Assembly: GCA_019120455.1 (NCBI GenBank) | Contig: DWVB01000003.1 | Location: 1-45,128 of the forward strand | DNA from: Candidatus Avelusimicrobium excrementipullorum | Lineage (GTDB): Bacteria > Elusimicrobiota > Elusimicrobia > Elusimicrobiales > Elusimicrobiaceae | DNA length: 45,128 nucleotides | Direction of reading: 5' to 3' | Part shown: piece after piece, positions 1 through 45,128 of the stretch | Position numbering within the stretch: the stretch's first letter is position 1 | Layout of the letters: every line of letters starts with the position of its first letter | Notes under the pieces: model-generated | Seen by the model: only the letters and a program-made list of their open reading frames with translations | Told to the model about the DNA's origin: nothing | Database searches by the model: none | Program-made: the position numbers and the translations under genes

Positions 1-2
1 CG

Positions 3-845
3 GCAGAGCTGTACGCCAAGCTGGAAATGTTCAACCCCTACAGCGTCAAAGACCGCCCCGCGCTGGCTATGCTGCAAGCCGCCGAAAAAAGCGGCCTGCT
101 GCATAAAGGCGACACCATTGTGGAACCCACCAGCGGCAACACGGGCATTGCGCTGGCTTTTCTCTGCGCGGTCAAGGGGTATCACATGATTTTGGTCATG
201 CCGGAAAACATGAGCCCCGAACGCGTCAAACTCGTGCGCGCGCTGGGCGCGCGGGTGGAACTGACGCCTGCGGTGCAAGGCATGAAAGGGGCCATAGCCA
301 AAGCGCAGGAACTGTTAAAACAAATCCCCAACGCCTATTCGCCCAATCAGTTTGACAACCCTAATAATCCCGCCGCGCACGCCCAAACGGGCCGCGAAAT
401 AGACGAAGCGCTGGACGGCAAAGCGGATATTTTTGTGGCCGGCGTGGGTACGGGCGGCACGATTACGGGCGTAGGACGGTATTTAAAAAAGAAAAACCCC
501 AAAGCCCAAATCATCGCCGTGGAGCCGGCGGACTCGGCCGTTTTGGAAGGCAAACCCGCAGGTGCGCATAAAATACAGGGCATCGGCGCAGGCTTTGTAC
601 CGGCTATTTTGGACCGCAGCGTGATAGACGAAATTATCCCCGTCACCAACGAGCAGGCCGCGGAAACGGCCCGCCGCCTGGCCAAAGAAGAAGGTATTTT
701 GGCCGGTATCAGTTCCGGCGCGGCCATGTATGCGGCCCTGCAGGCGGCGCGACGCCCCGAAAACGCGGGCAAAAATATCGTGGTGTTGCTGCCGGACACG
801 GGAGAGCGGTATTTGAGCACGTGGGTATTTGACGGGGCCTCTTAA
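3..845 (+). CDS. cysK: Cysteine synthase (O-acetylserine sulfhydrylase), 5' end cut by window
   Basis: PLP enzyme that makes L-cysteine from O-acetylserine and sulfide in the cytosol. The frame is open from base 3, so the first 30 or so residues lie outside the window. Visible motifs: NPYSVKDR with the Schiff-base lysine, [10 protein letters not shown] (substrate-binding loop), [12 protein letters not shown] (phosphate cradle), GISSGAA (Ser near the pyridine nitrogen) and the C-terminal [10 protein letters not shown]. The residues before the lysine read FNPYSVKDR rather than the common NPGGSVKDR, a small variant. CysM or a cystathionine beta-synthase-like enzyme is possible, but the C-terminus is CysK-like. 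A cysteine desulfidase lies elsewhere in the window (35879-37168). Its own terminator follows directly. Confidence 0.93.
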
Positions 846-859
846 CAGAGGCCTTTTTT
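836..859 (+). terminator. Intrinsic terminator of cysK, overlapping the stop codon
   Basis: GGCCTC (836-841) pairs with GAGGCC (848-853), followed by six T. The TAA stop codon lies in the loop, so the stem is partly coding. Confidence 0.85.
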
Positions 860-888
860 ATAACGCGCGCCCTTTTTCCCGCCCAAAA

Positions 889-897
889 TGCTAGACT
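889..897 (+). promoter_or_regulatory. Extended -10 promoter, leaderless start
   Basis: TGCTAGACT lies 6 nt before the ATG at 904, with no Shine-Dalgarno sequence between. It matches TGCTAGAAT elements at 15339, 22812 and 37888. Transcription would begin at or within a base or two of the ATG. Confidence 0.6.
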
Positions 898-903
898 GGT
901 TAC

Positions 904-1698
904 ATGAAAACATATGCTTTGGCGGCCGTCTGCTTTTTGCTGGCGGGTACGCCGCAGGTGCTGGCGCAGGACGAAATTGTGATTGAAATGACGGGGGACG
1001 CTACCGCCGCGGAGCAGGCCTCCCTCTGGGACTTTAACGCCCCGCAGCTCACGCGCCGCCTGCGCGGCAAAACACGCGAACAGGTGCTTTATGCCGTGCC
1101 CGTCGTATCCGACAAAGACCGCATTGTGCGCGGCGGCGGCAAAGAATATGCCCTGGTGGAATATTACAGCGGGGGCGAGTTCCGCAAATTCCTGTTTAAA
1201 GCCGAAAGCCCGCAAACATTTGTAGCCGCGGCGGCCACGGCGGCCGACGTCTTGGCGGTCAATAAAAAATACGGGGTGAACATCGGGCTGCCCCGCAGAG
1301 CATTTGAAAATTTTTATGAAGGGAAAATCTCTGCACAGGGCGCCGACGTATTGCCGGAGGGCGCCCTGCTGTACCAACTGCTTTACCAAGACATCAATAC
1401 CCCCACCCCCATCAACCGCTGGTTTCTGTTTGAAAAAGACGAATTGACGCGCACCTTTGAAAACGAAACGGATAAAAACGCCTATTTGGACGGACTGAAA
1501 AAGCAGACCGAAGAAGCCGCCGAAGCGCAGCGTCAGGCGCAGGAAAAAGCCGCCGCCGAACGCGCGCAAAACCAAAACCGCACCGTACGCAAAGCGCTCA
1601 TTTCCGGCGGCACTGCATGGGACAGGGCCAATCTGCCCCGCGTGGTTAATCCCAAGCCGCTGCTGCGCAGACAAACGCAGACGCAAGATGAAAAATAA
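904..1698 (+). CDS. Secreted protein of unknown function
   Basis: I do not recognise a family. Residues 1-21 form a typical signal peptide (basic start, hydrophobic core, cleavage near VLA-QDE), so the product is exported, probably to the periplasm. The middle (about 35-195) is a mixed globular region. The end (about 195-235) is a charged Ala/Glu/Gln/Lys helix likely to be coiled coil, followed by a basic tail. There are no cysteines in the mature part, no lipobox and no C-terminal Phe typical of beta-barrels. It appears to be monocistronic: the cysK terminator precedes it and a 77-base gap with a new ribosome-binding site separates it from cls. Confidence 0.7.
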   Translation: MKTYALAAVCFLLAGTPQVLAQDEIVIEMTGDATAAEQASLWDFNAPQLTRRLRGKTREQVLYAVPVVSDKDRIVRGGGKEYALVEYYSGGEFRKFLFKAESPQTFVAAAATAADVLAVNKKYGVNIGLPRRAFENFYEGKISAQGADVLPEGALLYQLLYQDINTPTPINRWFLFEKDELTRTFENETDKNAYLDGLKKQTEEAAEAQRQAQEKAAAERAQNQNRTVRKALISGGTAWDRANLPRVVNPKPLLRRQTQTQDEK

Positions 1699-1775
1699 AT
1701 TTTCCTAACCCGAAAAAAGCCGGACAAGCGTTTGAAAAATAATTTACAGTATCGGAAAACGGAGAAAGAGAATTT

Positions 1776-3206
1776 ATGAATATCTTTTCACTGACTTTAG
1801 CCGGCGTTTTCGTTGTTACCATGCAAATTGTGGTGACGGTGCATATTATGCTGCACAAAGACGATGTGCCCAGCGCCATCGGCTGGACGGGCCTGGTGTG
1901 GCTGGCCCCCGTCATCGGGTGTGTGGCTTATATTATACTGGGTATCAACCGCGTGCGGCGCAAAGCCCTGCGCCTGCACAACCACGGCACGGATATTTTT
2001 ACGCTGACGGGCAAGACCGCCGAAGAAATAGAAAAAGAAGTCCCCGCCTCTCTGCTGCAGCTGCTGCGCCTGGGATACAAAGTGCACCCCCAGCATTTGG
2101 CGCTGGGCAATTCCGTCCGGCCGCTGATTAACGGAGACGAAGCCTATCCGCTGATGTGCGCCGCCATAGCGGGCGCAAAAAAACAGGTGCTTATCGCCAG
2201 TTATATCTTTAACAATGACAAAGCGGGCAAAATGTTTCTCCCCGCGCTGAAACAGGCCGTAAAAAACGGGGCGGACGTGCGCATGCTTATTGACGGCGTG
2301 GGGCTCAACTACAGCCGGCCCAATATCGCCGCGGCGGTCAAAAAAATCAAAGGCGTAAAATTTTCCGTTTTTCTGCCCAGCAAAAGCCCCGTCAATCTGC
2401 CCTTTGTCAATCTGCGCAATCACCGCAAAATCATGATTATTGACGGGGAAACGGCCTTCTTCGGCGGCATGAATGTGGCCGAAGGCAATTTGGTCGTCCA
2501 AAAACCCAAAGACCCCATACAGGACGTTACGTTTGAAGTAAAAGGCCCCGTCATCAACCAAATGATACGCCTGTTTGAAGAAGACTGGATTTTCTCCGGC
2601 AAAAAAGCCTTTATGCCCGCTTCCGTGCGCAGCTCCAAGGGCGCTCCCATGCCCGGGCTGACACCCGCGCGCATTATACCCGACGGGCCGGACGGCGATT
2701 ACGGCAAAATAGAACGCCTCTGCCTGGGCGCGCTGGCCTGCGCGCAAAAAACGGCCAGTATCGTCACCCCGTATTTCCTGCCGGAAAACGATATGCTCTC
2801 CGCGCTGGAAACGGCCGCCATGCGCGGGGTGGACGTGGAAATTATCCTGCCGCAGAAAAGCAATATTTTCGGCATGGACTGGGCCATGCAGGCCAATTTC
2901 CGCCGCCTGCTGTCCAAGGGCGTTAAAATTTACCGCACCGAGCCGCCGTTTGACCACAGCAAGCTGTTTTTAGTGGATGAAGTGTGGCTGTTTGCCGGCT
3001 CGGCCAACTGGGACGTGCGCAGTTTTAAACTGAACTTTGAAAGCAATATGGAATGCTTTGACCCCGCCCTGGCCAAACAGGTGCGCCAAGTCATAGAACA
3101 CAAAAAGCAAAAGTCCGTACGCGTGCCGTATGAAAAACACCTGCGCCCGCCGCTTTTGCGCACCCTGCGCGACAATGCGTTTAGACTGCTGACGCCGTAT
3201 TATTAA
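1776..3206 (+). CDS. cls: Cardiolipin synthase (phospholipase D family)
   Basis: Makes cardiolipin at the inner membrane, in most bacteria by condensing two phosphatidylglycerols. Two N-terminal membrane segments (about residues 3-25 and 36-56) form the PLDc_N anchor. Two PLD catalytic motifs follow: NHRKIMIID with His216/Lys218/Asp223, and DHSKLFLVD with His394/Lys396/Asp401. Both HKD sets are intact and the 476-aa length is normal for Cls. The ATG at 1776 follows GGAGAAAG at a usable spacing. The next gene starts 2 bases after the stop, so the two are co-transcribed; an EEP-fold gene also neighbours clsB (as ybhP) in E. coli. Confidence 0.93.
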   Translation: MNIFSLTLAGVFVVTMQIVVTVHIMLHKDDVPSAIGWTGLVWLAPVIGCVAYIILGINRVRRKALRLHNHGTDIFTLTGKTAEEIEKEVPASLLQLLRLGYKVHPQHLALGNSVRPLINGDEAYPLMCAAIAGAKKQVLIASYIFNNDKAGKMFLPALKQAVKNGADVRMLIDGVGLNYSRPNIAAAVKKIKGVKFSVFLPSKSPVNLPFVNLRNHRKIMIIDGETAFFGGMNVAEGNLVVQKPKDPIQDVTFEVKGPVINQMIRLFEEDWIFSGKKAFMPASVRSSKGAPMPGLTPARIIPDGPDGDYGKIERLCLGALACAQKTASIVTPYFLPENDMLSALETAAMRGVDVEIILPQKSNIFGMDWAMQANFRRLLSKGVKIYRTEPPFDHSKLFLVDEVWLFAGSANWDVRSFKLNFESNMECFDPALAKQVRQVIEHKKQKSVRVPYEKHLRPPLLRTLRDNAFRLLTPYY

Positions 3207-3208
3207 TT

Positions 3209-3949
3209 ATGAAAAATCCGCTTCTGCCCGACACCCCGCTTATCAACACCGGCCCCGCCCCTTCCCTGGAGCGTCTGCCGCGCACGTTTCGCCTGAGCGT
3301 GTGGAACTGGCACAAATGCAAGCATACGGATTGGAAGCGGGATTTTTTAGACCTGTGCGCACACAGTGATTTGTTTTTGGCGCAGGAAGCGCGCCTGGGC
3401 TCCGCCTGCGCCGAAGCCGTCGGCCAAAGCGGTCTGAACTGGAATGCCGCCATCAGTTTTTTGTCACCGCGCGCCAAAATCCCCACCGGCATTGCCGCCG
3501 GCTGCCGCGCGCCGGCCGCCGATATTTTATTTAACGCCAGCGTATGCGAACCTTTGTTGCATATACCCAAAATGACCATGCGTCTGATTTACCCGCTGGC
3601 CGACACACGCCTGCTGGTGGTTAATTTGCACGCCATTAATTTTACGGGCATCGGTCCTTTTAAACGAACCCTGCAAAACGCCGCAGAACTGCTGGCCCGC
3701 TTTGACGGCCCCGTCATTGTGGCGGGTGATTTTAACGTATGGAGCCAAAAACGCCATCACGAACTGCTTCTGACGGCACAAAAGCTGGGCCTGCGGGAAA
3801 TCATTTTTACCCCCGATCTGCGCACGCGGTACTTCCGCCGGACAGTGGACTATATTTTTGTGCGCGGGCTGGAAGTGATGGAATCCTCGGTGCCGGAAAT
3901 AGATTCTTCCGACCACCGCCCGCTTACCGCCGTACTGCGCCTGCCCTGA
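3209..3949 (+). CDS. Endonuclease/exonuclease/phosphatase (EEP) family protein
   Basis: Belongs to the DNase I/EEP fold of Mg-dependent phosphodiesterases. Visible elements in order: SVWNWH, LAQEARL (metal-binding Glu), VVNLHAINF, VAGDFNVW (Asp/Asn pair), RTVDYIFV and SSDHRPL (terminal Asp-His). All usual catalytic positions are present in 246 residues. No signal peptide is evident. The substrate cannot be read from sequence: members cut DNA, RNA, phosphoinositides or sphingomyelin. Coupling with cls (2-nt gap) parallels E. coli ybhP-clsB, which hints at a phospholipid or envelope role; that is inference. Confidence 0.85.
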   Translation: MKNPLLPDTPLINTGPAPSLERLPRTFRLSVWNWHKCKHTDWKRDFLDLCAHSDLFLAQEARLGSACAEAVGQSGLNWNAAISFLSPRAKIPTGIAAGCRAPAADILFNASVCEPLLHIPKMTMRLIYPLADTRLLVVNLHAINFTGIGPFKRTLQNAAELLARFDGPVIVAGDFNVWSQKRHHELLLTAQKLGLREIIFTPDLRTRYFRRTVDYIFVRGLEVMESSVPEIDSSDHRPLTAVLRLP

Positions 3950-3966
3950 CTGGCAGACAAACAGCC

Positions 3967-4017
3967 CAAATTTACGAAATTGTTTGCATCTCTCGGGCCA
4001 TGCAACTGAAAAAGCCG
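3967..4017 (+). repeat. Truncated copy of the 102-nt hairpin repeat plus 22-bp spacer motif
   Basis: CAAATTTACGAAAT (3967-3980) is identical to the right arm of the complete repeat at 4256-4357, but no left arm exists because the EEP gene ends just upstream. It is followed by the conserved block GGCCATGCAACTGAAAAAGC at 3996, which recurs at 4196 and 4373. Confidence 0.8.
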
Positions 4018-4068
4018 GTTTTGTTTATGCCGTCCCGCGTTACTAAAACATGTGCGTCCGCTGCCCTG

Positions 4069-4170
4069 ATTTTTCAAATTTGAGCGCTATTTGCGCCGCA
4101 AGTTGCCCCGCAGAATAATGGCAGTTATTTAAGGGGCAAGTCGGCGCGAAGAGGGCCAAATTTGGAAAAT
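4069..4170 (+). repeat. 102-nt structured hairpin repeat, copy A
   Basis: Outer arms ATTTTTCAAATTTG (4069-4082) and CAAATTTGGAAAAT (4157-4170) pair over 14 bp with one G-T wobble. Inside are GCGCCG/CGGCGC (4093-4098 with 4142-4147), TTGCCCC/GGGGCAA (4103-4109 with 4133-4139) and a tip AATAA-TGGCAG-TTATT (4114-4129). Copies at 4256 and 24301 keep the same helices with different bases. No open reading frame or family name can be assigned. Confidence 0.85.
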
Positions 4171-4255
4171 GGTTGGCCCGCACCAGGCCATGCAACTGAA
4201 AAAGCCGTTATCCATGCCGTGCCGCACTGCTGGAAGATATGCATCTACAGGCATG

Positions 4256-4357
4256 ATTTTGTAAATTTGAGGGAATAAGCCCCCGCCAGTTGCGCCGCCG
4301 CGTAATGGCAGTTACGTAAGGCGCAAGACGGGGGGTTAGGGCCCAAATTTACGAAAT
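4256..4357 (+). repeat. 102-nt structured hairpin repeat, copy B
   Basis: Same fold as copy A with substituted pairs: outer arms ATTTTGTAAATTTG (4256-4269) and CAAATTTACGAAAT (4344-4357); a CCCCG/CGGGG stem; TTGCGCC/GGCGCAA; tip CGTAA-TGGCAG-TTACG. A and B lie in tandem with the truncated copy, about 177-200 bp apart, each followed by the same 22-bp block (3996, 4196, 4373). Together they fill 3950-4400, which holds no gene. Confidence 0.85.
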
Positions 4358-4405
4358 TGTTTGTGTCCCTCAGGCCATGCAACTGAAAAAGCCGTTATAT
4401 TAATA

Positions 4406-4414
4406 TGGTAAAAT
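4406..4414 (+). promoter_or_regulatory. Extended -10 promoter of the hydrogenase gene
   Basis: TGGTAAAAT ends 9 nt before the ATG at 4424. The intervening GTAATTAAT has no Shine-Dalgarno, so this is another leaderless-type start. It sits immediately after the last spacer block of the hairpin repeat array. Confidence 0.55.
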
Positions 4415-4423
4415 GTAATTAAT

Positions 4424-5881
4424 ATGAACGATAACAAAGCCATCAGTTTTAAACGCCAAGCCCTCCGCAAAGTCATTGAAACCTTTGACAAGGGCACGCT
4501 GGAAACCGCGGCTTACCGCATTCCTTATGACGTCATTCCGCGCGACGCCAAGCTGGACGTGCGCTGCTGCGTCTATAAGGAACGCGCCGTATTCCGCGCC
4601 CGCACGCTGGCCGCTTTGGGCTGCTCCGTGGAGCAGGACGACGAAGCCACTTCTCTTAATGATTACGCCAAACAGGCCCTTTTGCGCAAAGACACTCCCG
4701 AAGTACCGCTGACCGTTTTGGACATTGCCTGCAAAGGCTGCGTAAAAGCCCGCCATATTGTTACCGAAGCCTGCCAGGGCTGTCTGGCCCGCGCCTGCGA
4801 AACCGCCTGCAAATTCGGCGCGGTGAAAGTGGTCAACGGCAGAAGCCACATTGACCCCGACAAGTGCAAAAACTGCGGCCAGTGCAAAGCCGCCTGCCCC
4901 TACAACGCCATTACTTATGTGCCCGTCCCGTGCGAGCAGTCCTGCCCCGTGGACGCCATACACAAAGGGGAAAACGGTTTTGCGCAGATTGATTTTGACA
5001 AATGTATATCCTGCGGACACTGCATGGACGCCTGCCCGTTCGGCGCCATTATGGAGCGCAGCCAGCTCATTGACATTTTAAGCGCCATGAAAAGCACGCG
5101 CAAAGTCTGCGCCGTGGTGGCCCCGTCCATTGTGGGCCAGTTTAACGCTACCCTGCCGCAGTTGCTGACGGCCATAAAAAAAGCCGGTTTTGACAAAGTA
5201 ACCGAAGTGGCCGAAGGGGCCGACGTAACCACGCGCAACGAGGCCAAAGAACTCATTGAACGCCTGGAACGCGGCGATAAATTTATGACGACGTCCTGCT
5301 GCTCCGCCTGGATACAGGCTGTGCGCAAGCACCTGCCCGCGTTGCAGAAATTTGTGTCCGATACGCACACCCCGATGTCCTACATTGCCGAAATTGAAAA
5401 GAAAAACGGCTATGAAGTGGTGTTTGTCGGGCCCTGCGTTTCCAAACGTGTGGAAGGGCGCGAAGACCCCAATGTGGACTATGTGATGACTTACGAAGAG
5501 CTGGGCGCCCTGCTGGACGCGCGCGGCATCAACCCCGCCGAGTGCGAAGAAACCCCGCTGGATCCCAAAGTATCCGGTGAAGGCCGCTATTACGGCGTCA
5601 CCGGCGGCGTGGCCAAAGCCGTGGAGACGGCCGTCAACGGACACCGTCCCATTAAAATGATGACAATTAACGGCCTGGACAAAAAGTCCATGCTGATGCT
5701 CAACGCCTACGCCAAAGGCGTGGGAGACTTCCAGCTGCTGGAAGTAATGAGCTGCAAAGGCGGCTGTATCGGCGGACCGTGCACGCTGTGCGCGCAGGCC
5801 AAGGTCATTAAACCCATTAAAGACCTGGTGGACGCCAGCCCGCATATAGCTCCCGTCTTTGAGAACAAAGAATCCAAATGA
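4424..5881 (+). CDS. Monomeric [FeFe]-hydrogenase (group B-like)
   Basis: Catalyses reversible H+ reduction to H2, usually with ferredoxin as electron donor. Residues about 100-215 carry cysteine sets for several [4Fe-4S] clusters (CKGC, CQGC..C..C, CKNCGQCKAAC, CEQSC, CISCGHCMDAC). The H-cluster domain follows with L1 TTSCCSAW (289-296), L2 GPCVSKR (about 336) and L3 SCKGGCIGGPC (about 443-453). L1 has Ser where most enzymes have Pro (TSCCP). At 485 aa it lacks an N-terminal NuoG-like extension and has no NADH-binding partner genes beside it. No HydE/F/G maturases lie in the window. A sensory or regulatory member cannot be excluded, but the cluster-rich N-terminus suggests a catalytic one. 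Confidence 0.88.
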   Translation: MNDNKAISFKRQALRKVIETFDKGTLETAAYRIPYDVIPRDAKLDVRCCVYKERAVFRARTLAALGCSVEQDDEATSLNDYAKQALLRKDTPEVPLTVLDIACKGCVKARHIVTEACQGCLARACETACKFGAVKVVNGRSHIDPDKCKNCGQCKAACPYNAITYVPVPCEQSCPVDAIHKGENGFAQIDFDKCISCGHCMDACPFGAIMERSQLIDILSAMKSTRKVCAVVAPSIVGQFNATLPQLLTAIKKAGFDKVTEVAEGADVTTRNEAKELIERLERGDKFMTTSCCSAWIQAVRKHLPALQKFVSDTHTPMSYIAEIEKKNGYEVVFVGPCVSKRVEGREDPNVDYVMTYEELGALLDARGINPAECEETPLDPKVSGEGRYYGVTGGVAKAVETAVNGHRPIKMMTINGLDKKSMLMLNAYAKGVGDFQLLEVMSCKGGCIGGPCTLCAQAKVIKPIKDLVDASPHIAPVFENKESK

Positions 5882-5883
5882 TA

Positions 5884-5910
5884 AAAACCCCCGACTGTGT
5901 CGGGGGTTTT
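5884..5910 (+). terminator. Intrinsic terminator of the hydrogenase gene
   Basis: AAAACCCCCGAC (5884-5895) pairs perfectly with GTCGGGGGTTTT (5899-5910) around a TGT loop, with T-rich 3' side. It starts 2 bases after the stop codon. Confidence 0.92.
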
Positions 5911-5953
5911 CGTAATATGCTTCTTCCTCCGCCTTCCGGCGGACTTTTACAAT

Positions 5954-6012
5954 AAAAAGCCCCCGGGATGAGAGCGCCGGAGGCTTTTTGCCGGACCGTT
6001 AAGAGTCCGGCA
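5954..6012. terminator. Bidirectional terminator-like hairpin plus an adjacent perfect 8-bp hairpin
   Basis: AAAAAGCC at 5954 pairs with GGCTTTTT ending at 5989, around a GC-rich imperfect stem; both strands give a U-tract. Directly beside it TGCCGGAC (5989-5996) pairs with GTCCGGCA (6005-6012). A further TCCGCC/GGCGGA hairpin lies at about 5928-5943. These separate the plus-strand hydrogenase from the minus-strand ncRNA candidates. Confidence 0.65.
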
Positions 6013-6037
6013 GGGGGGATGGGTTAAATCCGTATAC

Positions 6038-6200
6038 AAAAAAGGCAGCGTTTGCTTTAGAAAGCTTTCACCCATTCCAAAACAAAGCTGCCTCTCCATG
6101 TAACGCTTTACACGGAGAAAAACAACTTTGTTTTTAGGTGAAAACTGCTTCCCCTGCGGGAAACTGTCCCCTTGCGGGGCTAAAAACAAAGCGCTAAAAA
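6038..6200 (-). ncRNA. Candidate structured ncRNA, copy 1
   Basis: Read on the minus strand, 5' to 3' in the RNA: P1 CTTTGTTTTTA (6191-6181) pairs perfectly with TAAAAACAAAG (6136-6126) and encloses P2 (CCCC/GGGG, 6168-6179) and P3 (TTCCC/GGGAA, 6149-6162). AGTTTTCACC (6146-6137), between P3 and P1, can pair with GGTGAAAGCT (6072-6063) in the loop of the last hairpin, a pseudoknot. P4 is a 10-bp hairpin TGTAA-AGCG-TTACA with CTCC/GGAG base (6094-6117), abutting P5, AGGCAGC/GCTGCCT (6043-6093), which ends in six U. Copy 2 at 6350-6548 has the same order with compensatory changes. No coding gene follows on this strand, so it looks free-standing. I cannot match it to tmRNA, RNase P, 6S or SRP RNA. 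Confidence 0.7.
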
Positions 6201-6206
6201 ACGGCA

Positions 6207-6212
6207 ATTATA
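6207..6212 (-). promoter_or_regulatory. -10 box for ncRNA copy 1
   Basis: Perfect TATAAT on the minus strand, placing a transcription start near 6200, about 10 nt before helix P1 of the ncRNA. No convincing -35 hexamer is seen. Confidence 0.5.
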
Positions 6213-6349
6213 GGGTACGGCCGAAAACCTCCTTTTATTTTCCCGTACGCGCCGCGGCGGGGATATGGCCGCCGGGCGCGCGGCAAAGGAGCGTAATCTC
6301 TCCTTTACGCTTACGGGGTAATTGTCCAAATACCCCATCCCGAATAAAT
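6213..6349 (-). other. Structured spacer between the two ncRNA candidates
   Basis: No protein-coding signal. Several inverted repeats can be read: GGGGTA/TACCCC (about 6315-6336), AAAGGAG/CTCCTTT (about 6285-6307) which competes with GCGTAA/TTACGC, a GC-rich CGGCGG/CCGCCG hairpin (about 6255-6275) and GTACGG/CCGTAC (about 6214-6248). The mutually exclusive pairings look like a switch or a third degraded RNA copy, but there is no U-tract. Confidence 0.4.
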
Positions 6350-6548
6350 AAAAAAGGCAACGCAACGTTGATGGAGTTATCACGCACCATCAACGGCGTT
6401 GCCTTACTGTGTAATGCTTTACACAGTTAAATAGCTACGCCGTCTTTGGGGTGATAACTTCCGCCTTTTCGGGCGGATGCTCCGCGCGGGGCGCGGACCC
6501 AAAAACAAGCCTATTTAACCTTCTAAATCAAACGAGCTTTTCTGCTCT
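6350..6548 (-). ncRNA. Candidate structured ncRNA, copy 2
   Basis: Same architecture as copy 1. P1 GTTTTTGGG (6506-6498) pairs with CCCAAAGAC (6450-6442). It encloses P2, TCCGCGC-CCC-GCGCGGA (6481-6497), P3, CCGCC/GGCGG (6461-6476), and the strand AGTTATCAC (6459-6451). That strand is exactly complementary to GTGATAACT (6383-6375) in the 12-nt loop of the terminal hairpin. P4 ACTGTGTAA-AGCA-TTACACAGT (6406-6427) abuts P5, a 10-bp plus 9-bp stem (6354-6405) ending in six U. The 5' end is set by a possible promoter at 6555-6584; the conserved core is 6350-6506. The U-tract exists only on the minus strand, which fixes the orientation. Confidence 0.7.
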
Positions 6549-6554
6549 AAAGCC

Positions 6555-6584
6555 ATTATGGCAAAAAGCACACCCAAAAGTAAA
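6555..6584 (-). promoter_or_regulatory. Possible promoter for ncRNA copy 2
   Basis: Minus strand TTTACT (6584-6579), 18 bp, then CATAAT (6560-6555). It overlaps the rpsI terminator. A short GAGC/GCTC hairpin follows at the predicted RNA 5' end. Processing from rpsI read-through is an alternative origin. Confidence 0.4.
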
Positions 6585-6607
6585 CCCCCTTCCGAAGAAG
6601 GGGGTTT
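6582..6607 (-). terminator. Terminator of the rplM-rpsI operon
   Basis: AAACCCCCTT (6582-6591) pairs with AAGGGGGTTT (6598-6607) around a 6-nt loop; on the minus strand it is followed by TTTACTTTT. It lies 25 bases past the rpsI stop. Confidence 0.8.
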
Positions 6608-6631
6608 GTAAAACATGGCCGTACAAAACGC

Positions 6632-7027
6632 TTAACGTTTGGAAAACTGGAAGCGTTTTCTGGCGCCGGGCTGGCCCGGTTTCTTTCTTTCCACCATACG
6701 GGGATCGCGGGTCAGGAAACCGGCTTTTTTGACGGTTTTCTTCAGTTCTTCGCTGATCTCGGCCACGGAGCGGGCAATGGCGTGGCGCAGCGCGCCCGCC
6801 TGGGAGGAAATCCCCCCGCCCTGCACTTTGGCGGTGACGTCATATTCTTTGTCCAGGCTGGTGATCACCAGCGGGGCTTTTACGGTAGCCTGGTATTTTT
6901 CATGACCTTTGAAATAGTCGGCCAAGGCTTTGGCGTTGACGGTAATCACGCCCGTGCCTTTTGCCAGTCTGGCCTGCGCGACGGAAGTTTTGCGGCGGCC
7001 GGTTTTAATTTCTTTGGTATTGTTCAT
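6632..7027 (-). CDS. rpsI: 30S ribosomal protein S9 (uS9)
   Basis: Structural protein of the small subunit whose C-terminal tail reaches the P site. The 131-aa product has the S9 signatures GRRKTSVAQARL near the start, GGGISSQAGALRHAIARS in the middle and the basic tail ending KRFQFSKR. Length and end are normal. It follows rplM by 15 bases on the same strand, the near-universal rplM-rpsI pair, so it is expressed from the rplM promoter. Confidence 0.98.
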   Translation of the reverse strand: MNNTKEIKTGRRKTSVAQARLAKGTGVITVNAKALADYFKGHEKYQATVKAPLVITSLDKEYDVTAKVQGGGISSQAGALRHAIARSVAEISEELKKTVKKAGFLTRDPRMVERKKPGQPGARKRFQFSKR

Positions 7028-7042
7028 AAAACTCTGTCCCTC

Positions 7043-7468
7043 TTATTTGGCAAATCTGCCGGCGAATTCATGTTCTTCGCCGCTGAACAGGCGAAGGCGT
7101 TTGAGGCGCGGGGCGCGCAGGCGGTTGACGTCCAACATGCGTTTGACGGCCAGTTCCAGCACTTTGGTGGAATCCTTTTCAAACTGGCGTTTGAGCGGGG
7201 TTTCCTTGGCGCCTTTGGCGTAACCGGAGTGGGAGAAATAAATTTTTTCTTCCATTTTGTTGCCGGTTACTTTGATTTTATCCGTATTGGTCACAACGAC
7301 AAAATCACCGCAGTCCATATGAGGGGTATAGGTTCTTTTGTGTTTGCCCATCAGCAGCACGGCCACGCGGGTGGCCAGTCTGCCCAGGGTTTGGCCCGAG
7401 GCGTCAATATGATGCCATTTACGGGTGGTTTCAACTTCCTTGACGGAAGGCAGAAAAGTTTTCGTCAT
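7043..7468 (-). CDS. rplM: 50S ribosomal protein L13 (uL13)
   Basis: Large-subunit protein involved in early 50S assembly. Family features: WHHIDASGQTLGRLAT near the start, LLMGKHKRTYTPHMDCGD and the LAVKRMLDVNRLR segment before the end. I place the start at the ATG at 7468 (141 aa), which begins MTKTFLPSVKEVETTRKWH and is preceded by AAAAGGT; an upstream in-frame extension of 18 residues has no family support. It leads the rplM-rpsI operon. Confidence 0.97.
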   Translation of the reverse strand: MTKTFLPSVKEVETTRKWHHIDASGQTLGRLATRVAVLLMGKHKRTYTPHMDCGDFVVVTNTDKIKVTGNKMEEKIYFSHSGYAKGAKETPLKRQFEKDSTKVLELAVKRMLDVNRLRAPRLKRLRLFSGEEHEFAGRFAK

Positions 7469-7545
7469 AATTTCTTGTTTACCTTTTGTTATTAAAGCGC
7501 AGCGGAGTGGTGGCCGCCGCATTAATGACTCGTGGTTTCTTGTAT

Positions 7546-7554
7546 ATTATACCA
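7546..7554 (-). promoter_or_regulatory. Extended -10 promoter of rplM-rpsI
   Basis: TGGTATAAT on the minus strand, identical to the nifU promoter element at 15254-15262. The transcript would start near 7540, leaving a leader of about 70 nt before rplM. Confidence 0.65.
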
Positions 7555-7581
7555 AAACAAAAAGGCCGTGTATAGGGAAAA

Positions 7582-8553
7582 TTAAAAAGACAGGCTCTCA
7601 AACAGCGCGCGGATGTCCGCCAGCGTCTCCAGGCGCACAAAACGCCCGCGCACGTCGGCCGCCCCCGCAAAATCGCGCAGCCAGTAGCCGGCGGTTTTTT
7701 TGCTGCGGCCCACGCCTATTTTTTCCCCGTAGCGGGCCACATTTTCTTCTATCAGCGCCAGGTAAATTTCTATCCGCCGGTGCTGGGTCATCGGGACAGG
7801 CTTCTCCCCCGCCAGTTCACGGGCGATATCCCTAAAAATAAACGGATTGCCCACCGCCGCGCGGCCTACCATAATGCCGGCACAGCCCGCGTCAAAAAAC
7901 TTTTGGGCGGTTTGGCCGTCTTTAATGCCGCCGTTGCCAATAACGGGGATTTTGACCGCCGCGCACACATGGGCCAGCGCGTCCAAATCCGGCTCCCCGT
8001 TATGCACGTTTTCCGCCGCGCGGGCGTGAATGACCACGGCAGAGGCTCCTTCATTTTCCGCCACACGGGCAATTTCATCGCCCAGCAAAACGCCGCTTTT
8101 GAGTCCGATGCGCGTTTTGAGCGTAACGGGCACGCTGACGGCTTTGACCGCCGCCGCCACCAGCCGGCCCAAATGCACGGGGTCTTTCATCAGCACGCAG
8201 CCGGCGCCAGCTTTATTGATTTTCTTCACGGGGCAGCCCGCATTGATGTCTACGATATCGGCCCCGCGGGCCTGTGCGGCGCGGGCGGCCTCGGCAATCG
8301 TCTGTTCGTCCGAACCGAAAATCTGCATGGATACGGGCTTTTCCCGCTCGTCCACCCGTAACATGCGCAAACTGCGCGGATTGGCGTAATGCAGGGCATG
8401 GGCCGACACCATTTCGGCGCAGACCACGCCCGCGCCGCCGCGCAGACACAAAGCGCGAAACGGTCCGTCCGTCACGCCGGCCATGGGAGCCAGCCAAATA
8501 TTATTTGGAGCGGTAAAAGCACCGATTTTAAGCGCGCACACGGGAGAGGTCAT
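7582..8553 (-). CDS. dusB: tRNA-dihydrouridine synthase (DusB family)
   Basis: FMN enzyme that reduces specific uridines in tRNA to dihydrouridine. The TIM-barrel signatures are intact: LAPMAGVTDGPFR near the N-terminus, VSMQIFGSD, DINAGCPVKKI with the catalytic Cys, VTLKTRIG, VIHARAAENV, IGNGGIKDG and MVGRAAVGNPFIF. The ATG at 8553 overlaps the stop of the upstream gene in an ATGA, with a GGAG 8-9 nt before it; a TTG five codons upstream is less likely. Translational coupling to the lipoprotein gene upstream is notable, since the functions are unrelated. Confidence 0.93.
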   Translation of the reverse strand: MTSPVCALKIGAFTAPNNIWLAPMAGVTDGPFRALCLRGGAGVVCAEMVSAHALHYANPRSLRMLRVDEREKPVSMQIFGSDEQTIAEAARAAQARGADIVDINAGCPVKKINKAGAGCVLMKDPVHLGRLVAAAVKAVSVPVTLKTRIGLKSGVLLGDEIARVAENEGASAVVIHARAAENVHNGEPDLDALAHVCAAVKIPVIGNGGIKDGQTAQKFFDAGCAGIMVGRAAVGNPFIFRDIARELAGEKPVPMTQHRRIEIYLALIEENVARYGEKIGVGRSKKTAGYWLRDFAGAADVRGRFVRLETLADIRALFESLSF

Positions 8554-10046
8554 TTTACTGCTCTCCAACGGCCGCCTTCCGGCATATCAATGCGCGGGCG
8601 GCCGGACAGGCACAGGCGCATGACCGTGCGCACTTCCACTTGTGTATTTTTAAATTCCAGAGAATCAATAAAACCGTCATGCCCCGCACCGCCGGCCAGC
8701 ATATGGTCCGTAATAGCCACGCGGTAGGCCTTTTGCCGCTCCAGCGGCACGCCGCCAACCGATACGGAACGTATACGGTTTCCCTCCGGTGCTGACGGAT
8801 TGTAAGTGACTTTCAAACCGGAAATTTGTGCAAAATTGTGCGGCACGGACAAGCCCGCTTCCAGCGCGCGCCACAAAGCCACGCCTTTAATATCCAAAAA
8901 CGTTACATGGTCCGCATACGGATATACCCCGTACAAATCGTACTGCGTCACGGACCCCGCCGGCAAATCGGCGCGCAGGGAATCGGCATTCACTACGGCG
9001 GCATCCGCTTTGGCCCAGCGGCGCAGACAGTCCGCCGTCCAGTCCCCCAGGGCGGATTCCGCGTCCACATTTCCCTTTAACTCTTTTTCCAGCTTTCCCG
9101 CCGGACGGTTCATCTGTCCGCGCGCGGCGCGGCGCACCGCGGCCACTTTTTCGGCCACGTCCCGATCTTCCCCAAAATCACGGCGGTATAAAACGATATC
9201 TTCAAAACGCACATCCGTCAGTTCTTCATTCTTGTTAAAGAATAAAGCCACACGCCCCACCCCGTCCAGCTTGGAGCCCGGATATACAATCAGGGTATTA
9301 TTGATTTTTTCGGTTTCCGCCGCGTCACGGCCTAGGTTGGAACTTAAAATGATGTCTATGCCGTCTACTTCGCGCGCCAGCGCGGCGTCCGTCAGGGCGG
9401 ACTCATCGTCAGAGGACCCCAGCGCACTCATAAGCACCACCACATCGGCTCCTTTTTCGCGCAAGGTTTGTACGGCTTCACGGGCGGCGGTTATTTCATC
9501 GGTAATTTCCAGCCCCGCCAGGCGCCGTTTTCCTTCCGTGGCCTGACGGCTGACAATGCCGAACACGCCGACACGGTATTCCCCCTCCTGCACCAAAAGC
9601 CAAGGCCGCGCGCCGGAAGGCAGTTTGCCGTTTACGGTAACGTTAGAGAGAATAAACGGAGCGGGTGAGTCTTTAATAATTTGGCTCAAAGAGCCCCAGC
9701 CATACGCCAAATCTTTTTCGGTAAACAAACGCCCCGCATAGGGCAGTGTGGCGGCCGCCGTATTAAAATATTCCCCCTGGGAAAGCGTGCCTTCGGGCGT
9801 TTGGGCAAACCAGTTTCCCCCTTCCAAAAGCACAAAAGGGACGGTTTGTTTATCCAAAAACGCCTTTAAAACGGAAAGGCCGCCCGTTACCTCATTGCCG
9901 TAGCGCGGCTCAGGCCGCGCCCAGAAGACGCCTTCTATATCGGAAGTAAAAAACAAATAGACAGACGACTCCTCCTGCTTGGCACAGCCGCACAGGCACA
10001 TCGCCGCCAGATACAGGGCGCAGAAATAACGGACGACTTTACGCAT
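8550..10046 (-). CDS. 5'-nucleotidase-family lipoprotein with degenerate metal site
   Basis: Third member of a tandem 5'-nucleotidase (UshA) family array. The signal peptide ends in a lipobox LCGC (Cys21), so it is a lipoprotein. The two-domain UshA layout is kept (metallophosphatase about 28-300, C-terminal substrate domain about 320-498). The metal ligands seen in its neighbours are gone, however: DTHG reads DIEG (36-39), DSGD reads EGGN (75-78), GNHE is not recognisable, and the final GGHxH region reads SSNLGRD. C-terminal landmarks such as DLYGVYPYADHV and DHMLAGG remain. It is probably a non-catalytic binding protein. It starts one base into the stop of the upstream paralogue (TAATG) and runs into dusB. 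Confidence 0.85.
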   Translation of the reverse strand: MRKVVRYFCALYLAAMCLCGCAKQEESSVYLFFTSDIEGVFWARPEPRYGNEVTGGLSVLKAFLDKQTVPFVLLEGGNWFAQTPEGTLSQGEYFNTAAATLPYAGRLFTEKDLAYGWGSLSQIIKDSPAPFILSNVTVNGKLPSGARPWLLVQEGEYRVGVFGIVSRQATEGKRRLAGLEITDEITAAREAVQTLREKGADVVVLMSALGSSDDESALTDAALAREVDGIDIILSSNLGRDAAETEKINNTLIVYPGSKLDGVGRVALFFNKNEELTDVRFEDIVLYRRDFGEDRDVAEKVAAVRRAARGQMNRPAGKLEKELKGNVDAESALGDWTADCLRRWAKADAAVVNADSLRADLPAGSVTQYDLYGVYPYADHVTFLDIKGVALWRALEAGLSVPHNFAQISGLKVTYNPSAPEGNRIRSVSVGGVPLERQKAYRVAITDHMLAGGAGHDGFIDSLEFKNTQVEVRTVMRLCLSGRPRIDMPEGGRWRAVK

Positions 10047-11512
10047 TATTCAAATTCCACAATACGGCCCGTCGCCACGGGTTTTACCGGAGACTGTGCC
10101 TTGATGCCGTTTTCCAGCACGCTGCGAATGGTCACATCCGGCACCATTTCTTTTTCGGCGTCTTTTATTTTTTTGAATGGCCAGCCCTCGCTGCCGCCGT
10201 AACCGATATACGCATTGGTGGCCAGCGTATATTTTTTATGGTTTTCCACGGACTGCCCGTCCACAAAAAGCTGCAGGTCTTTGACTTTGCCTTTCTTATT
10301 GCGGTAGGTGACCGTCAGCCCCGAGTAAGTAAACAAGCTGCGCGGCAGAAGCGATTTTTTCACCAAATATTTTAAAAACTTTCCGTCCACCGTCATTTTT
10401 ACAATGCCGTTGTCAAACGGATGTATGTCGGTAGTGTCGCGGCGGGTAACGGGGCCCTTTTCCATATCCGTACGGGTGCCGCCGTTGTTATGCACAAAAA
10501 TCTGCGTGCCGGCCGCGGCGCGGCCCAAATCGGCAATCCAGTCGTTGAGCGGGCCGTCTTTATGCTCCGGCACGGGAGAAACGCGGGTAATGGTTTCCGC
10601 CGCTTCGCCGAAGACTTCGTCCATGCCGGGCTCTTTTAAAGACTGGGCATACTCGGCAATATCTTCGTCTTCTCCGACCTCATCAATAATCAGCGGAATC
10701 AGCTCCGACTTGGCGGAAACGAACTTGCCGGTTTTGTCATCGGTTTCTACGGTAATTTTACTGACGTTTTGCAGGTAGCAGCCGCTTTCCACAAACAGCG
10801 TCCCGTTAATGTATTCATTCTGCACAATGTTATGCACATGGCCGCCCAGCACCACATGCACACGACCGCCGAATTTCTTGCCGATCTGACCCACATACGC
10901 CTGCGTGCCGTGTTTCACATCGCGCAGTCCGTCATGCACCAGCACGACCACCACATCCGGATTTTCTTTTTCCACTTCTTCCAATGCTCTTTTCAGTGCG
11001 GGCAGCGGCTTGGTAAATTTATAGGTTTTGTCGTCATTGGTGGGATAGCGGTTGGCCAGCCCGATAACGGCCACGCTGACGCCGCCTACGTCAAAAATTT
11101 TATACGGTTTAATCAGCGGCGGATATTTGCCGGTTTTTCGCTCCAGGAAATTGGCCGCCAGTACCGGAAATTTCAAATTCTGCAAAATAGGCTCCAGCGC
11201 TTCGTCGCGGAAGTCAAATTCATGATTGCCGATAGTGGTGGCCTGATAGCCCAGCGCATTCATCAAAGCCGCGGCTTTGAGCCCTTTGGAGTTTTTGGTT
11301 TCCGCGGTGCCGTTGGCAAAGTCCCCGCTGTCCAACAGCAAATAAGGCTTTTCCTCTTCGTCCAACACGGAAGCCAGCGCGGCAAAGCCGCCCTGCCCGT
11401 GTTTAGGATAAAAAAATCCGTGCGTGTCGCTGGTGTGGTAAATGACCGTTGTCTTGGCAAACAGACCGGCGGCCGCAAACGTCAACGCCAAAAATAAAAA
11501 CAGTTTTTTCAT
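10046..11512 (-). CDS. Secreted 5'-nucleotidase/UDP-sugar hydrolase (UshA family), copy 1
   Basis: Periplasmic two-metal phosphatase family acting on nucleotides or UDP-sugars. Signal peptide at residues 1-19 (LFA-KT). All metal ligands are visible: Asp29/His31 in SDTHG, Asp61 and Asp64 in DSGD, GNHEFD (Asn96/His97), His193 in LVHDG, and His225/His227 in GGHVH. The C-terminal 5'-nucleotidase domain runs from about 320, with NNGGTRTDMEKG and TNAYIGYGG. The 488-aa length is slightly short for UshA. It is highly similar to the next gene upstream (same length), clearly a tandem duplicate, and is coupled to the degenerate lipoprotein downstream. Exact substrate unknown. Confidence 0.92.
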   Translation of the reverse strand: MKKLFLFLALTFAAAGLFAKTTVIYHTSDTHGFFYPKHGQGGFAALASVLDEEEKPYLLLDSGDFANGTAETKNSKGLKAAALMNALGYQATTIGNHEFDFRDEALEPILQNLKFPVLAANFLERKTGKYPPLIKPYKIFDVGGVSVAVIGLANRYPTNDDKTYKFTKPLPALKRALEEVEKENPDVVVVLVHDGLRDVKHGTQAYVGQIGKKFGGRVHVVLGGHVHNIVQNEYINGTLFVESGCYLQNVSKITVETDDKTGKFVSAKSELIPLIIDEVGEDEDIAEYAQSLKEPGMDEVFGEAAETITRVSPVPEHKDGPLNDWIADLGRAAAGTQIFVHNNGGTRTDMEKGPVTRRDTTDIHPFDNGIVKMTVDGKFLKYLVKKSLLPRSLFTYSGLTVTYRNKKGKVKDLQLFVDGQSVENHKKYTLATNAYIGYGGSEGWPFKKIKDAEKEMVPDVTIRSVLENGIKAQSPVKPVATGRIVEFE

Positions 11513-11605
11513 GGGCTCTCCTCTCCGGCAAAAACCGCCCCTACGGCGGGCGAAAACAGCTGATTTTATCCTATCAAAAACAAAACGCCCGCTTCAAGGC
11601 GGGCG
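11513..11605 (-). promoter_or_regulatory. Duplicated terminator-promoter-leader cassette, copy 1
   Basis: On the minus strand: terminator CGCCCGC/GCGGGCG (11605-11586) plus TTTTGTTTTT for the upstream paralogue, then GGATAAAAT as a possible -10, then a CCGCC/GGCGG hairpin followed by five T (11552-11530) in the leader, then a GGAGAGGAG ribosome-binding site. The segment is nearly identical to 13079-13168. Confidence 0.65.
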
Positions 11606-11611
11606 CAAAAC

Positions 11612-13078
11612 TTACGGCAGCTGGCGCACACGGCCCGTATCCGGCGCGCGGACGGGACCCGATGCCAGGGCTTTTTCCAGCAAAGCGCGTATGGTTTGAT
11701 CCCCCGCCGGCTTTTTATTTTCGGCAGGAATCGTCTTAAACAGTTTGCCCTCACTGCCTCCGCCGGCCAGATAAGAGTTGGTAGCCAGCAGGTATTTTTG
11801 TTTATTTTTCACTTTTTTGCCATTTACATAAATCTTAACGCTTTTGGCACGGCCTTTTTTATCCAAACGGTAAGTGACGCGCAAACCGGAATAGCTCAGC
11901 AAATTGCGCGGAAGCAGGGAATTTTTGACCAATTGTTTTAAAAATTTCCCGTCCACCTCCATTAATACCACGGTGTCGTCAAACGGGAACAAGTCCACCA
12001 AATCCCGCCGCATAACAGGCCCCTCGGCCAACCCCGTCCGCACGCCGGCCGTGTTGTGCACAAACACATCCGCCGCGGAATAAGCTCTGGCCACGTCGGC
12101 AATCCAGTTTTCGGCCGCGCCGTCTTTTTCTCCGGAAACGGCTGACGTTTTGGGCAGCGGCTCCGCCGTCGTGCCCAAAATATCGTCCATGCCGGGCTCT
12201 TTTAATGACTGCGCATAATCGGCTATTTTTTGGTTTTCTCCCGTTTCAGATACTTTCAGCGGAATAATCACGGACTGCGCCGATACAAACTTCCCCGTTT
12301 CATCATCGGCAGTCACGGTTACTTTGCCGACGGACTGCAGGTGAGCGCCGTCTTCCAGAAACAGCACATCATTAATGTACTTGTTGCTAAAACTCTTATG
12401 TGCATGCCCGCCCAACACCACATGTACGCGGCCGGAAAAGCGCCGTCCGATTTCCCCCATATAAAAAGGCTGCTCCGGCCGGTCGTCGGCCAGCGAGTCA
12501 TGCGCCAGCACCACCACGACTTCCGGCTTTTCTTTTTCCACTTGCTGCAAAGCCTGTTCAAGCGCATCCAACGGATCTATAAAAGTATATTTTTCCGCAC
12601 GGCGGGTCGGACGGCTGTTTGCCAGGCCGATGACGGCTATATTGACACCGCCCACGTTAAAGATTTTATACGCCGACACCGGAGCAGGAATTTGCCCCGT
12701 CTTTTTTTCCTTTAAATTGGCCGCCAAAACCACAAAATCCGCTTCCTTCCACATATTTTCCAGCGCTTCTTCCCCGTAAGCAAATTCATGATTGCCCAGG
12801 GCAGCAGCCTGATATCCCGTTTTATTCATCAGCTGTACGGCTTTTAAACCCCTGGAGTTTTTAACTTCAATAGTTCCTTCGGCAAAATCCCCTCCGTCCA
12901 ACAACAAATACGGGGCCGTTTCCCTGTCCAATACGGCGGCCAACGCGGCAAAGCCGCCCTGGCCTTGTCTAGGATAGAAAAAACCGTGCGTGTCACTGGT
13001 ATGATAAACAACCGCCGTCTTGGCAAACAGACCGGCGGAGGCAAAGACCAATAATAAAAAGAGAAACAGTTTCTTCAT
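11612..13078 (-). CDS. Secreted 5'-nucleotidase/UDP-sugar hydrolase (UshA family), copy 2
   Basis: Tandem paralogue of the gene at 10046-11512, the same 488 aa with no large gaps and the same signal peptide style (GLFA-KT). The catalytic motifs are intact: SDTHG, DGGDF, GNHEF, LAHDS and GGHAH. The C-terminal domain has NTAGVRTGLAEG and TNSYLAGGG. The surface and substrate pocket have diverged (for example GNHEFAY against GNHEFDF), so it may take a different nucleotide. It has its own terminator-promoter cassette on both sides and is probably expressed separately. The 1566-bp period between the two starts defines the duplicated unit. Confidence 0.92.
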   Translation of the reverse strand: MKKLFLFLLLVFASAGLFAKTAVVYHTSDTHGFFYPRQGQGGFAALAAVLDRETAPYLLLDGGDFAEGTIEVKNSRGLKAVQLMNKTGYQAAALGNHEFAYGEEALENMWKEADFVVLAANLKEKKTGQIPAPVSAYKIFNVGGVNIAVIGLANSRPTRRAEKYTFIDPLDALEQALQQVEKEKPEVVVVLAHDSLADDRPEQPFYMGEIGRRFSGRVHVVLGGHAHKSFSNKYINDVLFLEDGAHLQSVGKVTVTADDETGKFVSAQSVIIPLKVSETGENQKIADYAQSLKEPGMDDILGTTAEPLPKTSAVSGEKDGAAENWIADVARAYSAADVFVHNTAGVRTGLAEGPVMRRDLVDLFPFDDTVVLMEVDGKFLKQLVKNSLLPRNLLSYSGLRVTYRLDKKGRAKSVKIYVNGKKVKNKQKYLLATNSYLAGGGSEGKLFKTIPAENKKPAGDQTIRALLEKALASGPVRAPDTGRVRQLP

Positions 13079-13168
13079 ATATTTTCTCCGGTAAAAACCG
13101 CCCCTGCAGCGGGCGAAAACAGCTGATTTTATCCTATCAAAAACAAAACGCCCGCTTCAAGGCGGGCG
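13079..13168 (-). promoter_or_regulatory. Duplicated terminator-promoter-leader cassette, copy 2
   Basis: The terminator CGCCCGC/GCGGGCG (13149-13168) with TTTTGTTTTT ends the nifU-nifS transcript. It is followed by the same GGATAAAAT and AGCTGTTTTCGCCCGC stretch as the copy at 11513-11605. The leader hairpin here is weaker (CCGC/GCGG plus five T). Confidence 0.65.
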
Positions 13169-13185
13169 TTTGCGCGGGCAAATTT

Positions 13186-14364
13186 TTATTTCGCCGCCGC
13201 GTTCATGCGCGAAAACGGCGATATTTTGCGCAGGTTTTCAATAATGCCGGGCAAAACTTCCAGCACTTTGTCCACATCTTCTTCCGTCGTCTGTTCAGAC
13301 AGCGAGAAACGCACCGACCCGTGCGCAAATTTAAAATCCACGCCCATGGCGCGCAGCACGTGCGACGGCTCCAGCGAGCCCGACGTGCAGGCCGAACCGG
13401 AAGAAGCACAAATGCCGTATTCGTTTAAATGCATCAAAATAGCTTCCCCTTCCACATAGCCGAAGCTGATATTAACGGTGTTGGGCACGCGGTTATCCGG
13501 ATCGCCGTTTAATTTGCTGTCGGGGATAGAGGAAAGCAGGCCGTTTTGCAGTTTGTCGCGCAGGGCGGCCATACGGGCCAGACTGCCGTCAGACAAACGC
13601 GTTTTGGCCAGCACGGCGGCCGTACCCAGCCCCACGATATAAGGAATGTTTTCCGTTCCGCCGCGGCGGCCTCTTTCCTGGTGGCCGCCCATCATAAAGC
13701 CCGTAAAGCGCGTACCGCGCCGCACATACAGGGCTCCCACGCCTTTGGGCGCGTGGAATTTATGGCCGGAAAGCGAAAGCATGTCTATAGGCGTATTTTT
13801 TACGTCAAAAGGCAGTTTGCCTATAGCCTGCACGGCGTCTGTATGAAACAATGCGCCGTATTCTTTGGCCAGCGCGGCAATTTCCGGCACGGGGAAAATA
13901 GTACCCGTTTCGCTGTTGACCCACATCACCGACACCAATGCCGTATCCCCGTCCAGGGCTTTTTTATATTGCTCCATATTGAAGCGGCCCTGCGCGTCCA
14001 CGCCGATATAGTCCACCTTATACCCCTGCGTTTCCAAATAAGAATACGGGTGCAGGACGGCGGGATGTTCCACCGCCGAAGTAATAATATGCTTTTTCTG
14101 CGGATAGCTGCGTATGGCCGAAAAAATGGCCGTATTGTCGCTTTCCGTGGCGCAGGAGGTGAAAATGATTTCATCGGGGTAGGCCGCGCCGATTAAATCG
14201 GCCACTTCGGCCCGTGCGATATCCATGGCTTTTTTGGCTTCCGCCGCCAGCGGATACATAGAGGAGGCATTGCCGTATTTTTCCGTAAAATACGGCATCA
14301 TCGCTTCCGCCACGGCCGGCGCCACGCGCGTGGTGGCGTTGTTGTCCAGATAAATCAGTTTCAC
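13186..14364 (-). CDS. nifS: Cysteine desulfurase, NifS type
   Basis: PLP enzyme that removes sulfur from cysteine and hands it as a persulfide to NifU for cluster assembly. Key residues sit at the classical NifS positions: Lys202 in LSGHKFHAPKG (PLP lysine), His174/Asp176 in FHTDAVQ and the persulfide Cys326 in SSGSACTSGSLEPSHV (no spacer insertion, so the group I active loop). I place the start at the GTG at 14364 (392 aa, VKLIYLDNNATT), preceded by AGGGGG; a longer reading frame adds 37 residues with no homology. It lies 11 bases after nifU and is co-transcribed with it. It supplies sulfur for the hydrogenase and ferredoxin clusters. Confidence 0.95.
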   Translation of the reverse strand: MKLIYLDNNATTRVAPAVAEAMMPYFTEKYGNASSMYPLAAEAKKAMDIARAEVADLIGAAYPDEIIFTSCATESDNTAIFSAIRSYPQKKHIITSAVEHPAVLHPYSYLETQGYKVDYIGVDAQGRFNMEQYKKALDGDTALVSVMWVNSETGTIFPVPEIAALAKEYGALFHTDAVQAIGKLPFDVKNTPIDMLSLSGHKFHAPKGVGALYVRRGTRFTGFMMGGHQERGRRGGTENIPYIVGLGTAAVLAKTRLSDGSLARMAALRDKLQNGLLSSIPDSKLNGDPDNRVPNTVNISFGYVEGEAILMHLNEYGICASSGSACTSGSLEPSHVLRAMGVDFKFAHGSVRFSLSEQTTEEDVDKVLEVLPGIIENLRKISPFSRMNAAAK

Positions 14365-14375
14365 GCATTCCCCCT

Positions 14376-15230
14376 TCAGGCCTGCTCCACGGTAATGGAG
14401 GGGTCCAGTTTTTCTTTCAGCGTTTTTTCCACAAAGCCCTTCAGCGTCACGGGAGCGGCCATACAGCCGCTGCACATGCCCAGCAGGCGCACTTTGACGG
14501 CCGAGCCGTTCACGTCCACCAGTTCCACACTGCCGCCGTCGGCGTTCAGCTGCGGGCGGACGTCTTCTTCCAGCACTTTTTCAATGCGTTTGATTTTTTC
14601 CACAATGGTCAAATCGGCAAATTTTTTGTCCTTGGCCGGCTCCGGTGCGGGCACCGCGCAGGAATTGACCTTGTCCAAAATTTTTTGTATTTCGCCTTTG
14701 CACTGCCCGCAGGCGCCGCCGGCCTTGGTGTAAAAAGTCACCTCTTCCACGGTTTTTAAGTGGTTGGCGCGGATGGCCTTGATAATGGCTTCTTCGGACA
14801 CGTTAAAGCAGTGGCAGACGATTTTTTCGGCCTGCTGTTCAAACACCACGGGCTTGCCGCCCTGGCGGTAGCTTTGCACGGCCGCTTCCAGCGCCTCCAT
14901 ACCCATTACGGAACAATGCATTTTTTCAGCGGGCAGAGAGCCCAGCTCATCGGCAATGTCCTGGTTGGTGATTTTGGAGGCCTGCTCCAGCGTTTTGCCT
15001 TTAATCATCTCCGTCAGCACGGACGAAGAAGCAATGGCGCTGGCACAGCCGAAGGTTTCAAATTTTGCGTCCTCAATGACTTCCGTTTCTTTATTGACTT
15101 TTAGCGTCAGTTTCAGCGCGTCGCCGCACACCAGGCTGCCTACCTGGCCCGTGGCGTCGGCGTTTTCAATGGCGCCCACATTGCGCGGGTGCCGGAAATG
15201 GTCCATTACTTTATCGGTATAATCCCACAT
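14376..15230 (-). CDS. nifU: Iron-sulfur cluster scaffold NifU (full three-domain form)
   Basis: Scaffold on which [2Fe-2S]/[4Fe-4S] clusters are built. Domain 1 (1-125) is IscU-like with Cys35, Cys62 and Cys106. Domain 2 (about 137-180) is a BFD-like permanent [2Fe-2S] ferredoxin domain with Cys139, Cys141, Cys174 and Cys177. Domain 3 (about 205-284) is an Nfu domain with the Cys253-x-x-Cys256 pair (MCSGCMA). All ligands match Azotobacter NifU almost position for position. The ATG at 15230 has an AGGAG upstream. No nif nitrogenase genes are near, so this is the housekeeping cluster-assembly system of an anaerobe. Confidence 0.96.
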   Translation of the reverse strand: MWDYTDKVMDHFRHPRNVGAIENADATGQVGSLVCGDALKLTLKVNKETEVIEDAKFETFGCASAIASSSVLTEMIKGKTLEQASKITNQDIADELGSLPAEKMHCSVMGMEALEAAVQSYRQGGKPVVFEQQAEKIVCHCFNVSEEAIIKAIRANHLKTVEEVTFYTKAGGACGQCKGEIQKILDKVNSCAVPAPEPAKDKKFADLTIVEKIKRIEKVLEEDVRPQLNADGGSVELVDVNGSAVKVRLLGMCSGCMAAPVTLKGFVEKTLKEKLDPSITVEQA

Positions 15231-15253
15231 ACAAACTCCTTTACCTTTATTAT

Positions 15254-15262
15254 ATTATACCA
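15254..15262 (-). promoter_or_regulatory. Extended -10 promoter of nifU-nifS
   Basis: TGGTATAAT on the minus strand, the same 9-mer as the rplM promoter at 7546-7554. The leader is about 18 nt and contains AAAGGAG. Confidence 0.65.
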
Positions 15263-15338
15263 TTCCGCGCCGGGGCCGGCGGCGGCACGGGAGAGCTGTT
15301 TTGCACTATTCGCGCCCGTGCGCGGCGGGCGCATATTT

Positions 15339-15347
15339 TGCTAGAAT
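15339..15347 (+). promoter_or_regulatory. Extended -10 promoter of nadK, leaderless start
   Basis: TGCTAGAAT ends 8 nt before the ATG at 15356; GAGTTGCT between them contains no Shine-Dalgarno. No -35 is evident. Confidence 0.65.
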
Positions 15348-15355
15348 GAGTTGCT

Positions 15356-16198
15356 ATGGAAATCAGCCGCGTACTGCTCGTCTGTCATCCGGCCCGCCAA
15401 AACGCCGCCCAAACGGCCCAACAGCTGGCGGATTTTTTGCGTTCCAAAGACATACGCTGTGAAATTTTAAACGATTACCGCCATATCCCCAAATACCCGC
15501 TGGCGGATTTATGCGTCAGTTTGGGCGGGGACGGCACCGCGCTGCGCTGCGCGCGCGCCACGGCGCCGCTGCAAATGCCGCTCCTGGCGGTCAACTGCGG
15601 CAGTCTGGGGTTCCTTTCCGCCTGCGAAGAAGCCGAAGCGCAGCATTGTTTGCAACAGATTTTAGACGGTAACTGCCAGATTACCCGCCGTCTGCTTTTA
15701 AGCGCCGACATTGTGCGCGCAGGCCAGAAACCCGTCACCAATTTGCTGGCTTTTAACGACTGCGTGATTAAAACCCTGCAGCCGCGGGCATTCCCGCTGC
15801 GGGTGCAGTATAACGGCACGGAATTGAAAAACTATTACGGGGACGGACTGATTGTATCCACGCCGGCGGGCTCTACGGCCTATTCGCTGGCCGCGGGCGG
15901 GCCGATCGTGGAGCCGGATTTAGAGGTGCTGTTGCTGACGCCCATTTGTCCGCACAGTTTGACGGAACGAACCCTGCTGCTGCGCGCGGAAGGGGAACTG
16001 GTGTTTTCCCCCGCGTTTGCCAACGCGCAGGACCGCGCCTCCGTGAGTTTGGACGGGCAAAACGATTATGAACTGCAAAACGGCGACCGCGTCATCCTGC
16101 GCCGCGCCAAACACGAAGCGCGTTTGGTCAGCGCCGGAACATACGACTTTTTCGCCCGCCTGCGCGAAAAACTGGAATGGGGGGCGCGCCGTGCTTAA
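15356..16198 (+). CDS. nadK: NAD kinase
   Basis: Phosphorylates NAD to NADP, the only route to NADP in most bacteria. Signatures: LGGDGTALR with the GGDG motif at 57-60, NCGSLGFLS, and YGDGLIVSTPAGSTAYSLAAGGPI, the NAD-binding and catalytic segment. The 280-aa length is normal. Translation probably starts at the ATG at 15356 from a leaderless or near-leaderless message. Its last codons overlap the GTG of recN by 8 bases; nadK-recN adjacency is conserved in many bacteria. Confidence 0.96.
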   Translation: MEISRVLLVCHPARQNAAQTAQQLADFLRSKDIRCEILNDYRHIPKYPLADLCVSLGGDGTALRCARATAPLQMPLLAVNCGSLGFLSACEEAEAQHCLQQILDGNCQITRRLLLSADIVRAGQKPVTNLLAFNDCVIKTLQPRAFPLRVQYNGTELKNYYGDGLIVSTPAGSTAYSLAAGGPIVEPDLEVLLLTPICPHSLTERTLLLRAEGELVFSPAFANAQDRASVSLDGQNDYELQNGDRVILRRAKHEARLVSAGTYDFFARLREKLEWGARRA

Positions 16199-17849
16199 AA
16201 AACTTTCCGTGCGCAATTTTGCCGTCATTTCTTTGGTGGAATTTGAGCCCAAAGCCGGCCTGAACGTCTTTACCGGCGAAACGGGCGCGGGCAAGTCCGT
16301 GGCGATATCGGCTTTAAGTTTTGCGCTGGGCGCGCGCGGATCGGCTTCGCTGATTAAAGACGGGGCGGACAAACTGGAAGTACGCGCCGAATTTGACGCC
16401 TCCGGCCTGCCGCATGCCCTGCTGCAAAAATACGCCGCCGGAGAAAAAACCCTCGTTTTTACCCGCACTTTGGACCGCAAAGGCAAAAGCAAGGCCTTTA
16501 TCAACGGCCGCGCCGTACCCGCCGCCGCACTGGCGGAACTGGGCAAAGAGCTGGTGGATTTTCACGGCCAGCACGAACACCAGAGCCTGCTGCGCGCCGA
16601 CGTGCAGCTGCGCTTGCTGGACACTTTTGCCGGCCTGACGCGGGACGCGGACAAAACCGCCCGCGCCTACCGCGCCTGGAAAGACGCGCAGGCCTGCCTG
16701 GAAGCGGCGCAGATGAGCGAGCAGGAAAAAGAACGCCTGCTGGATTTGTATGCCTTCCAGCTCAAAGAAATAGAAACCGTCAACCCCAAAGAAGGAGAAG
16801 ACCTGGAGTTGGAGCAAAAACTGCCGCAGATGAAACACGCCGGCCGCCTGGTGGAACTGGCGGGCGAAGCGTACGATGATTTATACGGGCGGGAAGACAG
16901 CGCCGTCACGCTTTTGGGCCGCGCCGCGCGCCTGGCGCGGGATATGGCGGAGCTGGACGAAAACGCTTCCGCCGTGGCCGATGCTCTGGCCAACGCCGAA
17001 ATCCTGCTTTCGGACGCCGCCGCCGATTTAAACGCTTACCAAAGCGGCTTAAACGCCGACCCGCAAACGCTGGACGAAATGCTTACCCGCCATGAAAAGC
17101 TCAAACGCCTGAAACTCAAATACGGGCCGGAAATTTCCGACGTATTAAACAAAGCCGCGGAACTGAAAGCCCAGACGGACAATCTGCAAAATTCCCAGCT
17201 GCACGAAGAAGAACTGCGCCGCGCTGAACAAAAGGCCCGCGCGGAACTGGACGCTTTGTGTGAAGAATTACACGCCAAACGCAGCGCGGCCGCCCAAAAG
17301 CTGGCTAAACGGCTGGAAAAAGAAATCACGCCGCTGGGCTTTGAAGGGTTGCGCTTTGAAATCGCCGTGGAAATGGACGCGGAAAACCCGGGGCCGGCGG
17401 GAGCCGACACCGTGGAATTTTTATTCTCGCCCAACCCGGGGCAGGCCCCGAGACCGCTGGCGCTGGCCGCCTCCGGCGGGGAACTTTCGCGCGTTATGCT
17501 GGGGCTGAAAACCGTGCTGGCGGGCGAAGTGCCCGTCATGGTATTTGACGAAGTGGACAGCGGCGTGGGCGGACGCACCGCCGCGCTGGTGGGACAAAAA
17601 CTGCACGCCGTGGCGCAGGGACGCCAGGTATTGTGCGTAACGCATTTGGCTTCCGTAGCCGCGTGCGCGGACGCGTTTTTCCACATAGAAAAACAAACCG
17701 ACGGCAAAACGACTGATGTTACCCTATCCCCGCTGGAGGGTGACGCCGTCACGGCGGAAATCGCGCGCATGCTGGGCGCCGCTTCGGAGCAGGACCAAAC
17801 CGCGCTGCGCCACGCGCGGGAAATGCTGCAGCGCGCACACGCCAAATAG
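16191..17849 (+). CDS. recN: DNA repair protein RecN (SMC-like ATPase)
   Basis: Early recruited factor in double-strand break repair. Walker A GETGAGKS lies near residue 30, a long central coiled-coil region (about 150-370) is rich in Ala/Glu/Lys, then come the ABC signature ASGGELSRV and Walker B VMVFDEVDSGVGG. The GTG at 16191 gives 552 aa, the usual RecN length, and begins VLKKLSVRNFAVI as expected; GGGGGGCG precedes it. A longer in-frame start inside nadK has no support. It overlaps nadK by 8 bases, suggesting coupled translation. Confidence 0.96.
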   Translation: MLKKLSVRNFAVISLVEFEPKAGLNVFTGETGAGKSVAISALSFALGARGSASLIKDGADKLEVRAEFDASGLPHALLQKYAAGEKTLVFTRTLDRKGKSKAFINGRAVPAAALAELGKELVDFHGQHEHQSLLRADVQLRLLDTFAGLTRDADKTARAYRAWKDAQACLEAAQMSEQEKERLLDLYAFQLKEIETVNPKEGEDLELEQKLPQMKHAGRLVELAGEAYDDLYGREDSAVTLLGRAARLARDMAELDENASAVADALANAEILLSDAAADLNAYQSGLNADPQTLDEMLTRHEKLKRLKLKYGPEISDVLNKAAELKAQTDNLQNSQLHEEELRRAEQKARAELDALCEELHAKRSAAAQKLAKRLEKEITPLGFEGLRFEIAVEMDAENPGPAGADTVEFLFSPNPGQAPRPLALAASGGELSRVMLGLKTVLAGEVPVMVFDEVDSGVGGRTAALVGQKLHAVAQGRQVLCVTHLASVAACADAFFHIEKQTDGKTTDVTLSPLEGDAVTAEIARMLGAASEQDQTALRHAREMLQRAHAK

Positions 17850-17891
17850 TCTTTTTTCATCTAAATAAATCCGTCTTTTTCGGCCCGCTTT

Positions 17892-17900
17892 TGATACAAT
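17892..17900 (+). promoter_or_regulatory. Extended -10 promoter
   Basis: TGATACAAT upstream of the small membrane protein gene, giving a leader of about 50 nt that carries an AAGGAG ribosome-binding site at 17947-17952. Confidence 0.5.
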
Positions 17901-17958
17901 ATATTTGTTAACGGTACAGGGTTTTCCCGAACCGAATTTGAAATACAAGGAGCATACC

Positions 17959-18285
17959 ATGGCTTGCAAAAACAAATGGTGGCCGCACAACTGGTTGTGC
18001 CTCAGAGGGCTGTACTGGATTTTCGTGGCCTTGTTCTACTTTACGCTCGCCTATACGATTTATATCGTATTTAAAATGAGCACCTCCCCCATGCTCAGCG
18101 GGGACGTCTTCTGGCAGAGCTTGATCAACTTCCTGATCAACAGCTTCAGCATCATGCTGATATTTTTGACCGTGGCGGCCGTACTCAAAGCCCTGCGCAA
18201 AATCAAAGCTGCCGTGGCCCCGTGCTGCTGCGAAGCCAAAAAAGAAGAAGTAGTGGTCGTCAGCAGCGAAGAAGAAAAGAAATAA
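17959..18285 (+). CDS. Small two-pass membrane protein, function unknown
   Basis: The 108-aa product starts at the ATG at 17959, with AAGGAG 7 nt upstream. Two membrane helices are clear (about 18-38, rich in Phe/Tyr, and about 62-83). Between them is a short Ser/Pro loop; after them a basic stretch, a CCC cluster (about 92-94), and a C-terminal tail of alternating Lys, Glu and Val ending EEEKK. The positive N-terminus and charged tail suggest both ends are cytoplasmic. I recognise no family. It is followed by a strong terminator, so it is a single-gene unit. Confidence 0.75.
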   Translation: MACKNKWWPHNWLCLRGLYWIFVALFYFTLAYTIYIVFKMSTSPMLSGDVFWQSLINFLINSFSIMLIFLTVAAVLKALRKIKAAVAPCCCEAKKEEVVVVSSEEEKK

Positions 18286-18295
18286 ATCCGTTTCT

Positions 18296-18330
18296 GAAGG
18301 CGGCGTTTCTTCTTTCCGCCGCCTTCTTTT
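18296..18330 (+). terminator. Intrinsic terminator
   Basis: GAAGGCGGCG (18296-18305) pairs perfectly with CGCCGCCTTC (18317-18326), followed by TTTT. It lies 10 bases after the small membrane protein gene. Confidence 0.88.
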
Positions 18331-18351
18331 GTATTTGAGCCGGAGCATGTC

Positions 18352-19791
18352 ATGAAAAAAAGCCTTTCCCTGTTTTTATCCCTTTTTCTTTTTTCCCTGT
18401 CGTTTGCCGAAACCGTCAAACTTAAAGACGGCACTTTCATCAGCGGGTCCATTTTATCCCAAACCGAATATACCATTAACATGACCACCTCTTACGGCCC
18501 CGTGGTGCTTAACCAGCGCGACGTGGAGGCCGTACTGCCCGACAAACACCGCATTTATTTAAAAGGCGGCACGCAGATTATAGGCGTGATTTTGGATTTG
18601 GACGAATTTAACATGACCCTGCAAACCGACGAAGGCGTGGTCAATATTGACATGCCGCAAATCGTGTCCATTGAAGTATATGACTACGACCAGGGCAATG
18701 CGGCGCAGAAACTGGCCGAGGAAAACCAGGCCCGCCAGGCCGCGCTGATAGCCGCCGCGGCGGCGGCCCAGCAGGTGACGCTTTCCACCGCCACGGCCTC
18801 GGCGGCTCATCCTTTCGGACCATCTTCCGTTACCGCCGCTGCGGTACCGGCCGCTGGCGGCGCCGTACAGGCCCAGGGCGGGCTGACTTTTGACGCCGAC
18901 ATTGACCGTATTTTTGACGTGCAGAAAGCCGAAATTGTCAACGGGCAGGTGCAAACCGTGCGGGAAATTTCCGCCGCGGAAATACGCGCCCAGCGCGCCG
19001 CCCAACAGTTAAGCGACGAACAGGCCTTCTTAAACAGCGGAAAAGGGGCCTCCGCCCAAACCAGCGAAGAAGCCATCGCCAAAACCGCCGAAGCGGCCCG
19101 CAGCGGCAAGCTGGAAGAAATCCGCGCCGCCGAGGCCAAACGCGCCAAACGCCCCAAAGACAGCGCCTCCAACAAATACTTTGCCATTACGGTGGGCGCA
19201 CAGGCCAATGATTTAACGCTTGACAACACGGGCCGCGCCGGATTTGCCGACACCGATTCCGCTTCCGCCGATGTAGGCGGTACGGGCGTACGCGCCGAAG
19301 CGGCGTTTATGTGGAGGCTGAAAAGCAGCAATTTATGGCTCGGCCCCGCGCTGGCCATCGCCAATATCCCCAACTCGTCTTTCCGCGATATGGACCCGGC
19401 CATAGAAGAGGCCAACGATGCCGCATCGGAGGCCGGCACAGAAATTCCTTATCCGGAAGGATCGGACCTTGATGTGCATACCAGCGGACAGGCGATTGAT
19501 GTCTTGCTCAAAGCCAACTATTACTTCAATCCGGACGATTTGTTCTCCATTTACCTGACGGCTTCGGGCGGATACCGCATGATGTCACTCAATTACCGCG
19601 GTGTTATTGAAGGGGACACCATCAACGCCAACGGTTTTGTAGGCTCGGCGGGTGTGGGCGTGGAAACGCACTTTGACGATTTAATGCTGGGGCTGGAAGT
19701 ACAGGAATTTTTTACTCCTTATTCCGGAGATTTGAAAGATTCCTCCTCCACCAACCTGGTAGCCTCTGTCAAATTCAGCTGGAAGTTCTGA
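18352..19791 (+). CDS. Outer-membrane beta-barrel protein with long N-terminal domain
   Basis: Signal peptide at 1-19 (SLSFA-ET). Residues about 20-110 are beta-rich with two similar segments (VKLKDGTFISGSIL and IYLKGGTQIIGVIL), resembling small Sm-like or LSm-type strands that bind or hold the protein in the periplasm. Residues about 115-280 are Ala/Gln/Glu-rich and probably helical. Residues about 280-479 alternate hydrophobic and polar residues as in an 8-strand or larger barrel and end ASVKFSWKF, with the C-terminal Phe used by BamA. Function unknown; a porin-like or structural role is guesswork. It overlaps the glycerate kinase start by one base. Confidence 0.75.
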   Translation: MKKSLSLFLSLFLFSLSFAETVKLKDGTFISGSILSQTEYTINMTTSYGPVVLNQRDVEAVLPDKHRIYLKGGTQIIGVILDLDEFNMTLQTDEGVVNIDMPQIVSIEVYDYDQGNAAQKLAEENQARQAALIAAAAAAQQVTLSTATASAAHPFGPSSVTAAAVPAAGGAVQAQGGLTFDADIDRIFDVQKAEIVNGQVQTVREISAAEIRAQRAAQQLSDEQAFLNSGKGASAQTSEEAIAKTAEAARSGKLEEIRAAEAKRAKRPKDSASNKYFAITVGAQANDLTLDNTGRAGFADTDSASADVGGTGVRAEAAFMWRLKSSNLWLGPALAIANIPNSSFRDMDPAIEEANDAASEAGTEIPYPEGSDLDVHTSGQAIDVLLKANYYFNPDDLFSIYLTASGGYRMMSLNYRGVIEGDTINANGFVGSAGVGVETHFDDLMLGLEVQEFFTPYSGDLKDSSSTNLVASVKFSWKF

Positions 19792-20903
19792 TGCGCATAC
19801 TCATCTTGCCCAACAGCATGAAAGGCTCTTTAAGCGCGCGCCAAACGGCGCGCGTTTTGTCCCGTGCCCTGGAGAAAAAACACACTGTTAAAAGCTTTCC
19901 TTTATCCGACGGCGGGGACGGTTTTATAGATTTCTTTAAAGCCCTGCACCCTGCCGCCCGTACCGTGCGTTTAAAAGCCAAAAATGCGTTTTTAAAAGAG
20001 GCTGCGACTTCGTATTTGTGGCTTCCCAAAGAAAAAACCGCCGTGCTGGAAACAGCACGCATATGCGGGCTGGGTACGGCCAAAAAAGAAGAACTGGACG
20101 CGCTGGGCGCGTCCTCTTTCGGCGTGGGAGAAGTGCTGCGCCACGCCATGAAACGCGGGGCCAAAAAGATTTATGTAGGGCTGGGCGGCGTGGCCTGCAA
20201 TGACGGAGGCGCCGGCATCGCGCGCGCATTGGGCGCGCGGTTTTTGGACACCCGGGGACGGGAACTGCCCAACGGGGCCAAACCCCTTTTGCATTTGGCC
20301 CGCATAGAAACAGAAGCGCTGCAGCAGCATATACGCGGCGTAAAAATTTATGCGGTGGCGGACGTCACCAATCCCCTGCTGGGCCCCAAAGGCTCCGCTC
20401 GCGTGTTCGGCCCGCAAAAAGGCGCAACTCCCGCCCAGGTGCGTACGCTGGAAAAAGCCTTATCCGTCTATGCCCGTGCGGTCAAAAAAGCTACGGGAAA
20501 GGACCCGGCCCGCACACCTTCCACGGCGGCGGCGGGCGCTTTATGCGCGGGCCTTTACGGGCTGCTAGATGCGCAAATTATTTTAGGGGCGGATTTTTTG
20601 AGGGATCAACTGCCGCTGGACAAATGGGCCGGCAAGGCCGATTTAATCATCACGGCGGAAGGCAAACTGGACAGGCAGACCTTGTACGGCAAGGCGCCTC
20701 TGTGCGTCATTGAGGCCGCCGCACGGGCTGGAAAACCTGTTCTGTTTGTATGTGGAACATACGAAGACAACGCTTTAAGAAAACTTCCCAAAAACCTACA
20801 CCTGACATTAGTCTCTCTGGCGGATTTTGCCAAAGATAAACAGGACAGCATAAAAAACGCCGCAAAATACCTGCGGCGCATATGTGGGGAAATATCGTTT
20901 TAA
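19791..20903 (+). CDS. glxK: Glycerate 2-kinase (GlxK/GarK family)
   Basis: Phosphorylates D-glycerate, normally to 2-phosphoglycerate, feeding glycolysis. Family signatures: ILPNSMKGSLSARQ at the N-terminus (PDSFKGS-type loop), PLSDGGDGF, YVGLGGVACNDGGAGIARALG, DVTNPLLGPKGSARVFGPQKGA and LIITAEGKLDRQTLYGKAP. The 370-aa length is typical. Its ATG overlaps the stop of the beta-barrel gene, so it is expressed from that transcript. Its end overlaps the end of the convergent pilin gene by 4 bases. Confidence 0.94.
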   Translation: MRILILPNSMKGSLSARQTARVLSRALEKKHTVKSFPLSDGGDGFIDFFKALHPAARTVRLKAKNAFLKEAATSYLWLPKEKTAVLETARICGLGTAKKEELDALGASSFGVGEVLRHAMKRGAKKIYVGLGGVACNDGGAGIARALGARFLDTRGRELPNGAKPLLHLARIETEALQQHIRGVKIYAVADVTNPLLGPKGSARVFGPQKGATPAQVRTLEKALSVYARAVKKATGKDPARTPSTAAAGALCAGLYGLLDAQIILGADFLRDQLPLDKWAGKADLIITAEGKLDRQTLYGKAPLCVIEAAARAGKPVLFVCGTYEDNALRKLPKNLHLTLVSLADFAKDKQDSIKNAAKYLRRICGEISF

Positions 20904-21502
20904 TCAAGCCGATACATTTGCCAGGTGCCGGAAAAGGTGCCAATCCATACGCCTCCCATGCTTTTGCAAACGCGCGTGGCACTCCGGCTGGAAATATTTG
21001 CCCAGCATTCTCTCCGGCCGTAGTCTACTTTGTCAAAATACATGGCATAAGCGTTTGTGTCCGTATACGCCCAGACGCCCTCCGGTGCCATTTTATACCT
21101 GACATCTCCGCAAAAGGCTTCTCTGCTGCTATTAAAAGTGCAGCCGGCAGGATAAGAAGCGGCTATGCTGCTGTCCGCCATAGATGAAGGCAGTGAATAA
21201 GCGCCGTTTGCCAGGTAGGCCATTTCCTGGGCGTCTTTCAACGCGCGCACTACCGGAATTACGGCGGCCAAACGACTTTTTAAAACAGCCACTTCATACT
21301 GCGGCAAGGCCACGGCGGCCAATATACCGATAATCAGTACCACCACTAACAGTTCAATCAGCGTAAAGCCGGCCCGTTGGAAAGAAAGCGGATGGGATTC
21401 TGGGTAAAAACCTCTCAGAATGACGTTATGGACAAAACCGCTTAAAATGTCTTGAGAGCGGTTTTGATTTTGCAGATACATTTTTTGATAAATTTTGCTC
21501 AT
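20900..21502 (-). CDS. Type IV pilin-like protein with unusually long leader
   Basis: Pilin or pseudopilin, exported and cleaved by prepilin peptidase before the Phe of RAG-FTLIELLVVVLIIG; the essential Glu5 and the hydrophobic N-terminal helix are intact. The mature part (about 155 aa) has four cysteines and an aromatic C-terminus. The first ATG (21502) would give a 45-residue leader, while usual leaders have 5-25. The leader coding region is made of inverted repeats (see the repeats at 21397-21466 and 21481-21528) and no ribosome-binding site is visible. So the true start may be an unrecognised later codon, or the native start was replaced. pilT lies at 24483-25562. Confidence 0.8.
   Translation of the reverse strand: MSKIYQKMYLQNQNRSQDILSGFVHNVILRGFYPESHPLSFQRAGFTLIELLVVVLIIGILAAVALPQYEVAVLKSRLAAVIPVVRALKDAQEMAYLANGAYSLPSSMADSSIAASYPAGCTFNSSREAFCGDVRYKMAPEGVWAYTDTNAYAMYFDKVDYGRRECWANISSRSATRVCKSMGGVWIGTFSGTWQMYRLD
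21397..21466 (-). repeat. Two inverted repeats inside the pilin leader coding region
   Basis: CAAAACCGCT (21433-21442) with AGCGGTTTTG (21457-21466), a 10-bp perfect stem, and ATTCTG (21397-21402) with CAGAAT (21416-21421). The second resembles the short ATTCTG...CAGAAT palindromes scattered between genes in many bacteria. Normal coding sequence would not be expected to hold both. Confidence 0.65.
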
Positions 21503-21528
21503 ACGCAAAATTTATCAAAAAAAAAAAA
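21481..21528. repeat. 18-bp perfect AT-rich inverted repeat with 12-base A/T run
   Basis: TTTTTTGATAAATTTTGC (21481-21498) and GCAAAATTTATCAAAAAA (21505-21522) flank a 6-nt loop containing the pilin ATG; the A run extends to 21528. It can act as a terminator in either direction, or hide the start codon in the RNA. Confidence 0.8.
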
Positions 21529-21573
21529 CAATGCAAGGCCTTTTAAAATCTCTGTCAAACCGCAGCAGCCATT

Positions 21574-21603
21574 AAAAAAGCGCAGGGGCTAAATCCCCTG
21601 CGC
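21574..21603 (-). terminator. Terminator of the small beta-barrel gene
   Basis: GCGCAGGGG pairs with CCCCTGCGC around ATTTAG, followed on the minus strand by six T (21579-21574). Confidence 0.88.
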
Positions 21604-21625
21604 TCCCCCCGAACTTTTACCATGG

Positions 21626-22285
21626 TCAAAAACGGTAATCAGTTCTTACGGAAAGAGAAAAATAATTTAATTTAGGATAGACCCTGTAGTTTTCTCCGCG
21701 GGCGTTTGTCTGCGTGTTATGAAATTGATTGTGATTGTAGCGCAGCTCCGCCGCCAGGGACCAATGCTTATTTAAAAGCCGCTCCAGCCCCAGCCCAATA
21801 TGACCGGAAAAGCCCGTATAGTGAAAGCTCTCTTCCGGCTGCATATCTATCCCCGTCATGACGTGCCCCAAGCCTACGGCCAAAGGAATATACCATTTAT
21901 ATTTTTGGGAAGGATTTAAAAAAATACGTACTAAGACCAAAAAATTATTTACGCGTGTATCTACGTCCATATTTACGCCGCTGGCCACATCATAATCAAA
22001 ATATTCATCTCCAAAAGACAGCCCCCCAGCCAGCCATTCCGTCAAAAAATATAAAATCTGTATATCAAACCCGCCGCTGGTTATCCCCGGTTTGGCATCA
22101 TGTTCCACACCCGTTGTATAATTTAACACATTAAACTCTCCCCAATCCGTGCCCAGGCCGGGGGTGGAAGTTTTCAGCCCCACGCCGATATTCCACTCCC
22201 CCGGCCGGTGCATAAGCCCTTCCGCGGCGGCGGCGGGCTCCCAACACAGGAAGATGCTTATCAGAAAAACGATTAACTGTTTCAT
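21626..22285 (-). CDS. Small outer-membrane beta-barrel protein, function unknown
   Basis: The ATG at 22285 gives 219 aa with a signal peptide MKQLIVFLISIFLCWEPAAA ending at about residue 20; a TTG nine codons upstream is possible but less likely. The mature part is an alternation of aromatic and Gly-rich strands (YFLTEWLAGGLSFG, YIPLAVGLGHVMTG, FSGHIGLGLERLL, WSLAAELRYNHNQ) ending LSVRTDYRF, with C-terminal Phe. The pattern matches an 8-strand OmpW/OmpA-like barrel. A TATGAT hexamer 6 nt before the ATG with no Shine-Dalgarno suggests a leaderless message. Single gene with its own terminator. Confidence 0.78.
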   Translation of the reverse strand: MKQLIVFLISIFLCWEPAAAAEGLMHRPGEWNIGVGLKTSTPGLGTDWGEFNVLNYTTGVEHDAKPGITSGGFDIQILYFLTEWLAGGLSFGDEYFDYDVASGVNMDVDTRVNNFLVLVRIFLNPSQKYKWYIPLAVGLGHVMTGIDMQPEESFHYTGFSGHIGLGLERLLNKHWSLAAELRYNHNQFHNTQTNARGENYRVYPKLNYFSLSVRTDYRF

Positions 22286-22348
22286 ATATATATCATAGCT
22301 TTTTTTGAACAAAAAATCTACCTACCGGTAAGTAAATAAAAGAAAGAG

Positions 22349-22376
22349 AAAAAACCCGCTCTTTCGGAGCGGGTTT
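22349..22376 (-). terminator. Terminator of rpsT
   Basis: AAACCCGCTC/GAGCGGGTTT stem with a 5-nt loop and six T on the minus strand, 20 bases after the rpsT stop. Confidence 0.9.
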
Positions 22377-22396
22377 AAATTGCGTTACAGCCGGAT

Positions 22397-22708
22397 TTAT
22401 TTGGCTTTGGCAGCGGCTTTTTTGGCCGGAGCTTTTTTGCCTTTGTTTACGGCTTTGGCCAGGCGCGATTTTTTGCGCGCGGCGGTTTTCCAGTGAATGG
22501 TTTTCTTTTTGGCGGCCTTGTCAATGCTGGACGCGGCGGCCTTCAAGTCTTCCGCCACGGTGGCGGCTTCGGCCTTTACGGCGGCGAGCACTTTTTTGGT
22601 GGTCGTGCGTACTTTCTTCATCAGGCCTTTGTTCTGGGAAGTTCTCTTCTCAGCCTGTCTTTGCGCTTTTAAAGCGCCGGTATGTCTTCCGGTTTTCAGT
22701 TTTGCCAT
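22397..22708 (-). CDS. rpsT: 30S ribosomal protein S20 (bS20) with basic C-terminal extension
   Basis: Helical 16S rRNA-binding protein. Family signatures: KRTSQNKGLMKKVRTTTKK, the central AAASSIDKAAKK, and TAARKKSRLAKAVN near the end. The protein continues past the usual end with about 14 residues of Lys/Ala (KGKKAPAKKAAAKAK), a histone H1-like tail that can mislead searches toward histone-like proteins. The ATG at 22708 has GAGGAATT upstream. A TAAAAT -10 lies about 40 nt further upstream. Confidence 0.93.
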   Translation of the reverse strand: MAKLKTGRHTGALKAQRQAEKRTSQNKGLMKKVRTTTKKVLAAVKAEAATVAEDLKAAASSIDKAAKKKTIHWKTAARKKSRLAKAVNKGKKAPAKKAAAKAK

Positions 22709-22811
22709 GTAATTAATTCCTCGCGAGAAAATCTCTTGGTATATATTTTACCCTATTTAAAGGGCGCGGTCAAATTTTCCCCTATACAGCCGCAGGCCGG
22801 ACCGGCCCAAA

Positions 22812-22820
22812 TGCTAGAAT
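22812..22820 (+). promoter_or_regulatory. Extended -10 promoter of uvrC, leaderless start
   Basis: TGCTAGAAT ends 6 nt before the ATG at 22827 (spacer ATACAT), with no Shine-Dalgarno. It is identical to the nadK element. Confidence 0.65.
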
Positions 22821-22826
22821 ATACAT

Positions 22827-24191
22827 ATGGACCCGAGAATAGAACTGCTCCCCAAAAAACCGGGCGTATATATTATGCGCTCGCGCGAAGGCACGGTAAT
22901 TTACGTCGGAAAAGCTAAAAATCTGGCCGACCGCGTCAAGCAATATTTTCAGGACAGCAACCTCTATTCCCGCGGGTGGAAGCTGCCCAGCCTGCTGCCG
23001 CTGATTTGGAAAATAGATTACGTCACCACGGCTTCGGAGCGCGACGCGCTGGTGCTGGAAGAAAAACTCATCAAAAAATACCAGCCCTTTTTCAATTCCC
23101 TGGGCAAAGACGGCAAGCGCTACCCGTATTTAAAACTGTCCATGTCGGAAGATTTCCCGCGCCTGTCCGTCGCGCGCAAAAAATTGCCGGGCAAAGACCA
23201 ATATTTCGGTCCCTATCCCAAATCCAGCATGGTACGCAGCCTGATGCGCTTTTTATGGAAAAGCAAGTACGCCCCGCTGCGGCCGTGCAAGTGGAGTTTT
23301 TCGCGGGAAAAACCCCTGGACGCGCGGAAAATAAATTCCTGCCTGTATTTTCACACCGGCCTGTGCCCCGCGCCGTGTGCGGGCAAAATTTCTTATGAGG
23401 ACTACCGCCAGATCGCGCGGCGCATGGCCCTGTTTTTAGACGGGGATTTTACGGAAATTACGCAAAAAATCACCGCCCTGATGAAACAATGCTCCGATGA
23501 AATGCAATATGAAAAGGCCGCCGTGTACCGCAATTTTCTGCAGGCGATGGACCATATGCGCGAGCGCGTCATTGTCAGTCAGTATAAGGACGAAAAAATT
23601 ACGGACGCCATCGCCAATTCCGACAAACTCAAACGCCTGGCGCACATTGTGGGGCTGACGCGCCTGCCGGCGCATATTGAAGCGTTTGATAACTCCCACC
23701 TGTTCGGGCGCGAAGCCGTGGGTTGCATGGTGTGTTACATCAACGGAGAGAAAAACCACGAGCATTACCGCCGTTTTAAAATACGCTCCCCCCTTCCGGA
23801 AAAGGGCGGCAGCGATTTTACCATGATGCAGGAAAGCGTATTCCGCCGCCTGCGCCAGATTAAACGCGACCCGTCGCAAAAGCCGGATTTGTTCCTGCTG
23901 GACGGCGGCAAGGCCCAAATTACCGCCGCCTTAAACGCCTGCGACAAAGCGGGGCTGTATATTCCCATGATTTCTCTGGCGGAAACCCATGAAGGCATTT
24001 ATGTGCCCGGGCAGGAAGAAAGCATCAAACTGCCGCTGGGCGATCCGGCGCTGAACCTGCTGATGGAAATCCGCGACGAAGTACACCGCTTCGCCGTCAC
24101 CTATCACCGCAAACTGCGCGACAAAGCCAGCATTTCCAACGAAGGGCATGTGCGCCCCGCCCCCAGAGAAAATGATGAATTCGCACAATAA
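22827..24191 (+). CDS. uvrC: Excinuclease ABC subunit C, short form without HhH domain
   Basis: UvrC makes both incisions in nucleotide excision repair. Present: GIY-YIG domain (GVYIM at about 14, VIYVGKAKNLADR), the four-cysteine cluster (RPCKW, NSC, GLCPAPC, about 151-190), a UVR-like helix pair (about 225) and the RNase H-like 5'-incision domain with AFDNSHLFG, LLDGGKAQI and DEVHRFAVTYH. The protein stops at 454 aa, just after HRKLRDKA, where full-length UvrC (about 600 aa) continues into two helix-hairpin-helix motifs. These are missing and the frame ends 2 bases before a direct repeat. Both nuclease centres look intact. Confidence 0.9.
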   Translation: MDPRIELLPKKPGVYIMRSREGTVIYVGKAKNLADRVKQYFQDSNLYSRGWKLPSLLPLIWKIDYVTTASERDALVLEEKLIKKYQPFFNSLGKDGKRYPYLKLSMSEDFPRLSVARKKLPGKDQYFGPYPKSSMVRSLMRFLWKSKYAPLRPCKWSFSREKPLDARKINSCLYFHTGLCPAPCAGKISYEDYRQIARRMALFLDGDFTEITQKITALMKQCSDEMQYEKAAVYRNFLQAMDHMRERVIVSQYKDEKITDAIANSDKLKRLAHIVGLTRLPAHIEAFDNSHLFGREAVGCMVCYINGEKNHEHYRRFKIRSPLPEKGGSDFTMMQESVFRRLRQIKRDPSQKPDLFLLDGGKAQITAALNACDKAGLYIPMISLAETHEGIYVPGQEESIKLPLGDPALNLLMEIRDEVHRFAVTYHRKLRDKASISNEGHVRPAPRENDEFAQ

Positions 24192-24193
24192 AT

Positions 24194-24252
24194 AACGCGG
24201 AGCAAAACATGGTTTTGCCCCGCGTGCGTACATCGCAACAGCCGAAGAACCC
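24194..24252 (+). repeat. 59-bp direct repeat, left copy
   Basis: Begins AACGCGGAGCAAAAC and ends CCGAAGAACCC; repeated at 24421-24479 with only the bases in the central loop differing (CAT against GTT region). It contains a hairpin GCGGAGCAAAAC/GTTTTGCCCCGC. The two copies bracket hairpin repeat copy C. The stretch 24192-24482 holds only these repeats. Confidence 0.85.
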
Positions 24253-24300
24253 GTACAAGTGCCGTTCCTCACGGCTGAAAATTCCGCCCTAACCCGCATG

Positions 24301-24403
24301 ATTTTTCAAATTTAAGATGATTTCGCCGGATGTAGTTGCCGCGCCGCATAGCGCCAGCTATGTAAGCGGCAAGAGACGGCGAAAGCGCTTATATTTGAAA
24401 AAT
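24301..24403 (+). repeat. Structured hairpin repeat, copy C (103 nt)
   Basis: Same fold as the copies at 4069 and 4256: outer arms ATTTTTCAAATTTA/TATATTTGAAAAAT (one mismatch), TTTCGCCG/CGGCGAAA, TTGCCGC/GCGGCAA and tip CATAG-CGCCAG-CTATG. Its flanks differ from copies A and B apart from AAATTGTTTG on the 3' side, so the element itself is the conserved unit. Confidence 0.85.
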
Positions 24404-24420
24404 TGTTTGCCAGAATAAGC

Positions 24421-24479
24421 AACGCGGAGCAAAACGTTGTTTTGCCCCGCGTGCGTACATCGCAACAGCCGAAGAACCC
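24421..24479 (+). repeat. 59-bp direct repeat, right copy
   Basis: Near-identical to 24194-24252, offset 227 bp. It ends 3 bases before the pilT stop on the opposite strand. Confidence 0.85.
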
Positions 24480-24482
24480 TTT

Positions 24483-25562
24483 TTATTTGAAATGCGTTTG
24501 ACCGGTTTTCTGCTGCAAATATCCCTTCAGACCGGAAGGATCGCTGGAATGCAAAATGGCTTCCTGGAAGGTGATTTTCTTTTGAATATACAGGTCACCC
24601 AGCGTTTGGTTCATGGTCACCATACCCATGCCCGCATTGGTCTGCATGGTGCTCATGATCTGCTCCGCCTTACCGTCGCGGATCAGGTTGCGCACGGCGG
24701 AGTTGGCTATCAACACTTCGGCCGCCATAACGCGCTTGCCGTCTACGCCTTGCAGCAGCTGCTGGGAGATAATGGCTTCCAACACGAACGACAGCTGCGT
24801 ACGCACCTGCGGCTGTTGGTTGGCCGGAAACACGTCAATAACACGGTTGATGGACTGTATGGCATCGTTGGTGTGCAGCGTGGCAAACACCAGGTGGCCG
24901 GTTTCGGCCAGTGTCAGACAGGCTTCAATGGTTTCAATATCGCGCAGCTCGCCCACCAGAATAATATCGGGGTCTTCGCGCAGGAAGTGTTTCAACGCGG
25001 CCTGGAAAGACTTGGTGTCCGAGCCCACTTCACGCTGATTGACGATGCTGCGTTTGTGCGGGTGCACGAATTCAATAGGGTCTTCCACGGTAATAATATG
25101 GTTGCTTTCGTGCATGTTTAAATAGTTAATCATGCTGGCCAGCGAGGTGGATTTACCGGACCCCGTGGCACCGGTCACCAGCACCAGGCCTTTGTTTAAC
25201 TGCATGAGATTGTACACCACGGAGGGCAGGCCCAGCTCTTCAAAGGTTTTAAATTCATTGGGAATGGAACGCAACGCCGCAGCCACACAGCCTTTTTGTT
25301 TATAAACGTTCACACGCAGGCGGCCCATGCCTTTTAACCCGAAAGAAAAGTCCGCCTCCAGCGTATCTTCAAACTGCTGGCGCTGTTCGTCTGTCATAAT
25401 GGAATAAATCAGCGCCTGCGCCGTTTCGGGCGTCAGTGTTTCAAACGGCGTGGAATACAATTTGCCCTGTATGCGCAGCACCGGCGACACGCCGACCGTC
25501 AGGTGAATATCGGAAGCGTTTTTAGCCTTCATGAGTTTGAACAAATCGTCCATGAGTATCAT
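24483..25562 (-). CDS. pilT: Type IV pilus retraction ATPase PilT
   Basis: Hexameric motor that disassembles pili and drives twitching motility. Walker A GATGSGKS at 131-138, the Asp box EDPIEFVHPH, Walker B region ILVGELRDIETIEACLT, the His box ATLHTNDAIQ and the PilT-specific C-terminal segment with AVRNLIRDGKAEQIMS and AGMGMVTMNQTL. The 359-aa length is typical. The ATG at 25562 follows GAGAGGG; an ATG three codons later would also work. It is 19 bases downstream of the GYF_2-like gene. No pilB or pilC lies in the window; a pilin lies at 20900. Confidence 0.95.
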   Translation of the reverse strand: MILMDDLFKLMKAKNASDIHLTVGVSPVLRIQGKLYSTPFETLTPETAQALIYSIMTDEQRQQFEDTLEADFSFGLKGMGRLRVNVYKQKGCVAAALRSIPNEFKTFEELGLPSVVYNLMQLNKGLVLVTGATGSGKSTSLASMINYLNMHESNHIITVEDPIEFVHPHKRSIVNQREVGSDTKSFQAALKHFLREDPDIILVGELRDIETIEACLTLAETGHLVFATLHTNDAIQSINRVIDVFPANQQPQVRTQLSFVLEAIISQQLLQGVDGKRVMAAEVLIANSAVRNLIRDGKAEQIMSTMQTNAGMGMVTMNQTLGDLYIQKKITFQEAILHSSDPSGLKGYLQQKTGQTHFK

Positions 25563-25581
25563 AACTAAACCCTCTCTGTGA

Positions 25582-27369
25582 TTAACTGATTTTTCCCACT
25601 AAATCCAGTGTAATATTATTTAGCGCGCCGGTCAATTTCTTTTTGGCCGTATCCGCCTGGAAAATATAGACTATCGGCTCTTTGCGCGTTTTGGCCAAAC
25701 GGAATTTGACCACATAAGAATCGCGGTGCAGCGGCTCGGCTGACCACATGGCCGCATATCCTTCCTGCAGCTGCTTGCGGTACAGTTTGTTGAGGTATTC
25801 TTCCACCGTGCCGCGGCCTTTGTCCAGCCGGTAATTTTGCACAATCTCTTTGGCCAGCTCCAGCGGGTCCTGCTCCTGCACCGGCGCAGGCTGAGGCGGA
25901 ACCTCCTGGATATGCAGCGCCGTACGCGCGTCCGGCAGGGCGGCAGATTCTTCCGCGGAAACCGGTTCGGCGGCGGAAAGCATTTCTTCTTCGGCAGCCG
26001 CCGGCGCGGAAGAAGAAGCCTGATGCGTCCAGTTCAAATAGGCCCCAGTTAACAAAATGGCAACTCCCAGCCCCAAAAAGACAAACTTTAACTTGCCCGA
26101 TGTGTGTTTTTCGGCCGCGTGTTGTTCATTCTCCCGCACCAACTCCGCCGCATGGCTGTGTTTGGTTTCTTTCTCTTCCGGCGGTACTTCCTTTATAGGC
26201 TCCGGAATTTCCTGGCGCAGCGTATCCACTTTCAGCTGCCCTTCCAAAATCGTTTTGACGGTTTTATCGTTCGGGTCGTCATCATCCTGCACAGGCACCA
26301 CCATTTCCTGTACGGCCTCAAAGTCAGCTCCATTGCTCTCCGGCTCCTCTGCTTCGGTCCGATGCGGCTGGCCGGCCAGAGGCAAAGACTCGGCGTTTTG
26401 CAAATCCGGCAAAGAATGGGACAGATTCTCTTGTGTTTTTTTATCCGCATCAGGCGGCAAAAGCTCATTTAAAAGTTCCTGCCCCGCGTCCGAAGTTTTC
26501 TCTTTGGGCGTAAACTCGTCAAAGGGATCCTCATCCATAGGCTTGCCCGTACCGGGGTCCGTTTTTTCAAACTGGCTTTCCAATGCGCGGGCCAAATTCA
26601 TATCCGAATTTTCTTTCGGGTCCGGAATTCCCAAAATACGCCCCAAATCCCCGCTTTTTACCGTGTTGAAGTATTCTTCAATAGGGCTCATTTGCCCCAC
26701 AGTCCGCTCCACCACTTCCGTTTCCGCAGAAGGGCGGACAGGTGCAGGGCCGAGTTCTTCCTTCGGCTCCGCTTTTTTCTCATTGGGAGCTTCCGAAGCA
26801 GGCAGCGGCTGTTTATCACTGTCTTTATCGGTGCCCGCCGCATGGGAAGCCTTGGAGGCGGCTTTTTGCTGCTGCTCCCCTTCCGAGGCGGCCGCGCGGG
26901 CCACCCGCAGACGCTTCATTTCTTCGGAAGCCTGCATTAAAACGGTAGAAATTTTCGGTTTTTCTTCCTGTGCGGGATTCTTTTCCGTTTCCGCTTTGGC
27001 GGGTATTGGCTGCGGCACATCCGCAGGCACGGCGGCAGGCTCCGGCGCAGACGCTTGCCTGTTCTGCACCGGCGGCACAGACGGCGTTTCTTTTTCCTGT
27101 ACGGTGAAAGAGGAAAGTTCCTGTACCGCCTGATCCATTTCTTCTAAAAATTCGGCCGCCGCAGGCTCCTGAACCGGAGGCTGCGGCGGAAGATCGGGCG
27201 CGGCAAAGCCAAACTCTTCATATAGGCGCGCCTCTTTCCAAAAAGCTTCTTCGTCACTGTGCTCTTCGGGGCAGACCAGGCTGTGGGCCCCGAACCCCGG
27301 CCGCCGCAAAAGCTCCTGCGCCGAGAACGGACCTACCACGTCGCCGCCGTCAAAGAGACAGTATTTCAT
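25582..27369 (-). CDS. GYF_2-like domain membrane protein, proline/glutamate-rich linker
   Basis: No enzyme family is recognised. The N-terminus (about 1-45, KYCLFDGGDVVGPFSAQELL) resembles the GYF_2/DUF4339 domain, a small peptide-binding fold often joined to membrane segments. Residues about 55-410 are low-complexity (Pro, Glu, Ala, Lys) and probably disordered. A single membrane helix (about 425-445, LKFVFLGLGVAILLTGAYL) is followed by a second disordered stretch and a C-terminal folded domain (about 505-595), presumably periplasmic. The linker could span to other machinery. It sits between gltX (5-nt gap) and pilT (19-nt gap), which suggests a link to pilus function; inference only. Confidence 0.7.
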   Translation of the reverse strand: MKYCLFDGGDVVGPFSAQELLRRPGFGAHSLVCPEEHSDEEAFWKEARLYEEFGFAAPDLPPQPPVQEPAAAEFLEEMDQAVQELSSFTVQEKETPSVPPVQNRQASAPEPAAVPADVPQPIPAKAETEKNPAQEEKPKISTVLMQASEEMKRLRVARAAASEGEQQQKAASKASHAAGTDKDSDKQPLPASEAPNEKKAEPKEELGPAPVRPSAETEVVERTVGQMSPIEEYFNTVKSGDLGRILGIPDPKENSDMNLARALESQFEKTDPGTGKPMDEDPFDEFTPKEKTSDAGQELLNELLPPDADKKTQENLSHSLPDLQNAESLPLAGQPHRTEAEEPESNGADFEAVQEMVVPVQDDDDPNDKTVKTILEGQLKVDTLRQEIPEPIKEVPPEEKETKHSHAAELVRENEQHAAEKHTSGKLKFVFLGLGVAILLTGAYLNWTHQASSSAPAAAEEEMLSAAEPVSAEESAALPDARTALHIQEVPPQPAPVQEQDPLELAKEIVQNYRLDKGRGTVEEYLNKLYRKQLQEGYAAMWSAEPLHRDSYVVKFRLAKTRKEPIVYIFQADTAKKKLTGALNNITLDLVGKIS

Positions 27370-27374
27370 GCGTT

Positions 27375-28838
27375 TTATTTACAGTACCGCAACGCGTTTT
27401 TCAGCCGCTGCACCACCGTATCTTTCCCCATATATTCCAGCATTTTAAACAGCGTCGGCCCGTGCGTACGGCCCGACACCGCCACGCGGACCGGATGGAA
27501 CACCTGGCCCGCTTTATAGCCGTTGGCTTTGGCAAAGCCGCGCGCGGCGGCCTCCAGCGGTCCTTCGGTAAAGTCAGCCAGTTCGCCGTAGGTTTTAATC
27601 ATGCCTTCCAGCACGGCTTTGGCCTCCGGTTTGGCAAACACTTTATCCAGCGCTTCCTGCTCAAATACCGGTTCTTCAAAGAAAAAGCGGATTAAATCGG
27701 GGATTTCCGTCAGCAGTTTATATTTTTCCTGCTCCAGCCCCACGATGCCTTCCAGCTGCGCGCGGGACACTTTGCTGACGTCTATGCCGGCTTTCTCAAT
27801 AAAAGGCAGGGCATAGTCGGTCAGTTTGGAAACGGGAGTCTGGCGGATGTATTCGCCGTTCATCCAGTTCAGCTTTTCCGGATCCATCACGGCGGGACTG
27901 GGCTGGCAGCCGGCGATGTCAAATTTTTCTTCCAGTTCCCCTTCGGCAAACAGCTGCTGGGAGTCCGGCGTGGCCCAGCCCAAAAGCGCGAGGTAATTCT
28001 TCAGCGCTTCGGGCAAATAACCCATATTGCGGAACTCCACCACATTGGTGGCGCCGTGGCGTTTGGAAAGTTTTTTGCCGTCGGGCCCGTGAATCATGGA
28101 CAGGTGGGCAAATACCGGCTCTTTCCAGCCCAGCGCGTGGTAAATCTGTATTTGGGCGGGGGTATTGGAAATATGGTCGTCGCCGCGGATTACATGCGTC
28201 ATACGCATGAGGTGGTCGTCCACCACCACGGCAAAGTTATACGTCGGGTATCCGCTGGTTTTCTGAATGACCAAATCATACAAATCTTTGCTGGCGAATT
28301 TTACATGCCCGCGGATTAAATCGTCCCATTCCACATCCCCTTCCTGCGGCATGCGGAAACGAATGACGTATTTGCGCCCCTGGGCTTCCAGTTCCTTCTG
28401 CTGCTGCGGGGTCAGGTCGCGGCATTTGCCGCTGTATTTGGGCGGGCGGTGTTCGGCCAGGCATTTCTGGCGGTTGGCTTCCAGTTCTTCTTCCGTGCAA
28501 TAGCATTTATAGGCTTTGCCCTCGGCCAAAAGCTGGTCAATGTATTTTTTATAAATGCCCATATCCGCACGCTGGGCCTGGTAATACGGAGCGTCGGGGC
28601 CTTTGTTGGTGCCGTCGGGCATGGGGCCTTCGTCCCAGTTCAATTTCATCCACTGCATCCCTTCAAAAATCGCGTCCGTGGACGCCTGGGTGCTGCGTTC
28701 TTCATCGGTGTCTTCTATGCGCAACAAAAAAGTGCCCTTGTTTTTCTTGGCAAAAAGATAGTTAAAAAGCGCCGTGCGCACGCCCCCTATGTGCAAAAAT
28801 CCGGTGGGAGAAGGGGCAAATCTGACTCTGACTGTCAT
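27375..28838 (-). CDS. gltX: Glutamyl-tRNA synthetase
   Basis: Charges tRNA-Glu (and possibly tRNA-Gln in organisms lacking GlnRS). Class I signatures: FAPSPTGFLHIGGVRTALFN (HIGH-type motif), the editing-free Rossmann domain, YPTYNFAVVVDDHLM, THVIRGDDHISNT and the KMSKS loop KKLSKRHG. The ATG at 28838 (487 aa) begins MTVRVRFAPSPTG; a longer open frame of 100 residues upstream crosses the promoter region and the divergent gene and is not supported. GAGGA lies 12 nt upstream. Confidence 0.96.
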   Translation of the reverse strand: MTVRVRFAPSPTGFLHIGGVRTALFNYLFAKKNKGTFLLRIEDTDEERSTQASTDAIFEGMQWMKLNWDEGPMPDGTNKGPDAPYYQAQRADMGIYKKYIDQLLAEGKAYKCYCTEEELEANRQKCLAEHRPPKYSGKCRDLTPQQQKELEAQGRKYVIRFRMPQEGDVEWDDLIRGHVKFASKDLYDLVIQKTSGYPTYNFAVVVDDHLMRMTHVIRGDDHISNTPAQIQIYHALGWKEPVFAHLSMIHGPDGKKLSKRHGATNVVEFRNMGYLPEALKNYLALLGWATPDSQQLFAEGELEEKFDIAGCQPSPAVMDPEKLNWMNGEYIRQTPVSKLTDYALPFIEKAGIDVSKVSRAQLEGIVGLEQEKYKLLTEIPDLIRFFFEEPVFEQEALDKVFAKPEAKAVLEGMIKTYGELADFTEGPLEAAARGFAKANGYKAGQVFHPVRVAVSGRTHGPTLFKMLEYMGKDTVVQRLKNALRYCK

Positions 28839-28881
28839 GGTAAATATATCCTCGTATAAAATATAAATTGCGTATAGATAT

Positions 28882-28887
28882 ATTATA
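28882..28887 (-). promoter_or_regulatory. -10 box of the gltX operon
   Basis: TATAAT on the minus strand about 45 nt before the gltX ATG. The region is AT-rich and shared with the divergent phosphoesterase gene. Confidence 0.45.
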
Positions 28888-28974
28888 CTTATTATGCGAA
28901 ATTTTTTAAAATAAGAAGTAAGGGCTTTTCTGCCGCCGCATAAAACATGCGGAAATTTCATTTGCGGGGTTTTT

Positions 28975-30060
28975 ATGAGCTTTTTTGTCTTTGCCAGTTT
29001 GATATTGCTCGTGATGCAGGCGGTCATCGGGCTGTGGCTGTATTTTATCTTCCCCGCCGTCGGCTGGAAAATTCCCGCCGTCGTCCTGCCCGTTGTCCTG
29101 ACGGCGCTCATGCGCGGGGCCATGGTGTATACGCGCACGCATTACGGCACGCTGGAAAGTATAGCCTATTACCTGGCCTATGCCTATGCGGGGCTGGTGT
29201 TTATTTTATTTTTTGCCGTTATGCTTTTTGCGGTACTGCAGGGCATATGCTCCCTGCTGCATATTCAGGCCAAAGCCGTGCTGGGGCCGCTAAGCCTGAT
29301 ATGTATGGCCGCCGTCAGCATAATGGCTGTATACGGCGGCCTGCGGCAGCCTTCCATCAAACACCTGGATATCACCATTGCGGGCGCGCCGGAAATGACC
29401 GCGGCCGTCATCTCCGACAGTCACCTGGGCGAAGGCGTATCGCTGGCGCGTTTTGAAAAAGCCCTGTCCCGTTTAAAAGAACATCAGCCGGACGCGCTGT
29501 TTATTTTGGGAGATTTGTTTGAATACGGCATGCAGCGCCAAAAATACGCCCAGGCCCTGGCCGGTTTTCAAACCAAATACGGCTCCTTTGGCGTATTCGG
29601 CAATCACGAGTATTATGTAGGGTATGACGGGTCGGCAGAGTTTTTCCGCCAGGCCGGTATCCGCCGCCTGGACAATGAAATCCTGACGCTGCCCAACGGA
29701 CTGCAGCTGATCGGCATAAACGACATACGCACCGCGCGCGTCACCGCGGAGCAGCTGGACCGCCTGCTGCAGCAGACCGACCCGAACCGCGCGCGCATCC
29801 TGCTCAGCCACCAGCCGCTTTTAACCGAAACGGCCGCACGGCATCATATCCCGCTGATGCTCAGCGGGCACACGCACAACGGGCAAATTTTTCCGTTTAA
29901 CTTTTTTGTCAAACGCGTTTACCCCTATATATACGGCCTGTATGAAACGGGGCCGCAGTCCAAAATTTACGTCACTTCGGGCATGTTTTACTGGGGCGTG
30001 CCGCTGCGCTTTTTCGCCCCGTCGGAAATTGTATTGCTGCACATAAAAGGACATGATTAA
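28975..30060 (+). CDS. Membrane-anchored metallophosphoesterase (YkuE/YaeI-like)
   Basis: Four hydrophobic segments (about 3-25, 33-50, 64-92 and 102-121) precede a calcineurin-like phosphoesterase domain. Metal motifs are complete: SDSHLG (Asp148/His150), LGDLFE, FGNHEYY, LLSHQP and SGHTHNGQIFPF. The family includes lipid-related phosphoesterases; the membrane domain supports a lipid or envelope substrate, but the exact substrate is unknown. A CCGCAT/ATGCGG hairpin (28936-28952) lies in the leader just before a GCGGGG ribosome-binding site. The gene's end overlaps the GH3 gene by 8 bases. Confidence 0.88.
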   Translation: MSFFVFASLILLVMQAVIGLWLYFIFPAVGWKIPAVVLPVVLTALMRGAMVYTRTHYGTLESIAYYLAYAYAGLVFILFFAVMLFAVLQGICSLLHIQAKAVLGPLSLICMAAVSIMAVYGGLRQPSIKHLDITIAGAPEMTAAVISDSHLGEGVSLARFEKALSRLKEHQPDALFILGDLFEYGMQRQKYAQALAGFQTKYGSFGVFGNHEYYVGYDGSAEFFRQAGIRRLDNEILTLPNGLQLIGINDIRTARVTAEQLDRLLQQTDPNRARILLSHQPLLTETAARHHIPLMLSGHTHNGQIFPFNFFVKRVYPYIYGLYETGPQSKIYVTSGMFYWGVPLRFFAPSEIVLLHIKGHD

Positions 30061-31696
30061 AAAAACCCTGCTTTGCCTGACGCTGCTGGCCGCGGCCCTG
30101 ACGGGGGCGGCGCAAACGCGTTTTGAAGATTTGTCACTGGAAGAAAAACTGGGGCAGACGCTGGTAGTCTTTGCCGATGTGGACAGCGCCGAAATTTTCC
30201 GCCCCGTCATAGAAAGCGGCAAAGTGGGCGGCGTGCTGATTCAGTGGGGCAACTATTCCCTCAAAGAAACCAAACAGCTGATAGACAAACTGCAGGGCTG
30301 GGCCCAAAAAAGCCCGCACCAAATTCCGCTGCTTATCGCCATTGATTATGAAGGCGGCACGGTATATACGCCCATTACGCTGGGCTTTGACTATCTGCCC
30401 ACCAATATGATGCTGGCCGCTTCGGGCGACGAGGACGGCGCCGCTTCCATAGCCTATCTGGCGGGGCAGGAACTGCGCCGCACCGGCGTGCACGTTAATT
30501 TTTCTCCGGTGCTGGACGTAAACAGCAATCCGCACAATCCCATCATCGGCGTGCGTTCTTTCGGTTCCGATCCGGCCAATGTAACCAAAATGGGCCTCTC
30601 TTTAATGAATGGATTTAAGGCGGCAGGCATTATCAGCGTGGTAAAGCATTTCCCGGGGCACGGGGACACGTCGGTAGACTCGCACTATCAGGTGCCGGTT
30701 GTGAAAGCCTCCGACAAAGAACTGCGCCAAATCCACATCGCCCCGTTCGCCCGCGCCGTGCAAAACGGCGTACAGGGCGTGATGACCAGCCACATACTCT
30801 ATCCGGCACTGGACAATAAAAATATTGCCACATTTTCCCGTCCCATTTTGCAGGATTTGCTGCGCACGCAGCTGGGATTTCAAGGAATTATCGTTACCGA
30901 CAGCCTGGATATGAAATCCGCCACCTCTTTTTGCACCATAGCCGACTGCGCCGTACGCGCGTTGGAGGCCGGATCGGATTTAATTCTGCTGGGCCGCTAT
31001 ATTAAACCGCAGACTACCTTTAACCGCATTTACAGGCAGGTGGAACAAAGCGCGGCTTTGCGCCAGCGGGCGGAAGATTCGGCGCACAAAATATTTGAAC
31101 TGAAAAAAAGCCTAGGACTTTTGGACGGACCGCGGCCCGTCCCCGCGCCGATAGACAAGGCCTACCAGGCGGAACTGGAAAAAATCAGCAATGAATCCGT
31201 CACCCTTGTACGGGACCGCGCCAACTTAATCCCTTTTAAACCGCAGACGGACGGGAAAAAACCCACCGTATGCGCGGTGTTTTTTGCGCCTTCACGTTTT
31301 GCCGACCAGTTGATGAGTTTTTCCAAACCGTTTTTGGAAAAGGGCTGGCGCATACGCAGCTATAACGCGGCCATGACGCCGCGTGCCGTGGACGCGCGCC
31401 GCGCGCGGGAATGCGCCGACGGGGCAGACCTGCTGGTAGTCACCAGCCTCCAATGGGCCGACCGCACCAACATCAACCAGAAAAACACGATTAACGCCTT
31501 ATTTGAAGAATATCCGCGCAATGTGTTCATTTCCACCATGAGTCCGTACGATATTCCCAGCTATCCCAACGCACACACCGTGCTGGCCACCTACGGATTA
31601 AACAAATATGTTTTGCAGACGGCGGCCAATATTATTTTAGGCAATATCCGCCCTCAGGGACATCTGCCGGTGGAACTGCCGGAAGAAGAAAAATAG
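30053..31696 (+). CDS. Secreted glycoside hydrolase family 3 (beta-N-acetylhexosaminidase, NagZ-like)
   Basis: Family 3 hydrolases of this type release N-acetylglucosamine from muropeptides or glycans. Signal peptide at 1-20 (TGAAQT). Catalytic features: IDYEGG, NFSPVLDVN, GVRSFG, the KHFPGHGDTSVDSH loop with the His/Asp acid-base dyad and the nucleophile Asp near 283 in VTDSLDM. Residues about 370-547 form an extra C-terminal domain, so the layout resembles secreted two-domain Bacillus NagZ rather than the one-domain cytosolic enzyme of E. coli. It overlaps the membrane phosphoesterase by 8 bases, suggesting a shared envelope role. Confidence 0.9.
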   Translation: MIKKTLLCLTLLAAALTGAAQTRFEDLSLEEKLGQTLVVFADVDSAEIFRPVIESGKVGGVLIQWGNYSLKETKQLIDKLQGWAQKSPHQIPLLIAIDYEGGTVYTPITLGFDYLPTNMMLAASGDEDGAASIAYLAGQELRRTGVHVNFSPVLDVNSNPHNPIIGVRSFGSDPANVTKMGLSLMNGFKAAGIISVVKHFPGHGDTSVDSHYQVPVVKASDKELRQIHIAPFARAVQNGVQGVMTSHILYPALDNKNIATFSRPILQDLLRTQLGFQGIIVTDSLDMKSATSFCTIADCAVRALEAGSDLILLGRYIKPQTTFNRIYRQVEQSAALRQRAEDSAHKIFELKKSLGLLDGPRPVPAPIDKAYQAELEKISNESVTLVRDRANLIPFKPQTDGKKPTVCAVFFAPSRFADQLMSFSKPFLEKGWRIRSYNAAMTPRAVDARRARECADGADLLVVTSLQWADRTNINQKNTINALFEEYPRNVFISTMSPYDIPSYPNAHTVLATYGLNKYVLQTAANIILGNIRPQGHLPVELPEEEK

Positions 31697-31698
31697 CG

Positions 31699-31717
31699 CC
31701 GCCACGAACGGTGGCGG
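31699..31717 (+). other. Hairpin after the GH3 gene
   Basis: CCGCCAC (31699-31705) pairs with GTGGCGG (31711-31717) 2 bases after the stop codon; no T-tract follows, so termination is uncertain. The remaining intergenic sequence to 31856 holds a short TTTGTTTG/CAAACAAA inverted repeat and nothing else I can name. Confidence 0.5.
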
Positions 31718-31856
31718 AAGCAGACTGCGCAGATGATATGGATTTTTGTTTGTAAAACAAACAACTGCCGCACATTACCGGCAAAAGCCTAAACCCCGAA
31801 CCGGCGGCAAACGGCCGACAAATGCAAAGTGAAGCGCACGTCCGCGGCCGCAGCCT

Positions 31857-32510
31857 TTATTTCTTCTTGCTTTTCCTCCGTTCGGCCCACACTTCATAAA
31901 CGGCGGGCAAAACGGAAATAACGATAATGGCTACAATGACGTAATGGAAATGATTTTGCACCAGCGGCAAATCGGCAAACCAGTATCCGCCAAAGACAAA
32001 CAACAATACCCACATTGCCGCGCCGATAATGTTATAAGAAATAAAATGCAAATAGGTCATTTTTCCAATCCCCGCCACAAACGGAGCAAACGTGCGGATA
32101 ATGGGAATAAAACGCGCCAAAATAATGGTTTTGCCGCCGTATTTTTCGTAAAATGCGTGGGCCTTGTGCAAGTGGTTTTGGTTTAACAGCCAGCTGTCTT
32201 TGCGGGTAAACACCTTGGGCCCCAGCCATTTGCCGATTTCGTAGTTGACGCTGTCGCCGATGACGGCGGCGGCGAAAATAACGGGAATTAAAATCCACAA
32301 ATTAATGGGGCTGCCGGCGCGGGAAGCCAAAGCCCCCGCCGCAAACAGCAAAGAGTCCCCCGGCAGAAACGGCGTGACTACCAGCCCCGTTTCGCAAAAC
32401 ACCACGGCAAACAGCACCACATACAGCCACGGGCCCAGCGTGCCGGCCCAGGCGTTTAAATGTACGTCCAAATGCAGAAAAATATCCCAAACTTGCGCTA
32501 AAAGTTCCAT
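31857..32510 (-). CDS. DedA-family inner-membrane protein
   Basis: DedA (VTT domain) proteins help flip lipid carriers such as undecaprenyl phosphate and keep membrane homeostasis. The 217-aa product has five to six hydrophobic segments and the family motifs FCETGLVVTPFLPGDS, GDSVNYEIGKWLG and ARFIPIIRTFAPFVAGIGKM with the conserved Arg residues. The end is basic (RRKSKKK), cytoplasmic. The specific lipid substrate cannot be read. It appears to be a single gene, convergent with GH3. Confidence 0.93.
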   Translation of the reverse strand: MELLAQVWDIFLHLDVHLNAWAGTLGPWLYVVLFAVVFCETGLVVTPFLPGDSLLFAAGALASRAGSPINLWILIPVIFAAAVIGDSVNYEIGKWLGPKVFTRKDSWLLNQNHLHKAHAFYEKYGGKTIILARFIPIIRTFAPFVAGIGKMTYLHFISYNIIGAAMWVLLFVFGGYWFADLPLVQNHFHYVIVAIIVISVLPAVYEVWAERRKSKKK

Positions 32511-32547
32511 AAATATATTTTAACAAACCTTTGGCGGCATAAAGAAT

Positions 32548-32573
32548 CCCCGTCTTTTTTTGAAAAGACGGGG
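32548..32573 (-). terminator. Terminator-like hairpin after the TPR gene
   Basis: CCCCGTCTTTT pairs perfectly with AAAAGACGGGG (11 bp, 4-nt loop), 15 bases past the TPR stop. The 3' U-tract is weak (ATTCTTT). Confidence 0.6.
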
Positions 32574-32588
32574 AAAGAAAGGTTCTTT

Positions 32589-33836
32589 TTATTTTTCCAG
32601 CCGGCTCAAACGGCTTTGGGCGCGAGAAGCGTATTTATCCGTCGGATAATTGATGATCAGGCGTTTATAGGTTTCCTCGGCCTGGGCGTTCTTGCCCATT
32701 TGTTCATAGGTGTATCCCAGGTCATATAACACCCGGGGCGCACTCTGTGCGGCGGGATAAGCCAGCAAAACCTTTTCCAGCGCGCCAGCGCGCAGGGAGG
32801 GATTTTTCAGGCGGCGCTGCGCCAGTTCAGCCGCTTGCTCCAAAGCGGAAACATATTTGCTTTCGTCCTCTTTAAACAGTTCCGCCGCCTGCAGCAAGGT
32901 ATTATACGCGGCCTGATAGTCTTTGTTTTTTTGCAATACGTCAGCCTTTCCTGTCCACGCTTCATAAGCGGCGGGACGCTGCCCCAGCGCGGCAATGGCT
33001 TTGTCATACCAGCCCATGGCCGCGGCATAATCTTTGCGGTTTTCTTCCATTACGGCCAAATGTTTGTACACCACGCCCGTTTCATTGGAATCGGGATACT
33101 GCTTCAGCACCTGGGCATACAGCGCGGCGGCCGTTTCATAATCTTCCAAATCGCCGGCATACACGTCGGCAGTCATGCGCAGGCTGGCGGCCTTGTAAGG
33201 AGTGTCCGGCAAGAGCTCGTTGACTTTTTTATACGCCAGCACGGCGGCATTGTAATTGCCGTTCTGACGGTGCCAGTCGCCCTGCAGAAGCGTCAGTTTG
33301 TCGGTCAGCTTGCTGTTTGGATAAGAAAGGAAAAACGCGTCAAACAGATCATTGACCGGCTCATATGTGCCTTTTAAATTGCCTTTTACCAAGGTTTCCA
33401 GCAATACGGCCTGCTGCTGCTCGCGCGTCATGCCTTCGGTATTGACCGCCAGCAGTTTCAGGGCCTGGCCTTTTTGGCCGCGGTTGATGCTTTCCATCGC
33501 CTGCTCCACGCTGGAAGAAAGCAGCGTCAAATCCTGGGCCGACGGAAAATAAAAACGCACCTGGTACAGCGCGACCAGGGCTTCGGCGTCGTTTCCGGCG
33601 CGCAGATTATAATCGGCCTGCATCAGCAGGGCGGTTTTCAGTTCGTCGTTTTGCGGGTGCTGGGCGGCCCAGAGTTTCGTTTCACGCGCCAGAGCGGAAG
33701 CAAAAGCGCGGTCGGCGCGGCTGCCGTCCCCGCGCATTAAAGCCTGGCGCTGGTAAAAGTTCAGCGCTTCGTCCTGTGCGGCATAGGCCGGAGCACAGCA
33801 GACGGCGGCCAGTAAGACTAAAAGGATTTTTTTCAT
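32589..33836 (-). CDS. Secreted tetratricopeptide-repeat protein
   Basis: Signal peptide at 1-19 (APAYA-AQ). The mature part is a series of helical TPR or half-TPR units throughout, clearest at about 185-415 (for example YNAAVLAYKKVNELLPDTP, DYETAAALYAQVLKQYPDS and AQAEETYKRLIINYPTDKY). This resembles CpoB/YbgF and BamD-like periplasmic scaffolds that bind partner proteins, but no lipobox or coiled-coil trimer region of CpoB is seen. It lies 8 bases after yajQ on the same strand and is co-transcribed with it. Confidence 0.82.
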   Translation of the reverse strand: MKKILLVLLAAVCCAPAYAAQDEALNFYQRQALMRGDGSRADRAFASALARETKLWAAQHPQNDELKTALLMQADYNLRAGNDAEALVALYQVRFYFPSAQDLTLLSSSVEQAMESINRGQKGQALKLLAVNTEGMTREQQQAVLLETLVKGNLKGTYEPVNDLFDAFFLSYPNSKLTDKLTLLQGDWHRQNGNYNAAVLAYKKVNELLPDTPYKAASLRMTADVYAGDLEDYETAAALYAQVLKQYPDSNETGVVYKHLAVMEENRKDYAAAMGWYDKAIAALGQRPAAYEAWTGKADVLQKNKDYQAAYNTLLQAAELFKEDESKYVSALEQAAELAQRRLKNPSLRAGALEKVLLAYPAAQSAPRVLYDLGYTYEQMGKNAQAEETYKRLIINYPTDKYASRAQSRLSRLEK

Positions 33837-33844
33837 GTATACTC

Positions 33845-34339
33845 CTATCTGTAATTGGTAAATTGCAGGTCCAGCCCAAAATCTTTTTCGCGCAGTTTGG
33901 CCTGCGTGGCCTGCAGTTCGTCTTTGGATTTGGACGACACGCGCAGCTGATCCCCCTGAATGGAGGCGGCCACTTTGAGTTTGCAGTCCTTAATGTAACG
34001 GGAAATTTCTTTGGCTTTCTCCGACGGAATACCCTGCTGGATTTTAATGCTCTGTTTGGCGTTGCCGCCCAAGGCGGCCTCCACTTTGCCCTGCGTCAGG
34101 TTTTTCAGCGCCACGCCGCGTTTGGCCAGGCGCGTAAACAGTACGTCGCGCAGTGCGGCGACTTTGTATTCATCGGCGGACGTGAGTTTGAGTTCGTTTT
34201 CTTTTTCGTTTAATTCAATATTAGAATTGGTGCCTTTAAAATCATAGCGGTTGGAAATTTCTTTGCCGGCGGCGCTGACGGCCTCGGCAATGACATTCAT
34301 ATCCACCTTGCTTACTACGTCAAAGCTGTAATCTGCCAT
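33845..34339 (-). CDS. yajQ: YajQ family nucleotide-binding protein
   Basis: Small cytosolic protein of the YajQ family; some homologues bind c-di-GMP or RNA. Signatures: DYSFDVVSKVDMNVIAEAV, ISNRYDFKG, IELNEKENELKLT and the C-terminal YIKDCKLKVAASIQGDQLRV. The ATG at 34339 (164 aa) has GGGAGG upstream and matches the family start; 20 further upstream residues are not supported. First gene of a two-gene operon with the TPR protein. Confidence 0.95.
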   Translation of the reverse strand: MADYSFDVVSKVDMNVIAEAVSAAGKEISNRYDFKGTNSNIELNEKENELKLTSADEYKVAALRDVLFTRLAKRGVALKNLTQGKVEAALGGNAKQSIKIQQGIPSEKAKEISRYIKDCKLKVAASIQGDQLRVSSKSKDELQATQAKLREKDFGLDLQFTNYR

Positions 34340-34481
34340 ACATCCTCCCTGCGCGGGCACGCCCGCGGCACATACACATATTATATATTTTTTGTACAAT
34401 GGGTTTTGGAAGCGGCCTTGCGCCGCCCCGACTGCCAGCCGTTATTTTAACACGGAGAAAATTGCCGTTCAACCAACATTT

Positions 34482-35813
34482 ATGAAAATGAAATTGCGCT
34501 TAGTCATTATGTTGTTCCTTCAGTACGCCGTCTGGGGCGCGTACTTAACCTCCATGGGGGCCTTCCTGGCCAACGTGGGGCAGGCGCAGCACATCGGTTT
34601 GTTCTACGCCACGCAGGGCTTTGTGTCTTTATTTATGCCCGCCGTCATCGGCATTTTGGCCGACCGCTGGCTGCCGGCCCAGAAAATGCTGGGGCTGTGC
34701 CATATGTTGGCCGGTTTCTTTATGATGTGCGCGGCTTATTTCGGTTCTCAGTCGCCCGTCAGCTTCGGCTCCATTTATACGTTTTACCTGCTCAGCGTGG
34801 CGCTGTATATGCCCACCATCGCGCTGGCCAATTCCGTGTCTTACACAGCCTTGCACTCCGTAAACCTGGACCCCGTGCAGGCTTTTCCCCCGCTGCGCAT
34901 TTGGGGCACGGTGGGTTTTATCTGCACGATGCTGGTGTCCAACTTTACCGGCTTTCAAAACACCTATGCGCAGTGGTACCTCTCCGGCGCGCTGGGGCTG
35001 GTGCTGGGCCTGTACAGCTTTACGCTGCCCAACTGCCCCGTCAGCCAAAGCGGAGAGAAAAAATCCTTCGCGCAGGCGTTGGGTTTGGACGCGTTCAAGC
35101 TGTTTAAGCAGAAAAAAATGGCCGTGTTTTTCATTTTCTCCATGCTGCTGGGCAGCTGCCTGCAAATCACCAACGGTTACGCCAACCCGTTTATTAACAG
35201 CTACAACTCCCTGGAAGGCTTGGCCGGCAGCTGGGGCGCCAGCAATGCAAACGCCCTGATTTCTCTCTCCCAGCTCTCCGAAACGTTCTGTATCTTGCTC
35301 ATTCCGTTTTTCTTAAAACGCTACGGCATCAAAAAAGTCATGCTGATCAGCATGTTTGCCTGGGTGCTGCGCTTTGGGCTGTTCGGCGTGGGCAACCCCG
35401 TAACGATAACGGGTATATCCATGTTGGTGCTGTCCATGATTGTATACGGCGTGGCGTTTGACTTTTTCAACGTGTCCGGCTCGCTGTTTGTGGAAAAGGA
35501 AACCGACCTTTCCATCCGCTCCAGCGCGCAGGGGCTGTTTATGCTGATGACCAACGGCATAGGCGCCACCATCGGCACGCTGGGTGCGCAGGAAATCATC
35601 AACCGCTTTGTCTATGCCCCGCAAAACGCTTACACCGCCGCGCACGGCGCGCTGGCACAAGGAGCGGTGTATCCGGCGGACGTGTCGCAGGCCATAGCGT
35701 CGGGCTGGGCCTCGTCCTGGTTTATCTTCGCCGCGTATGCGCTGGTTATCGCCATTGCGTTTGCGTTTATCTTTAAATACAAACACACGCCGGAACAGGC
35801 GCAGCAGGCCTAG
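34482..35813 (+). CDS. Nucleoside:H+ symporter-type MFS transporter
   Basis: Twelve hydrophobic segments over 443 residues, typical of the major facilitator fold. Similarity to the NupG/XapB family shows in LQYAVWGAYLTSMGAFL at the start, the SLFMPAVIGILADRW loop, PPLRIWGTVGFI and DFFNVSGSLFVE near segments 9-10. It would import nucleosides with protons, fitting the periplasmic 5'-nucleotidases at 10046-13078, although the link is inference. The start at ATG 34482 is chosen because hydrophobic sequence begins there; MKLRLVIM (34488) is an alternative. There is no clear Shine-Dalgarno. Confidence 0.87.
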   Translation: MKMKLRLVIMLFLQYAVWGAYLTSMGAFLANVGQAQHIGLFYATQGFVSLFMPAVIGILADRWLPAQKMLGLCHMLAGFFMMCAAYFGSQSPVSFGSIYTFYLLSVALYMPTIALANSVSYTALHSVNLDPVQAFPPLRIWGTVGFICTMLVSNFTGFQNTYAQWYLSGALGLVLGLYSFTLPNCPVSQSGEKKSFAQALGLDAFKLFKQKKMAVFFIFSMLLGSCLQITNGYANPFINSYNSLEGLAGSWGASNANALISLSQLSETFCILLIPFFLKRYGIKKVMLISMFAWVLRFGLFGVGNPVTITGISMLVLSMIVYGVAFDFFNVSGSLFVEKETDLSIRSSAQGLFMLMTNGIGATIGTLGAQEIINRFVYAPQNAYTAAHGALAQGAVYPADVSQAIASGWASSWFIFAAYALVIAIAFAFIFKYKHTPEQAQQA

Positions 35814-35829
35814 TCGTATTTACGATATC

Positions 35830-35863
35830 AAAAACCCCGCGTCCTATAAGACGCGGGGTTTTT
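35830..35863. terminator. Bidirectional terminator between convergent genes
   Basis: AAAAACCCCGCGTC (35830-35843) pairs perfectly with GACGCGGGGTTTTT (35850-35863), giving a U-tract on both strands; it serves the transporter and the desulfidase. Confidence 0.93.
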
Positions 35864-35878
35864 ATTTCTATATTTTTC

Positions 35879-37168
35879 CTATTTGTTTGCGGTTTTTTCC
35901 TGCATGATATCCACAATCATCGGGTCCACCGCGCTCATACCCACGGTGGAAATACTGCCCAGGTTTTGTATGGTTTCTTCGGCGCTGCGTCCCACAAAAC
36001 CTTCCACCTCCGTAATGCCGTAATCGTGCATACCCATAAAGGCGGCTCGTATGGCCGCATCGGTGGAGCTGACCACTTTCAGCGCACAGCCGCTTTTGGC
36101 GCCGTCGCACAGCATACCGCCGATGTCACTGATGATATTATTAATAGCCAGCGTAATGGCGGGGATATTGCCCCCGCGCTGCTGATACACAATAGCAGCC
36201 GTCGCGCCCACGCCGGCGGCAATGGCGCAGCCGCAAATAGGGGCCAGCTCTCCGGTAAACACCTTAACGTATCCGTTCAGCAAATGCGACAGCGCAATGC
36301 TCTTTAAAATCGTTTCTTCCGGCACTTCCATTTCTTTGCCCACTTTCCACGGCACCAAAATAGTCACTACGCCCTGATTGCCCGACTCCCCGCTGCTCAT
36401 TACGGGCACGGACTGACCGTCCATGCGCGCGTCGGCCGCGCAGGCGGTCAAAATTTTGGTGGAAGAAATTAAATCCATTTGCAGCAGTTTCTTGCGCACC
36501 AGTTCTTTAATGTAAAAGCCCACTTTTTGCAGAGCCTGGCCCATTTCGGCGGCTTTTAAATTCATTTCCACGCCCTTTTTAATATAGGCCAAATCATCCG
36601 CGTCCGCGGCTTCGGCCCAGGCAATCAAATCCGCCAACGTGGCTTTTTTCAGTGCGTCCTTAAAAGCGCAGCAGGCCGTTTTTTCTTCTTTTTTGCGCGT
36701 ATCTTTCAGCGTCCGTCCGTCTTTGGCCAGATACACCACTTCCGTATGGCTGCCTTCTATAACGCAGGCCGCTTTGGCGCCGTTTGCGCCTTCCACGGAG
36801 GCTTCTATATAAAAACAATGTTTTTCCGGTGCCACTTCCAGCCGTACTTTGCCCTGCGCCACCAGCTCTTTGGCGCGCGCCACCAGCTCTTTATCCGCGC
36901 CGGACAAAATTTCCATCTGCAGGTCCGGACGGGCAATCAGCAGCCCCATGGCCGCCGCCAGCAAATTGCCTTTCTCGCCGTCCGTATTGGGGATGCGTAC
37001 GCCGCAGCCGTTTTTATAAGTGCCCGGGTCCAGCCGGAACACGGCTTTGGCGGGGGCCTGCCCCAGCAGCTGCGCCGCATAGGCGCCGCATAAGGCCACG
37101 GATACCGGTTCGGTACAGCCCATGGCCGGATACACCTGGTGTTTTAGCACTTCTTTTAGTACATTCAT
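35879..37168 (-). CDS. cyuA: L-cysteine desulfidase (CyuA/YhaM, UPF0597 family)
   Basis: Iron-sulfur enzyme of the serine dehydratase alpha-like fold that splits cysteine to pyruvate, ammonia and sulfide. Signatures: AMGCTEPVSVALCGAYA near the N-terminus, DPGTYKNGCGVRIPNT, GESGNQGVVTILVP, NIISDIGGMLCDGAKSGCALK and the terminal HDYGITEVEGF. Cysteines for a [4Fe-4S] cluster are present. The 429-aa length is typical. Its ATG overlaps the radC stop by one base (TAATG). With CysK and NifS in the same window it shows active cysteine turnover and detoxification. Confidence 0.93.
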   Translation of the reverse strand: MNVLKEVLKHQVYPAMGCTEPVSVALCGAYAAQLLGQAPAKAVFRLDPGTYKNGCGVRIPNTDGEKGNLLAAAMGLLIARPDLQMEILSGADKELVARAKELVAQGKVRLEVAPEKHCFYIEASVEGANGAKAACVIEGSHTEVVYLAKDGRTLKDTRKKEEKTACCAFKDALKKATLADLIAWAEAADADDLAYIKKGVEMNLKAAEMGQALQKVGFYIKELVRKKLLQMDLISSTKILTACAADARMDGQSVPVMSSGESGNQGVVTILVPWKVGKEMEVPEETILKSIALSHLLNGYVKVFTGELAPICGCAIAAGVGATAAIVYQQRGGNIPAITLAINNIISDIGGMLCDGAKSGCALKVVSSTDAAIRAAFMGMHDYGITEVEGFVGRSAEETIQNLGSISTVGMSAVDPMIVDIMQEKTANK

Positions 37169-37854
37169 TATATTTTCCCGTTGGCTTTTAAACTGTAATG
37201 CGCGCCTTTGCCTATAATAATATGATCATGCACGGTAATGCCCAACAGCGCCGCCGCGCGGGCAGTTTCTTTGGTCAGCACCACGTCCTCCATGGACGGG
37301 GTCGGGTCTCCCGAAGGATGATTGTGCACCAAAATCACCGCCGCCGCTTTGGCCGCCAGCGCCCGCTCCACAATGGTGCGCGGGGACACGCTGACGCGGT
37401 CCAGCCCGCCGCGGGCCACCACTTCCGTACCTATCACCGTATTGCGCACGGACAGATAAATCAGCTCCAGGCATTCGTCCGTCTGTCCGGCCAAAGACGC
37501 CTGGCAATACTCCAGCACCTGTTCCGGCGTACGAATAGTGACGCGGTTTTTTACGTCTTCCAAAGAATATTTTTTAAACACGGCGCGGATAAGTTTTAAA
37601 AACAGCGCGCTTTGTTCCCCCACGCCCTTAACGGCGCAAAGCTCTTCATACGGTGCGTCCAGCACCGCCGACAAACTGCCAAAACGCTTTACCAGCGCCC
37701 AGGCCGCGGGCTTGGTGTCGCGCCGCGCAATGCAATACGTCAGCAGCAGCTCCAGCGTTTCATGGTCCAAAAAAGGATCCAGCCCGCCGGAAGCGAATTT
37801 GTCACGCAGCCGCTGGCGGTGGCCCAGGTAAGAAGGCTTTTGTTTTTGGGACAT
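37168..37854 (-). CDS. radC: RadC family protein (JAB1/MPN-type)
   Basis: RadC/YeeS family with a metalloprotease-like fold; the role in repair is disputed. An N-terminal HhH region (ELCAVKGVGEQSAL, about 70-85) precedes the MPN domain with the JAMM motif HNHPSGDPTPSMED (His177, His179, Asp190) and an upstream Glu. The 228-aa length is standard. No nearby phage or transposon genes, so it is a housekeeping copy. The downstream cyuA is translationally coupled. Confidence 0.95.
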   Translation of the reverse strand: MSQKQKPSYLGHRQRLRDKFASGGLDPFLDHETLELLLTYCIARRDTKPAAWALVKRFGSLSAVLDAPYEELCAVKGVGEQSALFLKLIRAVFKKYSLEDVKNRVTIRTPEQVLEYCQASLAGQTDECLELIYLSVRNTVIGTEVVARGGLDRVSVSPRTIVERALAAKAAAVILVHNHPSGDPTPSMEDVVLTKETARAAALLGITVHDHIIIGKGAHYSLKANGKI

Positions 37855-37887
37855 AACTTAATTATATGTTTTTTCCCGCCGTTTTAA

Positions 37888-37896
37888 TGCTAGAAT
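37888..37896 (+). promoter_or_regulatory. Extended -10 promoter of lpdA
   Basis: TGCTAGAAT, identical to the nadK and uvrC elements, but here 37 nt before the ATG at 37934, which has its own AGGGAGA ribosome-binding site (37924-37930). Confidence 0.65.
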
Positions 37897-37933
37897 ACAA
37901 GAAAGTTTGGCATTTTTTATTTTAGGGAGACAT

Positions 37934-39307
37934 ATGGCTTTAAAAGTTGCCGTCATCGGAGCGGGTCCCGCCGGCTATCCGGCCGCCCTGGCCGCCGCGC
38001 GCTTGGGCGCGGAAGTGACCGTTTTTGAAAAAGACTTGTTAGGCGGGGTGTGCCTCAACAGCGGCTGCATTCCCTCCAAATCCCTGCTGGACGCGGCGCA
38101 CCGCTTTGACGCCGTGCGGGATATCGCCCGTTTTTGTGAAGACGGGGCCGAAACGCAGGCGCAGGCTTTGCTGGGGCAGCTGTCCTGGCCCAAAATACAG
38201 GCCCGCCAGCTGGCCGTCACGCGCAAGCTGACCGGCGGCATCGGCGTCCTGTTTAAGCAGGCCAAAATCAACGTGGTTCCCGCCGCCGCAGCGTTTAAAG
38301 ACGCACATACGCTGACGGCCCGCACCGCCGAAGGCACCAAAGAATTTTCCTTTGATTACATCATTATCGCTGCCGGCTCCACGGCTTTTGTGCCGCCGCC
38401 GTTTGACAAAATACGCGATAAAATTTACGACAACAGCAATATCTTTCAAATCCCGCGCCTGCCCAAACGCCTGGCCATTATCGGCGGCGGAGTGATAGGC
38501 TGCGAATTTGCTTCACTAATGTCCTCTTTAAACGTAGAGGTCAGCGTGGTGGAAATGCAGCCGCGACTGCTGCCCGCTATGGAAGAAAGCCTCTCGCGCC
38601 TGCTGGCCCAAAAACTGCAAAAGAAAGGCGTACACCTGCTGACCGGCAAACAGGCCGCCGACGTGCGGCTGGACGGGGACAGAAAGATTATTTCCCTCTC
38701 CGACGGCACGGAACTGGAAGCGGACGATATTTTGGTGGCCATCGGCCGCAGCTGTGATTTGACGGATTTGCACCCCGAAAACACGGGCCTGGCCTGGAAC
38801 CGCAAAGGCCTGCAGGGGGTCAACCCCCAAACCATGCAGGTCAAAGACCATATTTACGCGGCGGGGGACGTAACGGGATTTTCCCTGTTGGCGCACGCCG
38901 CCACGCGCCAGGGCGAAGTGGCCGCGCATAACATTTGCGGGCAGCCGCAAACATACAATAATGATTTAATCCCCAGCGCGGTGTACACTTCGCCGGAGCT
39001 GGCCAGCGTGGGGCTGACGCGCACGCAGGCGCAGCAGCGCGGGCTGGACGTGAAAGTGCAAAAAGCCTTTATGCTGGCCAACGGACGCGCCCTGACGCAG
39101 GACGCAGCGGAAGGATTTGTGGAAATTATCAGCGCAAAGGACAGCGGCAAACTGCTGGGCGTTTGCCTGGCCGCGCCCAATGCTTCTGAAATTATCAGCC
39201 TGTTCACCGTGGCGCTGGAGGCGGGATTTACGGTGCAGCAGCTGCGCAACGTGGTTTTCCCGCACCCCACGGTCAGCGAAGCCGTGGCGGACGCGCTGGC
39301 CCGATGA
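37934..39307 (+). CDS. lpdA: Dihydrolipoyl dehydrogenase (E3)
   Basis: FAD/NAD disulfide oxidoreductase that reoxidises dihydrolipoamide of 2-oxoacid dehydrogenases or the glycine cleavage system. Features from ATG 37934 (457 aa): the GAGPAGYPAALAAARLG FAD loop, redox pair GGVCLNSGCIPSK, the NAD-binding GGGVIGCEFASLM, YAAGDVTGFSLLAHAA and the C-terminal HPTVSE catalytic His-Glu. The upstream in-frame TTG at 37907 would add nine unrelated residues and lies before the Shine-Dalgarno. No E1/E2 genes are adjacent. It overlaps the next gene by 4 bases. Confidence 0.94.
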   Translation: MALKVAVIGAGPAGYPAALAAARLGAEVTVFEKDLLGGVCLNSGCIPSKSLLDAAHRFDAVRDIARFCEDGAETQAQALLGQLSWPKIQARQLAVTRKLTGGIGVLFKQAKINVVPAAAAFKDAHTLTARTAEGTKEFSFDYIIIAAGSTAFVPPPFDKIRDKIYDNSNIFQIPRLPKRLAIIGGGVIGCEFASLMSSLNVEVSVVEMQPRLLPAMEESLSRLLAQKLQKKGVHLLTGKQAADVRLDGDRKIISLSDGTELEADDILVAIGRSCDLTDLHPENTGLAWNRKGLQGVNPQTMQVKDHIYAAGDVTGFSLLAHAATRQGEVAAHNICGQPQTYNNDLIPSAVYTSPELASVGLTRTQAQQRGLDVKVQKAFMLANGRALTQDAAEGFVEIISAKDSGKLLGVCLAAPNASEIISLFTVALEAGFTVQQLRNVVFPHPTVSEAVADALAR

Positions 39308-40032
39308 CGCGCGATTTTGCCGTCGTGCTGGTCAGCCCGCGCGACCCCAATAATATAGGCGCGGCGGCGCGGGCCATGGCCAATTTCGGCCTGACGGATC
39401 TGCGCGTGGTAACCCCGTATGCGCCGAGCTGGCGCGACGCGGTCAGCGCGGTGGGCGCACAGGATATTATGCAGTCGGCCCGTTTGTTTGACTCCCTGCC
39501 GCAGGCGCTGTCGGACTGCGTGCTGACGCTGGCCACCACCGCCCTGAAAAACCGCCGGCTGGACCAGCCCGTCATCGCCCTGCCGGATTTGCCGGCGTGG
39601 CTGGCCGGACAGATGCAGGGCAAAACCGCCCTGGTGTTCGGCAATGAGAAAACGGGCCTGTCCAATGACGACATCGGTTTATGCACCGCCGTTCTGCATA
39701 TTCCGACACGCGCCAAACAGCCGTCCATAAATTTGGCGCAGGCCGTTATTTTAACGTGCTACGAACTTTCGCGCCAGGCGGCCCCCGCGGCCGCGGCGCA
39801 CCCGCTGGAGCGGGCGACGTTTGCCCAGACGGAACTGGTTATAGACGAGCTGGAAGGGCTGATGGTGCAGAGCGGCTTTCGCACGGACTATACCCCCGCC
39901 CAGCGCAAAGCCTTGCTGCGTGCGCTGGTGCGCAAGGCGGAACTGGAAAAGGACGATTTGTTTTTCCTAAAGAATTTTGCCCTGTATGTGCGGGGCAAAC
40001 TGACGGAGACCCCCCATGAACACACACCTTGA
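39304..40032 (+). CDS. trmJ: SPOUT RNA 2'-O-methyltransferase (TrmJ-like)
   Basis: SPOUT-fold enzyme, trefoil-knot AdoMet site. Motifs: VLVSPRDPNNIGAAARAMAN (motif 1 with the conserved Asn and Arg), LVFGNEKTGLSNDD (motif 2) and LHIPTRAKQPSINLAQAV (motif 3). The N-terminal placement of the SPOUT domain plus a C-terminal helical tail and the 242-aa length match TrmJ, which methylates tRNA position 32. The start overlaps the lpdA stop (ATGA). A related rRNA methyltransferase cannot be ruled out. It sits inside the fermentation operon. Confidence 0.87.
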   Translation: MTRDFAVVLVSPRDPNNIGAAARAMANFGLTDLRVVTPYAPSWRDAVSAVGAQDIMQSARLFDSLPQALSDCVLTLATTALKNRRLDQPVIALPDLPAWLAGQMQGKTALVFGNEKTGLSNDDIGLCTAVLHIPTRAKQPSINLAQAVILTCYELSRQAAPAAAAHPLERATFAQTELVIDELEGLMVQSGFRTDYTPAQRKALLRALVRKAELEKDDLFFLKNFALYVRGKLTETPHEHTP

Positions 40033-41254
40033 TCCCAAAGATTTGCTGATAAAAATTAAGAAAAAAGCCCGCGCGCTTGGGCCGGCAGGCGTCAGAGCGC
40101 GTAAAATGTTAAAATATAGGCAAATGCACAGCGAACCCTCCAAAAAATATAATATTTTGGTTATCAATCCGGGCTCTACTTCCGACGATATAGGTTATTA
40201 TCGCGGGGACAAACCCGTCTTTGAAGTGACGGTGCGTTATTCCATTACCGATTTGGAACCCTACGAAGGCAAAAACGTGACCGAACAGCTGCCGCTGCGC
40301 CGCAAACTGATTTTGGACTATCTCTTGGATCACAAAGTGCCGCTCAAAGAAATTGACGCCGTTATCGGCCGCGGCGGATTTATCCGCTCCGTGGAAGGCG
40401 GCGTATACGCCGTCAACGATCAAATGGTGTCCGACCTGGAAACGGGCCGTTACGGCGGCATACACCCCAGCAATTTAGGCGGCATTCTGGCGCGTGACAT
40501 CGCCCAATATGCCAAATGCCCCAGCTTTATCGCCAATCCGGTGGTGATTGACGAGCTGCAGCCTATTGCACGTTACAGCGGCATGGCGGAAAACCCGCGC
40601 ATCTCCATTTTTCACGCGTTAAGCCAGCGCCATGTGGCGCGGCTGATTGCCGAAAAACACGGGCGCAAATATGAAGACGTGCGCTGTATCGTCTGCCACG
40701 GCGGGGGCGGCATATCCATCGGCGCGCACCGCAACGGAAAAGCGGTGGACGTCAGCAACGGCTATGAAGGCGAAGGTCCCATGACCCCGCAGCGCAGCGG
40801 CACCGTGCCGTGCGCGGGGCTGGTGAGCATGTGCTTTTCCGGCAAATACACCCAAAAAGACATACGCCTGAAAATGCGCGGCAAAGGCGGTTTGGCCGCT
40901 TATACGGGCACCTATGATGTCAAAGAACTGGAAGAATTTATCCGCACGGGCAAAAAACGCCCGGGCTCACTGATTCACTGCACCAAAGAAAAGGCTAAAG
41001 AGGCGTTGGACGCCATGATTTACCAAATGTCCAAAGAAATCGGCGCCCTGGCCGTGGTGCTGGAAGGAAAAGTGGATTTCATTGCGCTGACCGGCGGCCT
41101 GATGTTCAGCAAATACATTCCGCATGAAATTGCGCGCCAGGTGGGGTGGATAGCCCCCATTTACGTCTATCCGGGCAGCGAAGAAAAAGACGCCCTGCGC
41201 GATGCGGCGCGCCGCGCGCTGGAAGATCCCTCTTTAGTGAAACATTATTCGTAA
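40016..41254 (+). CDS. buk: Butyrate kinase, with N-terminal extension
   Basis: Converts butyryl-phosphate (or branched acyl-phosphate) plus ADP to the acid plus ATP. ASKHA-fold signatures: ILVINPGSTSDD, IGRGGFIRSVEGGVYAVN, HPSNLGGILARDIA, CHGGGGISIGAHRNGK, DVSNGYEGEGPMTPQRSG and LTGGLMFSKYI. Family members start close to the phosphate loop (about 355 aa), yet this frame has a basic 36-44-residue extension. ATG 40016 has GGAG upstream and overlaps trmJ by 17 bases; ATG 40124 lies 8 nt after TGTTAAAAT, a leaderless-type signal, so both starts may be used. ptb follows 18 bases later. Confidence 0.93.
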   Translation: MNTHLDPKDLLIKIKKKARALGPAGVRARKMLKYRQMHSEPSKKYNILVINPGSTSDDIGYYRGDKPVFEVTVRYSITDLEPYEGKNVTEQLPLRRKLILDYLLDHKVPLKEIDAVIGRGGFIRSVEGGVYAVNDQMVSDLETGRYGGIHPSNLGGILARDIAQYAKCPSFIANPVVIDELQPIARYSGMAENPRISIFHALSQRHVARLIAEKHGRKYEDVRCIVCHGGGGISIGAHRNGKAVDVSNGYEGEGPMTPQRSGTVPCAGLVSMCFSGKYTQKDIRLKMRGKGGLAAYTGTYDVKELEEFIRTGKKRPGSLIHCTKEKAKEALDAMIYQMSKEIGALAVVLEGKVDFIALTGGLMFSKYIPHEIARQVGWIAPIYVYPGSEEKDALRDAARRALEDPSLVKHYS

Positions 41255-41272
41255 TAAAAGGAGTATATACAT

Positions 41273-42190
41273 ATGAAGTTTAAGAGCTTTGAAGACCTGA
41301 TTAATCAGGTAAAAGGCAAATCCAACCGCGTGGTCGTCCCGGGCGCGAACAATGCAGAAGCCCTGGAAGCCATTAAAATGGCCGATGACAACGGATTGAT
41401 TTCCCACGGTATTCTCATCGGGCCGATTGCCCAGGTAAAAGAAATGGTCAAGGCCGCCGGCCTGCCGGAAGAAAAGTTTGAATTCATTGACTGCGAAGAC
41501 GTCCCCACCATGTGCAAACTGGCCGTAGACCAGATTTTGGCCGGCAAAGGCGACTTTTTGATTAAAGGCCTGGTGGACACCAAATATTACATGAAGGCTA
41601 TTTTAAACAAAGAAGCCCACCTGGTGCCGGAAGGGGCGTTGCTGTCGCACTTTGTGCTGTTCAGCACGCCGAAATACAAAAAACCCTTCGCGGTGACGGA
41701 CAGCGCCGTCGTCATTTCCCCGACGCTGGAACAAAAAGCCAAAATCATTCAGAACGCCGTCAACACCATGCACAAACTGGGCCTGGAAAACCCCAAAGTG
41801 TCCTGCGTGTGCCCCGTGGAAAAAGTCAATGAAAAAATCCCCAGCACGGTGGACGCGGCCGAACTGGCCAAAATGAATGCGGAAGGCAAAATCACGGGCT
41901 GCGTGGTGGAAGGACCGTATGACCTGTATATTTCCCTGTCCGAAAAGAAAGCCGCCGAAAAAGGCATTACGGGCAAACAGGTGGCCGGCAATGCAGACAT
42001 TCTGATGCTGCCGGACCTGGACGCGGGCAACCCGCTTTATAAGGCCCTGGCTTTCTTCGGCGACCATATGGAAGCGGCGGCCGTGTTGGTCGGGCCGACC
42101 ATTCCGGTCATTCTGCCTTCGCGCGCCGATGACCCGAAAGTCAAACTCAACGCCATTGCGTTGTGCTCTTTCTTAAAAGACCAGAAATAA
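41273..42190 (+). CDS. ptb: Phosphate butyryltransferase
   Basis: Makes butyryl-phosphate from butyryl-CoA and phosphate; with butyrate kinase it yields ATP. Family features: VVPGANNAEALEAIK, LIKGLVDTKYYMKAIL, LSHFVLFSTPKYKKPFAVTDS, CVVEGPYDLYISLS, ILMLPDLDAGNPLYKALAFF and VGPTIPVILPSRAD. The 305-aa length is typical, and Pta-specific extensions are absent. AAGGAG stands 12 nt before the ATG at 41273. Substrate may be butyryl-, isobutyryl- or isovaleryl-CoA. Last gene before a strong hairpin. Confidence 0.94.
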   Translation: MKFKSFEDLINQVKGKSNRVVVPGANNAEALEAIKMADDNGLISHGILIGPIAQVKEMVKAAGLPEEKFEFIDCEDVPTMCKLAVDQILAGKGDFLIKGLVDTKYYMKAILNKEAHLVPEGALLSHFVLFSTPKYKKPFAVTDSAVVISPTLEQKAKIIQNAVNTMHKLGLENPKVSCVCPVEKVNEKIPSTVDAAELAKMNAEGKITGCVVEGPYDLYISLSEKKAAEKGITGKQVAGNADILMLPDLDAGNPLYKALAFFGDHMEAAAVLVGPTIPVILPSRADDPKVKLNAIALCSFLKDQK

Positions 42191-42197
42191 ATGAAAC

Positions 42198-42225
42198 GGG
42201 GCGGCCGGACACCGGCCGCCCCTTT
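42198..42225 (+). terminator. Strong hairpin after ptb
   Basis: GGGGCGGCCGG pairs perfectly with CCGGCCGCCCC (11 bp, 3-nt loop), followed by TTT only. It ends 8 nt before the next start codon, so it may also control that gene's expression. Confidence 0.6.
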
Positions 42226-42233
42226 GCGCGTCT

Positions 42234-43520
42234 ATGTATAAAAAACTGATTGCTTTTTTTAACCGTCATTACCGCCGCTACCACGATTTGATGTTTTATT
42301 CGCTGACGCTGGCGGTGATCGTGCTGACTACGGTGCTGACCGTGGTAATTACGCGCGAGAAAAACCATCTGGAAGAAATCAATTCGTACCAAAAAGAAAT
42401 TTACGCCCAGGATTTTACCGTAGGACAAAAGCCCGTCTATGTAGCCCTGCAGGAAGCGGGCCTGGACAATGTGGAAGTGTCGGAAATCGTGGACAAATTA
42501 AATTCCGTCGTAGATACGCGCAAACTGCAGAAAAACGATACTTATTCCATATCCACCGCGGATGACGGCACCTTTGCCATGCTGCTGCTCAACCAGGGGC
42601 TGACGCGCTATTTTGTGGCCAATGCGGGCGGGCAGCTGGTGGCGGGCAAATCCGACGTGGAAATTCACACCCGCGTAAAAAGCACCGCCGGCAAAATTAA
42701 AGACTCCCTTTTTGCTTCCATGCTCAAAGACGACGTCACCGTACCGCTGATTGTGGACCTGACCGACGCTTTCTCCTGGAACATAGACTTTAACACCGAA
42801 ACCCGCAACGGCGACCAGTTCGCCGCCGTGTGGGAAGAACATTATACGGCAGACGGCACCATCACCGGCCAGGACCTGGTGGCCGCCATGTACAAAGGCC
42901 AGGTCACCGGCGAAAACTATGCTTTTTACTACAATGACGAATTTTTTGACCAGACCGGAAAAATTACCAAAAAAATGTTCTTAAAATCGCCCATCAGTTT
43001 CCGCGGCGTACGTATTTCCTCGCGCTTTAATCCCAACCGCATGCACCCCATTCTGCGCATACGCCGCCCGCACCTGGGCATAGATTACGCCGCCCCCACG
43101 GGCACGCCCGTACAGGTGGTGGCCGACGGAGTGGTCACTTTTGCCGGCAAAAAAGGCGGCTACGGCAATTATGTGGAAGTGCGCCACGCCAACAATTACG
43201 TTACGTCTTACGGACATTTAAGCCGCTTTGCCAAGAAAACCAAAAAAGGGGCCAAAGTGACGCAGGGCGACACGATTGCCTATGTGGGCAGCACGGGCCT
43301 TTCCACGGGGCCGCATTTGGACTTCCGTATCAAGCAGAACAATAAATTTATAGACTTTTTAAAGATGAAAAACCGCAATTCCGCCCTTCGCTCCGTACCC
43401 GAAAAACAAATGGCGGATTTTGAGGAAATGAAAGGACTCTATTTGGAAGCGTTAAATGACGCGCTGATAAAAGCGCAGGTTGTCCAACCCGCCGCGCAGG
43501 CGCAGGAGGAAAACAAATGA
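42234..43520 (+). CDS. M23 family peptidoglycan endopeptidase, membrane anchored
   Basis: LytM/M23 metallopeptidase that cuts peptide cross-links in the wall. One N-terminal membrane helix (about 20-42), then a SH3-like/OapA-like middle region (about 55-250), then the M23 domain. The metal site: HLGID (His280, Asp284), YGHLSRF, and GPHLDFRI (His361, Asp363) where the textbook motif is HLH; the D form occurs in many homologues. No Shine-Dalgarno is seen before ATG 42234, and the strong hairpin ends just upstream. Its end overlaps the first ATPase gene by 4 bases. Confidence 0.88.
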   Translation: MYKKLIAFFNRHYRRYHDLMFYSLTLAVIVLTTVLTVVITREKNHLEEINSYQKEIYAQDFTVGQKPVYVALQEAGLDNVEVSEIVDKLNSVVDTRKLQKNDTYSISTADDGTFAMLLLNQGLTRYFVANAGGQLVAGKSDVEIHTRVKSTAGKIKDSLFASMLKDDVTVPLIVDLTDAFSWNIDFNTETRNGDQFAAVWEEHYTADGTITGQDLVAAMYKGQVTGENYAFYYNDEFFDQTGKITKKMFLKSPISFRGVRISSRFNPNRMHPILRIRRPHLGIDYAAPTGTPVQVVADGVVTFAGKKGGYGNYVEVRHANNYVTSYGHLSRFAKKTKKGAKVTQGDTIAYVGSTGLSTGPHLDFRIKQNNKFIDFLKMKNRNSALRSVPEKQMADFEEMKGLYLEALNDALIKAQVVQPAAQAQEENK

Positions 43521-44095
43521 CAAAACGCATTGCCATTACCGGAGGGCCCAACGGCGGAAAAACCACCGCACTGTCGGTGCTGAAAGAAACCTTCGGAAGC
43601 AAGATTGAAGTGGTGCCGGAAGCGGCTACCATGATTTTCAGCGGCGGTTTCCCGCGCAAAGACGGCAGCCCCGAGCACGTCCGCACGGCCCAGCGCATTA
43701 TTTTCTATGCCACACAACAATTGGAAAGCCTGGCCATGCAAACCTCCGCGGCCGATTTAATTGTCTGCGACCGCGGCACCGTGGACGCGGCAGTATACTG
43801 GCCCGAAGGCATAGAGGACTTTTTTGCCTCCATGGGCACCACGCTGGACGAACAAATTGCCCGTTATGACGCGGTGATTCATCTCTCCCCCCCGCTCAAG
43901 GCCGAGTTTTACCAGTCCACGCGCGTACGCACGGAAACGCTGGAGGAAGCCTCCCGCATTGACCGTAAAATTTTAAAAATTTGGGAAAAACACCCCAACC
44001 GCATGGTGTTGCCGTCTATGGATCATTTTTTCCAAAAGGCCGGCATCATTAAAGATTTTATAGATACCCTTCTTCCCCAGGAGGAGAAAAAATGA
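43517..44095 (+). CDS. AAA_28-type P-loop ATP/GTP-binding protein, copy 1
   Basis: A 192-aa P-loop NTPase with Walker A GGPNGGKTT (8-16), PEAATMIFSGGFPR, a Walker B-like LIVCDRGTVDAAVYWP and a C-terminal region YDAVIHLSPP...RTETLEEA..ID. It matches the AAA_28/NadR-kinase-like group, where proteins are kinases or signalling NTPases of unclear function. Soluble, no signal. It is the first of two tandem paralogues, overlapping the M23 gene and its own copy by 4 bases each (ATGA), so all are translated from one message. Substrate unknown; a nucleoside, thiamine or inositol phosphate kinase role is speculation. Confidence 0.8.
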   Translation: MTKRIAITGGPNGGKTTALSVLKETFGSKIEVVPEAATMIFSGGFPRKDGSPEHVRTAQRIIFYATQQLESLAMQTSAADLIVCDRGTVDAAVYWPEGIEDFFASMGTTLDEQIARYDAVIHLSPPLKAEFYQSTRVRTETLEEASRIDRKILKIWEKHPNRMVLPSMDHFFQKAGIIKDFIDTLLPQEEKK

Positions 44096-44658
44096 ACAAA
44101 AAGAAAATCGTTTTGACCGGCGGCCCCAGCGGCGGCAAAACCACCGCGCTGTCCATTTTAAAAGAAACGTTCGGAAATAAAATAGAGTTGGTGCAGGAAG
44201 CGGCCACGCTGATTTACAGCGGCGGCTTCCCGCGCAAGGACAACAGCCCGCTGCATATTGAACACGCACAGCGCATCATTTTTTATACCGTGCACCAGCT
44301 GGAACATCTGGCGGACGCCACATCTTCGGCGCAGCTGGTGGTGTGCGACCGCGGCTCCATAGACGGTGCCGTATACTGGCCCAAAGGCCCCGAAGATTTC
44401 TTTAAAGCCATGAACAGCACCCTGGAGGCCGAGCTGGCGCGCTACGACGCGGTAATTCATCTCTCCCCTCCGCCGGAGAAGGATTTTTACCAGGCCACCA
44501 ACGTACGCACGGAAACGCTGCAGCAGGCTTTTGACATTGACGACAGAATTTTAAAAATCTGGGAAAAGCACCCCAACCGCCTGGTGGTGCCGCGCAGCAA
44601 ACATTATTTTGAGAAGGCAGAAATTATTAAAAATTTTGTGGAGAACTTGCTCCGCTAA
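44092..44658 (+). CDS. AAA_28-type P-loop ATP/GTP-binding protein, copy 2
   Basis: Paralogue of the preceding gene at 188 aa, sharing the order GGPSGGKTTALSILKETFG, EAATLIYSGGFPRKD, VCDRGSIDGAVYWPKG, YDAVIHLSPP and TNVRTETLQQAFDIDD. Walker A is intact. Differences cluster in the middle (residues about 65-85) and in the last 30 residues, so the pair may form a heterodimer or act on two substrates. Starts within the stop of copy 1, with GGAGGAG 8 nt upstream. A SEC-C protein follows 25 bases later, with its own ribosome-binding site. Confidence 0.8.
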   Translation: MNKKKIVLTGGPSGGKTTALSILKETFGNKIELVQEAATLIYSGGFPRKDNSPLHIEHAQRIIFYTVHQLEHLADATSSAQLVVCDRGSIDGAVYWPKGPEDFFKAMNSTLEAELARYDAVIHLSPPPEKDFYQATNVRTETLQQAFDIDDRILKIWEKHPNRLVVPRSKHYFEKAEIIKNFVENLLR

Positions 44659-44683
44659 TTTCATAGGAAGGAGTTAAAGCAGT

Positions 44684-45088
<405 letters not shown>

Positions 45089-45128
45089 GCGCGCCGTTAG
45101 AAAAGCGCTTTGCCGCCTGAGGCGCGAT

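Follow-up and report, generated by a model that had tools for sequence, protein, structure and literature searches.

In the classical attenuators, the trp and his leaders, RNA strands pair according to a 1:2, 2:3, 3:4 logic. In the expression platforms of riboswitches, P1 competes with an antiterminator, and the platform includes an intrinsic terminator. Here, we describe a family of structured RNAs from Elusimicrobiota that, like the trp and his leaders, has a mutually exclusive terminator and antiterminator ahead of a gene; unlike them, its members are 170–220 nt long, carry several accessory hairpins and a copy-specific helix, can number as many as 53 by model matches in one genome, and include copies without a gene. 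The competition between P1 and an antiterminator, as well as the intrinsic terminator, are shared with riboswitch platforms, from which the family differs in that its unpaired junction strand is not conserved and its copies are very many. The two copies at the locus studied, A and B, recall pseudoknotted bacterial small RNAs in having their own promoter-like sequence, their own terminator, and no gene; unlike those, the family consists mainly of cis leaders, and its loop helix appears to double as an antiterminator. We consider it likely that this is a transcription-attenuator-like, two-state RNA family with copy-specific “codes,” of which A and B are gene-less members. Please note that the type letters A to G and the word “code” are labels coined in this analysis.

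The family is apparently undescribed so far. Rfam 15, whose families include tmRNA, RNase P, 6S, SRP, and the known riboswitches, gave no match at gathering score in the window (the whole stretch of 45,128 nt from Candidatus Avelusimicrobium excrementipullorum that was analysed), in agreement with an initial annotation that had recognised no known class. A relaxed scan of positions 5900–6700 stayed far below gathering scores, no tRNA or tmRNA was found in the window, and among 16 relatives only two nearby tRNAs were matched. In the literature, where subscription journals were thinly covered, we found no description of such an RNA or pilin leader.

The same annotation had placed two homologous structured RNAs on the minus strand, and both folding and a 13-sequence alignment bear this out: each copy is more stable than 200 of 200 dinucleotide shuffles (z −6.96 for B and −7.13 for A). 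The architecture that it had proposed is also there, with P1, two inner hairpins, a free strand, a P4 hairpin of the form TGTAA-AGCR-TTACA, and a terminator whose loop pairs back to the free strand (Table 1). Its direct abutment of P4 and P5 is true of A; in B the spacing is 0–2 nt and varies with the length assigned to P4. The 1.41-Mb genome has two occurrences of TGTAAAGCRTTACA, one per copy.

Table 1. Parts of copies A and B and their coordinates in the window
Feature	Position	Strand	Basis
Copy B, gene-less RNA, P1(P2, P3, free strand)-P4-P5 terminator	6350..6548	-	folding, alignment, R2
Copy A, gene-less RNA, architecture as in copy B	6038..6205	-	folding, alignment
Promoter-like site of copy B, TTTACT-18-CATAAT, 9/12	6555..6584	-	consensus match only
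TATAATTG, -10-like, 5' of copy A	6202..6212	-	by eye; absent from promoter scan list
B strand 1 = P1 5' side	6498..6520	-	
B code strand AGTTATCACC (pseudoknot strand of the initial annotation)	6450..6459	-	alignment
B strand 2 = P1 3' side, alternative partner for P5 5' arm	6426..6451	-	pairing tests, energies
B P4 hairpin	6408..6425	-	alignment
B P5 terminator hairpin (strands 3 + 4)	6356..6403	-	alignment
B loop strand GTGATAACT, pairs with B code strand	6375..6383	-	alignment
A strand 1 = P1 5' side	6180..6192	-	
A code strand AGTTTTCACC	6137..6146	-	alignment
A strand 2 = P1 3' side, alternative partner for P5 5' arm	6126..6137	-	pairing tests, energies
A P4 hairpin	6093..6118	-	alignment
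A P5 terminator hairpin (strands 3 + 4)	6044..6092	-	alignment
A loop strand GGTGAAAGCT, pairs with A code strand	6063..6072	-	alignment

Terminators are present in both copies, and the promoter scan lists a promoter-like site for B only. Upstream of the pair, on the same strand, are rplM-rpsI; the other flank is a convergent plus-strand gene with an [FeFe]-hydrogenase large-subunit domain. As had been stated, no coding gene lies 3' of either copy, the sole open reading frame (ORF) near A being antisense to the hydrogenase gene.

Of 41 genomes covered by a DNA search, seven have the element: the window genome and six others of its genus. These seven genomes supply the alignment (seven type B and six type A). 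The copies recur as a pair, next to the same rpsI gene in several genomes (judged by eye) and elsewhere in others; G009 has lost copy A. Across the 13 sequences, 95.1% of the structure is paired versus 84.8% when shuffled, and the covariation score is 0.373 versus 0.186. The loop helix keeps its pairing despite sequence change, just as the first reading had it: each of the 13 sequences has nine canonical loop pairs, six of them invariant and three altered on both sides.

Over the 149 genomes of the order, a first covariance model, R1, returned further A and B types together with low-scoring divergent relatives. The latter keep the architecture and differ in sequence, including that of the loop helix, which is AGTCTTCAAGC plus complement in G098 and GTGCTATCACTA plus complement in G010. 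In G075, as judged by eye, this helix is 14 bp long and has a single-base bulge. It is important to remember that low R1 scores prove nothing by themselves, because the antisense strands of true members reach up to 35.9 bits and types C and D only 16–29 bits; R1 scores alone were rejected as proof of homology for types C to G. We link these types to A and B because a second model, R2, finds copy B, and because the architecture is common to all.

R2 was built from five relatives of type C, which are ∼220 nt long and have an extra hairpin. Although it contains type-C relatives only, it recovers copy B with 43.1 bits (E 4e-10; 7.9e-9 in the whole-genome search), compared with 23.2 bits for the antisense of a true leader in the window genome. 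Copy A was not recovered by R2 in the whole-genome search, which counts against our reading. Covariance-model searching of Elusimicrobiota found covarying homologues, with R2 matches in at least 80 of 149 genomes of the order (E ≤ 0.1), at least 80 of 235 of the class (E ≤ 0.01), and at least 92 of 340 of the phylum (E ≤ 0.001); these counts, like those of R1, are lower bounds, with stricter filters above 40 genomes and 6–18 candidates scored per genome.

The 92 positive genomes belong to 7 of 100 genera, including two in the window's family and four (12 genomes) in a distant family that we take to be Endomicrobia. The sister family gave one weak match, and other metagenome-assembled genomes are presumably termite-derived. 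Scanning the species collection for a motif yielded 49 stretches, every one titled Elusimicrobiota or its members (Elusimicrobium, Elusimicrobiaceae, Elusimicrobiales, Elusimicrobia, and Endomicrobium), with deer, reindeer, sheep, buffalo, yak, and horse as the hosts named. Fuller scoring of ten genomes gave 2 to 53 R2 matches each (49 in G057 and 53 in G101), counts that may include A/B types or antisense matches; the matches listed for these two genomes (46 of 49 and 46 of 53) all score at least 41 bits.

What lies downstream distinguishes type C from A and B. We used 108 of 111 type-C members (three with <420 nt downstream were dropped) and accepted ORFs of ≥60 aa with a ribosome-binding sequence and a start within 200 nt, calling prepilins by an FTLIEL-type motif. 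By this rule, an ORF follows 96 of the 108 leaders, at a median of 44 nt, and a prepilin follows 54; on the opposite strand the corresponding figures are 11 of 109 and 0. In type C an intrinsic terminator is found ahead of the gene start; A and B have no such gene, and their types are followed by an ORF in 3 of 26 cases (L026, cut at a contig end, was left out), two of the three antisense to hydrogenase. The initial annotation's view of “trans-acting siblings, not riboswitches” is not supported as a description of the family, whose type-C relatives are gene leaders; for A and B themselves, a trans role is possible.

A set of 131 members, examined with a slightly different ORF rule, comprised 70 with prepilins, 45 with other ORFs, 12 without an ORF, and 4 that were too short. 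A signal-peptide-like start, according to a crude pattern, is present in 29 of the 45 nonprepilin ORFs. Ten hand-chosen nonprepilin proteins were scanned with Pfam, which returned three outer-membrane beta-barrels, a glycosyltransferase, a sulfatase-domain protein, a type I restriction N-terminal-like domain, a YrbL-like protein, DUF805, a zinc-ribbon-like match slightly below cut-off, and one protein without a match.

The RNA is not general to prepilins, because the window genome has 41 prepilin motifs and two type-C leaders that we could find, neither ahead of a prepilin. A descriptor search upstream of its prepilins gave one weak, chance-like match over 38 motif rows (overlapping loci, with some genes counted twice and 7 rows having <160 nt upstream). 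Among the matches listed for G057 and G101 (46 + 46 RNAs, with 59 of 114 and 91 of 108 prepilins), a prepilin lies ≤450 nt downstream of 25 of 46 and 22 of 46 RNAs, respectively, and none lies upstream. As a separate observation, 114, 108, and 41 prepilin-type motifs in the ∼1.4–1.5 Mb genomes G057, G101, and G000 represent unusually many pilin-like genes.

The code strand is situated directly 5' of the P1 3' strand, and its loop partner directly, or a few bases, 3' of the terminator 5' arm. Since P1-3' can also pair with the terminator 5' arm, this pairing and the “pseudoknot” together would make a single long nested helix, and the loop helix would therefore extend an antiterminator that excludes P1 and the terminator. 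Within type C, a leader's own P1-3':P5-5' pairing averages −11.90 kcal/mol versus −11.76 when permuted, with 0 of 500 permutations as good (52 of 500 for control strands); the energy gain is small, a point against our reading. Across seven types, with strands picked by hand, the values are −14.01 versus −9.23 kcal/mol, with 8 of 5040 as good. When compared with shuffles, 8 of 9 hand-picked cases were better (0 to 7 of 500 as good), whereas G010 was no better (121 of 500), which is likewise unfavourable. The alternative helix of five sequences alone showed zero two-sided changes.

The two folds are similar in energy. When the code is left free, the forced long helix minus P1 and terminator comes to a mean of +2.3 kcal/mol (sd 4.6; 108 leaders), and the terminator state is more stable in 79 of 108. 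In the nascent RNA, up to the end of the loop strand, the code helix is part of the MFE structure of 106 of 108 leaders. In full-length leaders, a crude count finds at least eight terminator pairs in the nested MFE structure of 107 of 111, and the long helix is present in 4; this preference, like the 79 of 108 above, speaks against our reading. For copy A the MFE structure is the long helix (free strand and P1-3' with P5-5' and loop) and not P1 plus terminator, which the initial annotation had missed; copy B favours the terminator state by 3.1 kcal/mol. In silico, type C has an antiterminator and a terminator that exclude each other, and in these models the P1-3', code, P5-5', and loop strands pair by the same logic as in transcription attenuators.

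The pseudoknot that had been proposed survives in that its helix covaries; an antiterminator of which this helix is one part is the better reading, although a pseudoknot could still form in the terminated state. The RNAs might instead be rigid pseudoknotted small RNAs acting in trans, their loop helix being a true pseudoknot recognised by a protein or target. The covarying loop helix is compatible with P1 and P5 in one molecule, A and B are gene-less, and in most leaders no other state would be as stable as the terminated one once the code duplex is added (mean −12.3 kcal/mol before loop cost). We nevertheless regard this as unlikely, given that the family is mostly gene leaders and that P1-3'/P5-5' complementarity would have no role in a pure pseudoknot scaffold.

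In the attenuator that we favour, strand 2 (the P1 3' side) would pair with strand 1, and strands 3 and 4 would then form the intrinsic terminator P5. Alternatively, strand 2 and the code would pair with strand 3 and the loop strand in a long antiterminator helix, with P1 and the terminator gone. Most members are 5' leaders, in which the choice of fold would set the read-through of RNA polymerase into the nearby gene, mostly for a prepilin or other exported protein, and the code helix (∼10 bp, near-pure Watson-Crick, and copy-specific) would let each leader pair with itself. Switching in the cell, together with its direction and signal, is what we infer from these modelled folds. If the leaders do work in this way, they would be a major layer of surface control in gut Elusimicrobiota. 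Two genomes of ∼1.5 Mb have the 49 and 53 model matches, and the class stands ahead of prepilins and outer-membrane proteins of gut bacteria.

Copies A and B, with promoter-like and terminator sequences of their own, would have kept this machinery and lack the gene; their most likely fate would be release as small RNAs, which might compete for a leader-reading factor. They have strands, both folds, and terminator in common with the leaders. We think that they stand alone and either derive from the leaders or gave rise to them, and that any trans action would be through the common scaffold; a titrating role is our guess. The A/B code shows little variation between species, in contrast to the leaders' codes, and the codes of the window genome's two type-C leaders differ from those of A and B (the pairing score favoured Watson-Crick pairs).

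The code is hypervariable and yet self-complementary. With equal weights and a fixed register, 87 of 100 members (from 111) have at least 9 of 10 canonical pairs; pairing one member's code with another's loop gave 141 of 2000, some members having common codes. The G-U share of the code helix is 2.7% in the fixed register versus 5.6–15.6% in other helices. A recount on 131 members, which misplaces L137, found at least 9 of 10 pairs in 115 (control 428 of 2980), 17 G-U in 1131 code pairs, and 87 distinct codes among the 115; within genomes, 0 of 213 code pairs are identical and 5 are alike at eight or more positions. A count with another anchor, on the wrong strand for at least L137 and L139, had 121 of 131 members paired and 0 of 234 within-genome pairs identical.

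Among the 87 members with at least 9 of 10 pairs, code identity between copies is 0.34–0.36 versus 0.36 expected from column composition, and that of P3, P3.5, and P4 is 0.64–0.74. Helices P1 and P5 are conserved; the junction (code) strand is random between copies. This last point bears on whether P1-P2-P3 could be an aptamer whose ligand stabilises P1 and hence the terminator. A riboswitch of this kind would fit the junction-like 5' domain, the competition between P1 and antiterminator, and a terminator close to the gene. We judge it quite improbable, however, with a junction-closing strand that is random between copies, little sequence common to divergent types, and downstream genes for structural surface proteins that define no single pathway.

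Between orthologues (>60% identical downstream proteins) the code is common to 13 of 15 pairs. Both exceptions come down to a single leader, L170 (G049), compared with L123 and L166: the downstream protein is identical, the RNA elsewhere is 97–98% identical, and the code differs on both arms. Codes of close within-genome paralogues are mostly unrelated: those of L104/L150 and L159/L183 are 4/10 alike, with 90–92% identity elsewhere, but in L113/L175 the codes are 8/10 alike.

Near-pure Watson-Crick pairing and a code once replaced on both arms could also be expected of a DNA-level element, invertible or mobile, with the code as recombination core and the RNA-like fold secondary. Invertible pilin promoters, such as the fim switch, are known. 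We think this highly improbable: 131 of 131 type-C members match R2 end to end in one orientation (which the search itself favours), the other helices covary with G-U, there are T runs and a position ahead of genes, and a pattern scan for the P5 motif in viral contigs found none, which argues against a mobile element.

Returning to the attenuator, we offer tentatively, and with more doubt than belief, that the code might be a per-gene address, a random, self-complementary, near-pure Watson-Crick sequence whose two arms are both replaced at leader duplication; the dozens of homologous switches in a cell would then be exclusively self-acting or each reached by a cognate RNA, and A/B-like copies trans-acting or titrating. 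If so, this would be a barcoded RNA-switch system over a large, variable repertoire of pilins and surface proteins. A hypervariable self-complementary helix is also a natural experiment on the joint change of both arms of an RNA helix, and makes it testable whether paralogous RNA switches need mutual insulation. Codes that cross-pair are not evidently avoided within genomes (24 of 468 within versus 900 of 19226 between).

Copying of the code from its flanks showed no excess in most tests. Code matches of ≥8 nt on the same strand downstream numbered 8 of 105 over 600 nt, against 2.1 expected, and 5 of 106 over 120 nt, against 0.5 expected; upstream, the reverse complement matched in 2 of 108 over 100 nt, against 0.4 expected. 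This signal is weak. Template switching reportedly creates and maintains RNA hairpins (PMC8794818) and can alter both helix arms in one step; here, the code arms are >100 nt apart and the sequence is different in each copy. Template switching would not account for the source of a new code sequence.

Several smaller observations are worth recording. Many type-C leaders, such as L104 and L110, have a conserved hairpin (AAGCCTTAAACGCGGCTT-like) and a ACGGTTGTTAATG motif on their 5' side, and the RNA start is therefore probably farther upstream than modelled; -10-like promoter sequences of type-C leaders were identified by eye only. L110, L112, and L113 are the same leader plus zinc-ribbon-like gene in two genera (g1 and g14), with proteins 94–99% identical, which suggests transfer with the leader attached. 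The stretch 0–90 nt after type-C leaders pairs with P1-5', 22 of 98 beating all 20 shuffles (4.7 expected), and this could possibly be a further control layer; other leader strands did not stand out against the pre-start-codon stretch (P5-3' 5, P5-5' 4, P1' 5, and J 2).

In the window itself, an extra hairpin and terminator lie 3' of copy A at 5959–6011 on the minus strand, with a conserved loop, ACTCTCATCC. A hairpin of this type, with the ACTCTCATCC loop, also follows A (or B) in several relatives, and CTCATCCCGGGGG from this element occurs once in the genome at zero mismatches; it is possibly a third small RNA. Between B and A, at 6248–6308 on the minus strand, is a strong GC-rich hairpin, and relatives have similar ones in the same place.
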